Shown: piece by piece, positions 1 through 55,352 of the stretch
How positions within the stretch are numbered: the stretch's first letter is position 1
How the letters are laid out: each line of letters begins with the position of its first letter
NCBI GenBank assembly: GCA_015067255.1
Contig: SVMS01000009.1
Location: 1-55,352, forward strand
DNA: 55,352 nt
Direction: 5' to 3'
Source of the DNA: Oscillospiraceae bacterium
GTDB lineage: Bacteria; Bacillota; Clostridia; Oscillospirales; SIG519
Position numbers and translations under genes: made by a program
The notes under the pieces: model-generated
What the model was told of the DNA's origin: nothing
The model's input: only the letters and a program-made list of their open reading frames with translations
The model's database searches: none

Positions 1-84
1 AAGCTTTTCTTTAACAAAGGGTATTGCCAGTTCAGCGATACCACTATAATCAATTTCATCAACCACAATTTTTATTTCTATCAT
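1..84 (-). CDS. Partial hypothetical protein, N-terminal 28 residues
   Basis: An open frame starts with ATG at position 84 and runs off the left edge without a stop. It reads MIEIKIVVDEIDYSGIAELA and then eight more residues. The ribosome-binding site upstream is weak and purine-rich. I recognise no domain in this short stretch. It lies downstream of a possible miniature element at 126-401 and has no visible operon partner. It could be chance, but the start, length and low-GC codon choice look gene-like. Confidence 0.45.
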   Translation of the reverse strand, partial: MIEIKIVVDEIDYSGIAELAIPFVKEKL

Positions 85-125
85 CTCTATGCTTCTTTCT
101 TTTGTCCCTCGTTTTCAGTTACATA

Positions 126-401
126 TAGGGTAGAACAAACAATCCGAACTCGCCTCAAAGTGTAATCTTTCGGTGCTTTTCACCTAATTTATTCTTGCAA
201 GGCGCAAGCCTTGCTTCGCCTAAATTCGTCAAAAATCCCTCGAAATCTTTTCCCTTTGAGGTCAAAGATTTTAAAAAGAGAGGATTTTTGGTAAGACAAG
301 GCAAAAACGGAGTTAATCCTCAATGGATTAACGAGTATTTTAACGTAGGATGAGCGAAAATCCGCCTTTTAAAACGGGTTCGGATTATTCGTTCTACCCT
401 A
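126..401. mobile_element. MITE-like element with 26-bp terminal inverted repeats
   Basis: The ends form an inverted repeat: 126-151 (TAGGGTAGAACAAACAATCC onward) pairs with 376-401 at 23 of 26 positions. The roughly 225 bp inside carry shorter internal inverted pieces and no convincing gene. Size, ends and lack of coding capacity fit a non-autonomous miniature transposable element. No transposase is visible in the window and the target duplication is unclear, so this is a structural call only. Confidence 0.5.
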
Positions 402-404
402 AGC

Positions 405-740
405 ACGATACTTCACAGTGGCTTCGCCGCTGCTTCACTTGGGCGTAGCCCAAACTTCACCAAATGTTGCTTGTTGCAGGCACTTGTGATATAATACTGC
501 CGAAAGAAGTGTTTTTTTCAATGATATCCGTTCCTGCCGGAACGGGTGATATATCTTCGATATGATATCGCTCTGTGAGCGATGATATATGCCTTCGGCA
601 CATGAAGGAACGGATATTATATCATATTTGCGAAGCAAGTATATCATACGGCAACGCCGTATATCATATCGCATCAGCGATACATCGTTGAAAAAAGTAT
701 AGATACGTTGCTTTACAACGCTATGAATTGCAAGCAATTT
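405..740. repeat. Modular palindromic repeat block (CTTCAC and TGATAT words)
   Basis: At 411-465 the word CTTCAC alternates with short hairpins such as GTGGCTTCGCCGC. From 487 to about 690 the word TGATAT alternates with hairpins in the first half, then appears inverted as ATATCA in the second half, after CCGTTCC/GGAACGG arms near 530 and 603. The whole is a large nested palindrome ending in TCGTTGAAAAAAG, the mirror of the segment near 510. An open frame crossing it on the minus strand is made of these words and is not a gene. Confidence 0.8.
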
Positions 741-747
741 ATAAAAA

Positions 748-784
748 AAGGCTGTAAAAAACTTTTTTTGTTTTTTTACAGCCT
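748..784 (-). terminator. Rho-independent terminator for the parE transcript
   Basis: The stem GGCTGTAAAAAA pairs with TTTTTTTACAGCC at 750-783. On the minus strand it is followed by a run of T (741-747). It lies downstream of the parE stop and the repeat-D element. Very similar hairpins recur near 7884, 23991 and 30559. Confidence 0.8.
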
Positions 785-789
785 TATTT

Positions 790-897
790 TTATTGAGATA
801 GGGAAAATTTCATAGAATTTTCAAACTTTACCGAAGGGTTACCCGACGGCGTACAAAGGTACGCCAAGGGTAAAGTTTGGGAATTTTAACATTTCCT
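790..897. repeat. Repeat family D, copy 1
   Basis: The element runs from GATAGGGAAAATTT to TTAACATTTCCTAA and ends on the parE stop codon. AAACTTTACC near 825 pairs with GGTAAAGTTT near 871, and inside lie GGGTTACCCG and an imperfect GGCGTAC/GTACGCC arm. The same design occurs at the hprK stop (8641-8930) and twice near the glycosidase genes. Read from the gene it would form a structured 3' untranslated region ending in the terminator. Confidence 0.75.
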
Positions 898-2884
898 AAG
901 ATATATCAGCAAGGTCTATATATTTGTATCCGTTCTCGGCTATAAAGTCTTTTCTGCCCTGCAGATTGTCGCCTAAGAGCAGGTCGAAATATTTTGAAGT
1001 CTGCTCCGCTTCGTCGGGCATAACCTTTATAAGCCTTCTCGTTTCGGGGTTCATTGTAGTTTTCCACATCATTTCAGGCTCGTTTTCACCAAGTCCCTTT
1101 GAACGCTGAAGGGTGTATCTTGTGTCCCCTAATTTAGCAGTAAGCTCTTCCTTTTCCTTGTCGGAATAAGCAAAAAGAGTTTCCTTTTTGGTGGTGATTT
1201 CATATAGAGGAGTTTCTGCTATATACACCTTTCCCTCGTCAATAAGAGTGGGGGTAAGTCTATAAAGCATTGTCAGAATAAGCGTTCTTATCTGGAAACC
1301 GTCAACATCGGCATCGGTGCAGATTATTATCTTATTCCATCTGAGCATATTTATATCAAAGGTGGATAAATCCTTATTTGCCTTTGCTTTAACCTCTACG
1401 CCACAGCCCATAACTTTTAACAGGTCAGTTATAATTTCGCTTTTAAAAATCTTGTCGAAATCAGCCTTTAAGCAGTTGAGTATTTTACCTCTGACGGGCA
1501 TTATTGCCTGAAACTCGGAATCTCTTCCCAATTTTACAGAGCCTAAAGCCGAATCACCCTCAACTATATAAAGCTCTCTTATGCTTGTATCTTTAGTACG
1601 GCAATCCACAAATTTCTGCACACGGTTTGCCATATCTATATTGCCTGTCAGCTTCTTTTTTATGTTTATTCTTGCTTTTTCAGCGTTTTCACGGCTTCTC
1701 TTATTTATAAGAAGCTGGTCAGCTATTTTGTCGGCTTCGGTTTTGTTCTCCTTAAAATAAATTTCAAGGTTCTGTCTTAAAAATGAGGTCATAGCCTCTT
1801 GAATAAATTTGTTTGTTATAGCCTTCTTAGTCTGATTTTCGTAAGAGGTCTGAGTTGAAAAGGAGTTGCTTACCAGAACAAGACAGTCCTGAACGTCCTG
1901 AAATGTTATCTTGCTCTCGTTTTTAGTGTATTTTCCTATTTCCTTTATATATTTGTCAAATTCATATACAAAAGCATTTTTAACAGCCTTTTCGGGAGAG
2001 CCGCCGTGCTCAAGAAAGCTTGAGTTGTGATAGTATTCAAGCATCTGAGAGGTATTGGAAAAGCAAAATGCAACCTGCATTTTAACCTTGTAATCCGCCA
2101 TATCCTCTCTGTCACGGCCCTTGTCCTGAGCTTCCCAGCACTGTATTGCGGAAAGAGCCTTATCCGAAGCCTTTTCCTGCACATAGTCTACAATTCCGTT
2201 TTCGTATAAGAAGTTTTCGGTAGAAAAGCTTCCCTTTTCATTTTGCTCTTTAAATACAAATTTTATACCCTTGTTTACTATTGCCTGACGCTTTAAAATA
2301 TCTCTGATATACTCTCCGCCGATATTTATATCGGTAAATACGTCAAGGTCGGGCTTCCAGTGGGTTTTTGTACCTGTCTGCTTTCTGTCGGCAGGTTCTT
2401 TTTTAAGACCGCCGACATTTTCACCCTTTTCAAAATGGAGAGAGTATTTAAAGCCGTCACGGTAAACGGTAACGTCCATATACTCAGAGGAATACTGAGT
2501 TGCACAGGCCCCCAGGCCGTTAAGACCTAAGGAATACTCATAGTTCTCTCCGTCGGCATTGTTATATTTACCGCCGGCATAAAGCTCGCAGTAAACAAGC
2601 TCCCAGTTATAGCGTCCCTCTTTTTCGTTGAAGTCTACAGGACAGCCTCGTCCGAAGTCCTCAACCTCGACAGACATATCGTTGTAAAGGGTAACATATA
2701 TTTTATTGCCGTGACCCTCTCTTGCCTCGTCAATGGAGTTGGAGAGAATTTCAAAGGCAGAATGACGGCAGCCGTCAATTCCGTCAGAGCCGAAAATAAC
2801 GCCCGGTCTTTTTCTTACTCTGTCTGCACCCTTTAATGCAGAAATACTTTCATTTGTATATTTTTTAGTAGCCAAAAAGCTCAA
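896..2884 (-). CDS. parE: Type II topoisomerase subunit B, ParE-like paralogue
   Basis: This is a 662-residue ATPase subunit of a type II topoisomerase, distinct from gyrB at 35.5 kb. The GHKL ATPase motifs are SNSIDEA (residues 48-54, with N49 and E53 at the Mg/ATP and catalytic positions) and EDFGRG (75-80). The usual glycine-rich ATP lid GLHGVGA is GLNGLGA here. The TOPRIM motifs are [11 protein letters not shown] and DADVDG, followed by QRSKGLGE near the C terminus (GyrB has QRYKGLGE). It should work with a ParC/GyrA-type partner, but no second A subunit is in this window. The gene starts 9 bp after the beta-lactamase-like gene ends, so the two are probably co-transcribed. Family assignment is firm; calling it ParE rather than a second GyrB is inference from divergence. 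Confidence 0.85.
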   Translation of the reverse strand: MSFLATKKYTNESISALKGADRVRKRPGVIFGSDGIDGCRHSAFEILSNSIDEAREGHGNKIYVTLYNDMSVEVEDFGRGCPVDFNEKEGRYNWELVYCELYAGGKYNNADGENYEYSLGLNGLGACATQYSSEYMDVTVYRDGFKYSLHFEKGENVGGLKKEPADRKQTGTKTHWKPDLDVFTDINIGGEYIRDILKRQAIVNKGIKFVFKEQNEKGSFSTENFLYENGIVDYVQEKASDKALSAIQCWEAQDKGRDREDMADYKVKMQVAFCFSNTSQMLEYYHNSSFLEHGGSPEKAVKNAFVYEFDKYIKEIGKYTKNESKITFQDVQDCLVLVSNSFSTQTSYENQTKKAITNKFIQEAMTSFLRQNLEIYFKENKTEADKIADQLLINKRSRENAEKARINIKKKLTGNIDMANRVQKFVDCRTKDTSIRELYIVEGDSALGSVKLGRDSEFQAIMPVRGKILNCLKADFDKIFKSEIITDLLKVMGCGVEVKAKANKDLSTFDINMLRWNKIIICTDADVDGFQIRTLILTMLYRLTPTLIDEGKVYIAETPLYEITTKKETLFAYSDKEKEELTAKLGDTRYTLQRSKGLGENEPEMMWKTTMNPETRRLIKVMPDEAEQTSKYFDLLLGDNLQGRKDFIAENGYKYIDLADIS

Positions 2885-2893
2885 TCCTATCTA

Positions 2894-4003
2894 TTAAATA
2901 TTCAAGGCTGTATAAACAGCATCTCTTATGTCATAATGTATTTTGTCAAAGGCATAGGTACAGTTGTGAATATTCTGGAAATATACTATACCAAGCTCAT
3001 TTTTAATATCCATAAGGTTAAAGGCACCGCCTGCGCTGTCCCAACCAAATTCGCCGATGGGACTTTTTGATGCTTCCTTATCTACAAGAGTACGCACGCC
3101 GAAGCCGTAGCTGTAGCCCTTTTTATTGATAAGGTCAAAATCCTTCTTACAGCTTTCAGAAAGCCAATCCTTACTCATAAATTCAACGCTTTCTTTTTTT
3201 AGTATGGGATTTTCGGGGCTTGACATAGCCGTTACAAATTTCAAATAGTCATCAGTAGTGGAATAAAGTCCTGCGCCGCCGCTTTCAAAGCCTTCGCTTA
3301 AAATAAAGGCGTTTGTACATTCAATAACAGAGGATTTCTGTTCCTCGGGGATATACCAATACTGTGAGGACATATTGTCAGGCCTCTTTGAATTTGGAGC
3401 AAAGCCTGTATTATTCATTCTCAAAGGCTCAAAAATATTCTTTTTGAAATACTCGCCTAAGCTCATTCCCGAAACGACCTCGATTACAGCGCCCATAACG
3501 TCAAGACAAAGGCTGTAATTGAATTTTTCAGAGGGCTCAAACAAAAGAGGCTGTTTTGCTAAAGCATCTATCATTTCTCTTGTTGATGCAAGGGGATTTT
3601 TCTCCCTTGCCTTTACAATGGCTTCTGCCGTAAGGTCATAGGAAAAGCCTGCAGTCATTGTCAGCAAATCTTTGATTTTAATTTTATTCTTAGCGGGTAC
3701 GATTTCCTGACCGTTAAAAACAGACATTTTTTCATATGCGGGTAAATATTTGCAAAGCTCATCGTCAATACTGATTTTACCCTTTTCGATAAGCTGCATA
3801 CTTGCCGCTGCAGTAATAGGCTTTGTGGAGGAATATATCCAGTATTTATCCTTATTACTTACGGGTGTCTTTTTTTCAATATCAGAAAAGCCTGCGCTTT
3901 TTCTGAAAACTGTTTTGCCTTTATAGGAAACTGCCAGATCGCAAGCCACTATTCCCTTTGAATAAAGAGAGTCTATATATTTCTCAAGTGCATCAAAATT
4001 CAT
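2894..4003 (-). CDS. Serine hydrolase of the beta-lactamase/penicillin-binding fold
   Basis: A 369-residue protein of the beta-lactamase (class C/esterase-like) superfamily. The SxxK nucleophile motif is in SSTKPITAA, a tyrosine motif lies in NYSLCLD, and a C-terminal GWDSAGG occupies the KTG/HxG box position. There is no signal peptide, so it is probably a cytoplasmic esterase or peptidase rather than a resistance enzyme. I chose the ATG at 4003 because GGAGGGG lies 6 bases upstream; an in-frame ATG 30 bases earlier has no such site. It is followed after 9 bp by parE. The substrate cannot be read from the sequence. Confidence 0.8.
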   Translation of the reverse strand: MNFDALEKYIDSLYSKGIVACDLAVSYKGKTVFRKSAGFSDIEKKTPVSNKDKYWIYSSTKPITAAASMQLIEKGKISIDDELCKYLPAYEKMSVFNGQEIVPAKNKIKIKDLLTMTAGFSYDLTAEAIVKAREKNPLASTREMIDALAKQPLLFEPSEKFNYSLCLDVMGAVIEVVSGMSLGEYFKKNIFEPLRMNNTGFAPNSKRPDNMSSQYWYIPEEQKSSVIECTNAFILSEGFESGGAGLYSTTDDYLKFVTAMSSPENPILKKESVEFMSKDWLSESCKKDFDLINKKGYSYGFGVRTLVDKEASKSPIGEFGWDSAGGAFNLMDIKNELGIVYFQNIHNCTYAFDKIHYDIRDAVYTALNI

Positions 4004-4095
4004 TTTATCCCCTCCAAAGATAAATTTTATCATTTTGCGCTCCTCTTGTCAATTGATTATCATTTTTTCCTTGTTTTTATTAAAAACATAAGTTA

Positions 4096-4290
4096 TAATG
4101 GTTATAGTTAGTCGAAACATATGTGTTTCGACACAAAATCTTTGATTTTGGGACAATTTTTCTTTAAAAAATTGCCAATAACCATTGCAATGAATGTCGT
4201 GTGCAATTGAATAGTATTAAAATTCAATTGCACAAAGCCGAAAAACGGCTTGTCGAAACGCTGAAAAGCGTTTCGACAAATAACAATCAT
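4096..4290. repeat. Array of six consecutive hairpins
   Basis: The gap before ymdB holds hairpin after hairpin: TCGAAAC/GTTTCGA, CAAAATC/GATTTTG, CAATTTTT/AAAAATTG, a long stem GTGCAATTGAAT/ATTCAATTGCAC, AAGCCG/CGGCTT, and GTCGAAACGC/GCGTTTCGAC. The outer flanks ATAATG and CATTAT also pair. The first and last hairpins share the arm GTCGAAAC/GTTTCGAC. No gene is visible. It could be a structured leader of ymdB or another member of the modular palindrome class. Confidence 0.7.
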
Positions 4291-4323
4291 TATAATTAAA
4301 GCATTAACAAACAGGAGATTTTT

Positions 4324-5091
4324 ATGAACTGTATTTTTATAGGCGATGTTGTGGGCAATTCGGGCTGTCTTTGCCTTGAAAAGAAACTGCCCTTACTTAA
4401 AAAGAAATATAATGCGGATTTTGTCTGTGTAAACGGTGAAAATTCCTCAAAGCCAAACGGCATAAGCAAGGAGAGCGCACAGCGTATCTTTTCTGCAGGG
4501 GCAGACGTTATAACTACGGGAAATCACGTTTGGTTCAAGCACGAAATGACAGAGTATTTAGACGAATGTGAATTTATAATCCGCCCTGCCAACTACCCCG
4601 AGGGCACTCCCGGAAAAAGCTACTGTATTTTCGATATGGGTAAATACAGCGTGGCAGTTATAAATCTTTTGGGCTGTGTCTATATGGAAAGCCTTGCCTC
4701 CCCCTTTGAAACGGCAGACAAAATCTTAAAAGAAATTGAGGGACAGGCAAAATATATTTTTGTGGATTTTCACGCAGAGGCAACAAGTGAAAAAATAGCC
4801 TTGGGCTATTATCTTGACGGCAGAGTTTCTGGTGTTTTCGGTACACATACCCACGTACAGACTGCCGATTTACGCATTTTGGAAAAAGGCACTGCCTACA
4901 TCACCGATTTGGGAATGACAGGCGTAGAAAATTCCGTTTTGGGAGTTAAAACGGAAATAGTTCTTAAAAAGTTTCTCACCAAACGCCCCGTAACCTTTGT
5001 TCAGGAAGAGGGCGAGGGCAAGGTCCACGGCGTCTTTGTAGAAACAGACAATAACGGAAAAGCAATAAAAACAGAATTAATAGAGATGTAA
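4324..5091 (+). CDS. ymdB: YmdB-family metallophosphoesterase (2',3'-cAMP phosphodiesterase)
   Basis: A 255-residue calcineurin-like phosphoesterase of the YmdB/TIGR00282 family, which hydrolyses cyclic nucleotides and affects sporulation and biofilm choice in Bacillus. The metal-binding signatures are complete: GDVVG (7-11), NGEN (37-40), TGNH (65-68), FHAE (149-152) and GTHTHVQTAD (173-182). Length fits the family. CAGGAG lies upstream of the ATG. In Bacillus ymdB directly follows rny; here rny lies about 47 kb away on the other side of the origin, and ymdB stands alone behind a hairpin-rich leader. Confidence 0.9.
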   Translation: MNCIFIGDVVGNSGCLCLEKKLPLLKKKYNADFVCVNGENSSKPNGISKESAQRIFSAGADVITTGNHVWFKHEMTEYLDECEFIIRPANYPEGTPGKSYCIFDMGKYSVAVINLLGCVYMESLASPFETADKILKEIEGQAKYIFVDFHAEATSEKIALGYYLDGRVSGVFGTHTHVQTADLRILEKGTAYITDLGMTGVENSVLGVKTEIVLKKFLTKRPVTFVQEEGEGKVHGVFVETDNNGKAIKTELIEM

Positions 5092-5127
5092 AAAAGTGGA
5101 ATTTGCGAAATTGCAAATTCCACTTTT
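5092..5127. terminator. Bidirectional terminator between ymdB and an XRE gene
   Basis: A 15-bp perfect stem (AAAAGTGGAATTTGC and its complement) surrounds a six-base loop. It begins right after the ymdB stop and ends just before the stop of the convergent XRE gene. A/T runs on both sides let it serve both strands. Confidence 0.85.
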
Positions 5128-5130
5128 AAA

Positions 5131-5373
5131 TTATTTAATCTCTTGCTCTAAATTTTTGAAAATTTCAGCGTCAAAAAATTCCGTTATTGTAATATCAAGC
5201 CCATCGCATAGCTTCTTAATAGTGGAAATACCGGGGTTTTGACTTTGATTATATAATATTGATTTTACAGTTGTATACGGTACGCCCGAAAGAGTTGCCA
5301 ATTTGCAGAAATTCAAATCCTTTTTATAGCATAATTCTTCAAATCTTGCTTTAACAGCTTGCGTAATATTCAC
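5131..5373 (-). CDS. XRE-family helix-turn-helix regulator
   Basis: An 80-residue protein that is essentially one Cro/C1-type HTH domain (LATLSGVPYTTVKSIL as the recognition core), ending in FKNLEQEIK. The start is taken as GTG at 5373 because AGGAG lies 8 bases upstream and the protein then begins MNITQAVKARFEELC, aligning with the XRE at 46731 (MNVKDVVAERFKTLC). The two are clear paralogues (both contain ISTIKK/ITTIKK followed by CDGL and end in LEQEIK). It lies downstream of a 54-residue gene on the same strand. Probably a small transcriptional repressor. Confidence 0.85.
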   Translation of the reverse strand: MNITQAVKARFEELCYKKDLNFCKLATLSGVPYTTVKSILYNQSQNPGISTIKKLCDGLDITITEFFDAEIFKNLEQEIK

Positions 5374-5445
5374 GAGTATCACTCCTAACGAAAATATTTT
5401 ATAATTTTCATTAGGAATTTTTGGACTATATATTGTGCTATCGTA

Positions 5446-5610
5446 TTATATATAGTCCTTTTTCAACAGTTTTGCAACCGTTTCGACAAATTCTTTTGCA
5501 GAAAGCTCTAAGCCTGCTAAATTAAGAGCTTTTTGTATTTCTTTTTCTGCTTCTTCTACAGAAATGTTTTCTTTTTTTGCCAACTGCTTTAAAATGTTAT
5601 CATAATTCAT
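5446..5610 (-). CDS. Small hypothetical helical protein, 54 residues
   Basis: ATG at 5610 follows a GGTGAG ribosome-binding site and the frame ends with TAA at 5446. The protein begins MNYDNILKQLAKKENISVEE and continues with a charged, predicted-helical sequence ending KLLKKDYI. It has no Cys, membrane segment or known motif. It precedes the XRE gene (start 5373) on the same strand with a 72-bp gap, so the two may form a unit. I do not recognise the family. Confidence 0.6.
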   Translation of the reverse strand: MNYDNILKQLAKKENISVEEAEKEIQKALNLAGLELSAKEFVETVAKLLKKDYI

Positions 5611-5714
5611 TTTCTCACCGCCTTTTTTATGATTATACTATATATAGTCTATCAAAAAAGGTCGGATTTTGTCGACTTACATTATTTATTTGAAAAATTT
5701 TTACAGCCTTTTTT

Positions 5715-5799
5715 ATGAATTGCAATCTTGCGATTGCATGAATTGAAAGTGAATACTTTCATGAATTGCCTACGGCATGAATTGTGCCTTCGGCACATT
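5715..5799 (+). repeat. Repeat family A, half block
   Basis: The word ATGAATTG appears four times, separated by hairpins GCAATC..GATTGC, GAAAGT GAAT ACTTTC, GCC TAC GGC and TGTGCC TTC GGCACA. The mirror-image half lies at 6107-6219 beyond the DUF3343 gene, so the two halves form an inverted pair around that gene. Confidence 0.85.
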
Positions 5800-5832
5800 A
5801 AAAAGCAAGAACGTTTTAGTTCTTGTTTTTTT
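5800..5832. terminator. Terminator-like hairpin, GCAAGAAC family
   Basis: AAGCAAGAAC pairs with GTTCTTGTTT across a GTTTTA loop, followed by T-rich sequence. The same stem recurs at 21925, 45046, 46291 and 47042. No plus-strand gene ends just upstream, so here it may be part of the repeat cassette rather than a working gene terminator. Confidence 0.6.
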
Positions 5833-5891
5833 GTTGGCAAAAAAATTTTTTGCACATACTATATAATAGTTAGTAAAAAAGGAGCGAAAGA

Positions 5892-6107
5892 ATGAAAAAT
5901 CTATCCGCTATTGAAATAAAGTGTCAATCGGTAACCTATGCCATAAAGGCAAAAAATTTTCTCAATAAAAACAGATATAAGGTAAAGGTAAAGCGCATAA
6001 ACGATGCCGTTAAGGGCTGTAGCTATCTTCTTTATGTCTACACCGACCAGAGCGCAGAATATATACTGAGCCTTTTGCAGCACAACGGAATAAACGCATC
6101 GTTGTAA
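5892..6107 (+). CDS. DUF3343 putative Se/S-carrier-like protein
   Basis: A 71-residue protein resembling the DUF3343 family of small putative selenium/sulfur carrier proteins: an N-terminal strand-helix region rich in Lys/Ala and a KGCSYLLYV motif with the conserved cysteine at residue 43. Start supported by AGGAG 7 bases upstream. The next gene on the strand is a cysteine-desulfurase-like enzyme, which often accompanies this family in selenium-related loci; 380 bp of repeats separate them. No selD or selenium transport gene is visible, so a selenium role is unproven and sulfur transfer is equally possible. Confidence 0.7.
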   Translation: MKNLSAIEIKCQSVTYAIKAKNFLNKNRYKVKVKRINDAVKGCSYLLYVYTDQSAEYILSLLQHNGINASL

Positions 6108-6219
6108 TGAATTGCTACGCAATTTGTTACAACAATGTGCCGAAGGCACAATTCATGCCGTAGGCAATTCATGAAAGTATTCACTTTCAATTCATGCAAT
6201 CGAAAGATTGCATTTCATA
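6107..6219 (-). repeat. Repeat family A, half block, inverted
   Basis: CAATTCATG words alternate with hairpins TGTGCC GAA GGCACA, GCC GTA GGC, GAAAGT ATTC ACTTTC and GCAATC GAAA GATTGC. It is the reverse complement of the 5715-5799 block with different loop bases. It begins at the stop codon of the DUF3343 gene. Confidence 0.85.
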
Positions 6220-6249
6220 AAGGACATAGAAAATTTACATTCTCTGTCC

Positions 6250-6470
6250 TTTTTTTGGCGATATGTTTGCTTTGCAAACGCGATATATTTTCGCTTACGC
6301 TCAAATGCGATATAATCGCCCTTTCAGGTCGATTGCGATATGATATAAATCCTATTTCACGCCCGCAAGGGCATATCGCGCTTTTGAAAAAAGCATATCG
6401 CACGCATCAGCGTATATCGCAAATCCCGTAAGGGCTTTATATCGCTGCGTTGCTTTGCAACGCTGTAACA
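6250..6470. repeat. Repeat family C, copy 1 (CGATAT words)
   Basis: The word GCGATAT occurs repeatedly, then as ATATCGC in the second half. The slots between words hold hairpins such as TTTGCAAA, GCCCGCAAGGGC, GCGCTTTTGAAAAAAGC, ACGC ATCA GCGT and TCCCGTAAGGGC, ending in GCGTTGCTTTGCAACGC. This and the family A half block fill the gap between the DUF3343 gene and the aminotransferase gene; I see no gene in the 380 bp. Confidence 0.85.
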
Positions 6471-6487
6471 AACGAAAGGAAAATTTT

Positions 6488-7615
6488 ATGATATATTTCG
6501 ACAACGGGGCAAGCTCTTTTCCTAAGCCTGCTTCGGTTTCTAAGGCTATGAGCAGAGCTGTCAGCGAATACGGGGCAAATCCGGGCAGAAGCGGGCACAA
6601 GCTATGCGCAAGGGCTGCTCTTAAAGTATATTCCTGTCGAAGCCTGCTTGCCGAAATGTTTAATGCTGAGGAGCAAAATATAGTTTTTACACTCAATGCC
6701 ACAATGTCTGTAAATACCGTTATCAAGGGCATTGTGGAAAAGGGCGACGAGGTAATAGTTTCAGATTTAGAGCATAACTCCGTAATACGTCCTTTAAAGG
6801 CTATCGGCGCAAGGATAAGTGTTGCAGAGGTCTGCCTTGATGACGATAAAAAAACTGTGGAAAACTTCAAAAATACAATTTCGCCCTATACCAAAATGAT
6901 TTTTTGCACCCACGCATCAAATGTATTGGGTAAAATTTTACCGATAAGAGAAATAGGCCTTGCGGCAAAAAGCAGAAATATCCCTTTCGGTGTAGATGCT
7001 TCCCAATCGGCAGGGGTAGTGGATATAGATGTGATGCGGGACAATATTGATTTTTTATGTCTTGCAGGGCATAAAGGTCTTTATGGGCCACAGGGCATAG
7101 GCGTTATAGTTTTAAATTGTCCTATTATGCTCAAAACTCTCGTAGAGGGCGGAACCGGTGTCAATTCAGCTGAGCTGTTTCAGCCCGAAAATGCCCCCGA
7201 GCGTTACGAAAGCGGTACTTTGCCTACTCCCTGTATTGCAGGACTTGAAGAGGGCGTGCGCTTTATTAAGCAAAGAGGCCTTGATAATATTTTCAAGCAG
7301 GAAAACGAGCTTTTAGCCTTTGCCTATAAAGAGCTTTCAAAAATAAAAAGCGTTATTCTTTATACCCCTTTTCCCGACAACACCTATACAGGAGTTCTCT
7401 CCTTTAATATAAAGGGCAAAACTGCCGACGAGGTGGCTGAAATTCTCAACAGTCAAAACATCTTTGTAAGAAGCGGTCTGCATTGCGCCCCCTTTGCCCA
7501 CAAAAAAATCGGCACTCTGAACGAGGGCGGCACCGTCAGAATAAGCTTCGGCGCATTCAATTCATATACCGAAATAAAGACTTTTTTAGCCATAATTCAA
7601 AAACATTGTGTATAA
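6488..7615 (+). CDS. Class V aminotransferase, cysteine-desulfurase-like (EF2568 type)
   Basis: A 375-residue PLP enzyme close to the NifS/SufS fold, of the type named after Enterococcus EF2568. The PLP lysine is K196 in LAGHKGLYGP, and the mobile catalytic cysteine is C333 in RSGLHCAPFAHKKIG. DNGASSFPKP at the N terminus is typical. The start at 6488 has AAAGGA about 8 bases upstream. The expected reaction is release of sulfur (or selenium) from cysteine (or selenocysteine) to a carrier, and the preceding DUF3343 gene is the plausible carrier. It is not part of a visible isc/suf operon. Confidence 0.85.
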   Translation: MIYFDNGASSFPKPASVSKAMSRAVSEYGANPGRSGHKLCARAALKVYSCRSLLAEMFNAEEQNIVFTLNATMSVNTVIKGIVEKGDEVIVSDLEHNSVIRPLKAIGARISVAEVCLDDDKKTVENFKNTISPYTKMIFCTHASNVLGKILPIREIGLAAKSRNIPFGVDASQSAGVVDIDVMRDNIDFLCLAGHKGLYGPQGIGVIVLNCPIMLKTLVEGGTGVNSAELFQPENAPERYESGTLPTPCIAGLEEGVRFIKQRGLDNIFKQENELLAFAYKELSKIKSVILYTPFPDNTYTGVLSFNIKGKTADEVAEILNSQNIFVRSGLHCAPFAHKKIGTLNEGGTVRISFGAFNSYTEIKTFLAIIQKHCV

Positions 7616-7699
7616 TTGAACTTAATTATACTTTTTGTTTTATCAAAAGATACAAAAAAGTATCGCACCAAAAATGCGTAATATTAGTTAGAACATCAT

Positions 7700-7877
7700 T
7701 TAATGAATTGCTTTGCAATTCAATTCATGGAGCAAAGCGAGAATTCATGGCATCAGCCAATTCATGATGCAAAGCATCAATTCATTTATTTTATGAATTG
7801 CAATCTTGCGATTGCATGAATTGAAAGTAAAGACTTTCATGAATTACCTACGGCATGAATTGTGCCGTTGGCACATT
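7700..7877 (+). repeat. Repeat family A, complete block
   Basis: The first half reads TGAATTG then AATTCATGG words around GCTTTGC, AGCAAAGCGAG, CATCAGCC and GATGCAAAGCATC. The second half has ATGAATTG words around GCAATC..GATTGC, GAAAGT AAAG ACTTTC, CC TAC GG and TGTGCC GTT GGCACA. It fills most of the gap between the aminotransferase and toxin genes. Just before it (7650-7680) is half of the hairpin found complete at 8573-8607. No gene is visible. Confidence 0.85.
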
Positions 7878-7883
7878 AAAATA

Positions 7884-7914
7884 GGCTGTAAAAAACGAAA
7901 GTTTTTTACAGCCC
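7884..7914 (-). terminator. Terminator of the toxin-antitoxin operon
   Basis: GGCTGTAAAAAAC and GTTTTTTACAGCC pair around a GAAA loop, 8 bp beyond the toxin stop codon. The T-run on the minus strand is short (TATTTTAAT), so strength is uncertain. Confidence 0.65.
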
Positions 7915-7921
7915 CTTTTTC

Positions 7922-8200
7922 TTACCTGAATAAATCAGAATGGCTACCTACACGATAAAGCATTAAAACCAATACATCATCAATCACTTCATACACAAGC
8001 AACCAATCGGGTTCTATATGACATTCCCGACAGCCTTTATAGTTACCGCTTAAATCGTGGTCACGATATTTTTCTTCCAATGGCTCACCGTTTGCCAGCT
8101 TATCAATAACGGTAAACAGTTTCTCAATATCCTTGCCTTGCTTTTTGGCAAGCTTCAAATCCTTTTTGAATTGGGTAGTAAACCGAATCTCGTACTTCAT
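7922..8200 (-). CDS. yafQ: YafQ/RelE-family mRNA interferase toxin
   Basis: A 92-residue ribosome-dependent endoribonuclease toxin. It carries the YafQ catalytic set H48, H61, D65 and H87 (E. coli YafQ H50, H63, D67, H87), in HDLSGNYKGCRECHIEPDWLLVY and the C-terminal RVGSHSDLF; the first is quoted across residues 48-70. The gene overlaps the antitoxin gene by 4 bp, the usual translational coupling. The toxin should cut mRNA in the ribosomal A site when the antitoxin is degraded. It sits between repeat blocks in an accessory stretch, so recent acquisition is plausible. Confidence 0.9.
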   Translation of the reverse strand: MKYEIRFTTQFKKDLKLAKKQGKDIEKLFTVIDKLANGEPLEEKYRDHDLSGNYKGCRECHIEPDWLLVYEVIDDVLVLMLYRVGSHSDLFR

Positions 8201-8469
8201 TCTTCCAACGCCGCCCTTAAATCAGACATAGAGGAAAAGCCTGTCGCGTTTTTGTCATACGCCAAAGCTCTTCCCTCTGCGATAGCGGCGGCAGTGGTTT
8301 CGTTGGGGATATTCAGCTTGACCTCAAAAGGAATACCGTTCTCACGGATCGCCTGTCTTAAAAAGATATTAACAGCAGTGGTCATATTAAGTCCCAAAGC
8401 ATCAAAAATCTTTTCAGCCTGCATTTTCACTTCTTTATCGGTACGGATATTCAAGTTTGTAGACTCCAT
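8197..8469 (-). CDS. RelB/DinJ-family antitoxin
   Basis: A 90-residue antitoxin with an N-terminal ribbon-helix-helix domain: STNLNIRTDKEVKMQAEKIF is the strand and first helix, and LNMTTAVNIFLRQAI the second. The C-terminal part (GRALAYDKNATGFSSMSDLR) should wrap the toxin. The ATG follows GGAGGTG by 5 bases. It precedes and overlaps the toxin gene. An inverted repeat over the promoter is the expected autoregulatory operator. Confidence 0.9.
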   Translation of the reverse strand: MESTNLNIRTDKEVKMQAEKIFDALGLNMTTAVNIFLRQAIRENGIPFEVKLNIPNETTAAAIAEGRALAYDKNATGFSSMSDLRAALEE

Positions 8470-8492
8470 AATAGCACCTCCACTTTTATTCT

Positions 8493-8527
8493 ATGCACAT
8501 TATAGCATATTATGTGCATGCCGTCAA
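8493..8527 (-). promoter_or_regulatory. Promoter and operator of the toxin-antitoxin operon
   Basis: On the minus strand TTGACG (8527-8522) and TATAAT (8504-8499) are spaced by exactly 17 bp, a near-consensus sigma-A promoter. The inverted repeat ATGCACAT (8493-8500) / ATGTGCAT (8512-8519) covers the -10 region and spacer, where a RelB-type repressor would block polymerase. The antitoxin start is 24 bp downstream. Confidence 0.85.
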
Positions 8528-8572
8528 CACAATGCACGAATTTTATCTTATTAAGCTCTTGTTTTTACACAT

Positions 8573-8607
8573 AAAAAAGTACCGCACCAAAAATGCGATA
8601 CTTTTTT
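8573..8607 (-). terminator. Terminator of the hprK operon
   Basis: AAAAAAGTACCGCA pairs with TGCGATACTTTTTT around a CCAAAAA loop. On the minus strand it ends in TTTTTT. It lies about 320 bp past the hprK stop, beyond tandem repeat-D copies. Confidence 0.7.
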
Positions 8608-8640
8608 CTCTGCTTTTATAGGAAAATTTAACATTCCTTA

Positions 8641-8930
8641 AGGGATAGGGAAAATTTCATAGAATTTTCAAACTTCACCGTAGGGTTACCCGCCGACGTA
8701 CAGAAAGTTATAACACTTCAAGGGATAGGGAAAATTTTTCAGAATTTTTAAATTTCGGTAAAGCCTTGCCCATTAAGAAACAGGAAATTTTTTCAGAATT
8801 TTTAAGTAAGTTTCAAGGGATAGGGAAAATTTCATAGAATTTTCAAACTTCACCGTAGGGTTACCCGCCGACGTACAGTGGTACGTCAAGGGTGAAGTTT
8901 GGGAATTATATGGAATTTTAACATCCCTTA
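8641..8930. repeat. Repeat family D, tandem partial and complete copies
   Basis: A 63-bp sequence starting AGGGATAGGGAAAATTTCAT occurs identically at 8641-8703 and 8816-8878. A diverged middle copy lies from 8719 on. The last copy is complete, with AAACTTCACC/GGTGAAGTTT arms and the GGTTACCC core, and reaches the hprK stop codon. No gene is visible between the antitoxin promoter and hprK. Confidence 0.85.
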
Positions 8931-9851
8931 TTTATACTGGGCTTCTAAGCGGCGGTTTAACTCTTCCGCTGCTTTGTAGCCTAATCTCTTCTGTCTTAGG
9001 TTCATAGCCGCAACCTCGATAATAACGGCTAAGTTTCGACCCGGCTTTACGGGGATTTTCAGAGAGGGGAGCTTGATGCCGAGAATATCGGTAAACTGGT
9101 CATCAAGACCAAGTCTGTCGTATTGCTTTGTTTCGTCCCAAGGCTCCATTTCTATAACAAGATTGAGCTTTTCTGTTTCCTTTACGGCACCGATACCGAA
9201 AAGACGGCGCACGTCTACAATTCCGATACCTCTGAGCTCAATGAAATATTTTATTATTTCGGGGGCAGAGCCTACAAGAGTTTTATTGGAAACTCTGCGG
9301 ATTTCCACGGCATCGTCAGCAATAAGTCTGTGGCCTCTTTTTAAAAGCTCTATTGCGGTTTCGCTTTTTCCGACGCCGCTGTCACCTGTGAGGAAAATAC
9401 CCTCACCGTAAACCTCTACGAGAACGCCGTGTCTTGTAATACAAGGCGCCAAGGCTGTACTTAAGTAGTAAATCAAAGAGGACATAAGTCCCGATGTAGT
9501 GTCATTGCTTCTCAAAAGAGCAACTCCGTGGTTTTTAACAGCTTCAATAAGCTCGGGGGGGATTTCCATACTTCTTGCAACTATTATAGCAGGAATTTTA
9601 GTCTGGCAAAGCTTTTCGAAAATGACAGGTCTTTGCGCCTTATCCATTTCTTCGATATAGGCAAGCTCAGCCTTTCCCAAAACCTGAATTCTGTTATTGT
9701 CAAAGTGTTCAAAATATCCTACAAGCTGTAAGGCAGGACGGTTTATGTCGTTGGCGTAAATATGAATGTTTTCCGGCTCTTTTGCTGTAAAAATAATTTC
9801 AAGAAAATTATCGTCAATTATTTTTTTTAGAGTTACGAACTTTTTATCCAT
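8928..9851 (-). CDS. hprK: HPr kinase/phosphorylase
   Basis: A 307-residue bifunctional enzyme that phosphorylates or dephosphorylates HPr at its regulatory serine, controlling carbon catabolite repression in Firmicutes. The Walker A motif GDSGVGKS is at residues 156-163, H141 lies in the position of the conserved catalytic histidine region, and GIGIVDVRRLFG is the HprK signature loop. Length is typical (about 310). It is the last gene of a run of minus-strand genes starting with comM; the gap to the upstream small membrane-protein gene is 12 bp. Confidence 0.95.
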   Translation of the reverse strand: MDKKFVTLKKIIDDNFLEIIFTAKEPENIHIYANDINRPALQLVGYFEHFDNNRIQVLGKAELAYIEEMDKAQRPVIFEKLCQTKIPAIIVARSMEIPPELIEAVKNHGVALLRSNDTTSGLMSSLIYYLSTALAPCITRHGVLVEVYGEGIFLTGDSGVGKSETAIELLKRGHRLIADDAVEIRRVSNKTLVGSAPEIIKYFIELRGIGIVDVRRLFGIGAVKETEKLNLVIEMEPWDETKQYDRLGLDDQFTDILGIKLPSLKIPVKPGRNLAVIIEVAAMNLRQKRLGYKAAEELNRRLEAQYK

Positions 9852-9863
9852 AATAAAACCTCC

Positions 9864-10157
9864 CTAATTTATAATCCCTATCGGAATGTCTACAGCGCTT
9901 AAAGCCTTAAGAAGAATAATTGTAAGCTCTACGCCTACTGCAAAGCCCAAAAATAAAATAGTGCCGAAAAGAACCTTTTCCTTTACGGTGTACTTTCTTG
10001 TATTTCTGGAAATTAACACTCTGCGCTTTTTTCTCACCTTAACTCTGACTCTTCTTCGATTCATCGGCGCATTAGTGCCTTTTTTGCTTTTATATTCTTT
10101 ATAGCTTATGCTGTCGGGATGCTCTTTTTGTTCTTCTATTTTTCTATCAATATCCAT
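9864..10157 (-). CDS. Small basic single-pass membrane protein
   Basis: A 97-residue protein with an acidic/polar start, a highly basic middle (RRRVRVKVRKKRR) and one C-terminal transmembrane helix (LFGTILFLGFAVGVELTIIL). No known domain. It lies 12 bp before hprK in the same transcription unit. The positive cluster just before the membrane helix suggests the N terminus stays in the cytoplasm, perhaps near nucleic acid or phospholipid head groups. Function unknown. Confidence 0.75.
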   Translation of the reverse strand: MDIDRKIEEQKEHPDSISYKEYKSKKGTNAPMNRRRVRVKVRKKRRVLISRNTRKYTVKEKVLFGTILFLGFAVGVELTIILLKALSAVDIPIGIIN

Positions 10158-10219
10158 ATTGCCCTCCGCCTAAAAAACATACAACTCTATTATACATACT
10201 TTTTTTATTTTTTCAACTC

Positions 10220-11512
10220 TCAAAATTCGACAATTTTCCCGTAACAAATTCCGTTTTCGAGCTTTTCTATTTTTGTCAAAGCAATAATGTTTGTAAGCTC
10301 TTTTTCACATTTAACATAAACAGGAACGTAGTTTTCTGCATAGCCTTCAAAAAACTCACCTTTTCTTTGCTCAAAAAGCACTTTATGCTCTTTTCCAATC
10401 TGAGTTTTTAAAAAGTCCTCTCTGCTTTTGTTGGTTATCTCGCTTAAAGCCTTGACTCTTTTTGCTTTTTCACTTTCGGGCACTTGATTTTCAAGCTTTG
10501 CCGCAACAGTACCCTCTCTTATGGAATAAGGGAATATATGCGCCTGTGCAAAGCCTACTTTTTTTATAAACTCTGCACCCTCCTTGAAATCCTCCTCGCT
10601 CTCGTTGGGAAAGCCTGTAAGTATATCCGTAGTGATTGCAGGATTGTCAAAATATTTTCTCAAAAGAATAACGCTCTCATAAAATCTCTCTGAGGTATAC
10701 TTTCTGTTCATTTCTTTTAAGGTTTTGTCGCAGCCGCTTTGCATGGACAAATGAAAATGGGGACAAAGCTCCTTTATTTTCGAAAGCCTTTTCGCCGTTT
10801 CTTCTGTTATATAGGTCGGCTCAAGAGAGCCTAAGCGTATTCTTTCAACCCCGTCTGTTTTTGCAATCTGCTCAATTAAAGAGGTAAGCTCGTATTTTCC
10901 GCTTTCCTTTCCGTAGGAAGCAAGATGTATTCCTGTTATGACAAATTCGCAGTAGCCTTTTTTTACAAGACCCTCTATTTCATTTATAACAGCTAAAGGC
11001 TCTTTTGAACGCACACGGCCTCTGACGTAAGGGATAATACAGTAGGAGCAAAAATTGTTACAGCCGTCCTCAACCTTTACAGTCGCCCTTGTTCTTTCTC
11101 CGCCTTTAACTGTCAACGGTTCAATTTCGGGATATTGCGTTACTTTTTTATCAAAAATATAGCCTTGTCTGTTTTTTATAAATTGGCATAGCTTTTCGGG
11201 GATTTTACCCTTGTCAGCACTGCCGAAAACAATATCGGCACCGCAGGACAGCGCCGCCTTTCCCCCGTCCTTTTCTGAAAAACAGCCGCATACTGCAACT
11301 GAAGCCACGGGGTTTTTCTTTTTGGCTCTGCGTATCATATTTCTTGACTTTTTTTCACCCTCTGCCGTAACACAGCAGGTATTTATAATATAAACGTCTG
11401 CATACTCTTCAAAGCTGACACTTTCAAAGCCTAAGGCTTCCATCTCGTTTTGTATGCACACTGTTTCATATTGATTGACTTTACAGCCTAAAGTGGCATA
11501 AGCAGCCTTCAT
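10220..11512 (-). CDS. mtaB: tRNA ms2t6A methylthiotransferase MtaB
   Basis: A 430-residue radical-SAM enzyme that adds a methylthio group to t6A37 of tRNA. The N-terminal UPF0004 domain has its three cluster cysteines in TLGCKVNQ (C10), INTCCVTA (46/47) and VCGCFSE (75/77). The radical-SAM motif is CNNFCSYC (C151, C155, C158), and a TRAM-like domain lies at the C terminus. TLGCKVNQYE is typical of MtaB rather than MiaB or RimO. It follows the PHP gene closely in the minus-strand operon. Confidence 0.93.
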   Translation of the reverse strand: MKAAYATLGCKVNQYETVCIQNEMEALGFESVSFEEYADVYIINTCCVTAEGEKKSRNMIRRAKKKNPVASVAVCGCFSEKDGGKAALSCGADIVFGSADKGKIPEKLCQFIKNRQGYIFDKKVTQYPEIEPLTVKGGERTRATVKVEDGCNNFCSYCIIPYVRGRVRSKEPLAVINEIEGLVKKGYCEFVITGIHLASYGKESGKYELTSLIEQIAKTDGVERIRLGSLEPTYITEETAKRLSKIKELCPHFHLSMQSGCDKTLKEMNRKYTSERFYESVILLRKYFDNPAITTDILTGFPNESEEDFKEGAEFIKKVGFAQAHIFPYSIREGTVAAKLENQVPESEKAKRVKALSEITNKSREDFLKTQIGKEHKVLFEQRKGEFFEGYAENYVPVYVKCEKELTNIIALTKIEKLENGICYGKIVEF

Positions 11513-11525
11513 ATGCAGACCCCCT

Positions 11526-12182
11526 TTATTTTTTAATTAACTCATATTCCTGACTTTTTAACAGCTCTATTAAATCAGTGTTGTCTTTTATAAGCTTTTC
11601 CGTAACAATTCCGCCTATGGCGATATCCTCAGGCTGATGGAAATCAGAGCCTGATACAGTTTTTAAGGAAAATTTCTTTGCCCACTCCTTTGCAATTTCG
11701 TTTCTGGAATCGTGGCGGGGATTTCCGTTGTAGCTCTCTATTCCGTCAAGCAGCTGCGGAGGTGTAATTTTCATATGGTTTCTGAATGGATGCGCCTGAT
11801 ATATGAGAGTGTTTTCGGGCTTGTATTTCAAAAACTCAGAAAAGCTGACATTTAACTTATCTGCTATAAATTCTATAAAATCACAATCCAATCCGTATAA
11901 AAGATAGTCGTTATTACTATCTGTAAACGAAAGCTCGCATCCAAGCAGAACTTTTAGCCCGATTTTGTCCCCCTCTTCTTTTGCGTTCTCATAAGCGCAA
12001 ATAAAGTTCTCAGCCGTTTTGTGAGGGCTGTTTTCATAAAAAGGGAACTGATAAATATTGTAATGGTTTGTAAGAACTATGCCGTCATAGCCGGCATCTT
12101 TATACATCTGTACTGTTTCTTTTGCATCTACACAAGCGCAAAGACTTGCTTGTGAGGTGTGAACGTGCATATCTATTTTCAT
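11526..12182 (-). CDS. PHP-domain metal-dependent phosphoesterase
   Basis: A 218-residue PHP-fold protein. MKIDMHVHTSQ supplies the first metal-binding histidines (H6, H8), TNHYN the next, and QAHPFRNH and GSDFHQPED later ligands. This family includes histidinol phosphatases and nucleotide/RNA phosphoesterases; the substrate is not evident. The start lies 6 bp after the comM stop, so the two are translationally close. Confidence is high for the fold, low for the substrate. Confidence 0.85.
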   Translation of the reverse strand: MKIDMHVHTSQASLCACVDAKETVQMYKDAGYDGIVLTNHYNIYQFPFYENSPHKTAENFICAYENAKEEGDKIGLKVLLGCELSFTDSNNDYLLYGLDCDFIEFIADKLNVSFSEFLKYKPENTLIYQAHPFRNHMKITPPQLLDGIESYNGNPRHDSRNEIAKEWAKKFSLKTVSGSDFHQPEDIAIGGIVTEKLIKDNTDLIELLKSQEYELIKK

Positions 12183-12188
12183 TAAAAA

Positions 12189-13730
12189 TCACCTTAATTG
12201 AGAAAAATATTTGCGGTCAAGGCTACGGTAAACTATAGCCTCCGATACGTGAGAGGCGTTTATGCTTTCTTCCCCTTCCAAATCGGCTATTGTTCGGGAA
12301 ACCTTTAAAATTCTGTCATAAGCTCTTGCAGAAAGGGACAGCTTATTAAATACAAGCTTTAAAAAGGTTTCTGTATCCTTATCTATTTTGCAAAACTCTT
12401 TCATAAGTGCAGAGGGAAGCTGTGCGTTGTTGTGAAGCTTATACTCTTTATATCTCTTTCGCTGAATTTCTCTCGCTTTTTCTACTCTTTCACGTATTTG
12501 TGCCGAGGTTTCGGCTTTTTCGTCCTTTTTGTTGAGCTCTTCAAACTCAACGGGCGGAACTTCTATATGTAAATCTATTCTGTCCAAAAGAGGTCCCGAT
12601 ATTTTAGAAAGATATTGGGTCACCGAGCTTTGAGAGCAACGACATTCCTTTGTAGGATGACCGTAATATCCGCAACGGCAAGGGTTCATAGCGCAGACGA
12701 GCATTATGGAGCAGGGAAAGGTAAGAGTTGAATTTATTCTTGAAATAGTTACCTTGTTGTCCTCTAAGGGCTGACGCATAACCTCCATAATACTTTTGGG
12801 GAATTCGGGAAGCTCGTCCAAAAACAAAACGCCGTTATGGGCAAGGGAGATTTCTCCCGGCTTGGGTGTTTTGCCGCCGCCCGAAAGACCGACCTTAGAA
12901 GCGGTATGATGCGGCGCTCTGAAGGGTCTGTCCAACAAAAGAGAGGTTTCCTTTGGCATAAGACCCGCCACAGAATAGATTTTTGTAGTTTCAATGGCTT
13001 CCTCTATTGACATCGGAGGTAAAATAGAGGGCAATCTTTTTGCCAGCATACTTTTACCTGCGCCGGGGCTTCCTATAAGCAAAATATTATGAGCGCCTGC
13101 GGCAGCTATTTCCAAGGCTCTTTTTGCCTGCTCCTGTCCGCATACGTCGGCAAAATCCAAAAGCTCAGAGCTATGCTCTTTTTGTATATTCTCCAAGGAA
13201 CAGGGCGCAGAAGAAATAAGCTCTCTGCCTGAGAGATGCTCAAGAAGCTGTACCACATCAAAAACGGGATAAATATCCACATTTTCCACAACCGCCGCTT
13301 CCTGTACATTGGAAACGGGCACGAAAATCTTTTTAAAGCCTGCCTCTTTAGCGGCAAGAACAGTTGGCAAAATACCTGTTGTAGCTCTTATTTTACCGTC
13401 AAGAGAAAGCTCGCCTGCAAAAATACAGCCGCTTAAATCAACGTTTATACAGCCTGCCGCCTTAAGCACACAAAGTAAAATAGGAAGGTCAAAAACAGAG
13501 CCTTCCTTTTTAGTGTCAGCAGGGGCAAGGTTAACGGTTATTCTGTCATTAGGAAGCTCGAAGCCGCAGTTTTTAGCGGCAGCACGCACTCTTTCCTTTG
13601 CCTCTTTTACCGCATTGTCGGGCAAGCCTACAATATCAAATACGGGAAGTCCGGTAGAAACGTCTGCCTCTACCTCAACAACAAAGCCGTCTATTCCCGA
13701 AAGTCCGATACTGCTTACTTTAGAAACCAC
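12189..13730 (-). CDS. comM: ComM/YifB family Mg-chelatase-like AAA+ ATPase
   Basis: A 513-residue protein with an N-terminal Lon-protease-like fold domain, a central AAA+ domain with Walker A GSPGAGKS (220-227) and FLDELPEF as Walker B, four cysteines in [15 protein letters not shown], and a C-terminal YifB domain ([20 protein letters not shown]). ComM homologues are hexameric helicases that extend branch migration during integration of transforming DNA. It heads the minus-strand run comM-PHP-mtaB-small protein-hprK. A family A repeat block lies upstream. Confidence 0.93.
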
Positions 13731-13784
13731 CGTAACACTTCCTTATTTATTGATTGTAATGTGCTTATTTAGCTCTTTTGCGTT

Positions 13785-13980
13785 ACGCAGTAACGCATTA
13801 CAAATGTGCTTTAGCACAATTCATGCCATTGGCAATTCATGAAAGTATTTACTTTCAATTCATGCAATCGCAAGATTGCAATTCATAAAAATAAATGAAT
13901 TGATGCTTTGCATCATGAATTGGTTTTCACCATGAATTCTCGCTTCGCTCCGTGAATTGAATTACGCAGTAATTCATTAA
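13785..13980 (-). repeat. Repeat family A, complete block, inverted
   Basis: This is the reverse-complement arrangement of the 7700-7877 and 46331-46505 blocks. Its hairpin TGTGCT TT AGCACA replaces the TGTGCC/GGCACA stem of other copies, a paired change. Other slots are GCCATTGGC, GAAAGT ATTT ACTTTC, GCAATC GCAA GATTGC and GATGCTTTGCATC. It fills the gap between darA and comM; no gene or clear T-tailed terminator is seen there. Confidence 0.85.
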
Positions 13981-13990
13981 AAACGCTGAT

Positions 13991-14305
13991 TTACAGCTTT
14001 TCAAATCTTTCAACGTTGAGCACAAAAACAGTTGCGCCGCCTACACTTACCTCAGTAGGCATTCCTACAGAGCCGTATTCGGTAGGCACAGAAACGGGAG
14101 CGTTTCTCTTTTTTGAAAAACGGGAAAAAATACTCATAACTCTTTCAACGTCAATATCGTCCACACCTACTATATAGGTGGTATTACCGCTGGAAAGAAA
14201 GCCGCCTGTTGTAGCAAGCTTTGTTGCGGCAAAGCCCGATTTTGTAAGCTCCTTTTGCACCATTGAGCTGTCGTCATTATTAACTATTGCCATTATAAGT
14301 TTCAT
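13991..14305 (-). CDS. darA: PII-like cyclic-di-AMP receptor DarA (PstA)
   Basis: A 104-residue PII-like protein that binds cyclic di-AMP as a trimer. MKLIMAIVNNDDSSMVQKEL and TKLATTGGFLSSGNTTYIVG match the family core, and the C-terminal strand VFVLNVERFEKL is typical. ATG at 14305 is preferred because homologues begin MKL; a GTG six bases upstream sits closer to the GAGGAG site. The gene overlaps the end of the decarboxylase gene by about 26 bp, so the two are translationally coupled. Confidence 0.88.
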   Translation of the reverse strand: MKLIMAIVNNDDSSMVQKELTKSGFAATKLATTGGFLSSGNTTYIVGVDDIDVERVMSIFSRFSKKRNAPVSVPTEYGSVGMPTEVSVGGATVFVLNVERFEKL

Positions 14306-15629
14306 TGTCACAATTCTCCTCTATAATGCTTATTGTAGTAATATCGGTATTTTCAGTAATAAAATCAATAATTTCCTTTGTTATAAGCTCTCCTGCTGCC
14401 ACTATGGGTATACAGGGCGGGCATATATTTATATGGCTTGCGCAGATTTTTCCCTCTGCCTCCTTAAGCTCTGTTTCCCGTGTCTGAGCAAAAAGAGTCT
14501 GATATGGCTCCATAAGTGCCTGTGCGCAAGGTATTTGCCTTAAAAGAGGCTTTGGTTTTCCAATTTTTTCCTTTTTAAGCTGACACAAAGCATTAAACAG
14601 CTTTTCTAAATCCTCGTCGCTGTCAAAGGGGGACATAATCAAAACAAGGTTATCTCTGTCAGCCATTTCACAGGCTATATTGTAACGCTCTAAAAGCTGC
14701 CTGTTAATCTCTCTTGCATCAAGCTGATTTTGGCAAAGCTTAAGAGTTATTCTCATAGGCTCGCTCTCTAAAATGAAAAAGCCTTCATTTTTCAGCCTTA
14801 TTTTAAAATCAGCTACCCTTTTTGCCGCTAAGTCAAATAAATTCTCGTTTTGTCGGCACATTTCAAGGGCACAGTCAATAGAGTTTAAAACAAGATACGA
14901 GGGGCTTGTGGAAGCAAAAAGAGAAATTGCCCTTTTTATCTGCGCTCTTGTAAAATCTGCGTTAGAGTGTAAAATTGCGCCCCCTGTCAAAACAGGTAAG
15001 GTTTTGTGGACAGAGTCTATAACCAAATCAGCACCCAAGGCAAGCGGATGATTTTTTCCGCCGTCAATAAATCTCAAATGAGCGCCGTGGGAATTATCTA
15101 CAATTAAAATAACTCCGTATTTTTTGCAAGCTTTTGCTATTCCCTCTATATCCGCTGTTACTCCGTAATAGTTGGGGCTTGTTATAAAGAGAGCTTCAAA
15201 TTTCTTTTTTTCAAGCTTTTTTTCTATCTCATAAGGGGTCGGAGGCATTGAAACTCCGCCGTTTAGCTCGGGGTAAAGGTACTCAACTTTACAGCGGCAC
15301 AAGGCGGCGCCGTCAAAGAAGCTCATATGGGAGCCTCTCATAGCTAAAACATTTTTATTTTTACAGGCAAGATAAAGACTTGCTTTTACAAGAGGAGTTG
15401 CACCGCAAGCGCTGTAAGCGCTTATTTTGCTTTTAAAAAGCTCCGCCGCCTTCTCCTCTGATAGCTTAATTATACCTTCGGGAGCAAAGAGATTATCCGT
15501 AGGCTCTATTTCAGTAAAATCGTATTTATTTACGCTGTCAAAAATGCTTCCTGTATTTTTACCTTTATGTCCGGGCATACAAAACCGAATTAAATCCGAC
15601 TCCCCTAAGCTTTTTAACTGCTTATACAT
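14280..15629 (-). CDS. Orn/Lys/Arg decarboxylase-family PLP enzyme
   Basis: A 449-residue fold-type I PLP enzyme of the short YaaO/SpeA-like type. FCMPGHKGKNTG opens the domain, DNSHGAH holds the PLP aspartate, and the Schiff-base lysine lies in DSVHKTLPVLTGG. It probably decarboxylates lysine or arginine for polyamine synthesis, but specificity is not readable. In many Firmicutes this gene stands before darA near the origin, as here. Its ATG shares one base with the serS stop codon. Confidence 0.87.
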   Translation of the reverse strand: MYKQLKSLGESDLIRFCMPGHKGKNTGSIFDSVNKYDFTEIEPTDNLFAPEGIIKLSEEKAAELFKSKISAYSACGATPLVKASLYLACKNKNVLAMRGSHMSFFDGAALCRCKVEYLYPELNGGVSMPPTPYEIEKKLEKKKFEALFITSPNYYGVTADIEGIAKACKKYGVILIVDNSHGAHLRFIDGGKNHPLALGADLVIDSVHKTLPVLTGGAILHSNADFTRAQIKRAISLFASTSPSYLVLNSIDCALEMCRQNENLFDLAAKRVADFKIRLKNEGFFILESEPMRITLKLCQNQLDAREINRQLLERYNIACEMADRDNLVLIMSPFDSDEDLEKLFNALCQLKKEKIGKPKPLLRQIPCAQALMEPYQTLFAQTRETELKEAEGKICASHINICPPCIPIVAAGELITKEIIDFITENTDITTISIIEENCDNETYNGNS

Positions 15630-16894
15630 TATTTTATGCAGTCAACGCCCATATAGGGAACTAAAACCTCAGGAATTGTAACAGTTCCGTCTTGGTTCTG
15701 GAAGTTTTCCAGAATTGCCGCAACAGTTCTGCCTATTGCAACACCTGAGCCGTTAAGAGTATGAACAAGCTTTGCCTTGTCCTTAATATCGTTTTTAAAG
15801 CGGATTCCTGCTCTTCTTGCCTGGAAATCTTCAAAGTTAGAACAGCTTGAAATCTCTACATATCTGTTATAGGAAGGCATCCAAACCTCAATATCATAGG
15901 TCTTTGCAGAGGAGAAGCCCATATCCCCTGAGCATAAAAGCACTACTCTGTAGGGAAGTCCCAGCTGCTGTAAAACATATTCTGCATCATTTGTCAGCTT
16001 TTCAAGCTCATCGTAGGAGTTTTCGGGGTCTGCAAACTTAACAAGCTCAACCTTATTGAACTGATGCTGACGGATAAGTCCTCTTGTATCTCTGCCTGCG
16101 CTTCCTGCCTCTGCTCTGAAGCAAGCGGAATAAGCGCAATATTTATAGGGAAGCTGTGAGCCCTCTAAAATTTCCTGAGCGTGCATATTGGTAACAGGCA
16201 CTTCCGCTGTGGGAATTAAGAAATAGTCTGTATTAGCTACTTTGAAAGCATCTTCCTCGAATTTGGGAAGCTGTCCTGTACCTGTCATAGATGTTCTGTT
16301 TACCATAAAGGGCGGAAAAATCTCGGTATAGCCTCTCTTGGTGTGAGTGTCAAGATAAAAGCTTATAACTGCTCTCTCAAGTCTTGCGCCTAAGCCCTTG
16401 TAGATATGGAAACGAGCGCCTGTAATCTTTCCTGCTCTTTCGGGGTCAAGTATTCCCAAGTTTTTGCCGATATCCCAATGAGCCTTAGGCTCAAAATCAA
16501 ATTTTCTGGGTTCTCCGAAACGGCGCTGTTCTACGTTGTCGCTGTCGTCCTTTCCGAAAGGTACGCTTGCGTGAGGCACGTTGGGAAGTGTTAAAAGCTC
16601 TGCGTTTAAATTATCTGTAATTTCTTTTAGTTGTGCATCTATTTCCTTGATTTCATCGGAAAGCTGCTTCATTTTTGCAAAAACTTCGCTTGTATCCTTT
16701 CCCTCCTTCTTTAGCATAGGAATTTCCTTTGTAGCCTTGTTTTGCTCAGCCTTTTTTGTTTCTGTAAGGCTGATAAGCTCTCTTCTTTTATCATCAAGAG
16801 CTATAAGAGCGTCTATATCCACATCTTTGTTTCGGCTCTCCATTCCTTTCTTTACAAGCTCTGCATTTTCTCTTATAAATTTGATGTCCAACAT
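15629..16894 (-). CDS. serS: Seryl-tRNA synthetase
   Basis: A 421-residue class II aminoacyl-tRNA synthetase. The N-terminal coiled-coil arm that binds the tRNA long variable arm covers about residues 30-100. Motif 2 is [20 protein letters not shown] and motif 3 is [36 protein letters not shown] is the usual start. No T-box leader is present: the upstream gene ends only 28 bp away. It is coupled to the decarboxylase gene by stop/start overlap. Confidence 0.97.
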
Positions 16895-16922
16895 TTTTAA
16901 AAAGTCCCTTCAAAATAAATTT

Positions 16923-17402
16923 TTATCTTAATCTTTTTTTAACGGTCTGATATAATTCAACTAAATCCTCTAAAACCTCTTCCTCGGGAAGCTCCTTAAG
17001 CTTTTGCTTGCCGTCCCAGTATTTTCCCGAATAGTAAAGGTTCTGAGCCTCTATAATCAATGACATTTGCTCTATTTTTTTCTCTAAAACACTTATATCG
17101 TATTGAGCAGAAGCAATATCACCCTTAGCCTCGGCAAGCTGTTCATTGAGCTGAGCCACTTGGCTTGAAAGCTCCTTGTTAAGCTGTTGTACCGTCTGCA
17201 AGGCTGAAACCTTGTTTTGTCCCTCTTGCTCCTCAATCTGTAATGATGACTGTACCTGCTTTAACTCCTGAGTCTGCAAATACTGTCCAATCATCATAAG
17301 CGCCAAAGCAAAGGAAAACAAAATAAGTGCATAGAGCCAAAAATGTCTCACCGTTCCGCCGGGTGGCGCATCCTGTGATTTCTTAAAAAAATTAAATTTC
17401 AT
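16923..17402 (-). CDS. Single-pass membrane protein with coiled coil
   Basis: A 159-residue protein with a short basic cytoplasmic tail, one transmembrane helix (FWLYALILFSFALALMMIG, about residues 21-39), a heptad-rich region (QLNKELSSQVAQLNEQLAEA) and a C-terminal helical tail. I do not recognise a family. It lies between parB (16 bp upstream) and serS, so it may act in chromosome positioning or division, but that rests on position alone. Confidence 0.75.
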   Translation of the reverse strand: MKFNFFKKSQDAPPGGTVRHFWLYALILFSFALALMMIGQYLQTQELKQVQSSLQIEEQEGQNKVSALQTVQQLNKELSSQVAQLNEQLAEAKGDIASAQYDISVLEKKIEQMSLIIEAQNLYYSGKYWDGKQKLKELPEEEVLEDLVELYQTVKKRLR

Positions 17403-17417
17403 AATGCCTCTAATCCT

Positions 17418-18281
17418 TTAATATATTTCCCCTGCAAGCTTTGAAATAAGGGAATTTAAGTCCTCACTGCCGTAAAATTCAATTTCTACCTTACCCTTAT
17501 TTGCGCCTATATTTATTTTAACCTTTCTTCCCAGGGCTTCCTCTATCTGTTTTTTCAAAATGAGTAAATCTCCCTTTGAAATAAGCTCGTTTTTCTCCTC
17601 TTGCTTTTGTGAGGGCTTTGCCTTAGCTAAATTCTCTACCTGTCTTACAGTAAGCTCTTCCTTCACAATACGGCGTGCCACGTTTTCAGCTTCCTCCGCA
17701 TTTTCAAAGGACAACAACGCTCTTGCGTGTCCCGCTGTAATCTCGTCGCTTTCAAGCATTCCCAAAATAGCGCCGGGAAGATTTAAAAGTCTCAGCGCAT
17801 TGGCAATAACAGGTCTGCTCTTTCCCACCTTTGCGGCAATTTGCTCCTGTGTAAGCTTGTAGCTGTCCATCAAAGACTTATATCCGTTTGCCTCTTCTAC
17901 TGGATTTAAGTCCTCTCTTTGCAGATTTTCTATAAGCGCAACCTCTCTGACCTTTTGCTCGTCATAATCACGCACAATTACAGGCACTTCCTCAAGCCCT
18001 GCAAGCCTTGCGGCTCTCCAACGGCGCTCACCTGCAATTATACAAAGTCTGCCGTTTTCAAGGCGGTGCACTATTATCGGCTGAATTATGCCGTGCTCTT
18101 TTATAGATTCTGCAAGCTCGTTGAGCTTTTCCTCATCGAAATTTTTTCTTGGCTGATTTTTGTCCGGCTCTACCTGTGTAATTCTGACAAATTCTGTCAT
18201 TTCTCGGCTTTGCGCTAACGATAAATCAAGCTCGTTATCGTCAAAAAGTGAGCCAAGTCCACGTCCTAAACCTTTTTTCAT
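17418..18281 (-). CDS. parB: Chromosome partitioning protein ParB (Spo0J)
   Basis: A 287-residue CTP-dependent DNA clamp that loads at parS. The N-terminal KGLGRGLGSLF is the ParA-interacting peptide, followed by the ParB/Srx CTPase core with GERRWRAARLAGL, the HTH region (TQEQIAAKVGKSRPVIANAL) and a C-terminal dimerisation domain. The gene overlaps parA by 4 bp. Two perfect parS sites lie beyond parA at 19.2 kb. Confidence 0.97.
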   Translation of the reverse strand: MKKGLGRGLGSLFDDNELDLSLAQSREMTEFVRITQVEPDKNQPRKNFDEEKLNELAESIKEHGIIQPIIVHRLENGRLCIIAGERRWRAARLAGLEEVPVIVRDYDEQKVREVALIENLQREDLNPVEEANGYKSLMDSYKLTQEQIAAKVGKSRPVIANALRLLNLPGAILGMLESDEITAGHARALLSFENAEEAENVARRIVKEELTVRQVENLAKAKPSQKQEEKNELISKGDLLILKKQIEEALGRKVKINIGANKGKVEIEFYGSEDLNSLISKLAGEIY

Positions 18282-19060
18282 TTGTCAAACCGTTCCTTTT
18301 TATTTTTTTTGATTATTTCCTTGGCAAGCTCTGTATAAGCAATAGCTCCTTTAGACCTTTTATCGTAATCGGTTATGGGCTGTCCGTAGCTGGGAGCCTC
18401 GGAAAGCCTTACGTTACGGGGGATTGCTGTCTTAAAGACTTTGTTTGGGAAGAACTTTTTAACCTCGTTTGCCGCCTGTATAGTAAGGTTAAGTCTTCCG
18501 TCATACATAGTCAGAAGCACGCCTTCGATGTCAATATAAGGGTTATATCGCATTTTAACCTGCTTAACAGTATTGGTAAGCTGAGAAAGTCCCTCCAAAG
18601 CATAGTATTCGCATTGAATGGGCATAAGCACGCTGTCTGCCGCACAAAGAGCGTTTAAGGTTAAAAGACCCAAGGAGGGAGGACAATCAATGAATATAAA
18701 ATCGTAATTTCCACGCACCTCCGAAAGTGCCGCCCTTAGCCGTCCTTCACGGTTGGAAAGCTCTACAAGCTCTATCTCCGCCCCTGCCAAAGTCATCTGA
18801 GCAGGCAGAATATCAAGGTTTTTACTTGCTGTCTTAACAATGCAATCCTGTGCATAAGCCTCTCCGATAAGACATTCATAGGAGGATTTTTTAATTTCTT
18901 TTTTACGCAAACCGCAACCGCTTGTAGCGTTTGCCTGAGGGTCGATGTCCACCAACAAGGCTTTTTTTCCGCAAGCGCCGATAGCCGCCGCAAGATTTAC
19001 CGCCGTTGTAGTTTTACCCACACCGCCTTTTTGATTTGCTACTGCAATTATTTTCCCCAT
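18278..19060 (-). CDS. parA: Chromosome partitioning ATPase ParA (Soj)
   Basis: A 260-residue deviant Walker ATPase. The P-loop KGGVGKTT (residues 11-18) carries the signature lysine, and DIDPQANAT and FIDCPPSLGLLTLNAL are the other nucleotide motifs. It cycles on DNA in response to ParB and, in Bacillus, controls DnaA. Overlap with parB shows co-translation. Its position about 21 kb from the origin on the left arm is usual for Firmicutes. Confidence 0.97.
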   Translation of the reverse strand: MGKIIAVANQKGGVGKTTTAVNLAAAIGACGKKALLVDIDPQANATSGCGLRKKEIKKSSYECLIGEAYAQDCIVKTASKNLDILPAQMTLAGAEIELVELSNREGRLRAALSEVRGNYDFIFIDCPPSLGLLTLNALCAADSVLMPIQCEYYALEGLSQLTNTVKQVKMRYNPYIDIEGVLLTMYDGRLNLTIQAANEVKKFFPNKVFKTAIPRNVRLSEAPSYGQPITDYDKRSKGAIAYTELAKEIIKKNKKERFDK

Positions 19061-19223
19061 AATCCACCCCTATATAATGAAATAATTGTAGTTTTTGAAA
19101 CGCTTAAAAGCCTTTCAAAAAACAGTATGTTTTATGTTATCTGCCTTTTTCTATTCCCTTTGAAGATAAATTTTTACCCGATTATTATATCACAATCAAC
19201 TCTCTAAGTAAAGCAAAATTTAG

Positions 19224-19239
19224 TGTTTCACGTGAAACA
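19224..19239. promoter_or_regulatory. parS site 1
   Basis: TGTTTCACGTGAAACA matches the Bacillus parS consensus at all 16 positions. It lies upstream of parA and is the ParB loading site. A second perfect copy begins 28 bp later. Confidence 0.97.
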
Positions 19240-19251
19240 TTTTACCGCTTT

Positions 19252-19267
19252 TGTTTCACGTGAAACA
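19252..19267. promoter_or_regulatory. parS site 2
   Basis: A second perfect TGTTTCACGTGAAACA, 28 bp from the first. An upstream in-frame start of the next gene would fall inside this site (MFHVKQ), which argues against that start. Confidence 0.97.
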
Positions 19268-19337
19268 AAATTCATATTCTTGTAGGCTTTTGCATATACT
19301 GATACGAACATTATCCCGTAAGAAAGGACTTGATTTC

Positions 19338-20549
19338 TTGGATTATACAAATAAAAGCTCTATGGAAAAATATATAAAAGAACTAATGGAAATGCAAAAA
19401 AGAAGCACTCTGCCTCAAGAAACCCCTCAGCCCCCTGTCAATGAAGCTCCCCCATCATATAAAACTCCCGCTGTGCCTGACGCTCCTTGCTGTGAAGATG
19501 CCGTTGAAGAAAAAGCCATTCCTGTTTTCGAAGCACAGCAAGGCTTGTCCTTTGAACAAATGGACCCCGTAACCGACCAAAGCCTTTACGGAGAACCCCA
19601 ACAATCTGCTACTCCTCAACAGCCCTTGCAGCAGCAAGACTCTCTCTCCTTTGAGGAAATGGACCCCGTAACCGACCAAAGCCTTTATCAAAGCTCCTGT
19701 CCCTTCCCAAGACAGCACGACAACGAACAAATTCTTAAAAGCATAGACGATTACTTAGAAGAACAGCACCAAAAGATGAAAGAAGCTTCCCGTCTTAAAG
19801 GAAAAGACTACGAAAAAGCAACTACCGATATTTTCCTGTCTGCGCTTAATTGGGATAAGACTTCCCCCGTTTTTGAAAACCGTCCTTATAGAACAAAACC
19901 ACAAGATATTGTTAGTGATACAAGGTCAAAACAACAAGATGTTGCTATTCCCCCTATTCCAAATCCTCAAGTGCCATACCCTTCTCCTGCTCCTATGCCA
20001 AATCCTGTTTCCCCGACTCCGACACCTTCTCCTATTCCAAATCCCAATTTGAGCAACCCTGCCGAGCTTACTCCCGAGCAAGAGGGTACAGAGCCTCTCT
20101 ATCCTCTCACTCCCGAAGACGAACAGTCGCAGTTTGCTCCGCAGACAACTGCGCCCCTTGACGATATGGGATATATATATTTCTTTGTAACCTCGGGAAA
20201 TCAGACTTCTCCTGTAAAAGATGCAGTTGTAACAGTAAGCCGCAGAGAAAACGGAGCGGAGGTTTTCAACAAGGTTGTAACTACCGACATTTCGGGTGTT
20301 ACCCCGAAAATTCCACTGCCTGCTCCCAACAGAAAGCTAACTGCCTTGCCGAGCGACATTATTCCCTACGAGGTTTATAATGCAAGAATAAGCAAGTCGG
20401 GGTACTACGATATTGTAAATATCGGTATGCAGGTATACGGCGGACAGACAGCCTATGTGCCTGTAAATATGATTCCTCTGCCCATAGGGAACAACGGAAA
20501 AACAGATTTAGAGTTTATAACTCCCGAAAATCCCCTTACAAACAGCTGA
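19338..20549 (+). CDS. Proline-rich protein with a C-terminal carboxypeptidase-regulatory-like domain
   Basis: About 403 residues. I chose TTG at 19338 because GAAAGGA lies 9 bases upstream; the ATG at 19362 has no ribosome-binding site, and an earlier start would lie in parS. The N-terminal half has two near-identical 16-residue repeats (LSFEQMDPVTDQSLYG and LSFEEMDPVTDQSLYQ), then an acidic helical stretch and a PNP/PTP-rich linker. The last 120 residues resemble a CarboxypepD_reg/Cna-B beta domain (DAVVTVSRRENGAEVF). No signal peptide or membrane segment. It is 15 bp upstream of the SpoIID-like gene, so both may be components of one surface or spore-coat structure; this is inference. Confidence 0.75.
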   Translation: MDYTNKSSMEKYIKELMEMQKRSTLPQETPQPPVNEAPPSYKTPAVPDAPCCEDAVEEKAIPVFEAQQGLSFEQMDPVTDQSLYGEPQQSATPQQPLQQQDSLSFEEMDPVTDQSLYQSSCPFPRQHDNEQILKSIDDYLEEQHQKMKEASRLKGKDYEKATTDIFLSALNWDKTSPVFENRPYRTKPQDIVSDTRSKQQDVAIPPIPNPQVPYPSPAPMPNPVSPTPTPSPIPNPNLSNPAELTPEQEGTEPLYPLTPEDEQSQFAPQTTAPLDDMGYIYFFVTSGNQTSPVKDAVVTVSRRENGAEVFNKVVTTDISGVTPKIPLPAPNRKLTALPSDIIPYEVYNARISKSGYYDIVNIGMQVYGGQTAYVPVNMIPLPIGNNGKTDLEFITPENPLTNS

Positions 20550-20564
20550 AAGGATTGATTGCAA

Positions 20565-21920
20565 ATGCCACAAGGCTTTCCCTATATTCCCGAAACAATA
20601 ACGGTGCATTTAGGTCCTCCCGATTCGGATGCGCCAAACGTTACCGTACCCTTTGATGAGTACATTAAAAATGTTGCTTCAAGTGAAATTTATCCCACCT
20701 GGCCCGAAAATGCCATCAGAGCCAACATTTTAGCGCAGATTTCCTTTGCACTCAACCGTGTTTATACAGAATATTACCGTTCCCGAGGATATAATTTTGA
20801 TATAACCAATTCTACCGCCACAGACCAATCCTTTGTAAACGGCAGAGATATATTTGAAAATGTAAGCCGAATAGTCGACGACATTTTCGACAACTTTATA
20901 AGACGAGGTAATAATATCGAGCCTCTTTTTGCCCAGTACTGCAACGGCACAACCTCTACCTGTGAGGGACTTTCCCAATGGGGCTCTGTATCTCTTGCAA
21001 ATGACGGGCTTCTGCCCTATCAGATTTTGCAAAACTATTACGGCAACGATATCGTAATAGAAACAGATGCGCCTGTACGAGCCTCGACGGAAAGCTATCC
21101 GGGCAGGCCCTTGCGCTTAGGCGCAATCGGAAACGATGTGCGCACAATTCAGGTACAGCTTAACAGAATATCCGAAAACTACCCTGCAATCCCCAAAATA
21201 AGCTCTACAGACGGTGTTTTTGATGAAAGCACAAGCGCTGCCGTTCTTAAATTTCAAGAGATTTTCAATCTTGCCCCCGACGGAATAGTAGGCAAAAACA
21301 CCTGGTATAAAATCTCCAGTATCTATTCGGGTGTTAAAAGACTTAACGAGCTTGATTCTGAGGGGCTTCAGGTTTCCGACGTTTCAAGCGATTTCCCCGG
21401 TGTGCTGAGAGAGGGCGACAGCGGAGACGAAATAAAGCTTATTCAGTATTATCTTGATACTTTATCCTTTTTTTATCCCGATTTACAGCCTGTGCAGATA
21501 ACAGGCAGCTTTGATGCCTCTACCACAAGCGCAGTCAAAGCTTTTCAGCAGTTTTTTGGTCTTGCTCCCGACGGAATAGTGGGCAGACTTACCTGGAATC
21601 AGCTATATGACGCTTTTACGGCAATTCAGCCGCAGATTAAAGAAAATGCCGACACTCCTCCCCTTTTGTTGCCCCCAGGTACATTTTTAGTGCGTGGCAG
21701 CAGCGGCGAATATGTACGTCAGCTACAGGAATGGCTTGCAGGAATAGCAAACGTTTATACTGAAATCCCCGCCCCGCCGATAAACAGCTTTTACGGAGTG
21801 GAAACGGAAAACTCAGTCATAGCCTTTGAAACGCTGTTTGGACTTAATGCCGACGGAATAGTAGGTCCTATTACCTGGGACCTGATTTACTCAGTCTACT
21901 CCGACACCCAAACAGGATAA
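20565..21920 (+). CDS. SpoIID-like domain protein with three peptidoglycan-binding repeats
   Basis: About 451 residues. The first 170 resemble the SpoIID/LytB lytic-transglycosylase fold (EYIKNVASSEIYPTWPENAI, with the acidic residue of ASE at the catalytic position, and CEGLSQWGS). Three PG_binding_1-type modules follow, each ending in a DGIVG motif before a Trp (NLAPDGIVGKNTW, GLAPDGIVGRLTW, GLNADGIVGPITW). There is no signal peptide, so export by the normal Sec route is not evident; spore-cortex or coat proteins made in the mother cell are one explanation. ATG at 20565 is preferred over TTG at 20559. It is co-directional with the proline-rich gene. Confidence 0.82.
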   Translation: MPQGFPYIPETITVHLGPPDSDAPNVTVPFDEYIKNVASSEIYPTWPENAIRANILAQISFALNRVYTEYYRSRGYNFDITNSTATDQSFVNGRDIFENVSRIVDDIFDNFIRRGNNIEPLFAQYCNGTTSTCEGLSQWGSVSLANDGLLPYQILQNYYGNDIVIETDAPVRASTESYPGRPLRLGAIGNDVRTIQVQLNRISENYPAIPKISSTDGVFDESTSAAVLKFQEIFNLAPDGIVGKNTWYKISSIYSGVKRLNELDSEGLQVSDVSSDFPGVLREGDSGDEIKLIQYYLDTLSFFYPDLQPVQITGSFDASTTSAVKAFQQFFGLAPDGIVGRLTWNQLYDAFTAIQPQIKENADTPPLLLPPGTFLVRGSSGEYVRQLQEWLAGIANVYTEIPAPPINSFYGVETENSVIAFETLFGLNADGIVGPITWDLIYSVYSDTQTG

Positions 21921-21924
21921 CAGA

Positions 21925-21957
21925 AAAAAGCAAGAACGAAAACCGTTCTTGCTTTTT
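21925..21957 (+). terminator. Terminator after the SpoIID-like gene
   Basis: AAAAAGCAAGAACG pairs with CGTTCTTGCTTTTT around a short A-rich loop, 5 bp after the stop. This is one of five related GCAAGAAC hairpins in the window. Confidence 0.9.
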
Positions 21958-21964
21958 GTCTGTT

Positions 21965-22173
21965 AGGCGATATATTTGCTTTGCAAATGCGATATATTTT
22001 CGCTTATGCTCAAATGCGATATAATCGCCCTTTCAGGTCGATTGCGATATGATATAAATCCTATTTCACGCCCGAAGGGCATATCGCGCTTTTGAAAAAA
22101 GCATATCGAGTTGCTCTGCAACATATCGCAAATCCCGTAAGGGATTTATATCGCTGCGTTGCAAAGCAACGCT
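21965..22173. repeat. Repeat family C, copy 2
   Basis: Same word order as the other CGATAT blocks, but the slot at 22110-22122 holds GTTGC TCT GCAAC, where copies 1, 3 and 4 hold ACGC ATCA GCGT. This whole-hairpin swap is the clearest sign that slots are interchangeable. Confidence 0.85.
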
Positions 22174-22186
22174 GTGAATTCTCGCT

Positions 22187-22311
22187 TCGCTCCATGAATT
22201 GAATTGCTCTGCAATTCATTACAACAATGTGCCGAAGTCACAATTCATGCCGCTGGCAATTCATGAAAGCTTTTGCTTTCAATTCATGCAATCTCAAGAT
22301 TGCAATTCATA
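22187..22311 (-). repeat. Repeat family A, block with a covarying stem
   Basis: AATTCATG words separate hairpins. One stem is GAAAGC TTTT GCTTTC, where other copies have GAAAGT..ACTTTC, so both sides changed together. No gene occurs between the terminator at 21925 and the XRE gene at 22351. Confidence 0.85.
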
Positions 22312-22320
22312 TAGTGCCGA

Positions 22321-22352
22321 AAAGAAAGCCGTGAAAAATCACGGCTTTCTTT
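22321..22352 (-). terminator. Terminator of the XRE gene at 22351
   Basis: AAAGAAAGCCGTGA pairs with TCACGGCTTTCTTT around AAAA, starting at the XRE stop codon. T-runs lie on both strands. Confidence 0.85.
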
Positions 22353-22668
22353 ATCTTTGTTCTTTTGTCAAACGGCGGATATGACCGATAATAAGCATCA
22401 TATCATCATCGTTAAGCTTTCTCAATTCATCAATTGCGCTTTGAAGCAAAGCAGGGTTTTCAATGGAAGAATCAAAAAACTGACTGGGAGTAATTTCAAA
22501 ATAGTTACATATTTCAAGAAACTCTGCCATAGGAGGCAAGCATTTACCTGAAGATATGTTGTAGATATAACCTCTGCTATGACCGAGGTCATAACTCATT
22601 TGATATTCAGATACACCCTTTTTAAGACGCAACTGTGTGATTCTGTTTCTGATAAAATTTCTGTCCAT
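22351..22668 (-). CDS. XRE-family regulator, divergent from a broken SLOG gene
   Basis: A 105-residue protein with an N-terminal HTH (KKGVSEYQMSYDLGHSRGYI) and a C-terminal helical tail (LLQSAIDELRKLNDDDMMLI) like those of small phage-type or mobile-element repressors. It is divergent from the interrupted SLOG gene at 22862, with a 190-bp AT-rich intergenic region between them that probably contains both promoters. Confidence 0.85.
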   Translation of the reverse strand: MDRNFIRNRITQLRLKKGVSEYQMSYDLGHSRGYIYNISSGKCLPPMAEFLEICNYFEITPSQFFDSSIENPALLQSAIDELRKLNDDDMMLIIGHIRRLTKEQR

Positions 22669-22861
22669 ATCGTTTACACCTCTCTATGTTATATTTTAGT
22701 GTATTGATAGGGTAAACTATTCCAGAAATATATGTTTATTTTAGTTGTTTAATAATATATAATATGTTATAATCAAATATTATATGTTTTATAAATCAAA
22801 TTATTTGTAAAACAGCAATAAATATACCTTTAAAACACAAATGCTTGGAGAGTGAGGTTTA

Positions 22862-23326
22862 ATGTTTAATTTTTTTACAGTTGCGTTTTTTGGACACAGG
22901 CACATAAACAATCTGATTAAAGTGGAAAATTTACTTGAAGAGAAAATAGGAAAGCTTATTAAAGAAAAGGAATATATCTAATTTCTTGTGGGAAGAAACG
23001 GGGATTTTGACCAGTTTGCCTCTTCGTCTGTGCTGCGAGCGCAAAAAAGATACGGGGACATCAACAGCTCACTTGTGTTAGTTCTTCCGTATCTGACGGC
23101 GGAATATAGCAATAATAAAGAAGCTTTTCATAGATATTATACTGATGTGGAAATAGCTTGCGCAAGGGTACATCCGAAAGCGGCAATACAAGCACGTAAT
23201 CGGGAAATGGTTGACAGGGCAGATTTGATTATCTGTTACATTGAGAAAAAAGGCGGCGGAGCCTCAAAAACAATAGAATACGCCAAAAAGCAAGGGAAAG
23301 AAATAATAAATTTAGCAAAAGATTGA
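22862..23326 (+). pseudogene. SLOG-family (DUF1273-like) gene interrupted by an in-frame TAA
   Basis: ATG at 22862 opens a frame reading FFTVAFFGHRHINN and on to KEYI, then TAA at 22979-22981. The same frame continues at once with FLVGRNGDFDQFASSSVLRA and runs to 23326. Joined, the two parts give a complete 154-codon DUF1273/SLOG-like protein: the GHR motif at the N terminus and VGRNGDFDQ belong to one Rossmann-like fold. A single G-to-T change (GAA to TAA) would explain it. The downstream GTG at 22988 lacks a good ribosome-binding site. It is either a recent pseudogene or, less likely, a readthrough gene. The SLOG superfamily is proposed to sense nucleotide-derived ligands. Confidence 0.8.
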
Positions 23327-23342
23327 TTTGCAATTCATTATA

Positions 23343-23517
23343 TTAAGTATCCTTCTCATACTTTTTCAAAAGCTTTAGTTTTTCTTCAAGCAAAAGCTTT
23401 TTATCCATACTCACATATATACATTCCTTACACATTCCCGAAATATCTATGCTTATTTTTTCAAGACTATACTTCCCATTGTTCTGATACACGCAAAAAA
23501 CGATTTTCACATTCCAT
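23343..23517 (-). pseudogene. Cys-rich mini-protein gene with a +1 frameshift
   Basis: This is a second copy of the 57-residue Cys-rich gene at 45331-45504. The start context GAGGTG then ATG at 23517 is intact and encodes MECEN, but the run at 23495-23500 has six A (six T on the coding strand) where the intact copy has five. That shifts the frame after the first CxxC region. The remaining frame still reads LEKISIDISGMCKECIYVSM. An alternative start upstream restores that frame but loses two of the first cysteines. It is divergent from the XRE gene at 23714. Confidence 0.75.
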
Positions 23518-23550
23518 AACATCACCTCAAAATATATTTTTTATTGTAAT

Positions 23551-23601
23551 TATTCGCTGATAAATTAACGCAAACGTCAAATAATATTATATATTCGCTG
23601 A
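23551..23601. promoter_or_regulatory. Direct repeats, possible operator
   Basis: TATTCGCTGA occurs at 23551-23560 and again at 23592-23601, in the AT-rich gap between the divergent mini-gene and XRE gene. A related GTGCTGATA follows near 23626. The position fits an XRE binding region; no experiment or consensus supports it further. Confidence 0.4.
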
Positions 23602-23713
23602 CTAATAAAATCAAGTGCTGATATAAAAACACTGAAAGAAAAGCTATTAAAAAGTATAATATTTATAATAATTATAATTATAAAAAATACTTGTGGAAAA
23701 GAGGATAGGTTTC

Positions 23714-23983
23714 ATGGGAAAGGATGTTGATTATAAAAACCGAGACCGTTTTATCCAGCTCGGTATTGCCATATCAACGCTTCGCAGAATCAGAGGCTTA
23801 TCACAGGAGAAGCTTGCAGAAAAGGCAAATATAAGCCGTTCGTTGCTGAGTAATATAGAGGCCCCGAATATGGCATACGGCTTTTCACTGAATGTGTTAT
23901 ATAATATTGCCGATGCTTTAGATATTGCACCGGAAAAATTGATTACCGCATCGGTTTTTTCTGATGAAATTCTTAATAAGTAA
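23714..23983 (+). CDS. XRE-family regulator beside the Cys-rich mini-gene
   Basis: An 89-residue protein with a classic HTH (RIRGLSQEKLAEKANISRSL, then LSNIEAP). ATG at 23714 has AGAGGA 8 bases upstream; a GTG at 23693 is possible but lacks a site. It is divergent from the frameshifted mini-gene, as the XRE at 45639 is from the intact mini-gene. The two XRE proteins resemble each other (SQEKLAEKA versus TQEYFAELI, and ILYNIADALDIAPEKL versus LFKMAKVLNVSPAKL in the C-terminal helix). Confidence 0.85.
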   Translation: MGKDVDYKNRDRFIQLGIAISTLRRIRGLSQEKLAEKANISRSLLSNIEAPNMAYGFSLNVLYNIADALDIAPEKLITASVFSDEILNK

Positions 23984-23990
23984 AGAAGAA

Positions 23991-24018
23991 GCTGTAAAAA
24001 ACAAAAGTTTTTTACAGC
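23991..24018 (+). terminator. Terminator after the XRE gene
   Basis: GCTGTAAAAAAC and GTTTTTTACAGC pair around AAAA, directly after the stop. It marks the left edge of a long inverted repeat whose partner lies near 30305-30594. Confidence 0.85.
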
Positions 24019-24028
24019 CTATTTTTAG

Positions 24029-24272
24029 GGGATAGGAAAAAAGGTGCAGAATCTGTCAATTTCGCGCCGACAAAGCCTTGTCGGCGGTTACCCGACGGCG
24101 TACAGAGGTACGTCAAGGGCGAATTTGGCAGATAACATAAAACGTATATTTCTTAAAAGAATTAGCAAAAAGATGTTTTTGTTAAATTTTGCTCTTTCTT
24201 TCAAGAGATGATAGTATATAATCCTTTTATTTACTTGTTTTATGCGCTCTGCGCTTTTTTTACATCCCCTTC
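24029..24272 (+). repeat. Repeat family D, copy 3; left arm of a long inverted repeat
   Basis: This 244-bp unit starts GGGGATAGGAAAAAAGGTGC, holds a CGCCGACAAAG..TTGTCGGCG hairpin and the GGTTACCC core, and ends in GCGCTTTTTTTACATCCCC. Its reverse complement, clearly similar throughout, lies at 30305-30556. The hairpin loop and stem differ between the arms (CCGACAA/TTGTCGG here, ACAACAA/TTGTTGT there). It contains no gene. Confidence 0.85.
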
Positions 24273-24283
24273 TTGTCGATATG

Positions 24284-24480
24284 CAGACTAACGTCTGCTC
24301 GATATTTTTACTACCGTAAAATCGATATGTTTTTCGCTACGCTCAAAACTCGATATGATATAAATCCTATTTCACGCCCGAAGGGCATATCGCGCTTTTG
24401 AAAAAAAGCATATCGCACGCATCAGCGTATATCGCAAATCCCGTAAGGGATTTATATCGCTGCGTTGCAAAGCAACGCTA
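24284..24480. repeat. Repeat family C, copy 3
   Basis: Starts with CGATATGCAGAC TAAC GTCTGC and continues through the standard CGATAT/ATATCG slots to GCGTTGCAAAGCAACGC. Together with repeat D it fills the gap from 23984 to 24480. The remaining 140 bp before the next XRE gene is AT-rich and holds its promoter. Confidence 0.85.
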
Positions 24481-24572
24481 TGAATTGCCACCTCAACTCA
24501 CAAAATATGCATTTTCTTCTACGAATAGTAGAATGTTAGAATAATAGTTTATTCCGCAACAGCTTTTAAAAA

Positions 24573-24597
24573 CTTATACTATTTATATAAGTATACT
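24573..24597. promoter_or_regulatory. Possible operator of the XRE gene at 24622
   Basis: CTTATA (24573-24578) and TATAAG (24586-24591) form an inverted repeat, next to the palindrome AGTATACT (24590-24597). The site lies 25-49 bp before the start codon and could be an autoregulatory operator. Confidence 0.35.
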
Positions 24598-24621
24598 GCT
24601 ATTTGTGAAGGAGATACAAAG

Positions 24622-24945
24622 ATGGATAAGGCGGCAATCGGTTCCCGTTTGCGTAAAGCAAGAAACAAAGCTAAGCTTACTCAAGAGCAATTAGCTGAGA
24701 AAGTGGATATCAGCACAACGTATATTTCTGATATTGAACGTGGGGCAAAATTTCCAAGTCTGAGTTTGTTTATCAAGCTTGTTAATGCTTTGGATGCTTC
24801 TGCAGACTTTATTCTCAGCGGGGAAATTGAAGCCGGCAAAAATTGTGTTTATGACGATATTACAAAAAAGCTTGATACTCTGACCCCAAAACAGAGGTTA
24901 GGTATTGTAGACTTGATTGATGCGTACATTAAAAATTTAAATTAA
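24622..24945 (+). CDS. XRE-family regulator
   Basis: A 107-residue protein with an N-terminal HTH (KLTQEQLAEKVDISTTYISD followed by IERGAKFPSL) and a C-terminal helical extension (LDTLTPKQRLGIVDLIDAYI), an arrangement common in small repressors of clostridial mobile elements. GAAGGAG stands upstream of ATG. Its target is unknown; the nearest downstream genes are an AbrB protein and, convergent, the dockerin glycosidase. Confidence 0.9.
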   Translation: MDKAAIGSRLRKARNKAKLTQEQLAEKVDISTTYISDIERGAKFPSLSLFIKLVNALDASADFILSGEIEAGKNCVYDDITKKLDTLTPKQRLGIVDLIDAYIKNLN

Positions 24946-24950
24946 AATTA

Positions 24951-24985
24951 AGAAGCCAACTAAATGATAGTCGGCTTCTTTTTTG
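24951..24985 (+). terminator. Terminator after the XRE gene
   Basis: AGAAGCCAACT pairs with AGTCGGCTTCT (one mismatch) and is followed by TTTTT. It begins a few bases after the stop codon. Confidence 0.85.
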
Positions 24986-25119
24986 CTCTGTGTCGAAAGC
25001 TGTCGATAATTTTTCTGAAATAGTACCATAAATCGACAAATTTCTTTCTTTTATAAGATATAATATAAACATATAGCAGAAATATCCTGCTATTAGTCGA
25101 ATATAAAGGAGTAATCATT

Positions 25120-25341
25120 ATGACACAAATCGGCATATTAAGAAAAGTAGACGCCTTAGGAAGAGTAACTCTTCCCAAGGAGTTCAGGCGGGTATTCAGA
25201 TTAAACAAGGATGATGAGATAGAAATACTTGCCACCGAAGAAGGAATACTTCTACGTATACCGAATATTGAGGTGCGACAAATCAATACCGACAAAGGAG
25301 AGCTTCCCTCACTGCGTGGGCATACAGTCCTTTCTCTTTAG
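25120..25341 (+). CDS. AbrB/SpoVT-family transition regulator
   Basis: A 73-residue protein with a swapped-hairpin AbrB DNA-binding domain: ILRKVDALGRVTLPKEFRRV and LNKDDEIEILATEEGILLRI are its two beta-loop halves. AAAGGAG precedes ATG. Such proteins regulate growth-phase transitions. It is followed by a family C repeat block and faces the glycosidase gene tail to tail. A hairpin TAGCAG..CTGCTA at about 25076-25094 lies in its leader. Confidence 0.88.
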   Translation: MTQIGILRKVDALGRVTLPKEFRRVFRLNKDDEIEILATEEGILLRIPNIEVRQINTDKGELPSLRGHTVLSL

Positions 25342-25357
25342 AAAGCTAAAAAATCAG

Positions 25358-25585
25358 TCGATATGCAGACTAAAGTCTGCTCGATATTTTTACTACCGTA
25401 AAATCGATATGTTTCTCGCTTCACTCAAAACTCGATATGATATAAATCCTATTTCACGCCCGAAGGGCATATCGCGCTTTTGAAAAAAGCATATCGCACG
25501 CATCAGCGTATATCGCAAATCCCGTAAGGGATTTATATCGCTGCGTTGCTTTGCAATTCATGCAATCTCAAGATTGCAATTCATA
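25358..25585. repeat. Repeat family C, copy 4, with a family A fragment
   Basis: CGATATGCAGAC TAAA GTCTGC opens the block, where copy 3 has the loop TAAC. The remaining slots match copy 3. After GCGTTGCTTTGCAA the sequence changes abruptly to a family A fragment (ATTCATGCAATCTCAAGATTGC), a junction between families. Confidence 0.85.
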
Positions 25586-25591
25586 TAGAAC

Positions 25592-25634
25592 AAAAAACAG
25601 GCGCAGTACTCTTCAGAACACTGCGTCTGTTTAA
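25592..25634 (-). terminator. Terminator of the glycosidase operon
   Basis: ACAGGCGCAGT pairs with ACTGCGTCTGT around a 12-base loop; the minus strand then runs into TTTTTTG. It ends just before the stop of the dockerin glycosidase gene. Confidence 0.85.
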
Positions 25635-25637
25635 ATA

Positions 25638-28298
25638 TTAATCTAAAATCAAGTCTTTAATGATACACAAATCAAAAATATCTATTACTCTGTTGTTGTC
25701 TATATCGAAGCTTATAACGACACTGTCTGATGTCCAAAGCGCATTCAACAAATAATTTCTCAGCTGTACGGCATCAAGCACGTTTAGCTCTCCGTCATCA
25801 TTTGCATCTCCGAAAAGGTGCGTTAGCAGACCGTTTTGGCTCAATATAGCCACTTCTTCATTATTTGCCGCAAAGCTATAAACTCGAATTTCGTCCAAGG
25901 CGCCGTCAAAGCGATAGCTGGACGCGGGACCTCTGGGGTCAATCATAGCTCCAAAAGAAGCGGGGTACTTTTGACTGTCTGCAAGTAATTTTTGCAAATT
26001 ACGGTTTTCATGCACCGCAATACCGTCAAAATACAGCTTAATGGAATTAGCTTTTTTATTTACTACAAGAGCAACGTGATGCCAGCTTTGGTCTGTCTCT
26101 CCCGAAACGGCGGGGATAAGCTTAACACACTGCAAAAAGTTTTGAGTACTTCCTACAGAATTTATATAGCTGTAATCAAGCCAAAGCTCTGCTTCTTCTG
26201 TTACAGTGCCTTTCTTTACAGAAACACGAATACCCTCATCATTCAGATATTTATTGTTAAACAATATTCCGCCTGCACACTCTTTTGTGTTTTGGAAAAA
26301 CATAGATAAGGTATATTCGTCAAGATTATCAATAAAATCCATTTGGTCATAGGCGGCGCCTAAGGGCATAAGAGCTGATTGAGCATTGAATTTTGCCGCC
26401 TTACCAAGCTTTAAGTCTGTATTATCTGTGCTAATCTGAACAGGCTTGCTTTTAGTCGAAACAAGAGAATTGTTGTTGCCCGATATATCCATACCCATTT
26501 GAGAGCCTATTTCAAAATTATAGTAGGCCTTGAGGTCTTGGTCTTTAAAGCGGATTTCCTCTTGTGTTTCTCTTACTGTCTGTGTACCGTAGGAATAGGT
26601 TGTAAGAACCGTTATACTCTGCGGACGTAGGCAAATTTCATTGTTTTTGGCAGGCTCGTAATTTACACCGGGGTAAATTCTGTCTGTTTTGCCGTCCTGT
26701 ACGTAATGCTGATAAAAGGTTTTTTCGGGCAAGCCCTGCAATTTTACCGCTGCAGGAGTTGAAGCATCATTTACAAGAAGCACTGTTATATCGTTGTCCT
26801 TTTTAACACTTACACAGTGAACCCTTTGTCCGTCTGAGTCACTTAAACCGCTTACGCTTGTTTCTACAACGTCTGAGCCGCTTTTAATGTACTTTGTGTA
26901 AAGAGATGTGGGATAATAGTTTGTATCGTCGGGGGTAAATTCTCTGTACTGGTTTTTTCCCACCTCTAACATAGCATAATACTTGTGATATACAAGATTA
27001 TATACCCAGTTTCCAAAGCCCTTAACTCCGTTGTTAAGTCCCATAATTATTGCCTCTGCATTGTGAAGCTGAAGCTTATAGTTCTTCTGTGTGGTTTCAT
27101 CTTTTCCGCCAAAGGCAAAGGTACCAAGCTCTCCCATAACGACAATTCTCTCCTTGCCGTCTGAGGTTGCCTGTGTAACGGCAGGCTTAATGAGTCTTGG
27201 CAGCTGAAATTCCGAAAGAGTTCCGTGAGTTACGCCATCAGGTGTATTTTTAAGAGAATCCATTCTTGAAAAATAATCGTGAATAGCGATAATATCCATA
27301 TTATCTCCGCACTTTGAAATCATACGGCTTACCTGATCATCTACCCAGCCCTTTTCATTGTTCCAGAAGGTTGAGCCGTCATAGGCTTGAATAAGCACCT
27401 TATCTCTTATTCCCAAACGGCGAAAATGTCCGCCGAGAGAATTGTATACACTTGTAAGCACGTTTTCGTAGTCAATAAGATGCTCAGGCTCATTCCAGAA
27501 GGATATTCCCTTTACACAGTTATAGCCCTTTTCCACTTTTAAGTGATACATAATTGCCGCTATTGACTCTGTATATTCTTCTAAATCGGTAACATACAGC
27601 CTGTCACGGTCTGACATACTGTAATCAGAGCCGTCAGGCTTTTTCTGAGCAAGCCAGTTTTTGCCGTCGGGACAGAAAGCTCCGCCGCCGCGGTCCCAGT
27701 TTGCAAGCACTACGTATTTGCCCGTTTTCTCAAAATGGTCTAAGATTTTATACATAGCTTCCATATAGAGAAAATTGTTCTTTCTTACCTCGGGGTGATT
27801 TTCTTCATAGCCGTCAGAAAAAACAAAGCCGTTTTCAAAATCTGTATTCTGAGAGTCGTTGTTGTCATTTACAGGCTCCCACATACTGATAGAAACACTC
27901 ATTCTGACATATTTGAAATCCATAAAGTCAACAAGCTGAAAATAGTTGTCCCACTCTTTTTTTGCTTCACTTTCAGACAAATGGGTTGTATAGGGAATGT
28001 GCTGACTGTGTATTCCTATCCATTCTTCGCCTGTTTCAAGATTGATGGGAATAGTCGAGCAAAAATCAAAATTGACACCGGGGCCTATTATATTTGAATT
28101 TATAACTTGATTTAAATCAATTTCAATACTTCCTGTCAAAGAGGTGTCGGGATTATATTCAACGGGAGTTACATCACCGTAATCAACGGTATTTTCAGCT
28201 AAAACGCCTTCATCAGAAAGTGTCGCACTTACTCCTCCCATAAACATAAAAAATAAAAGTCCTATAGCTGTTATTTTTATAAAAGCTTTATTTTTCAT
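25638..28298 (-). CDS. Secreted clan GH-A glycoside hydrolase with LamG-like module and dockerin
   Basis: An 886-residue secreted enzyme. A signal peptide covers residues 1-26 (ITAIGLLFFMFMGGVSA). A TIM-barrel glycosidase follows, with acid/base E270 in ISFWNEPE and nucleophile E390 in VVMGELGTFAF. A concanavalin/LamG-like module lies at about 600-820. The C terminus is a type I dockerin with two calcium loops (DANDDGELNVLD and DIDNNRVIDIFD). The dockerin implies docking to a cohesin scaffoldin. I cannot name the exact GH family or substrate. The catalytic part is a close paralogue of the upstream gene (15 bp away), so the pair arose by duplication. Confidence 0.9.
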   Translation of the reverse strand: MKNKAFIKITAIGLLFFMFMGGVSATLSDEGVLAENTVDYGDVTPVEYNPDTSLTGSIEIDLNQVINSNIIGPGVNFDFCSTIPINLETGEEWIGIHSQHIPYTTHLSESEAKKEWDNYFQLVDFMDFKYVRMSVSISMWEPVNDNNDSQNTDFENGFVFSDGYEENHPEVRKNNFLYMEAMYKILDHFEKTGKYVVLANWDRGGGAFCPDGKNWLAQKKPDGSDYSMSDRDRLYVTDLEEYTESIAAIMYHLKVEKGYNCVKGISFWNEPEHLIDYENVLTSVYNSLGGHFRRLGIRDKVLIQAYDGSTFWNNEKGWVDDQVSRMISKCGDNMDIIAIHDYFSRMDSLKNTPDGVTHGTLSEFQLPRLIKPAVTQATSDGKERIVVMGELGTFAFGGKDETTQKNYKLQLHNAEAIIMGLNNGVKGFGNWVYNLVYHKYYAMLEVGKNQYREFTPDDTNYYPTSLYTKYIKSGSDVVETSVSGLSDSDGQRVHCVSVKKDNDITVLLVNDASTPAAVKLQGLPEKTFYQHYVQDGKTDRIYPGVNYEPAKNNEICLRPQSITVLTTYSYGTQTVRETQEEIRFKDQDLKAYYNFEIGSQMGMDISGNNNSLVSTKSKPVQISTDNTDLKLGKAAKFNAQSALMPLGAAYDQMDFIDNLDEYTLSMFFQNTKECAGGILFNNKYLNDEGIRVSVKKGTVTEEAELWLDYSYINSVGSTQNFLQCVKLIPAVSGETDQSWHHVALVVNKKANSIKLYFDGIAVHENRNLQKLLADSQKYPASFGAMIDPRGPASSYRFDGALDEIRVYSFAANNEEVAILSQNGLLTHLFGDANDDGELNVLDAVQLRNYLLNALWTSDSVVISFDIDNNRVIDIFDLCIIKDLILD

Positions 28299-28313
28299 AT
28301 AACAACACCTAAA

Positions 28314-30191
28314 TTATCTTACTGTCTGTGTGCCGTAGGAATAAGTTGTCAAAACCGTTATACTTTGCGGGCGTAGAAAAATTTCATTATTTTTAGCAGG
28401 CTCGTAATTTATACCGGGGTAAATTCTGTCTGTCTTGCCGTTATATACATAATGATGATAAAAGGTTTTTGAAGGCAAGCCCTGCAATTTCACCGATGCC
28501 GCCCTGGAGGCATCGTTTACAAGAAGCACTGTTACATCGTCGCCCTTTTTAACAGTTACACAGTGAACTCTCTGTCCGTTTGAATCCTTCAAGCCGCTTA
28601 CGCTTGTTTTTACAACATCTGAGCCGCTTTTAATGTACTTTGTGTAAAGAGAGGTGGGGTAATAGTTTATATCGTCGGGAGAAAATTCTCTTTCATTAAA
28701 ACGATTTTTTCCCACATCTAACATAGCATAATACTTGTGATATACAAGATTATATATCCAGTTTCCGAAAGCTTTAACTCCATTGTTAAGTCCCGAAATT
28801 ATTGCCTCTGCATTGTGAAGCTGAAGCTTATAGTTTTTATCTCTTGTCTCTACGTTTCCGCCGAAAGCAAAGGTACCCAGCTCTCCCATAACGACAATTC
28901 TGTCCTTGCCGTCTGCTTTTGCCTGTGTAACGGCAGGATTAATGAGTCTTGGCAGCTGAAAATCCGAAAGAGTTCCGTGTGTTATTCCGTCGGGCGTATT
29001 TTTGAGATAATCCATTCGGGAAAAATAGTCGTGAAGCGAGATAATATCCATATTATCTCCGCATTTTGAAATCAGACGGCTTACCTGGTCATCTACCCAG
29101 CCCTTTTCATTGTTCCAGAAGGTTGCGCCGTCGAAAGCTTGAATAAGCACCTTATCTCTTATTCCCAAACGGCGAAGCTGTGCGCCGAGAGAATTGTATA
29201 CGCTTGCCAATACGTTTTCATAATCAATAAGTCCCTCAGGCTCATTCCAGAAGGATATTCCCTTTACACAGTTATATCCCTTTTCTACTTTTAAGTGATA
29301 CATAATTGCCGCCATTGACTCTGTATACTCTTCCAAATCGGTAACATACAGCCTGTCGCGGTCCGAAAGGCCGTAATCTGAGCCGTCAGGCTTTTTAAGA
29401 GAAAGCCAGTTTTGACCGTCGGGACAGTATTCTCCGCCGCCTCGGTCCCAGTTTGCAAGAACTACGTATTTGCCTGTTTTCTCAAAATGGTCTAAAATCT
29501 TATACATAGCTTCCATATAGAGAAAATTGTTCTTGCTTACCTCGGGATGCTTTTTTTCATAACCGGGAGAAAAAACAAAGCCGTTTTTAAAATCTGTATT
29601 ATGGGGATCATTATTGTCATTCACAGGCTCCCATTGGCTTATGGAAACACTCATTCTGACATATTTGAAATCCATAAAGTCAATAAGCTTGAAATAGTTA
29701 TCCCATTCTTTTTTAGCTTCTTTTTCGGTTAATTTGAAAGTATAAGGAATGTGCTGACTTCTTACATTTTCCCACTCTGCGCCTGTTTCAAGATTGACAG
29801 GCACCATACAGGAAAAGTCAAAGTTTACACCGGGGCCTATTATATTTGAATTTATAATTTGATTCAAATTAATTTGTATACTTCCCGTCAATGATGTTGA
29901 GGGGTTATATGCAACAGGCTTTACATCACCGTAATCAACACTTGGCTGAGTTGGGGCAGTGCTTGAAGCTGCGCCTGAAGAGGTATCCGACACTTTATTA
30001 TCCGAGGCGCTGTCCTGAGATGCATCAGAAGAGCTTTGCTGTCCCGATGCAGCCGAAGAAATAACCTCGCTGTTTTCTGCGCTGTTATCCAATATATTTA
30101 TATCAGATGATGAATTGTTCATATTTTTTCCTCCCGTACAACCTGTTAAAGTTATTAGTATCATTATAATTGCAAAAACCTTGATTCTCAT
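28314..30191 (-). CDS. Lipoprotein clan GH-A glycoside hydrolase, paralogue without dockerin
   Basis: A 625-residue protein. The N terminus is a lipoprotein signal with lipobox LTGC (C18), followed by a Ser/Asp-rich linker of about 70 residues and the same catalytic domain as the downstream gene (VVMGELGTFAFGG and ISFWNEPEG keep both acidic residues). It ends at TTYSYGTQTVR, exactly where its paralogue continues into the LamG and dockerin modules. ATG at 30191 has GAGGTG upstream. One enzyme is thus anchored to the membrane and the other dockerin-tethered or released, probably acting on the same polysaccharide. Confidence 0.9.
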   Translation of the reverse strand: MRIKVFAIIMILITLTGCTGGKNMNNSSSDINILDNSAENSEVISSAASGQQSSSDASQDSASDNKVSDTSSGAASSTAPTQPSVDYGDVKPVAYNPSTSLTGSIQINLNQIINSNIIGPGVNFDFSCMVPVNLETGAEWENVRSQHIPYTFKLTEKEAKKEWDNYFKLIDFMDFKYVRMSVSISQWEPVNDNNDPHNTDFKNGFVFSPGYEKKHPEVSKNNFLYMEAMYKILDHFEKTGKYVVLANWDRGGGEYCPDGQNWLSLKKPDGSDYGLSDRDRLYVTDLEEYTESMAAIMYHLKVEKGYNCVKGISFWNEPEGLIDYENVLASVYNSLGAQLRRLGIRDKVLIQAFDGATFWNNEKGWVDDQVSRLISKCGDNMDIISLHDYFSRMDYLKNTPDGITHGTLSDFQLPRLINPAVTQAKADGKDRIVVMGELGTFAFGGNVETRDKNYKLQLHNAEAIISGLNNGVKAFGNWIYNLVYHKYYAMLDVGKNRFNEREFSPDDINYYPTSLYTKYIKSGSDVVKTSVSGLKDSNGQRVHCVTVKKGDDVTVLLVNDASRAASVKLQGLPSKTFYHHYVYNGKTDRIYPGINYEPAKNNEIFLRPQSITVLTTYSYGTQTVR

Positions 30192-30304
30192 AGAACACCT
30201 CATAATACTTGTTTCAAAATAAATATATCATATTAACCTATACATTTCAATACAATCGCAAAAAAGCTGAAAAAAAGACAAATAAATATGTATTTTAGTA
30301 GAAA

Positions 30305-30556
30305 AGAGGGGGATGTAAAAAAAGCGCAGAGCGCATAAAACAAGTAAATAAAAGGATTATATACTATCATCTTCTGAAAGAAAGAGCAAAATTTAACAAA
30401 AAACATCTTTTTGCTAATTTTTTTAAGAAATATACGTTTTATGCTATCTGCCAATTTCGCCCTCGATGTACCTCTGTACGCCGTCGGGTAACCAACAACA
30501 AATACTTGTTGTCGCGAAATTGACAGATTCTGCACCTTTTTTCCTATCCTCTAAAA
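30305..30556 (-). repeat. Repeat family D, copy 4; right arm of a long inverted repeat
   Basis: Reverse complement of 24029-24272, with scattered differences. The pair flanks about 6 kb holding an XRE gene, an AbrB gene and both glycosidase genes. A minus-strand open frame across this arm has no homologue-like features and is not called. This arm and the terminator at 30559 fill the gap between the lipoprotein gene and the DUF2493 gene. Confidence 0.85.
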
Positions 30557-30558
30557 AG

Positions 30559-30592
30559 AGAGCTGTAAAAAACGAAAGTTTTTTTACAGCTC
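30559..30592 (-). terminator. Terminator of the DUF2493 gene
   Basis: GAGCTGTAAAAAAC pairs with TTTTTTTACAGCTC; on the minus strand CTCTTTTTAG follows. It is the same hairpin type as at 23991 and lies just after the gene's stop. Confidence 0.75.
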
Positions 30593-30604
30593 CCCCAAAA
30601 TATC

Positions 30605-30967
30605 TTATATCATTTTAACCTTAACAGGCTTTTCTAATTTCTTTGCATACTCTATCATTGACTTTGTGCCCTTGCTCTTTCCGTCCCAAAAACAAATGAC
30701 ATAATCACAGCACTCCGCCATTTCCTTGTTTCTTATAGGGCCTGCTGCTCTGCCGTACTCTTTCCAGTTGGCAGGATGCAATTCTATTTCATAGCCGTTT
30801 TCCTTGGCATACCTCTCCCCCAATAAATCAGCGCCCTTACAGCCGCCCGAAACAAAAACAATAGTATTCTCTTTTTTTATCTCACTGATGCAAAAATCTA
30901 TATACTCCTTAGCCAGCTCGTAATCACTAAAATCTCTGCACCCTGCAACAACAATTTTTTTAATCAT
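30605..30967 (-). CDS. DUF2493/YspA-like SLOG-family protein
   Basis: A 120-residue Rossmann-like protein: IVVAGCRDF at the first strand, VFVSGGCKGADLLGERYA as the ligand-binding loop, and GPIRNKEMAE (78-87) as the SLOG signature. ATG at 30967 is preceded by GGTGAAA; an earlier start at 30997 lacks a site. SLOG proteins are thought to bind nucleotide-derived ligands in signalling or conflict systems. It is divergent from the XRE gene at 31123, the same arrangement as the broken SLOG gene and XRE at 22.3-23.3 kb. Confidence 0.85.
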   Translation of the reverse strand: MIKKIVVAGCRDFSDYELAKEYIDFCISEIKKENTIVFVSGGCKGADLLGERYAKENGYEIELHPANWKEYGRAAGPIRNKEMAECCDYVICFWDGKSKGTKSMIEYAKKLEKPVKVKMI

Positions 30968-31019
30968 AATTTTCACCTTTGTCTTTCGATATGTCAACTT
31001 ATATTAACTCAATATTTAA

Positions 31020-31065
31020 AATTCTGTTTGGGAATTATTTTTTATTATAATTCTAAATCAGAATT
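31020..31065. promoter_or_regulatory. Two spaced palindromic operators between the SLOG and XRE genes
   Basis: AATTCT GTTTG GGAATT (31020-31036) and AATTCT AAATC AGAATT (31049-31065) share arms and spacing and start 29 bp apart. They sit in the divergent promoter region, where an XRE dimer could repress both genes. The second is a perfect inverted repeat, the first has one mismatch. Confidence 0.65.
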
Positions 31066-31122
31066 ATGTCAAGAGAAATTATTAATATAATTCTTGTAAA
31101 GAATATATTAAGGGTGATTTTC

Positions 31123-31368
31123 TTGAAAATTCGAAAATCAGAATACGGAAACAGCAATCTTGTAGGCAAAAACATCGAGCGTTTGCGAAAGGAAAAAGGT
31201 ATAAAGCAGAAAGACTTTATCTCTAAAATGCAAATTTTGGGCTGTGATATAAACCCTACAAGCTATTCCAAGCTTGAAGGACAGGTGCGTATTGCCACCG
31301 ACAAGGAAATTTATATTATTTCTAAAATTCTAAACGTATCTGTTGACTCCCTGTTTGAAGAAAAATAA
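31123..31368 (+). CDS. XRE-family regulator divergent from the SLOG gene
   Basis: An 81-residue HTH protein (IERLRKEKGIKQKDFISKMQ, then SKLEGQVRIATDKEIYIISK). TTG at 31123 is preferred because AGGGTG lies about 7 bases upstream and the protein then starts near the usual HTH position; an ATG 57 bases earlier overlaps the operator. The two inverted repeats upstream are its likely binding sites. Confidence 0.8.
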   Translation: MKIRKSEYGNSNLVGKNIERLRKEKGIKQKDFISKMQILGCDINPTSYSKLEGQVRIATDKEIYIISKILNVSVDSLFEEK

Positions 31369-31388
31369 AGCTAAAACAGAAAAAGTTT

Positions 31389-31424
31389 GTCCAAGCTGTC
31401 TTTATGACAACTTGGACATTTTTG
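31389..31424 (+). terminator. Terminator after the XRE gene
   Basis: TGTCCAAGCTGTC pairs with GACAACTTGGACA around a short loop, followed by TTTTTG. It begins 20 bp after the stop codon. Confidence 0.8.
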
Positions 31425-31800
31425 TTTGTTGAAACGAAAATAAGAATATTTTTTTAATCCCTGCACCATATTAGAAAATTTTTTAATACTTATTTGCACC
31501 TTTCTGGCATTTATTTTAACACTTATTTGCACCTCAAGACTAATATTCTTACAGTTTATAAATAAATATTTACTAAATTGTCGCAAAAAATCAATTATTG
31601 TTAGAAAATATTATAAGTATACTTGCAATTATTGTTGACAAAAAATTATTTTTTAAGCAAACTAATTCTATTTTCGTTAGTTATTCGTTGTTAGTCTGTG
31701 TATTCCTTTAAGTATACTAATGCTGTTAACATACCATATTAAAGTTATAGGAGCTGTAAAATATGTAAATCGGCAAATGTCTTCAGAAAATAAATAAACT
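31425..31800. other. AT-rich intergenic region with a 14-bp direct repeat
   Basis: About 375 bp downstream of gyrA without a convincing gene. ACTTATTTGCACCT occurs at 31488-31501 and 31521-31534, 33 bp apart. A TTGACA lies near 31632 but no matching -10 or gene follows. None of the modular palindrome families is present here. Confidence 0.6.
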
Positions 31801-31834
31801 AAAAACGGGATTGCAGTTTTGCAATCCCGTTTTT
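31801..31834 (-). terminator. Terminator of the gyrA transcript
   Basis: AAAACGGGATTGCA pairs with TGCAATCCCGTTTT around a GTTT loop and is followed by T on the minus strand. It ends at the gyrA stop codon. Confidence 0.9.
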
Positions 31835-31835
31835 C

Positions 31836-34412
31836 TTACTCTTCTGTTGTTTCTTCCTCGATTATTTCTTCGATTTCTTCATCGGGGGCTTGGGCTAATT
31901 CTTCGGGGGATAAATCATTCGCTGTCTGCTCGGGTGCTTCTATCTGAGCATCCTCTTCGTGCTCTGTCTTTGCAACAGTTACAACAGAGATACCGTCTGC
32001 AAGACGCATAAGCTTAACGCCCGAGGTGCTTCTTCCGATACAGGAGATGCTTTCAACGGTCATTCTGATAATTATACCGTCTGAAGATATCATCATAATA
32101 TCTTCACTGCCGTCAACCATAAGTATTCCCGCAACCTTACCGGTCTTATCGTTAATCTTATAGTTGGTGATACCCATACCGCCTCTTGTCTGAATTCTGT
32201 ATTCCTCTATGTCGGTGCGCTTTCCGCTTCCGTTTTCGGTTACGCTGAGAAGTGTTCCGCCGGGAATTTCAACGCACATACCTACAACATAGTCGCCCTG
32301 ACGAAGTCTTATTCCGCGTACACCTCTTGACATTCTTCCCATAGAACGAACATCCTGCTCGTTAAATCTGATAGCGTAGCCGTTGTGTGTACCTAAGATA
32401 ATGTTGCTTTCACCGTCAGTAAGAGCAACTCTTATAAGCTCGTCGTCCTCGTCAAGCACAATAGCGTTTAAGCCGCCTTTTCTTGCGGTGTTGTACTGAA
32501 TAAGAGGAGTTTTCTTAACTGTTCCGTTTTTGGTGGAGAAGAGAAGATAACTGCTTTCGTCAAAGATTTTAACGGGAATAACAGCGGAAATCTTTTCCTC
32601 TGATGTAATGGGCAACAGATTTACTATGTTTGTACCCTTTGCATTTCTGCCTGTTTCGGGAATTTCGTAGCCCTTAAGTCTGTAAACTCTTCCCTTGTTG
32701 GTAAAGAAAAGGATGTAATCGTGAGTTGAGCCGACAAATAATTCCTCAACAAAGTCTTCCTCACGGGTGGTCATAGCGGAAATACCTCTGCCGCCTCTGT
32801 GCTGTGTCTTATAAACATCGGCAGCCTGACGTTTAACGTAGCCGTAATGGGTAAGAGTATAAACACAGGTTTCCTCTTCTATAAGGTCCTCAATGTCAAT
32901 CTCGTTCATTACCATAGAGATATCGGTACGTCTTTCGTCCTTGAATTTATCTCTGATTGCGCCTAATTCTTCCTTGAAGATAGCAATAATTCTTGTCTCG
33001 TTTGCAAGAATATCCTGCAAATCCTTAATTTTAAGAAGAAGCCCCGCAAGCTCGTCCTCAATTTTATCTCTTTCAAGACCTGTCAATTTACCCAAACGCA
33101 TATCAACTATTGCCTGAGCCTGAATATCGGTAAAGCCGAAGCGAGCCATAAGGGAGGTCTTTGCCTCGTCTATGCTCTTTGAAGCTCTGATAATGTTGAT
33201 AACCTCGTCAATATTGTCAATGGCAATTTTGAGACCCTCTAAAATGTGAGCTCTGTCCTGCGCTTTCTTAAGGTCAAAGCGTACTCTTCTTGTAATAACT
33301 TCCTTCTGGAAGAAGATGTAATTGTCAAGCATCTCACGCAAGGTCAAAATCTTAGGCTGATTGTCCACAAGAGCAAGCATAATAGCAGAGAAGGTTTCCT
33401 GCATCTGTGTATAACGGTAAAGCTGATTTAAAACTACCTGCGCATTGGCATCTCTCTTAAGCTCGATAACGATAGACATACCGTCTCTGTCGGACTCGTC
33501 ACGTAAATCGGCAATACCCTCTATTCTCTTATCCTTAACCAAATCAGCAATATTTTCAATAAGGCGTGCCTTATTTACCATATAGGGAAGCTCGGTAACG
33601 ATAATTCTGAATCTGTCGTTCTTGCCCTCTACAATTTCAGCCTTTGCACGTACAATAAGCTTGCCTCTGCCTGTTGCATAGGCAGCACGGATACCGCTGT
33701 AGCCCATAATTGTACCGCCTGTGGGGAAATCGGGGCCCTTGATATGCTCCATAAGGTCTGCAAGAGTACATTCGGGATTATCTAAAATCTCAAAAATAGC
33801 GTCTACAACCTCGCTCAAATTGTGAGGAGGGATAGATGTAGCCATACCTACGGCAATACCCGATGAACCGTTTACCAAAAGAGAGGGGAAACGGGAGGGA
33901 AGCACTGTAGGCTCTTTTCTTTTCTCGTCATAGTTAAGGGTAAAATCAATAGTGTCCTTATCAATATCGGTAAGCATCTCTAAGGAAAGCTTTGTCATTC
34001 TTGCCTCAGTATAACGGTAAGCAGCAGGGGGGTCTCCGTCAACCGAACCGAAGTTACCCTGACCGTCAACCATAGGATATCTCAGTGAGAAATCCTGCGC
34101 CATTCTTACTAAAGCATCATAAACGGAAGCGTCACCGTGGGGATGATAACGACCAAGCACGTCACCGACTGTTGTCGCTGACTTTCTGTAAGGTCTGTCG
34201 GGATAAAGGCTGTCCTCATACATAGTATAAAGAATTCTTCTGTGTACGGGCTTTAAACCGTCTCTTACATCGGGCAAAGCTCTTCCTACGATAACAGACA
34301 TAGAGTAGTCAATATAGCTCTTTTTCATTTCCTTTTCAATATCTACATTGACAATGTGCTGATTTTCGTAGCTTATAGAGCTTCTGTCCTTTTCATTTAT
34401 CTCTTTTGCCAT
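31836..34412 (-). CDS. gyrA: DNA gyrase subunit A
   Basis: An 858-residue breakage-reunion subunit. The catalytic tyrosine is Y134 in [10 protein letters not shown]. The quinolone-determining region reads [20 protein letters not shown], with A95 at the position of E. coli S83 and D99 at that of D87. The C-terminal six-bladed beta-pinwheel holds the GyrA box as QRGGKG-like sequence ([10 protein letters not shown]), and the tail is very acidic ([14 protein letters not shown]). It pairs with gyrB at 35.5 kb; plsY and a hypothetical gene separate the two. Confidence 0.97.
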
Positions 34413-34413
34413 T

Positions 34414-34854
34414 TTAAGCTTTCCTTTCTATTTCAAGCACTTTTTTTGTGTCTTTCTTATTTTTAAGTTCACTCTTTAAAAGCTTAATGCTTCCCCGACT
34501 GTCAATCTTATAAGCCTTCAGCTGACGGGCAAGCTTTTTCATACACCTTAAATAGTCCTTTTTGTTGGTCTTTTCAAGTCCCGTTTCAATTAACAGAATA
34601 TCGTAAAAAAGATTGTAAACATTGTCGTCCTCTATAACATTCTCTCTTTTTTTGGATAACAGCTCAAAACGGGCTATTTTTATTTCGCTTTCACTTTTCC
34701 AAATGCTTTCAGCATTTCTTTTTGCATAGTAATCCCATATGCTTTTACAGGTAGCTTCCTCGCTTGTGTCCTTACTCATTGTGGCATAATAACGAAGAAT
34801 TTCTGCCGAATAAACGTCCTCGGGAATAAATTTTTTCTCTGCTGTCAGTGCCAT
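34414..34854 (-). CDS. Hypothetical Lys/Glu-rich helical protein
   Basis: A 146-residue soluble, mainly helical, highly charged protein ([34 protein letters not shown] at the end) without a recognised domain. It is tightly packed between plsY and gyrA (1 bp on each side), so it is translated with them. Function unknown; the position inside the gyrase operon is the only clue. Confidence 0.8.
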
Positions 34855-34855
34855 A

Positions 34856-35470
34856 TCAAAAATCCTTTTTGAAAAATTTAATTTTAAAAGGCTTCTTTCC
34901 GATTTCTTTTATGTGCTTTAAGCATACTACCAATCCAATCAAAAACGCCCCTAAAACATACTCCCAAGGCTCTTTTATGATAACTAACAGTATAATAAAC
35001 GAAGTATATACTGTTAGTATTCGAACTGCATAGGGTTTTACAACGATAACGAGGCTGAAAAAGATAAGAAGCAGTAAAAGCAAAAATACACAAAAGCTGT
35101 CAGGTACAAGACCGAGTAAGGCGCCGTAGGAAACTGCAATAGCCTTTCCGCCCTTAAAGCGCATAAAGGGTGAAAAAGCGTGTCCCAAAACACAGGCGAC
35201 CATAATAAAAGAGAAAAAGACACTTTTGGGATTTACAAGCTTTGAAGCAACAAAAACAGGGATTGCGCCCTTTAAAATTTCGAGAATAAAAACGGGAATA
35301 CCGATTTTTTTACCGAAACGGCGCATAGCGTTTGCGCTTCCCGGGTTTTTGTCTATGGTGTTTTCTCTTACGTCTTTTTTCAAAAAAAGCTTAGGCAAAA
35401 GATAGCCGTACATCACGCTTCCCGAGAAAAAAGAAACAATAATCCAAAAAATATATTTTTTTATAAGCAT
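34856..35470 (-). CDS. plsY: PlsY-like glycerol-3-phosphate acyltransferase
   Basis: A 204-residue integral membrane protein with about five to six transmembrane helices. The PlsY motifs are recognisable though divergent: FSGSVMYGYLLPKL (motif 1), NPGSANAMRRFG (motif 2, usually GSGNPGATN-like) and GHAFSPFMRFKGGKAIAVSY (motif 3). The enzyme would acylate glycerol-3-phosphate with acyl-phosphate in phospholipid synthesis. It is 2 bp after gyrB and lies between the two gyrase genes. Confidence 0.85.
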   Translation of the reverse strand: MLIKKYIFWIIVSFFSGSVMYGYLLPKLFLKKDVRENTIDKNPGSANAMRRFGKKIGIPVFILEILKGAIPVFVASKLVNPKSVFFSFIMVACVLGHAFSPFMRFKGGKAIAVSYGALLGLVPDSFCVFLLLLLLIFFSLVIVVKPYAVRILTVYTSFIILLVIIKEPWEYVLGAFLIGLVVCLKHIKEIGKKPFKIKFFKKDF

Positions 35471-35472
35471 TT

Positions 35473-37497
<2,025 letters not shown>

Positions 37498-37505
37498 TTA
37501 TTTTA

Positions 37506-37693
37506 ATTAAAAGCTATGAAGCGAAGCGGAATAATTTAGCTTTAAACAAAGTTTAAAATTTAGCTAAATTCGCTTACGCGAGTTAAATGTGCTAACGCAC
37601 GCTAAATTACCTTTGGTAGCTAAATTGACCTGTGGTCAGCTTAAGGCGAATTTTATTTAGCTACTCCTAAGGAGTTATTTAGCTATGATGCGT
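37506..37693 (-). repeat. Repeat family B, copy 1 (AGCTAAAT words)
   Basis: AGCTAAAT words alternate with GCGAAGCGGA, CGCTTACGCG, GTGC TAAC GCAC, ACCTTTGGT, GACCTGTGGTC, AACTCCTAAGGAGTT-type hairpins and TTAAACAAAGTTTAA, with the word inverted between the halves. It interrupts the remB-gyrB junction in the origin operon. Orientation is opposite to the copies at 45110 and 49467. Confidence 0.85.
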
Positions 37694-37718
37694 AAGCATC
37701 AAATTTTCCCTTGAGATA

Positions 37719-37976
37719 TTACAGAACGTTGTCCGTCCATCTTTTCTTTAGCGTTGCTGTTGCCAAGGGGGAGAGATATACCAATGTTTTGCCGTTCTTC
37801 TGGCAAACGATGTAGGATTTCGGAATATCGTCAGAAACTGTTCTTATGCGGTTTTCCTTTTGCGCCGCATTTAGAAAAACCTCGGCAGCGTGTAAGTCTG
37901 TACCGATATCCATATCAAATATCCCGATTATGCTTTTTCTTGATAAAACAACGTCATTTCCAATATGCAGATACAT
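37719..37976 (-). CDS. remB: RemB-family regulator (YaaB, DUF370)
   Basis: An 85-residue protein beginning MYLHIGNDVVLSRKSIIGIF, the hallmark of the RemB/DUF370 family. RemA/RemB proteins regulate extracellular-matrix genes in Bacillus, and yaaB occupies this same place between recF and gyrB. The gap to recF is 12 bp. Confidence 0.88.
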   Translation of the reverse strand: MYLHIGNDVVLSRKSIIGIFDMDIGTDLHAAEVFLNAAQKENRIRTVSDDIPKSYIVCQKNGKTLVYLSPLATATLKKRWTDNVL

Positions 37977-37988
37977 AAAATCAACCTT

Positions 37989-39083
37989 TTAAACACATTT
38001 TCCGCCGACAATATGAATTAAATTTGCATTTTTATATTTGTTAACGCTTTCGTAATCGCAACAGGTAATAATAACCTGTGAGGACTCAATTTTATCTAAA
38101 ATATAGCTTTGGCGCATACTGTCAAGCTCACTTAAAACATCGTCAAGCAAAAGCACGGGAGCTTCCCCGTATTCCTCTTTAAGCAGTTCTGCCTCTGCAG
38201 TTTTAAGAGAAAGCACACAGGAGCGCTGTTGACCCTGAGAGCCGAAGCTTTTTGCGCTATAGCCGTTTATTTTAATGTCAATATCGTCTCTGTGAGGGCC
38301 GACACAGGTACAGCCTCTTATTAAATCAATTTTTCGATTTTGTTTAATAAGAGACAAAAGCTCCTCGGCAATAGAAGCAGAGCTTTTGAAATCGGTAACA
38401 CAGGTACTAAAATCAAGAGTAAGCTTTTCCTGCTTTCCCGAAATATCAAAATGATTAGCTGATGCTTTATATTCCAAAAGCTTAAGATAACGAAGTCTTA
38501 AAGTAATAATTTTAGCGCCGCTTATGCTAAGCATTTCATCCCAGGTGTCAAGCTGGAGCTCAGAGCCTTTTTTCTCTGCAATATTTTTTAAAAGCCTGTT
38601 TCTTTGCTCTAATGTCTTATTAAACTTGTTTAAAATATCAGCGTAATTGGGATAAATACGGCAAATAGCACTGTCTAAAAATTTTCTTCTTTCGCTGCTT
38701 GCATCTTTAACAAGATTTAAGTGCTCAGGAGAAAATAAAACGCTGTTAAACTCTCCCAATATTTCAGAACGTTTATTTTTTTTTACACCGTTTAAGGTAA
38801 CTTCTTTTCTGCCTTGATTTTTTATAATAAATTCAAATATCTGCTCTCGTTTTTCAGAATAAAATTCTAATGCAATATGAGCTCTTTGCTTTTCAAAGCT
38901 GATAAGCTCTTTGTCATTGGAAGCGCGAAAGCTTTTTCCTAAGGAGCAAATCCATAAAGCCTCTAAAATATTCGTTTTCCCCTGAGCATTTTCACCCCAT
39001 ATAACGTTTACGCCCGAAGAAAAGTCAATTTTTTGCTTTTCAATGTTTCTGAAATTTTCAAGAAAAAGAGAATTTGCTTCCAT
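37989..39083 (-). CDS. recF: DNA replication and repair protein RecF
   Basis: A 364-residue SMC-like ATPase that helps load RecA at gaps. Walker A GENAQGKT is at residues 30-37, the ABC signature lies in SFGSQGQQRSCVLSLKTAEA, and LLLDDVLSELD is Walker B. It is in the conserved dnaA-dnaN-yaaA-recF order and follows yaaA by 18 bp. Confidence 0.96.
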   Translation of the reverse strand: MEANSLFLENFRNIEKQKIDFSSGVNVIWGENAQGKTNILEALWICSLGKSFRASNDKELISFEKQRAHIALEFYSEKREQIFEFIIKNQGRKEVTLNGVKKNKRSEILGEFNSVLFSPEHLNLVKDASSERRKFLDSAICRIYPNYADILNKFNKTLEQRNRLLKNIAEKKGSELQLDTWDEMLSISGAKIITLRLRYLKLLEYKASANHFDISGKQEKLTLDFSTCVTDFKSSASIAEELLSLIKQNRKIDLIRGCTCVGPHRDDIDIKINGYSAKSFGSQGQQRSCVLSLKTAEAELLKEEYGEAPVLLLDDVLSELDSMRQSYILDKIESSQVIITCCDYESVNKYKNANLIHIVGGKCV

Positions 39084-39101
39084 AAAGCAGAAAAACCCTT
39101 T

Positions 39102-39317
39102 CTAACTTATTATGAATTCTTCTTTTTGTTCAAGGGTAACTGTAACAGTATCACCGACAAAAAGCTTTTTTCCCTTTTGCAAGCAGATTTCACCGTTAAC
39201 CTGTACCAATCCGTCAAGAATTATATCCTTGGCTGCTCCCCCGGTCCCTGTTATTCCGGCAAATTTTATAAATTGAGAAAGCTTTATAAATTCGGTGGAA
39301 ATTTTAATACTGGTCAT
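39102..39317 (-). CDS. yaaA: S4-domain RNA-binding protein YaaA (RlbA)
   Basis: A 71-residue S4 domain: ITTEFIKL-type start (STEFIKLSQFIKFAGITGTG), then LVQVNGEICLQKGKKLFVGD as the RNA-binding loop. YaaA sits between dnaN and recF in Firmicutes and is linked to ribosome assembly. The start codon lies inside the end of dnaN (14-bp overlap), indicating translational coupling. Confidence 0.88.
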   Translation of the reverse strand: MTSIKISTEFIKLSQFIKFAGITGTGGAAKDIILDGLVQVNGEICLQKGKKLFVGDTVTVTLEQKEEFIIS

Positions 39318-40428
39318 TTGCTTTTAACTTAACGGGCAAAATAAGGAAGGTAAAATTATTATCCTTCTCGTCTGCCGGCTTAATAATAATGGGAGCTAAG
39401 GGTGATGATAACTGAATTTTAATTTTTTCACATTCTGCAGCTCTTAAAGCTTCAAGCATAAAACGGTTATTAAAGCCGATTTCTACTTTTCCGCCTTCAA
39501 CAGAAGCTATAACCTCGTCGTAGGAATAGCCTGTAGCTGTCTTAGAATACATTTTTATAATTTCTTCATCAAAATTACAGCAAATAGGAGCCTTGAGCTT
39601 TTCATTTATAACTATTGAAACACGTTCAATGCTTTCAGAAAAAGCTTTTGTATCAACTATAGCTTCAATTGTATGGCTTGCAGGAAATGCTCTTGTATAT
39701 TCAAAAAAGTCATTACTTAAAAGTCTTGAAACAACAACTAAATTGCCAACCTCAAACATAACGTGCTTTTCGCCTGCTTTAATATAAAGCATTTCGTCAT
39801 TGTCATCAAGAAGCTTTAAAAGCTCATTCAAGGTCTTTGCAGGCACAACAAAATTATTGTCCTGTAATTCATTTTCAAGAGTTTCCTCTCTCAAAGCAAT
39901 TCTTATTCCGTCAAGAGAAACAGCTCTTAGCTTGTTTGCTCTTACCTCAAATTTTGAGCCAACTAAATTCGGCTTTGCTTCGCCTGTTGCAGCCGCATAC
40001 AAGGTCTGCCTTATCATACTTTTGAAGGCAGCCTGCTTTATTTCAATTACCTGAGTGCTGTCTTCAACATAGAAAAGCTGAGGAAATTCGTCCCCGTGAA
40101 TACCCAAAACATCAATTTTTGTAGGTCCGCAGGTAACAGTAACAGTATTTCTGTCATCAGACTCAAAGCAAACAGTATCATTAGGTAAGCATTTGATAAT
40201 TTCAGAAAGCATATTAGCTTTAACAACAATGCTTCCGTTCTCAATAACGTCAGCCTCGAAAATACTTTCAATTCCTATATTAAGGTCAAAGCCTGTAAGC
40301 TTGATTGAATTTGTATCAGTGCTTATAAGAATACCGTCAAGAGCAGCTAAAGAGGATTTTTGAGCAACTGCTTTAATAGCATCGTTAATTGCGCTGTTGA
40401 ATAAATTTTTATCACAGGTAAACTTCAT
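39304..40428 (-). CDS. dnaN: DNA polymerase III beta sliding clamp
   Basis: A 374-residue clamp with three DnaN domains. MKFTCDKNLFNSAINDAIKA begins the first, and the C terminus PVKLKANDQY resembles the usual MPVRL-type end. Length fits the family. It is separated from dnaA by 373 bp holding origin elements. Confidence 0.96.
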   Translation of the reverse strand: MKFTCDKNLFNSAINDAIKAVAQKSSLAALDGILISTDTNSIKLTGFDLNIGIESIFEADVIENGSIVVKANMLSEIIKCLPNDTVCFESDDRNTVTVTCGPTKIDVLGIHGDEFPQLFYVEDSTQVIEIKQAAFKSMIRQTLYAAATGEAKPNLVGSKFEVRANKLRAVSLDGIRIALREETLENELQDNNFVVPAKTLNELLKLLDDNDEMLYIKAGEKHVMFEVGNLVVVSRLLSNDFFEYTRAFPASHTIEAIVDTKAFSESIERVSIVINEKLKAPICCNFDEEIIKMYSKTATGYSYDEVIASVEGGKVEIGFNNRFMLEALRAAECEKIKIQLSSPLAPIIIKPADEKDNNFTFLILPVKLKANDQY

Positions 40429-40479
40429 AAAGCAAATCCTTTCGAGTTATTAAAATAATAGAATAGGTTAAATTATATA

Positions 40480-40516
40480 TAGTAGTAATAGTAGTATGTG
40501 TTGAAACTGTGTAAAA
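40480..40516. promoter_or_regulatory. DnaA-trio tract and adjacent DnaA boxes (basal unwinding element)
   Basis: TAGTAGTAATAGTAGTAT (40480-40497) is a run of TAG-type trinucleotides, the 5'-3' reading of the 3'-GAT DnaA-trio motif that guides strand opening in Bacillus. Directly at its 3' side are TGTTGAAAC (40499-40507) and TGTGTAAAA (40508-40516), degenerate matches to the box TGTGGATAA. The dnaA-dnaN location equals that of the Bacillus unwinding region. Confidence 0.7.
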
Positions 40517-40628
40517 CAGGCTCTAAGCATTGAAATTAAAAGAAAAGTTATTCTTTAAAGACTGTTTAAAAGTTTTTAAATACGTTTGAAAACTTTTTTA
40601 AAATTAAAAGTGCAAAGTTTTCAAAGGC

Positions 40629-40802
40629 AAATCCACAGCACTTATCAACATCTGTTAATGTTTTTTTGGAAAAAGGTGTGGAATATTTTTTGAAAACAAG
40701 GTTTTTAACATTTTTCAAGTGCATAACCCTGTGTAAAATATGGAAAAGTAAAAATAAAGCTTGAAGCTATGCGGAAATTTTAATTTTTTTGCCTGTGGAA
40801 AC
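40629..40802. promoter_or_regulatory. Cluster of degenerate DnaA boxes in the dnaA-dnaN gap
   Basis: Candidate boxes: AAATCCACA (40629), TTATCAACA (40642, one mismatch to TTATCCACA), TGTGGAATA (40677), TGTGTAAAA (40730) and TGTGGAAAC (40794). Their density in AT-rich sequence beside dnaA supports an origin. None is a perfect consensus box, so individual calls are weak. With the trio tract they account for most of the 373-bp gap. Confidence 0.65.
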
Positions 40803-42148
40803 TATCTTTCCCTTACATTTTTGATAAGGTCATTTACAATAGCTTTAAAGCCTGTGTTTCTTGCCATATCGTCTTCAACCTTGTTTATAGCGTGGTGAAC
40901 TGTTGAATGGTCTCTGCCGGAAAACTCTTCGCCGATAGCAGGGAGAGAAAGCTGAGTAATCTCTCTTATCATATACATAGCAACCTGACGGGCAAGAGTA
41001 ATATCAGCTGTTCTCTTTTTACCCTTGATATCCTCAGGTGAAATGTGATAGAAATGAGAAACCTCGGTAATAATTTTATCAATGGTAATGGGCAAGGGCT
41101 CATTTTCATTCAAAATATCCTTGATTGCACTCTGGGCAACTGCAATACTGGGTTGAACGCCTGTAAGCAGGTAATAAGCCATTGTCTTTTTAACTGCGCC
41201 CTCAAGCTGACGGATATTATTTTTAAGACGGGTAGCAATAAACTGAACAACGTCATCGGGAAGCTTGAACTTAAGAAGCTCTGCCTTTCTTGAAATAATA
41301 GCCATTCTCAATTCATAATCGGGAGAATTGATGTCAGCAGTAAGACCGCTTACAAAACGGGAGCAAAGTCTTTCGTCAAGAAGCTGAATTTCTCTGGGAG
41401 GACGGTCGGAAACGAGAACAATCTGCTTATTAGCCTCATAAAGAGTGTTGAAGGTGTGGAAAAATTCTTCCTGAGTTGAACGGGTATTTCCGATAAACTG
41501 AATATCGTCAATAAGAAGAAAATCTACCTTGCGGTACTTTTCACGGAATTCGTGAGTAGTGGCATTTTTAATTGCAGAAATAAGCTCGTTTGCAAATTCC
41601 TCACAGGTTATGTACATAATATTGAAGTCTTTGAAATTTTTCTTGACTTCATTTCTTATAGCGTGCAAAAGATGGGTTTTACCAAGTCCGCTTGCACCGT
41701 GAATAAATAAAGGATTGTACGCATTGGCAGGATTTTTTGCAACTGCAACAGATGCTGCGTGAGCAAATCTGTTTGAAGCGCCGACAACGAAATTATCAAA
41801 GGAATATTCAAAATCCTTTTCAACATTGTCAAGCACGCCTGTCTCAGCAACGTCAGGTGCATCGGCATCTTCAATATTCAAATTTTCAGGCTTATCGTCA
41901 GCAGTGTAGATTTTAAGCTCTACGTCAAAGCCCATAAGCTCTGAAAGAGTTGTTTTGATAAGGTCGCCGTAACGGGTGTAAACAACATCTCTCTGGAAAG
42001 AAGCCGAAACGTAAAAAACAGCGTAGTTTTCTTGAAGCTCAACGGGAACAAGCTCTTTTATCCATAAATTCATAGAAACAGGATTTATCTGACTGTCTTC
42101 ATTGAAAATTTCTAAGCATTTTTTCCATACGTTTTTAAAGGTATTCAT
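40802..42148 (-). CDS. dnaA: Chromosomal replication initiator DnaA
   Basis: A 448-residue AAA+ initiator. Domain I is at the N terminus, Walker A is GASGLGKT (151-158), Walker B is FLLIDDIQFIG, and domain IV carries the DnaA signature GRDHSTVHHAINKVEDD. ATG at 42148 has AGGAGG upstream; an in-frame ATG 66 bases earlier does not. It heads the minus-strand origin operon. Confidence 0.98.
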   Translation of the reverse strand: MNTFKNVWKKCLEIFNEDSQINPVSMNLWIKELVPVELQENYAVFYVSASFQRDVVYTRYGDLIKTTLSELMGFDVELKIYTADDKPENLNIEDADAPDVAETGVLDNVEKDFEYSFDNFVVGASNRFAHAASVAVAKNPANAYNPLFIHGASGLGKTHLLHAIRNEVKKNFKDFNIMYITCEEFANELISAIKNATTHEFREKYRKVDFLLIDDIQFIGNTRSTQEEFFHTFNTLYEANKQIVLVSDRPPREIQLLDERLCSRFVSGLTADINSPDYELRMAIISRKAELLKFKLPDDVVQFIATRLKNNIRQLEGAVKKTMAYYLLTGVQPSIAVAQSAIKDILNENEPLPITIDKIITEVSHFYHISPEDIKGKKRTADITLARQVAMYMIREITQLSLPAIGEEFSGRDHSTVHHAINKVEDDMARNTGFKAIVNDLIKNVRER

Positions 42149-42239
42149 TTTTATTTTTCCTCCTGTATAAGATTTAATATCATATAAAAAAACATATACT
42201 GCAAAAAAGTGCAATCTTTTTCACAGACGTATAATACAG

Positions 42240-42361
42240 CTAAAACCATTTTATCACATTTTTTTTATTTTGTATATGTTAAAAGTATACATATTATAGA
42301 TATAGATATATATATATAATATAAATAAGACGCAGAAAAAAATAAAAAATATAAAATTTAC
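42240..42361. promoter_or_regulatory. AT-rich region upstream of dnaA, possible second origin part
   Basis: The dnaA-acpP gap is extremely AT-rich, including an alternating TA tract at about 42296-42325, and has a TTTATCACA box-like match near 42250. Bacillus origins are bipartite with boxes on both sides of dnaA, so this could be the other half or simply the divergent dnaA/acpP promoter region. Confidence 0.4.
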
Positions 42362-42389
42362 TTGACAATCGTGGATATAATGATATTAT
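42362..42389 (+). promoter_or_regulatory. Promoter of acpP
   Basis: TTGACA (42362-42367) and TATTAT (42384-42389) are 16 bp apart, upstream of the AGGAGG site and ATG of acpP at 42432. Confidence 0.75.
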
Positions 42390-42431
42390 CTTAATATAAA
42401 AGGAATAAAATTCTTTTAAGGAGGAACTTAT

Positions 42432-42659
42432 ATGGTATTTGAAAAAATAAGAGAGTTTATTGTTGAGCAGTTTGGCGTTGAAGAAAATGAGGTTACTATG
42501 GAAACTGCATTTATTGACGATTTGAATGCTGATTCTCTCGATGTTGTAGAGCTTATAATGGCTATTGAAGAGGAATTTAATATTGAGGTTGATGACAGTC
42601 AGGTTGAAGAAATTCAGACTGTTGGAGATGTTGTAAATTATCTTTCTGAAAAAATTTAA
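42432..42659 (+). CDS. acpP: Acyl carrier protein
   Basis: A 75-residue acyl carrier protein. The phosphopantetheine serine is S35 in [19 protein letters not shown]. Strong AAGGAGG site before ATG. It carries growing acyl chains in fatty-acid synthesis. It is the first gene of the plus-strand run acpP-rnc-rpe, next to the origin, and is followed by a possible attenuator. Confidence 0.97.
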
Positions 42660-42666
42660 GAGTTGT

Positions 42667-42707
42667 TGAAAAAAGGGATAATTTAGATTAAAATCCCTTT
42701 TTTTGTT
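42667..42707 (+). terminator. Terminator or attenuator between acpP and rnc
   Basis: AAAAGGGAT and ATCCCTTTTTTT form a stem with a T-run in the 70-bp gap between acpP and rnc. Partial readthrough would make acpP mRNA more abundant than rnc, a common need. Confidence 0.75.
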
Positions 42708-42729
42708 TTTTAAAAAAGGAGGCTTTCAG

Positions 42730-43404
42730 ATGCAGGGGCTCGAAGAAAAAATTAAATACAGCTTTAAAAATAAAGAGCTTATTTTTAATGCTATGACTCA
42801 TTCGAGCTATGCTAATGAGCATAAAAAGCAGAGTAATGAAAGGCTTGAGTTTTTGGGCGACAGCGTATTGGGCTTTTTATGCGCCGAATATCTTTATAAA
42901 AGATACAGGGACAGTGCAGAGGGCGATTTGTCGAAGATAAGAGCAGCGTTAGTCTGTGAACAGGCTCTTGATATGTATGCTTCCGAAATAGAGCTTTCAA
43001 AATATATTTTATTAGGCAAGGGCGAGGAGCAGACAGGCGGGCGGACAAGACCTTCAATTCTTGCCGATGCCTATGAAGCGCTTATAGGTGCTATGTTTTT
43101 GGACGGCGGTCTTGAACAGGTAAAGCAGTTTATTCTGCCCATTTTGAAAAAACATTCCGACGGCGCTTTTAAGGGAACAACCTTTAAGGATTATAAGACA
43201 ATTCTTCAAGAGGTAGTTCAGAAAAATCCCGGTGAGCTTCTTGATTACGTTATGACTGACCAGACAGGGCCTGAGCACAATAAAAGCTTTACGTGTGAGG
43301 TACATATAAACAGTAACGTTATTTCAAAGGGCAAGGGAAAAAGTAAAAAAGAAGCAGAGCAGGATGCCGCAAGGCAAGCGCTTCTGCTTATGGGAATAAG
43401 GTAA
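42730..43404 (+). CDS. rnc: Ribonuclease III
   Basis: A 224-residue double-strand-specific endoribonuclease. The catalytic signature is NERLEFLGDSVLG, with the second acidic site in LADAYEALIGAMFLDGG, and a dsRNA-binding domain lies at the C terminus (KGKSKKEAEQDAARQALLLM). ATG at 42730 is preceded by AAAGGAGG. Co-location with acpP is usual. Confidence 0.97.
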   Translation: MQGLEEKIKYSFKNKELIFNAMTHSSYANEHKKQSNERLEFLGDSVLGFLCAEYLYKRYRDSAEGDLSKIRAALVCEQALDMYASEIELSKYILLGKGEEQTGGRTRPSILADAYEALIGAMFLDGGLEQVKQFILPILKKHSDGAFKGTTFKDYKTILQEVVQKNPGELLDYVMTDQTGPEHNKSFTCEVHINSNVISKGKGKSKKEAEQDAARQALLLMGIR

Positions 43405-43445
43405 GGTAATAAGGTTACACTTTAAAAAAGAAAAGAGGAAATCAA

Positions 43446-44096
43446 ATGATATTAGCTCCGTCAATTCTTTCAGCAGATTTTGCAAATCTGCAAAAGGACG
43501 TACAGGCAGTAGAAAACGCAGGCTGTGAGTATTTGCATATAGATATAATGGACGGCCATTTTGTACCCAATATTTCCTTTGGTGCGCCTATAGTAAAGGC
43601 AATAAGAAAGCATTCAAAGGCTGTTTTTGACGTGCATTTAATGATAAGCGACCCCAACAAATATCTTGACGATTTTGTTAAGGCAGGCGCAGATATTATA
43701 ACCTTCCATCTGGAAGCTGTTGAGGATGCAGAGGCACTCATTAAAAGAATAAAGGAGAAGGGCATAAAGGCTTGTGTTTCAGTTAAACCGGGCACTCCTA
43801 TCGAAGAGGTTTATCCCTATCTTGATATGCTTGATATGGTGCTTATTATGACTGTTGAGCCGGGCTTTGGCGGTCAGAAATTCATAACTGAAATGTTTGA
43901 TAAAATGTATAAATTAAAGGCTGAAATAGATAGAAGAGGCCTTAAGGTTGACATTGAGGCAGACGGCGGAATCGGTGCTGACAATGTTGCTTCGGTTGTA
44001 GAGGCAGGAGTAAATATTATTGTTGCAGGAAGCGCAATTTTCAATACTCCCGACATTTCTGAAACAGTTAAAATTTTCAGAGAAAAGGTAAAATAA
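43446..44096 (+). CDS. rpe: Ribulose-phosphate 3-epimerase
   Basis: A 216-residue TIM-barrel epimerase of the pentose phosphate pathway. LAPSILSADFANL, HIDIMDGHFVPNISFG and TVEPGFGGQKF are the metal- and substrate-binding motifs, and the second aspartate lies in DIEADGGIG. GAGGAAATCAAATG precedes the start. It lies 41 bp after rnc. Confidence 0.96.
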   Translation: MILAPSILSADFANLQKDVQAVENAGCEYLHIDIMDGHFVPNISFGAPIVKAIRKHSKAVFDVHLMISDPNKYLDDFVKAGADIITFHLEAVEDAEALIKRIKEKGIKACVSVKPGTPIEEVYPYLDMLDMVLIMTVEPGFGGQKFITEMFDKMYKLKAEIDRRGLKVDIEADGGIGADNVASVVEAGVNIIVAGSAIFNTPDISETVKIFREKVK

Positions 44097-44104
44097 TCTA
44101 CTTT

Positions 44105-44132
44105 CAGAACAGCGTAATTTTACGCTGTTCTG
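44105..44132 (+). terminator. Hairpin between rpe and the lipid-kinase gene
   Basis: CAGAACAGCGTA pairs perfectly with TACGCTGTTCTG around ATTT. No T-run follows, so it may stabilise the upstream mRNA end or act weakly in termination. Confidence 0.55.
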
Positions 44133-44151
44133 ACATATTAAGGTGAAAAAA

Positions 44152-45045
44152 ATGGCAAAAAAATTGCTTTTGATTTTTAATGCCTATTCAGGTAAAGGAA
44201 GCATAAAAACGCATCTTTGGGAAGTAATAGACATTCTGACTAAGGACGGCTACGAGGTGCATGCTTATTCCACTCAGCAAAAGGGTGATGCAACACGAAT
44301 AGTAGAAAGAATAGGCAGAAGATATCACGTAATTACGGCTTGCGGCGGAGACGGCACCTTAAACGAGGTAGTCTGCGGCGCTATGACCCTTACAAAGCGC
44401 CCCTTTATAGCCTATATTCCCACAGGAACCACCAATGATTTTGCCACCTGTATCGGTCTGCCCAAAAATATAAAAAAAGCAGCTCAGAGCATTACAAGAG
44501 CTGTACCCTTAAGCTGTGATATCGGTAGCTTTAACGGCAATTATTATACCTATGTTTCGGCATTTGGCGCTTTTACAGAGGTATCCTATAAAACCCCGAG
44601 ACAGTCGAAAAATACAATAGGTCATCTTGCCTATGTTTTTGAGGGAATGAAAAGCCTAAGCAACATCAAGCCCTATGATGTTACGGTAGAAACCGAGAGC
44701 GAAAAAATAGAGGGCAAATTCATTTTGGGAATGATTACAAACTCAAATTATATAGGCGGCTATGAAAATGTACTGCTTAAGGATTTTTCAATAAATGACG
44801 GTCTTTTTGAGGTTATTTTAATAAGAAATCCCAACAATCCCTTGGATTTACAGATGATATTAAACTCTATAATAAGCAGAAAGCCCGACCCTCGTCACGT
44901 AAAAATATTTAAAGCAAGCAAGATAAAAATCTCGTCGGAAGAGGAAATCCCCTGGACGCTTGACGGCGAGTTCGGCGGCAGCCATAAAGAAGCAAATATA
45001 GAGATAATACCAAATGCAATAACGCTGTTAAAAAGCTATGAATAG
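44152..45045 (+). CDS. Diacylglycerol/lipid kinase family protein
   Basis: A 297-residue DAGK catalytic-domain protein (DgkB/YegS type). The nucleotide-binding motif is CGGDGTLNEVVCG and the next conserved block is PTGTTNDFATCIG. ATG at 44152 follows AAGGTG; a GTG nine bases earlier is possible. The product would phosphorylate diacylglycerol or a related lipid at the membrane. Confidence 0.9.
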   Translation: MAKKLLLIFNAYSGKGSIKTHLWEVIDILTKDGYEVHAYSTQQKGDATRIVERIGRRYHVITACGGDGTLNEVVCGAMTLTKRPFIAYIPTGTTNDFATCIGLPKNIKKAAQSITRAVPLSCDIGSFNGNYYTYVSAFGAFTEVSYKTPRQSKNTIGHLAYVFEGMKSLSNIKPYDVTVETESEKIEGKFILGMITNSNYIGGYENVLLKDFSINDGLFEVILIRNPNNPLDLQMILNSIISRKPDPRHVKIFKASKIKISSEEEIPWTLDGEFGGSHKEANIEIIPNAITLLKSYE

Positions 45046-45075
45046 AAAAAGCAAGAACGAAAACCGTTCTTGCTT
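45046..45075 (+). terminator. Terminator after the lipid-kinase gene
   Basis: AAAAAGCAAGAACG pairs with CGTTCTTGCTT around an AAAAC loop, beginning at the stop codon. Confidence 0.85.
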
Positions 45076-45109
45076 ATTTTAATGTGCCGAAGGCACAATT
45101 TGTGCCTAA

Positions 45110-45290
45110 AGCTAAATTATTCCGCTTTGCTTCATAGCTAAATAACTCCTTAGGAGTAGCTAAATAAAATTCGCCTTAAGCTGACCGCAGGTCAATTTAG
45201 CTACGAAGTAATTTAGCTGAGTTTACTCAATTTAGCTCGCGTAAGTGAATTTAGCTAAATTTTAAACTTTGTTTAAAGCTACATTTTCTC
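45110..45290 (+). repeat. Repeat family B, copy 2
   Basis: Three AGCTAAAT words in the first half and four ATTTAGCT in the second. Slots: CCGCTTTGCTTC, AACTCCTTAGGAGT, GACC GCA GGTC, ACGAAGT, GAGT TT ACTC and CGCGTAAGTG. The slot GAGTTTACTC holds GTGCGTTAGCAC in copy 3 and its complement in copy 1. It is preceded by TGTGCCGAAGGCACA, a family A slot. Confidence 0.85.
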
Positions 45291-45330
45291 GTTACGCTCC
45301 ATGAATTGAATTGCTGCGCAATTCATTATA

Positions 45331-45504
45331 TCAACCCTCTTCTTCATATTTTTTCAAAAGCTTTAGTTTTTCTTCAAGCAAAATCTTTTTATCCATACTA
45401 ACATATATACATTCCTTGCACATTCCCGAAATATCTATACTTATTTTTTCAAGTTCGCACTTCCCCTTGTTTTGATAAATACAAAAACAGTTTTCACAAT
45501 TCAT
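45331..45504 (-). CDS. Cys-rich mini-protein, 57 residues (intact copy)
   Basis: ATG at 45504 lies 5 bases after GGTG and the frame closes with TGA at 45331. The product starts MNCENCFCIYQNKGKCELEK and later has ISGMCKECIYVSM, giving cysteines C3, C6, C8, C16, C29 and C32: two CxxC pairs suited to binding zinc or an Fe-S cluster. A Lys/Glu/Leu-rich helix (LLEEKLKLLKKYEEEG) follows. A frameshifted homologue lies at 23343-23517 and a remnant at 46604-46650, each beside an XRE gene. Function unknown; an accessory or anti-repressor partner is one possibility. Confidence 0.75.
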   Translation of the reverse strand: MNCENCFCIYQNKGKCELEKISIDISGMCKECIYVSMDKKILLEEKLKLLKKYEEEG

Positions 45505-45638
45505 AACATCACCTTAAAATAAATATTTTTTCATTTATTATAAACTATTATTAACTAAAAGTAAACAATAATGCAATTGTATATTATAATAATTATTTCG
45601 TTTTTTCGGTAAAATATAATTAGAAGGAAGGCGAAATA

Positions 45639-45869
45639 ATGAAAACAGAATTTTCAGATAAATATATTACTCTCGGACTAAAGATTGCATATTATCGAAA
45701 AAAGGCAGGCTATACACAGGAATATTTTGCTGAGCTTATTGAAAAAAGTGTCAGCTTCGTGGGACAGGTGGAAGGCACCGGAACAGTTCGAGGGGTCTCC
45801 CTTGAAACTCTATTCAAAATGGCAAAAGTCTTAAATGTTTCTCCCGCTAAGCTGTTAGAAGATGATTAA
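45639..45869 (+). CDS. XRE-family regulator divergent from the Cys-rich mini-gene
   Basis: A 76-residue protein that is one HTH domain (KAGYTQEYFAELIEKSVSFV) with a short tail (SPAKLLEDD). AGAAGGAAGG precedes ATG. The mini-gene 135 bp away is transcribed in the opposite direction from a shared AT-rich control region. A second XRE gene follows on the same strand. Confidence 0.88.
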   Translation: MKTEFSDKYITLGLKIAYYRKKAGYTQEYFAELIEKSVSFVGQVEGTGTVRGVSLETLFKMAKVLNVSPAKLLEDD

Positions 45870-45879
45870 AGAAAAAAGC

Positions 45880-45908
45880 AGTTCTATAATATTTTATATC
45901 ATAGAACT
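45880..45908 (+). promoter_or_regulatory. Inverted repeat between two XRE genes
   Basis: AGTTCTAT and ATAGAACT pair across a 13-base AT-rich centre. It overlaps a TATAAT at 45885 and has only a short T-run after it, so it could be an operator for the downstream XRE gene or a weak terminator. Confidence 0.45.
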
Positions 45909-45923
45909 TTTAGGGGGATAACA

Positions 45924-46289
45924 ATGTTTGATTTCGGACTCCGTATTCAGCAGTTGCGAATAAGTCATAATTTGACACAGGAAGAATTAGGCAAGAAAAT
46001 AGGCAGAAGTAAATCCGTAGTGTGCGGATATGAAAACAATACAGCAATTCCGCCGTTAGAGGTGTTGACACAATTAGCGGTTATCTTCAATGTTTCTCTC
46101 GACTACCTTGTGGGTATTGATAAAAATGAAATGGTATCTCTTTCGGGACTTAATCAAAAACAAAGGGAATTAATAAATATTTTAATCAGTGAATTGAAAA
46201 GCCCGACAGTCAACTATCAAGGCTTGACAGAAAAAGAACAGGATATACTCAACCGCATAATGATTGAATTTCATAAAAAGCATAAATAA
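45924..46289 (+). CDS. XRE-family regulator with C-terminal helical domain
   Basis: A 121-residue protein with an N-terminal HTH (NLTQEELGKKIGRSKSVVCG, then YENNTAIPPLEVLTQLAVIF) followed by FNVSLDYLVGIDK and a helical tail (LTEKEQDILNRIMIEFHKKH), the usual layout of small repressors such as ImmR/Cro types. AGGGGGATAAC precedes ATG. It lies 54 bp after another XRE gene and ends in a strong terminator. Confidence 0.9.
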   Translation: MFDFGLRIQQLRISHNLTQEELGKKIGRSKSVVCGYENNTAIPPLEVLTQLAVIFNVSLDYLVGIDKNEMVSLSGLNQKQRELINILISELKSPTVNYQGLTEKEQDILNRIMIEFHKKHK

Positions 46290-46290
46290 T

Positions 46291-46329
46291 AGAAAAAAGC
46301 AAGAACGAAATTTTTCGTTCTTGCTTTTT
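46291..46329 (+). terminator. Terminator after the second XRE gene
   Basis: AAAAAAGCAAGAACGAAA pairs with TTTCGTTCTTGCTTTTT, a long stem with T-run right after the stop. It leads directly into a family A repeat. Confidence 0.9.
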
Positions 46330-46330
46330 A

Positions 46331-46505
46331 ATGAATTGCGAAGCAATTTAATTCATGGAGTGAAGCGAGAATTCATGGCGCAAGCCAATTCATGATGCAA
46401 AGCATCAATTCATTTTTTAATGAATTGCAATCTACGATTGCATGAATTGAAAGTAAATACTTTCATGAATTACCTACGGCATGAACTGTGCCCAAGAGCA
46501 CATTA
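46331..46505 (+). repeat. Repeat family A, complete block
   Basis: Same orientation and slot order as 7700-7877, with slot differences: GCGAAGC for GCTTTGC, CGCAAGC for CATCAGC, GAAAGT AAAT ACTTTC, and TGTGC..GCACA with a longer loop. No gene occurs between 46290 and the XRE at 46731 except the mini-gene remnant. Confidence 0.85.
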
Positions 46506-46603
46506 TTACAAATATAGTATATCGCAAAATTCCGACTGTTTCAATAGGTCATTTTCACATTTTTCCGACACTTTTTGATATATAACACCACATTTTTCTT
46601 GTG

Positions 46604-46650
46604 TTGCTGCGCAATTCATACTATCACCTTAAAATAAATATTTTTTAAAT
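46604..46650 (-). pseudogene. Remnant of a third Cys-rich mini-gene (leader only)
   Basis: TGCTGCGCAATTCAT is followed at once by ACTATCACCTTAAAATAAAT. In the intact locus the first sequence lies just past the stop (45312-45325) and the second is the ribosome-binding leader (45505 on). The coding part between the two ATTCAT copies is missing, as if deleted by recombination between the short direct repeats. An XRE gene lies on the far side, as in the other two loci. Confidence 0.6.
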
Positions 46651-46678
46651 TATAACATTTTATTATTTATTACGCAAG

Positions 46679-46690
46679 TGCGTATACGCA
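46679..46690. promoter_or_regulatory. Perfect palindrome upstream of an XRE gene
   Basis: TGCGTATACGCA is a 12-bp perfect inverted repeat, with ACGCAA words on either side, about 40 bp before the start of the XRE gene at 46731. It is a candidate operator. Confidence 0.5.
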
Positions 46691-46730
46691 ACAGTGTAAA
46701 ATTACATACAATATTTTTGAGGTGAAAATA

Positions 46731-46973
46731 ATGAACGTCAAAGATGTTGTTGCTGAAAGATTTAAAACCTTATGTGAGGAAAGAAACATTAAAATAAACG
46801 AGCTTGCAAATATTTCGGGAGTTACTCCCTCAACGGCATACAGTATGATGGATAAGGAAAGACGGGATATATCAATTACCACAATTAAAAAGTTTTGCGA
46901 CGGATTGGAAATAACCTTAGGTGAGTTCTTCTCTACCCCTGAATTCGACAGTTTAGAGCAAGAGATCAAGTAA
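46731..46973 (+). CDS. XRE-family regulator, paralogue of the one at 5131
   Basis: An 80-residue HTH protein (INELANISGVTPSTAYSMMD) ending FDSLEQEIK. ATG at 46731 follows GAGGTG by 6 bases. It aligns end to end with the XRE at 5131-5373 (LCDGLDITITEFF versus FCDGLEITLGEFF). The mini-gene remnant lies upstream in the divergent position. Confidence 0.88.
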   Translation: MNVKDVVAERFKTLCEERNIKINELANISGVTPSTAYSMMDKERRDISITTIKKFCDGLEITLGEFFSTPEFDSLEQEIK

Positions 46974-47041
46974 AAATCTAACACGCTAACGGCAAATCAA
47001 AATAGCAGATATTTGAGGCTTCGCCTCTTTCAACTATTATC

Positions 47042-47080
47042 TAAAAAAGCAAGAACGGTTTCCGCTCTTGCTTTTTTAAT
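47042..47080. terminator. Convergent terminator between XRE and M48 genes
   Basis: AAAAAAGCAAGAACGG pairs with CCGCTCTTGCTTTTTT with one mismatch. It lies in the 125-bp convergent gap, with A and T runs that suit both strands. Confidence 0.85.
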
Positions 47081-47098
47081 GAGTTGTATAAAGGTAAA

Positions 47099-49390
47099 TT
47101 ATTCTTCGCTTACATCTGTGTTTTCCTCTGCCCTCCATACAAGAGCACCGGGGATTTTTTCTACACTGACCTCTGTAATTCCGTTATAATCAAACAGTCC
47201 AAACTGATGCGAGGAAAAGGTATCTAAAAATCTGAAAATTTTATCCATTATCCTTCCTTTTGTGTTTTCATCGGTGTAGTAAGAAAATCTGATAATTACA
47301 TCGCTTACGGTGAAATTTTCATTTATTGTTTTGCGCAGTAAATATATGCGTTTTATTTCCCCCTCATCTATTGAGGAAATAAAGCTTAATATTTCATCAA
47401 GCATACCCTCGGGAAGCTTCTCCGGAGACAGCTTGTCATTTTTTTGAATAACATTTATACAACTGTAAATATCTTTATTTTTCTGTGCTAAGTCAACAGC
47501 TCTTTCGCGGTATAAGTCAAGCTCTTTTTGATTTCCCGTAAGACAGCAAAAGTGGCCTATTACACCTAATCCTCCGTCTATATAATTATGGTTGTCATAT
47601 ATTGCCTTATACACATATTCCAAGCCTTGTTCGTCGAATTTATGTAGCAAAATAAAGCCCTTTATAAAATAAGCGTAAGCAGCGGTATGTATCGGGGTTT
47701 CTGATATTACTCTGTCACACAGCTCCTCAATTTCGCTGCGACGTCCCAGTATGTTTAAAGCTTCAATTACAGAGGAATATTGCTCGGCAATAATTGGCTT
47801 GCCTTCTTGCTCCCAATTTTCAACTAAATTTTTTTGCTTGATATAATATTCCTCGCGTAGCTCCGAATAATTTTCCGAAACTTGCTTTTTAATTAAGATA
47901 TCTATAAAATCTATTGCCTTTTCCGCTTCCTCTTTTAAAGCAGGGGATTTTTCATTTCCCAAAAGTGAATATTTTTCAATTCCCAGCATCTTAAAGCGTT
48001 GGCTTAAAATCGGATGAGATGAGGAACGGGATTGAATTTCCTTTTTTGCGAGCTCAATCCAAAGCTCCTTACGCTCAGCCTGTAATTCTTTAAAGGAATT
48101 TAAAGAGGTTCGCAGGGTGTAATTTTCACAGCTTTCCGGTTCATATAAACAGGGAAAATCCATAGCGTCTCTTTCCCATTCGTATTTATTGTAAAAATCA
48201 ATTTTCAACAAAGCTGAGGCGGCACACTCAGGCTTGCCTGATTTGAGCATAGCTTTGTCGGAATCTGACTCAAAGCATAGAGAAGCGGCGTATTGATAAA
48301 GATTGAATCTGAAATTATAAAGGCCGTCGGGAAAGCTAAACAAAACATTCGTAAGCCAAGATAAATAAGTGTTATTACAGCCGGAAGAAATCCAAGTATT
48401 ATAACTGTAGCATTTGTTTATTTTCTTATTTTTTAAAGTGACGTGCTCGAATTCGTGTAAAAATATACACACAAGCTCTTCCTCTGACAATATATCAAGC
48501 AAGATTACGCCGATTTGTACTGAATAGGTATCGCCGACCTCCATAATTCCCGCATTACAGTCGCCTGTTAAAGCTATTTTTATATTCTTTTTACAGTTGC
48601 TTATATCAGCAGCACGGCGGGCAAGTCTGTAAAGCTCGGGATAATCCTCTTGTGAAACATAACTTTCGTGCTTGAAAAGTTCCTTGTCTTGTGTAAATTT
48701 TATACGGGAGAGAACGGCAGTAAATATAAGTGTAGGAAATATCAAATATATAATACCATCATTAACCGGAGATATTCCGGCGGACAAGGAAAATAATATT
48801 CCCGCCAACCCTAAAAGAGCAGTATAAATATTTGAAAAAAGCTTTGAAATTTTTAAATTTAAAAATAGCTTCCTTTTTTTCTTTTCTATATTTTCACGGT
48901 GAGCTACAAAGTAGTTTTGCCAATAGTCCACCTTTTTATTTTTAAAAAAATGTAATATAATTTTTTCAGTTAACATATTAAAGGGAAACATAAAAACTAC
49001 AAAAATAAGGGAAAAAGAAAAAACATATTCGGCTATTGCTTTCGTTTGGTTTGAGGCATATATTCCAATTAAAATACCTAAAGTAATTAGCACAATTGTC
49101 AGTATGGCAGAGCATATTATTATTTTACTGTTCAGAGGGGAAAGTTCTCTTTGTTCTTCCGGCTCCATTGTGCTGTTAGAACCATTTCTTAAATTTTTTG
49201 TATATTTTGAAATATAATATATAAGCATTCCCAGTGTAATTATTTCGGATATTATAAAAATAACAAATATAAATTTGTCCATAACAGTAAAATCGTATGT
49301 TTCACGCCCACCGGTTAAAACAAATGTTACAAATATCATTGCGAACATAACCATACCGCATACAATGCTGTTTAAAAGATTTTTATTCAT
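47099..49390 (-). CDS. M48-type membrane zinc metallopeptidase with C-terminal repeats
   Basis: A 763-residue protein with about six hydrophobic segments before residue 230, then a peptidase domain with HEFEH (312-316) as the zinc motif and E374 in FESDSDKA as the third ligand, the Ste24/HtpX pattern. The C-terminal 300 residues are helical and resemble degenerate TPR-type repeats. GGAGG precedes ATG. M48 enzymes work in membrane-protein quality control; the long C-terminal part is unusual, and its role is unknown. The gene runs head-on to replication and is flanked by repeat blocks. Confidence 0.82.
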   Translation of the reverse strand: MNKNLLNSIVCGMVMFAMIFVTFVLTGGRETYDFTVMDKFIFVIFIISEIITLGMLIYYISKYTKNLRNGSNSTMEPEEQRELSPLNSKIIICSAILTIVLITLGILIGIYASNQTKAIAEYVFSFSLIFVVFMFPFNMLTEKIILHFFKNKKVDYWQNYFVAHRENIEKKKRKLFLNLKISKLFSNIYTALLGLAGILFSLSAGISPVNDGIIYLIFPTLIFTAVLSRIKFTQDKELFKHESYVSQEDYPELYRLARRAADISNCKKNIKIALTGDCNAGIMEVGDTYSVQIGVILLDILSEEELVCIFLHEFEHVTLKNKKINKCYSYNTWISSGCNNTYLSWLTNVLFSFPDGLYNFRFNLYQYAASLCFESDSDKAMLKSGKPECAASALLKIDFYNKYEWERDAMDFPCLYEPESCENYTLRTSLNSFKELQAERKELWIELAKKEIQSRSSSHPILSQRFKMLGIEKYSLLGNEKSPALKEEAEKAIDFIDILIKKQVSENYSELREEYYIKQKNLVENWEQEGKPIIAEQYSSVIEALNILGRRSEIEELCDRVISETPIHTAAYAYFIKGFILLHKFDEQGLEYVYKAIYDNHNYIDGGLGVIGHFCCLTGNQKELDLYRERAVDLAQKNKDIYSCINVIQKNDKLSPEKLPEGMLDEILSFISSIDEGEIKRIYLLRKTINENFTVSDVIIRFSYYTDENTKGRIMDKIFRFLDTFSSHQFGLFDYNGITEVSVEKIPGALVWRAEENTDVSEE

Positions 49391-49466
49391 TTTTATATAT
49401 ACCTCCGTAATTATTTTTACTCTTTACACTGACTGTTTTTCGTTCTTGCTTTTTTAATGAATTATA

Positions 49467-49690
49467 TAAAGCTAAATTATTCCGCTTTGCTTCATAGCTA
49501 AATAACTCCTTCGGAGTAGCTAAATAAAATTCGCCTTATAGCTGACCGCAGGTCAATTTAGCTACAAAGTAATTTAGCGTGCGTTAGCACATTTAGCTCG
49601 CGTAAGCGAATTTAGCTAAATTTTAAACTTTGTTTAAAGCTGCATTTTCTTGCTTTGCTCCATGAATTGAATTGCTGTGCAATTCATTAC
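49467..49690 (+). repeat. Repeat family B, copy 3, with a family A fragment
   Basis: AGCTAAAT/ATTTAGCT words with slots AACTCCTTCGGAGT, GACC GCA GGTC, CAAAGT, GTGC GTTA GCAC and CGCG TAAG CG. From 49660 it passes into a family A fragment (TGAATTGAATTGCTGTGCAA). A half of the GCAAGAAC hairpin lies at 49438-49453. No gene occurs between 49391 and 49686. Confidence 0.85.
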
Positions 49691-51423
49691 TTTGTAGGTT
49701 CTTTAGGAGTTACAAAAAGTGTTTTATTATTTGTATATATAACCATTCCGGCTTTTGCGCCTGAGGGCTTTTTGACGTGCTTTACAAGGGCAAAGTCTAC
49801 AGGCACGTTTGTTCCCTTGCTTGCTTTAGAGTAAAATGCTGCAAGCTGTGCAGCCTCGAAAATTGCCTGCTCGCTTACTTTGTCCTCTTTTGCTTTTACT
49901 ATAACGTGGCTTCCTGCAAAATCCTTGACGTGAAGCCATATATCCGTTTTGGAAGCCCATTTGAGAGTAAGCCAATCGTTTTGGAAATTGTTTTTGCCGA
50001 CGAAAATCTCAAAGCCGTCAGAGCTTGTAAAGTGCATCGGGCTCATAACCTCTTTTTCCTTGCGCTTGTTTATGGTCGATGCTCTTTTTATATAGCCGCT
50101 CTGATAAAGCTCCTGACGTATCTGACCTATCTCCTTTTCAGTTTCTACCTTGGTGAGAGAATCAAGTACGCTGTCTAAATATTTTAGCTCCTCTATGCCC
50201 TTTTCTATCTCACTTTTTAAATACTCTGCGGAATTTAATCTCTTTTTATACTCTTTGTAATACTTTTGAGCGTTCTGAGCAGGTGAAAAAGAGGGGTTTA
50301 GCTCAATAGAAATCAGCTCACCGTCGCCGAAAATATTTTCAAGCTTTACTGAGTGCGCCTTTTGGAGCCTATATAAATTTGCGCTTAGCAAATCGCCGTA
50401 GAGCTTGAATTTTTCACATTCTGCGCTCTGTTCAAGCTCGAGCTTCTGGCGCTGAGTTTTTTTGATAATTCTGTCCTGAGCATTTGATAAAATCTTTAAA
50501 ATATCACTTGTTTTCTGATGAATACGGCTTATTTTTTCACGGGTTTCGTAAAAGCTGTCAAGCAGTGCAGAAAAGCTTTCTGCGCTATCGGAAAGCATAG
50601 AAGCGCCGTATTGATGAATATTGGTAAAGGAAAATTCAAAGGGCTTTTTATCGGGCAAGGAATGAAGAATTACAGGGGTATAGCTTTTGTTTTTCACTTT
50701 TTCGCTAAGACGGCTGAGGAAAAAGGCAAGCTTATCCCTTTGCGCCTCCGTCAAATCGGAAACAAGGGTATCTGTAGCACCACAGCAAAGGAAAGACAGC
50801 TCTCTTGCAATAAGGGGCGAAAAGCCCTGAAAGCTTTCGAGCAAAGCCTTATCTGTTCTCATATCGGGAAGAGAGTCAACAATCCCTTTAAAATCTTCAT
50901 TTTGAGCGATATCAAGCTTATTTTGTGCAGGGGGAAGAGAATAAAGCATACCGGGTAAAACTTGCCTTTGGGCAGAAACAGTCAAATCTACACGCTTGAT
51001 GCTGTCAATAATTTTATTGTTGGCATCTGTAAAAATAATATTGCTGTGCCTTCCCATAATCTCAATATGAAGCTTTTTAAGAGTTCTTTCCCCGAAATCG
51101 TCAAAGCCTTCAAAAACAAGTACGGCAATACGCTCGAAGCCCTGTTGCTGAATGTCGCAAAGACGTGCGCCTGCAAGATGCTTTCTCAGAAGCATACAAA
51201 ACATAGGGGGAGAAGCGGGATTTTCAAAGGAAAGGTCAGTAAAATGAAGTCTTGGCGCATTTGCGCTTGCCGATAAAAGAAGCCTCTTGCTCTCGCCGCC
51301 CGAGCGTAAAAGCAAAACAAGACAATCGCTTTGGGGTTGATACACCTTATCAACCTTTGCGCCGATAGAAATTGATTTAATTTCATTTAATAAGGCGTTT
51401 AAAAAAATGCCGTCAAAAGCCAC
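49687..51423 (-). CDS. rqcH: NFACT protein RqcH (ribosome quality control, Fbp/FbpA family)
   Basis: A 578-residue NFACT protein that adds C-terminal alanine tails to peptides stalled on large ribosomal subunits. GTG at 51423 is chosen because GGGGAG lies 8 bases upstream and the protein then starts VAFDGIFLNALLNEI, as homologues do. The N domain has SPPMFCMLLRKHLAG, the middle is a long coiled coil, and the C-terminal NFACT-R holds WLHVKDFAGSHVIVKAKED. The residue pair at 97-98 is Glu-Arg, where Bacillus RqcH has Asp-Arg. It lies downstream of rny beyond a repeat block. Confidence 0.92.
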   Translation of the reverse strand: MAFDGIFLNALLNEIKSISIGAKVDKVYQPQSDCLVLLLRSGGESKRLLLSASANAPRLHFTDLSFENPASPPMFCMLLRKHLAGARLCDIQQQGFERIAVLVFEGFDDFGERTLKKLHIEIMGRHSNIIFTDANNKIIDSIKRVDLTVSAQRQVLPGMLYSLPPAQNKLDIAQNEDFKGIVDSLPDMRTDKALLESFQGFSPLIARELSFLCCGATDTLVSDLTEAQRDKLAFFLSRLSEKVKNKSYTPVILHSLPDKKPFEFSFTNIHQYGASMLSDSAESFSALLDSFYETREKISRIHQKTSDILKILSNAQDRIIKKTQRQKLELEQSAECEKFKLYGDLLSANLYRLQKAHSVKLENIFGDGELISIELNPSFSPAQNAQKYYKEYKKRLNSAEYLKSEIEKGIEELKYLDSVLDSLTKVETEKEIGQIRQELYQSGYIKRASTINKRKEKEVMSPMHFTSSDGFEIFVGKNNFQNDWLTLKWASKTDIWLHVKDFAGSHVIVKAKEDKVSEQAIFEAAQLAAFYSKASKGTNVPVDFALVKHVKKPSGAKAGMVIYTNNKTLFVTPKEPTK

Positions 51424-51435
51424 TGTAAACACTCC

Positions 51436-51636
51436 CCTTTCCAAAAACTCGGCGAAGCCGAATAAAACTGCCAAAGGCAATAAAACTCGGCGAAGCCGAA
51501 TAAAACTGCGAGACTTTCGTATAAAAAGTCTCGCAAATAAGTTTTTGTCTATTAAGTGATATTTCTGCCGTTGGCACAAGTGATATTCTATTTGCCAAGG
51601 CAAATAGAGTTGCAGAAATGTTCGCTAAGAACATTT
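51436..51636. repeat. Repeat family F (AATAAAACT and GTGATATT words)
   Basis: AATAAAACT occurs three times, separated by CGGCGAAGCCG, GCC AAA GGC and CGGCGAAGCCG, then GCGAGACTTT..AAAGTCTCGC. From 51555 GTGATATT alternates with TGCCGTTGGCA and CTATTTGCC AAGGCAAATAG, ending in GAAATGTTC..GAACATTTC. It lies between rny and rqcH on the minus strand. No gene is visible. Confidence 0.8.
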
Positions 51637-53178
51637 CTACTTTGCGTAATCTATTGCACGGCTCTCTCTGATAATATGAACTTTAATCTGTCCGGGATAT
51701 TCAAGCTCATTTTCAATCTTGGAAACGATTTCTCTCGCCATTAAGGGCAGAGTATCGTCCTGAACATTTTCGGGGCTGACCATAATACGAATTTCACGTC
51801 CTGCCTGAATAGCAAAGGACTTGTCAACACCTGAGAATGAGTTTGCAATTTCTTCAAGCTTTTCAAGACGCTTAATGTAATTTTCAAGATTTTCACGTCT
51901 TGCGCCGGGACGGGCTGCAGAAACAGCGTCAGCAGCCTGAACAAGAGCTGCAATAACTGTTTTACATTCAACATCGCCGTGATGCGCCTGTATAGCGTGG
52001 ATAACTTCGTTGTTTTCTTTGTATTTTCTCGCTACATCTACGCCGATTTCAACGTGTGAGCCGTCGATTTCGTGGTCAAGAGCCTTGCCCAAGTCGTGTA
52101 AAAGACCTGCCCGTTTTGCAAGGTTAACGTCAACACCAAGCTCGGAAGCCATAATTCCGGAGATATAGGCAACCTCAACTGCGTGATTAAGCACGTTCTG
52201 ACCGTAGCTGGTACGGTAACGCAAACGTCCGAGAATTTTGATAAGCTCGGGATGTAAACCGTGAACGCCTGTTTCAAAAGCGGCACGCTCACCCTCTGCC
52301 TTGATATATGCCTCAACTTCTTTGCGGCACTTTTCAACTGTTTCTTCAATGCGGGTGGGATGAATTCTTCCGTCGGAAATAAGCTTTTCAAGAGTCTGTC
52401 TTGCTATTTCACGCCTTACAGGGTCAAAGCAAGACAGAGTAATTGCCTCGGGAGTATCGTCAATAATAAGGTCAACTCCTGTGAGTGTTTCAATCGCTCT
52501 GATATTTCTTCCTTCACGGCCGATAATTCTGCCCTTCATTTCGTCATTGGGTAATGAAACAACCGAAACGGTTGCCTCTGAAACAAAATCAGATGCGCAA
52601 CGCTGAATAGCAAGAGATATAACCTCTCTCGCCTTTGCCTCTGATGTATCTTTAATTTCCTGTTCTATTTCTTTTATCTTAACAGCAGCTTCGTGACGAA
52701 CCTGCGCCTCAAGAGTTTTGAGTAAAAAGTCTTTTGCCTGTTCTGCAGTAAGACCTGAAATTTTTTCCAGCATACTCAGCTGGCTCTTTTTAATATCATT
52801 TACCTCAGCCTGAGTATTTTCAACCTCTTTTATTTTGTTTAAAAGGTTATTTTCCTTAGTTTCAATAGAGTCATTTCTCTTATCTAACTGCTCTTCCTTT
52901 TGCTGAAGCCATCTTTCCTGACGGGAAACCTCGTTTCTGCGCTCCTTGATTTCCTTCTCGGCTTCTGCTCTATTTTTATGGATTTCTTCTTTTGCTTCGA
53001 TTAAAGCTTCTTTTTTCTTTGTTTCTGCTGTTTTAATCGCATTATTTACTATTCTCTTTGCCTCTTCTTCAGCACTTCCGATTTTGCCTTCTGCAATCTT
53101 TTTTCTATAGAAAGTGCCAAGGGCAAAGCCTAAAATTAAAGCAACAATGCCTATAGCAATCATAATAATTATATCCAT
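51637..53178 (-). CDS. rny: Ribonuclease Y
   Basis: A 513-residue membrane-anchored endoribonuclease that initiates mRNA decay in Firmicutes. An N-terminal transmembrane helix ([19 protein letters not shown]) is followed by a long coiled coil to about residue 200, a KH domain with [20 protein letters not shown], and an HD domain with [17 protein letters not shown]. Length is as expected (about 515). ymdB, its usual neighbour, is on the other arm of this window. Confidence 0.96.
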
Positions 53179-53433
53179 TAAATTATATTTTTACACCTCC
53201 AATAAAAATTTATCAAACTGTCAATATTTTTAAGAAACAGAAAAGTAAACGGCAATAATAAAAAGACGGGTACTTCTTAAAATTCCGCAAAATACACTTA
53301 TTATATTTTAACTGTTATGCAATAGGTTTGTCAAGTATTTTTTTGTTAAATGTTTTTTAACGCAATTATTTAAAAACAGGACAAAAATATCCGCTTATGT
53401 TATTGCAAAGACCTTTTTATTGGACAGATAGTG

Positions 53434-53442
53434 TGATATAAT
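53434..53442 (+). promoter_or_regulatory. Extended -10 promoter element
   Basis: TGATATAAT has the TGn extension before TATAAT, 21 bp before the start of the hypothetical gene at 53463. A -35 box is not clear. Confidence 0.5.
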
Positions 53443-53462
53443 GCGTTTAAGAGGTGAAGAAA

Positions 53463-53897
53463 ATGTTTTGTGAAATATCGGAGCAAGAGTTTTTAGCAAG
53501 AAAAAATACACCGATTGAATATATCGGAATATGCGAGCTTGCTTGGCTGATAGATGATAACCTACTGGATTGTGAAGGAATCATTGTAGCTTTTACTGAC
53601 AAGCAGTATCTTATTAAAAGCAAAGCAATCGGTGAAGATGATTATGAGTTTTTTTACTATGAATTTTCTCAACCGTACGATTGCAGAAAAATTCTCTCTT
53701 CAAACGACGAACCGATTTATTTTACCAGAAAAGATGAGGAAGAGAATTCTTTTCGTATGTTGCGTTTCCAAATTGGAAAACGCCCCCTTGTCGCAACGGC
53801 AAATGATGACGGATTTCTTTCAATAGGTATCTCTCATTGGGACCTTAATGACGAGTGGGTAGACTTTGAAAACGATAATCTGCTGAATGACGAATAA
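53463..53897 (+). CDS. Hypothetical acidic protein
   Basis: A 144-residue soluble protein, rich in acidic and aromatic residues (DDYEFFYYEFSQPYDCRKIL). ATG at 53463 follows GAGGTG by 6 bases. No domain recognised. It precedes the WG-repeat gene by 100 bp on the same strand; the WG protein has similar acidic, Tyr-rich composition, so the two may be functionally linked or immunity-like partners, but this is speculation. Confidence 0.75.
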   Translation: MFCEISEQEFLARKNTPIEYIGICELAWLIDDNLLDCEGIIVAFTDKQYLIKSKAIGEDDYEFFYYEFSQPYDCRKILSSNDEPIYFTRKDEEENSFRMLRFQIGKRPLVATANDDGFLSIGISHWDLNDEWVDFENDNLLNDE

Positions 53898-53997
53898 TTT
53901 CCGCTTTTGCAAAGCATAGGCGGATATATGACAATTCCTCTTTTGCAAAGGTTCAAGAGCTCTGCAAGGTAATTTATGAAGATTTGGTGGTGACAGT

Positions 53998-55074
53998 ATG
54001 AAAATTTTATTTTCAAAGCAAGGTAAATCCTGTTATGTTGCAGATAAAGAAAGAGTTATTTTTTGTATTGATAATGCTTATTTTGATATCAACGGCAACG
54101 AAGTGCCTGACGAAGAAGCGTTTCATAAAAATAAAGACAATGACGGCTGGTATCGTTATTGGATGGACTATGAAGGGTTACCCGAGCCGTTAGAGGCTGA
54201 AACGACTATTGAGCCGGAATGGGAGATTGACGATGTCTTTGGCAAATTCGGTTTTAAAAATCAAGCAGGCAAATTTATAATTGAGCCGCAATATGCATGT
54301 GCTCACGATTTTACCTGCGGTCTTGCTTCGGTAAACCTAAACAGAACCTGGTATAAAACTCCCGATGGTCATAGATGTTACGAGAATCATTATGGATATA
54401 TCGACTCAACCGGGAAAACCGTGATTGGCTTTCAATATGATGAAGCCCGTCCGTTTAACAAATACGGTGTTGCCGTGGTTACTAAAAATACCGATAATTT
54501 CTACCATTTAATCGACCTTGAAGGAAACGAAATTCCCGATACGAGATTCCCGGATATTTCTTATTACGATTACAACGACAGATATCTGGAGTTTTCCCGT
54601 GATGATGACGAGGAAGCCCTAATCGGTCTTTACGATACGAAAGAGCGAAAGGTTTTAATTGAACCAAGGTTTAGAGAAGTTTCTGTAACCGACGATAACC
54701 ATATTCTTGTATGGGAACGGGACGGAGAATACGGGGAAAGCGATTTCAGACAATATTACATCAATGGAAACGGCGAGCTAATATATCCGTGGCTTTCCAA
54801 ACAAAGATTTGCCATTGTTGAAATACCCGATATAAACGATGTTGCTGCAGTTGCGATTTCTCAATATATCGAACTTGCCAAAAAGCACTCCGGCAGTTAC
54901 TTCCCACACAACGATAAAAAATATGAAAGAAAATTTGTCTATGGCTTGTATTCTTCAAAAGAAGAGTTTTTACTCCCATTAGAATATGAAAAAATAGAAA
55001 AATTAACTGATGATATTTGGGGCTGTTGTAAAGAAGGAGTTATTACCATTGTAAAAACCGAACCAACTGACTAA
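53998..55074 (+). CDS. WG-repeat beta-propeller-like protein
   Basis: A 358-residue protein with WG-type beta repeats: FGKFGFKNQAGKFIIEPQYA, GYIDSTGKTVIGFQYDEARP, a LIGLYDTKERKVLIEPRFRE unit and a final FVYGLYSSKEEFLLPLEYEK. There is no signal peptide. GGTGG precedes ATG. WG-repeat proteins are found in many gut bacteria; their ligands are largely unknown. It ends in a strong terminator. Confidence 0.85.
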   Translation: MKILFSKQGKSCYVADKERVIFCIDNAYFDINGNEVPDEEAFHKNKDNDGWYRYWMDYEGLPEPLEAETTIEPEWEIDDVFGKFGFKNQAGKFIIEPQYACAHDFTCGLASVNLNRTWYKTPDGHRCYENHYGYIDSTGKTVIGFQYDEARPFNKYGVAVVTKNTDNFYHLIDLEGNEIPDTRFPDISYYDYNDRYLEFSRDDDEEALIGLYDTKERKVLIEPRFREVSVTDDNHILVWERDGEYGESDFRQYYINGNGELIYPWLSKQRFAIVEIPDINDVAAVAISQYIELAKKHSGSYFPHNDKKYERKFVYGLYSSKEEFLLPLEYEKIEKLTDDIWGCCKEGVITIVKTEPTD

Positions 55075-55087
55075 TCTGAATAAAAGA

Positions 55088-55127
55088 TAACGCTCCGTCA
55101 GGACTTCCCCTGACGGAGCGTTTGTTG
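55088..55127 (+). terminator. Terminator after the WG-repeat gene
   Basis: AACGCTCCGTCAGG pairs with CCTGACGGAGCGTT around ACTTCC and is followed by TGTTG. It starts 15 bp after the stop. Confidence 0.9.
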
Positions 55128-55209
55128 TAGAAATTGAATTGCGGAAGAAAATATTCTTTTAATCACGTTATGTATCGTAATACAAAGCTTTTCTTCAAGA
55201 GTCAATGTG

Positions 55210-55290
55210 TTATATGATTCTGCGGATTTCTTTGGGGATAACTATCCTTCCCAAATCGTCTCCACGTGTCAAGTATTCACCAAGAGTTTT
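55210..55290 (-). pseudogene. AbrB/SpoVT-family fragment
   Basis: The minus strand reads LTRGDDLGRIVIPKEIRRII and then TAA. DDLGRIVIPKEIRR is the N-terminal half of the AbrB DNA-binding domain, but there is no clear start codon and the domain stops before its second half. It is probably a decayed or truncated gene. Sequence continues beyond the right edge, so a start further right cannot be excluded. Confidence 0.5.
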
Positions 55291-55352
55291 AAAAATCCTT
55301 TATTTTACAGGGTTTTTGGGGCTTTTTGACTTTTTCGAAAAAGGTATAGAAT

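Follow-up and report, generated by a model that had tools for sequence, protein, structure and literature searches.

Introduction

Type II toxin-antitoxin systems of the HigA, MqsA and CopG/ParD types combine a small cargo gene with a neighbouring gene for a small DNA-binding repressor, and partner exchange is typical of toxin-antitoxin systems. The controller (C) proteins of restriction-modification systems and the capH-type repressors are small XRE proteins whose operator lies on the promoter of a divergent or adjacent gene. Here we describe a locus at which a small XRE gene is divergent from the gene for a Cys-rich mini-protein, the family to which that protein belongs, its association with divergent regulators, the layout of their operators and promoters, and the decay of the cargo gene beside retained repressors. 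Literature searches on divergent XRE/Cys-rich modules, on the function of DUF1540, on SLOG-XRE pairs and on orphan riboswitches of this group returned no description of this module.

The window (the whole stretch of DNA that was analysed, 55,352 nucleotides) is the oriC region (dnaA, dnaN, recF, gyrB, gyrA) of a 1.84-Mb assembly from Clostridia. A sequence-only reading had described three loci in it, at 23.3, 45.3 and 46.6 kb, each with a mini-gene facing an XRE gene; the layout and coordinates that it gave for the 45.3-kb pair are correct. The features of this locus are:

45331–45504 (−): gene of the Cys-rich mini-protein (57 aa), an intact copy running from the ATG at 45504 to a stop at 45331, recognised from the ORF and from relatives in other genera
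45509–45514 (−): mini-gene ribosome-binding site AGGTGA; AGGTG also precedes orthologues and paralogues
45537–45565 (−): mini-gene promoter predicted by a scan of the gap (−35 TTTACT, 17 bp, −10 TATAAT)
45505–45638: divergent gap, AT-rich, with both promoters inside (sequence and promoter scan)
45639–45869 (+): XRE/Cro-type repressor, 76 aa, HTH only (Pfam HTH_3, E=7.3e-11)

The mini-protein family

The 57-residue protein belongs to an unnamed family with the pattern C-x4-C-x7-C-x12-C, usually with a CxxC partner; C3, C8, C16, G27 and C29 are invariant across 34 members, and C32 is present in most. The two CxxC pairs noted in the sequence-only reading (C3/C6 and C29/C32) are literally there, but C6 is not conserved. 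Matches in other genera (E=1e-15 to 1e-17), together with the divergence of the 45.3-kb copy from one elsewhere in the genome on contig C30 (dN 0.07 versus dS 0.33, dN/dS ~0.2), identify a real family and not a chance ORF. Among 59 genomes from the same order six have relatives, and in a larger set 22 of 394 do; 17 loci lie in named assemblies, all of uncultured Clostridia, Oscillospiraceae or Ruminococcaceae, and the sample source, where given, is mostly ruminant or deer gut.

DUF1540 (PF07561) also comprises short Cys-rich proteins of Clostridia. The window protein scores 10.7 bits against it, under the Pfam gathering threshold of 22.1 bits; 15 of 25 members match it weakly (best E=1.1e-4), and when the profiles are compared the alignment covers the N-terminal 25 residues (P=8e-4, with a probability of only 24%). 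No known toxin family was matched in Pfam, NCBIfam or PADLOC, nothing meaningful was returned by an NCBIfam search with the family, and the PDB profile search gave a single irrelevant match (E=0.1). Weak matches to phrog_4279 were obtained with 15 members; its own matches in genomes are mostly frames of ~360–410 codons at profile positions 46–110, and we took these as cross-matching of a DnaJ-like zinc domain and set the candidate aside. Since the AlphaFold model of the mini-protein is weak (pLDDT 70, pTM 0.38), the argument for zinc binding is drawn from the cysteine pattern, which suggests that the protein may bind the metal.

Association with divergent regulators

At 46 separate loci the longest opposite-strand ORF starting 30–260 bp upstream of the mini-gene was taken and the surrounding ORFs were read; for two of them, L044 and L035, the regulator was identified on inspection and not by this rule. 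A small DNA-binding protein is encoded divergently at 37 of the 46 (XRE/Cro at 24, ribbon-helix-helix, RHH, at 13), starting ~40–250 bp upstream; some loci share a regulator type and are not fully independent, yet there are many distinct XRE and RHH types. HTH_3 is found in 20 of 21 XRE proteins tested, and RHH/Arc/CopG-type Pfam families in several of the 13 RHH proteins, the remaining RHH calls being made by eye from their similarity to these. The regulators at 45.3, 23.3 and 46.6 kb all score above the Pfam HTH cut-off and are thus XRE/Cro members. Under the identical rule, 30 DUF1540 loci from the order, read by eye, have no divergent XRE or RHH gene (0/30) and a transcription factor of any kind at two (one SpoIIID, one sigma factor); the Fisher p for mini-gene against DUF1540 loci is ~1e-11, as computed with a control count of 1/30, the final count being 0/30.

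The association that the sequence-only reading proposed to look for thus exists outside this genome, and its picture of a recurring module with repeated gain and loss is borne out across species, as is the occurrence beside different regulators. Its choice of XRE as the partner was too narrow: XRE proteins account for 24 of the 46 loci, and RHH proteins and a leader RNA also serve. Five of the remaining nine loci carry a structured leader RNA of ~160 nt.

Close relatives of the 46.6-kb XRE protein, which we call class A, are paired with a mini-gene at L025 (where it is broken), L026, L029, L133, L134, L136 and L138. Because the loci were collected by way of the mini-gene, regulators that lack one are under-counted in this set; in a sample of 30 class A XRE orthologues the mini-gene is adjacent in only two, plus the 46.6-kb remnant, and the orthologues usually guard other divergent genes. 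Partners are swapped both ways, XRE genes occurring with other divergent genes and mini-genes with other regulators. Even one chromosomal neighbourhood can differ in this respect, that of secA having an RHH pair in L145 and a leader RNA before the mini-gene in L147.

Several other regulatory pairs are present in the window. An XRE gene at 22351–22668 (−) is divergent from a SLOG/YpsA-like gene (22862–23326, +; by eye) with an in-frame stop near 22980, an arrangement often seen among class A orthologues elsewhere, and a second pair of this kind consists of 30605–30997 (−) and 31066–31368 (+), the SLOG-like gene being of the DUF2493 type by eye. The XRE genes at 46722–46973 (+) and 5131–5382 (−) are of similar type; the latter lies downstream of a same-strand ORF of ~53 codons (about 5449–5609) and has no facing mini-gene. 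Judged by eye from its translation, 7922–8469 (−) resembles a toxin-antitoxin operon of the ordinary RelB/DinJ–YafQ type; its same-strand layout contrasts with the divergent mini-gene pairs.

Operators and promoters

In each of three regulator classes represented by several loci, a class-specific palindromic block overlaps the −35 box of the mini-gene, and the −10 box follows after 17 bp. The class A block, TGCGTATACGCACTTGCGTA, is nearly identical in eight loci, with TTGCGT 17 bp before TATAAT; the four class B loci have the operator TACTTCGnGTACTTGATATTT and a −35 of TTGATA, and the four RHH loci have ATAACCAnnnnTGGTTGCA and TTGCAT/A. Both elements are retained at the 46.6-kb locus:

46649–46677 (−): promoter retained at the remnant, −10 TATAAT (46649–46654), 17 bp from the −35 TTGCGT inside the operator (sequence comparison and gap scan)
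46670–46690: predicted operator TTACGCAAGTGCGTATACGCA for the divergent XRE protein, covering part of the mini-gene promoter at its −35; conserved at this position in seven other mini-gene loci

The class A operator recurs with at most 3 mismatches in 21 in 17 of the 30 XRE orthologues, ~60–97 bp before the XRE ATG (shuffled sequences never gave fewer than 6), and most of these 17 guard other divergent genes (for SLOG-like proteins, membrane proteins and others) with the operator at the same place. Since it recurs before orthologues that face other genes, the class A XRE protein seems to repress whichever gene lies divergent from it, the mini-gene being one of several cargoes. Because the operator overlaps the mini-gene −35 in three classes, we infer that repression by the divergent regulator is the best-supported mechanism. 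For the intact locus comparison does not define the operator, as no orthologue of the 45.3-kb XRE gene and its gap was found.

Mini-gene decay and regulator retention

Three mini-genes are recognisable in the genome, at 45.3 kb (intact), at 23.3 kb (frameshifted) and on contig C30 (interrupted by a TAG); beyond these there are a C-terminal scrap on contig C6 and the 46.6-kb remnant. The states given in the sequence-only reading, one intact copy, one frameshifted and one deleted, agree with ours. The other two copies in the window comprise:

23343–23517 (−): frameshifted mini-gene, a T-run close to the start being one T longer; Cys16 also lost
23714–23983 (+): XRE repressor facing it, intact (Pfam HTH_19, E=1.6e-10)
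46506–46619 (−): mini-gene remnant, 37 codons, rest of the ORF gone; ribosome-binding site and start ATGAATTG kept
46722–46973 (+): intact gene for the 83-aa XRE repressor of the 46.6-kb locus (Pfam HTH_26, E=2.9e-10)

At 46.6 kb the ribosome-binding site, start, promoter and operator of the mini-gene are thus all retained, and ATGAATTGCGCAGCAA at the start is the sequence found immediately 3' of the stop of the 45.3-kb copy; the loss would fit a deletion between two ATGAATTG repeats. The gene divergent from the C30 copy encodes a regulator of the RHH (Arc) type and is not an XRE gene. Regulators are intact at all four loci of this genome and mini-genes are broken at three, and at L025 the XRE gene is likewise intact beside a broken mini-gene. 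This pattern, in a small sample, is consistent with a cargo that carries a cost or can be dispensed with, and with a repressor that has to be kept. Recoding of TAG was considered for the two copies that contain this stop and was rejected, the TAGs standing at non-equivalent residues (Lys and Tyr).

The sequence common to the four copies starts only ~25–30 bp before the ATG, and comprises the ORF and ribosome-binding site, not the promoter and operator. Intergenic palindrome arrays (ATGAATTGC...GCAATTCAT) are found at 5711–5803, 7699–7881, 13771–13982, 22175–22323, 45282–45331, 46327–46507 and 49540–49692, and mini-gene copies stop exactly at ATATAATGAATTGC; these boundaries are possibly recombination points. 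A repeat of another kind is seen at 25638–30203 (−), where two tandem related large secreted proteins are encoded (DNA identity 86–89% over 300-nt stretches), the 886-aa member ending, by eye, in a dockerin-like segment.

Leader RNA

A ~160-nt RNA lies directly upstream of the mini-gene at five loci (L015, L018, L141, L146 and L147, the last being the weakest match) and ends in an intrinsic terminator ahead of the mini-gene ribosome-binding site; a sixth locus, L143, is cut by a contig end. Of 197 genomes from the order, 70 have matches to its covariance model, before many unrelated genes (e.g. L150–L179), with as many as 12 in a single genome and, once, a tandem triple. Its architecture is a promoter, a covarying closing stem, a long-range helix and a terminator, then the gene. 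Across 30 copies, 98% of cells are paired in the closing stem, the long-range helix (pseudoknot or alternative) and the terminator, and compensatory changes occur at 19 of 34 pairs, against 4–6 in slid versions. No family in Rfam 15 matches it, and it may be a new class of cis-regulatory RNA.

Mobility and defence

The sequence-only reading had suggested a small mobile or selfish system, or a defence-type switch. Occurrence is patchy, the loci are not syntenic (BLASTP detects no common flanking genes among the class A loci compared) and several copies can be present in one genome, all of which support mobility, if only indirectly. Among the ORFs around the loci, however, no integrase, transposase or other known mobile element carrying the mini-gene was found, except for a REP-type transposase beside L015, and several different queries of phage records, viral contigs and plasmids did not detect the family, a partial match of 35 residues at 34% identity being the only exception. 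A selfish character is plausible. Nothing found speaks for defence: among PADLOC models there is none for the mini-protein, the regulators are matched there only as generic XRE-type proteins, and no defence island is seen, the flanks being chromosomal genes and, in the window, housekeeping genes near oriC.

Proposed mechanism and alternatives

We propose that these loci are probably repressor-cargo pairs, in which interchangeable repressors silence an exchangeable mini-gene. A small self-contained XRE or RHH protein would use a palindrome between the divergent genes as its operator; with the operator on the mini-gene −35, it would hold the mini-gene off and probably limit itself too, until a signal ended repression. 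The cargo would be a protein of 50–60 residues with 4–5 conserved cysteines, likely one zinc site and a C-terminal helix, its gene and ribosome-binding site having come to lie next to repressors of several unrelated kinds and, at some loci, behind a structured leader RNA that includes a terminator. Our best guess is that it is a small effector, costly when unrepressed. The mini-gene thus looks like silenced cargo moving between off-switches in gut Clostridia. A stronger version, in which the Cys4 family is a portable payload, a silenced effector under XRE, RHH or pseudoknotted leader-RNA off-switches that forms an uncatalogued divergent analogue of toxin-antitoxin systems, we consider unlikely.

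The rival that we take most seriously, while giving it less than an even chance, is an ordinary small accessory protein for metal or stress, distantly DUF1540-like and under local repressors, with gain and loss reflecting neutral turnover; the weak DUF1540 matches and the aligned N-terminal residues agree with it, but the window protein falls under the Pfam cut-off and DUF1540 genes lack this type of neighbourhood. That the pairs are selfish and toxin-antitoxin-like, the mini-protein being toxic and the divergent repressor a transcriptional antitoxin, is suggested by the decay of mini-genes beside intact repressors, by the exchange of partners and by the XRE and RHH folds, which are typical of antitoxins (one RHH protein matches CopG_antitoxin). 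We nevertheless judge it rather improbable: the genes do not form one operon, the regulators are bare HTH or RHH proteins with no neutralising extension, no toxin family is matched, and the leader-RNA loci have no protein partner.

A very small protein that mostly adjoins a regulator might also be its co-regulator or anti-repressor, in a SinI/SinR-like feedback loop; pairing with two unrelated DNA-binding folds and an RNA makes a single conserved protein-protein contact unlikely, and we give this reading little weight. Least probable by far are leftovers of a phage lysogeny switch, with a CI-type repressor divergent from an early gene: an XRE gene divergent from a small gene does resemble the CI/Cro layout, but phage and viral-contig searches yielded only the one partial match and the flanking genes are chromosomal.

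Comparison with known systems

Under the repressor-cargo reading the regulators are swappable around a tiny cargo gene, with three unrelated kinds of switch on one mini-gene family, and the operator sits on the −35 box in every repressor class open to comparison. Should the mini-protein prove to be an effector, it would represent a class of repressed small proteins unnamed in present family libraries. DUF1540 proteins share the similar cysteine and I.I pattern of the N-terminal 25 residues, and differ in the C-terminal half (C-x2-C and a helix in the mini-protein) and in having no divergent regulator. The restriction-modification controllers and capH-type repressors differ in their company, no restriction, methylase or CBASS genes being seen adjoining the mini-gene pair. 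Type II toxin-antitoxin systems are organised as one operon, whereas the mini-gene pair is divergent at those 37 loci, with no toxin domain in the mini-protein and no neutralisation domain in its regulator; what the two have in common are cargo families that occur with several repressor folds, and a cargo that decays while the repressor stays.
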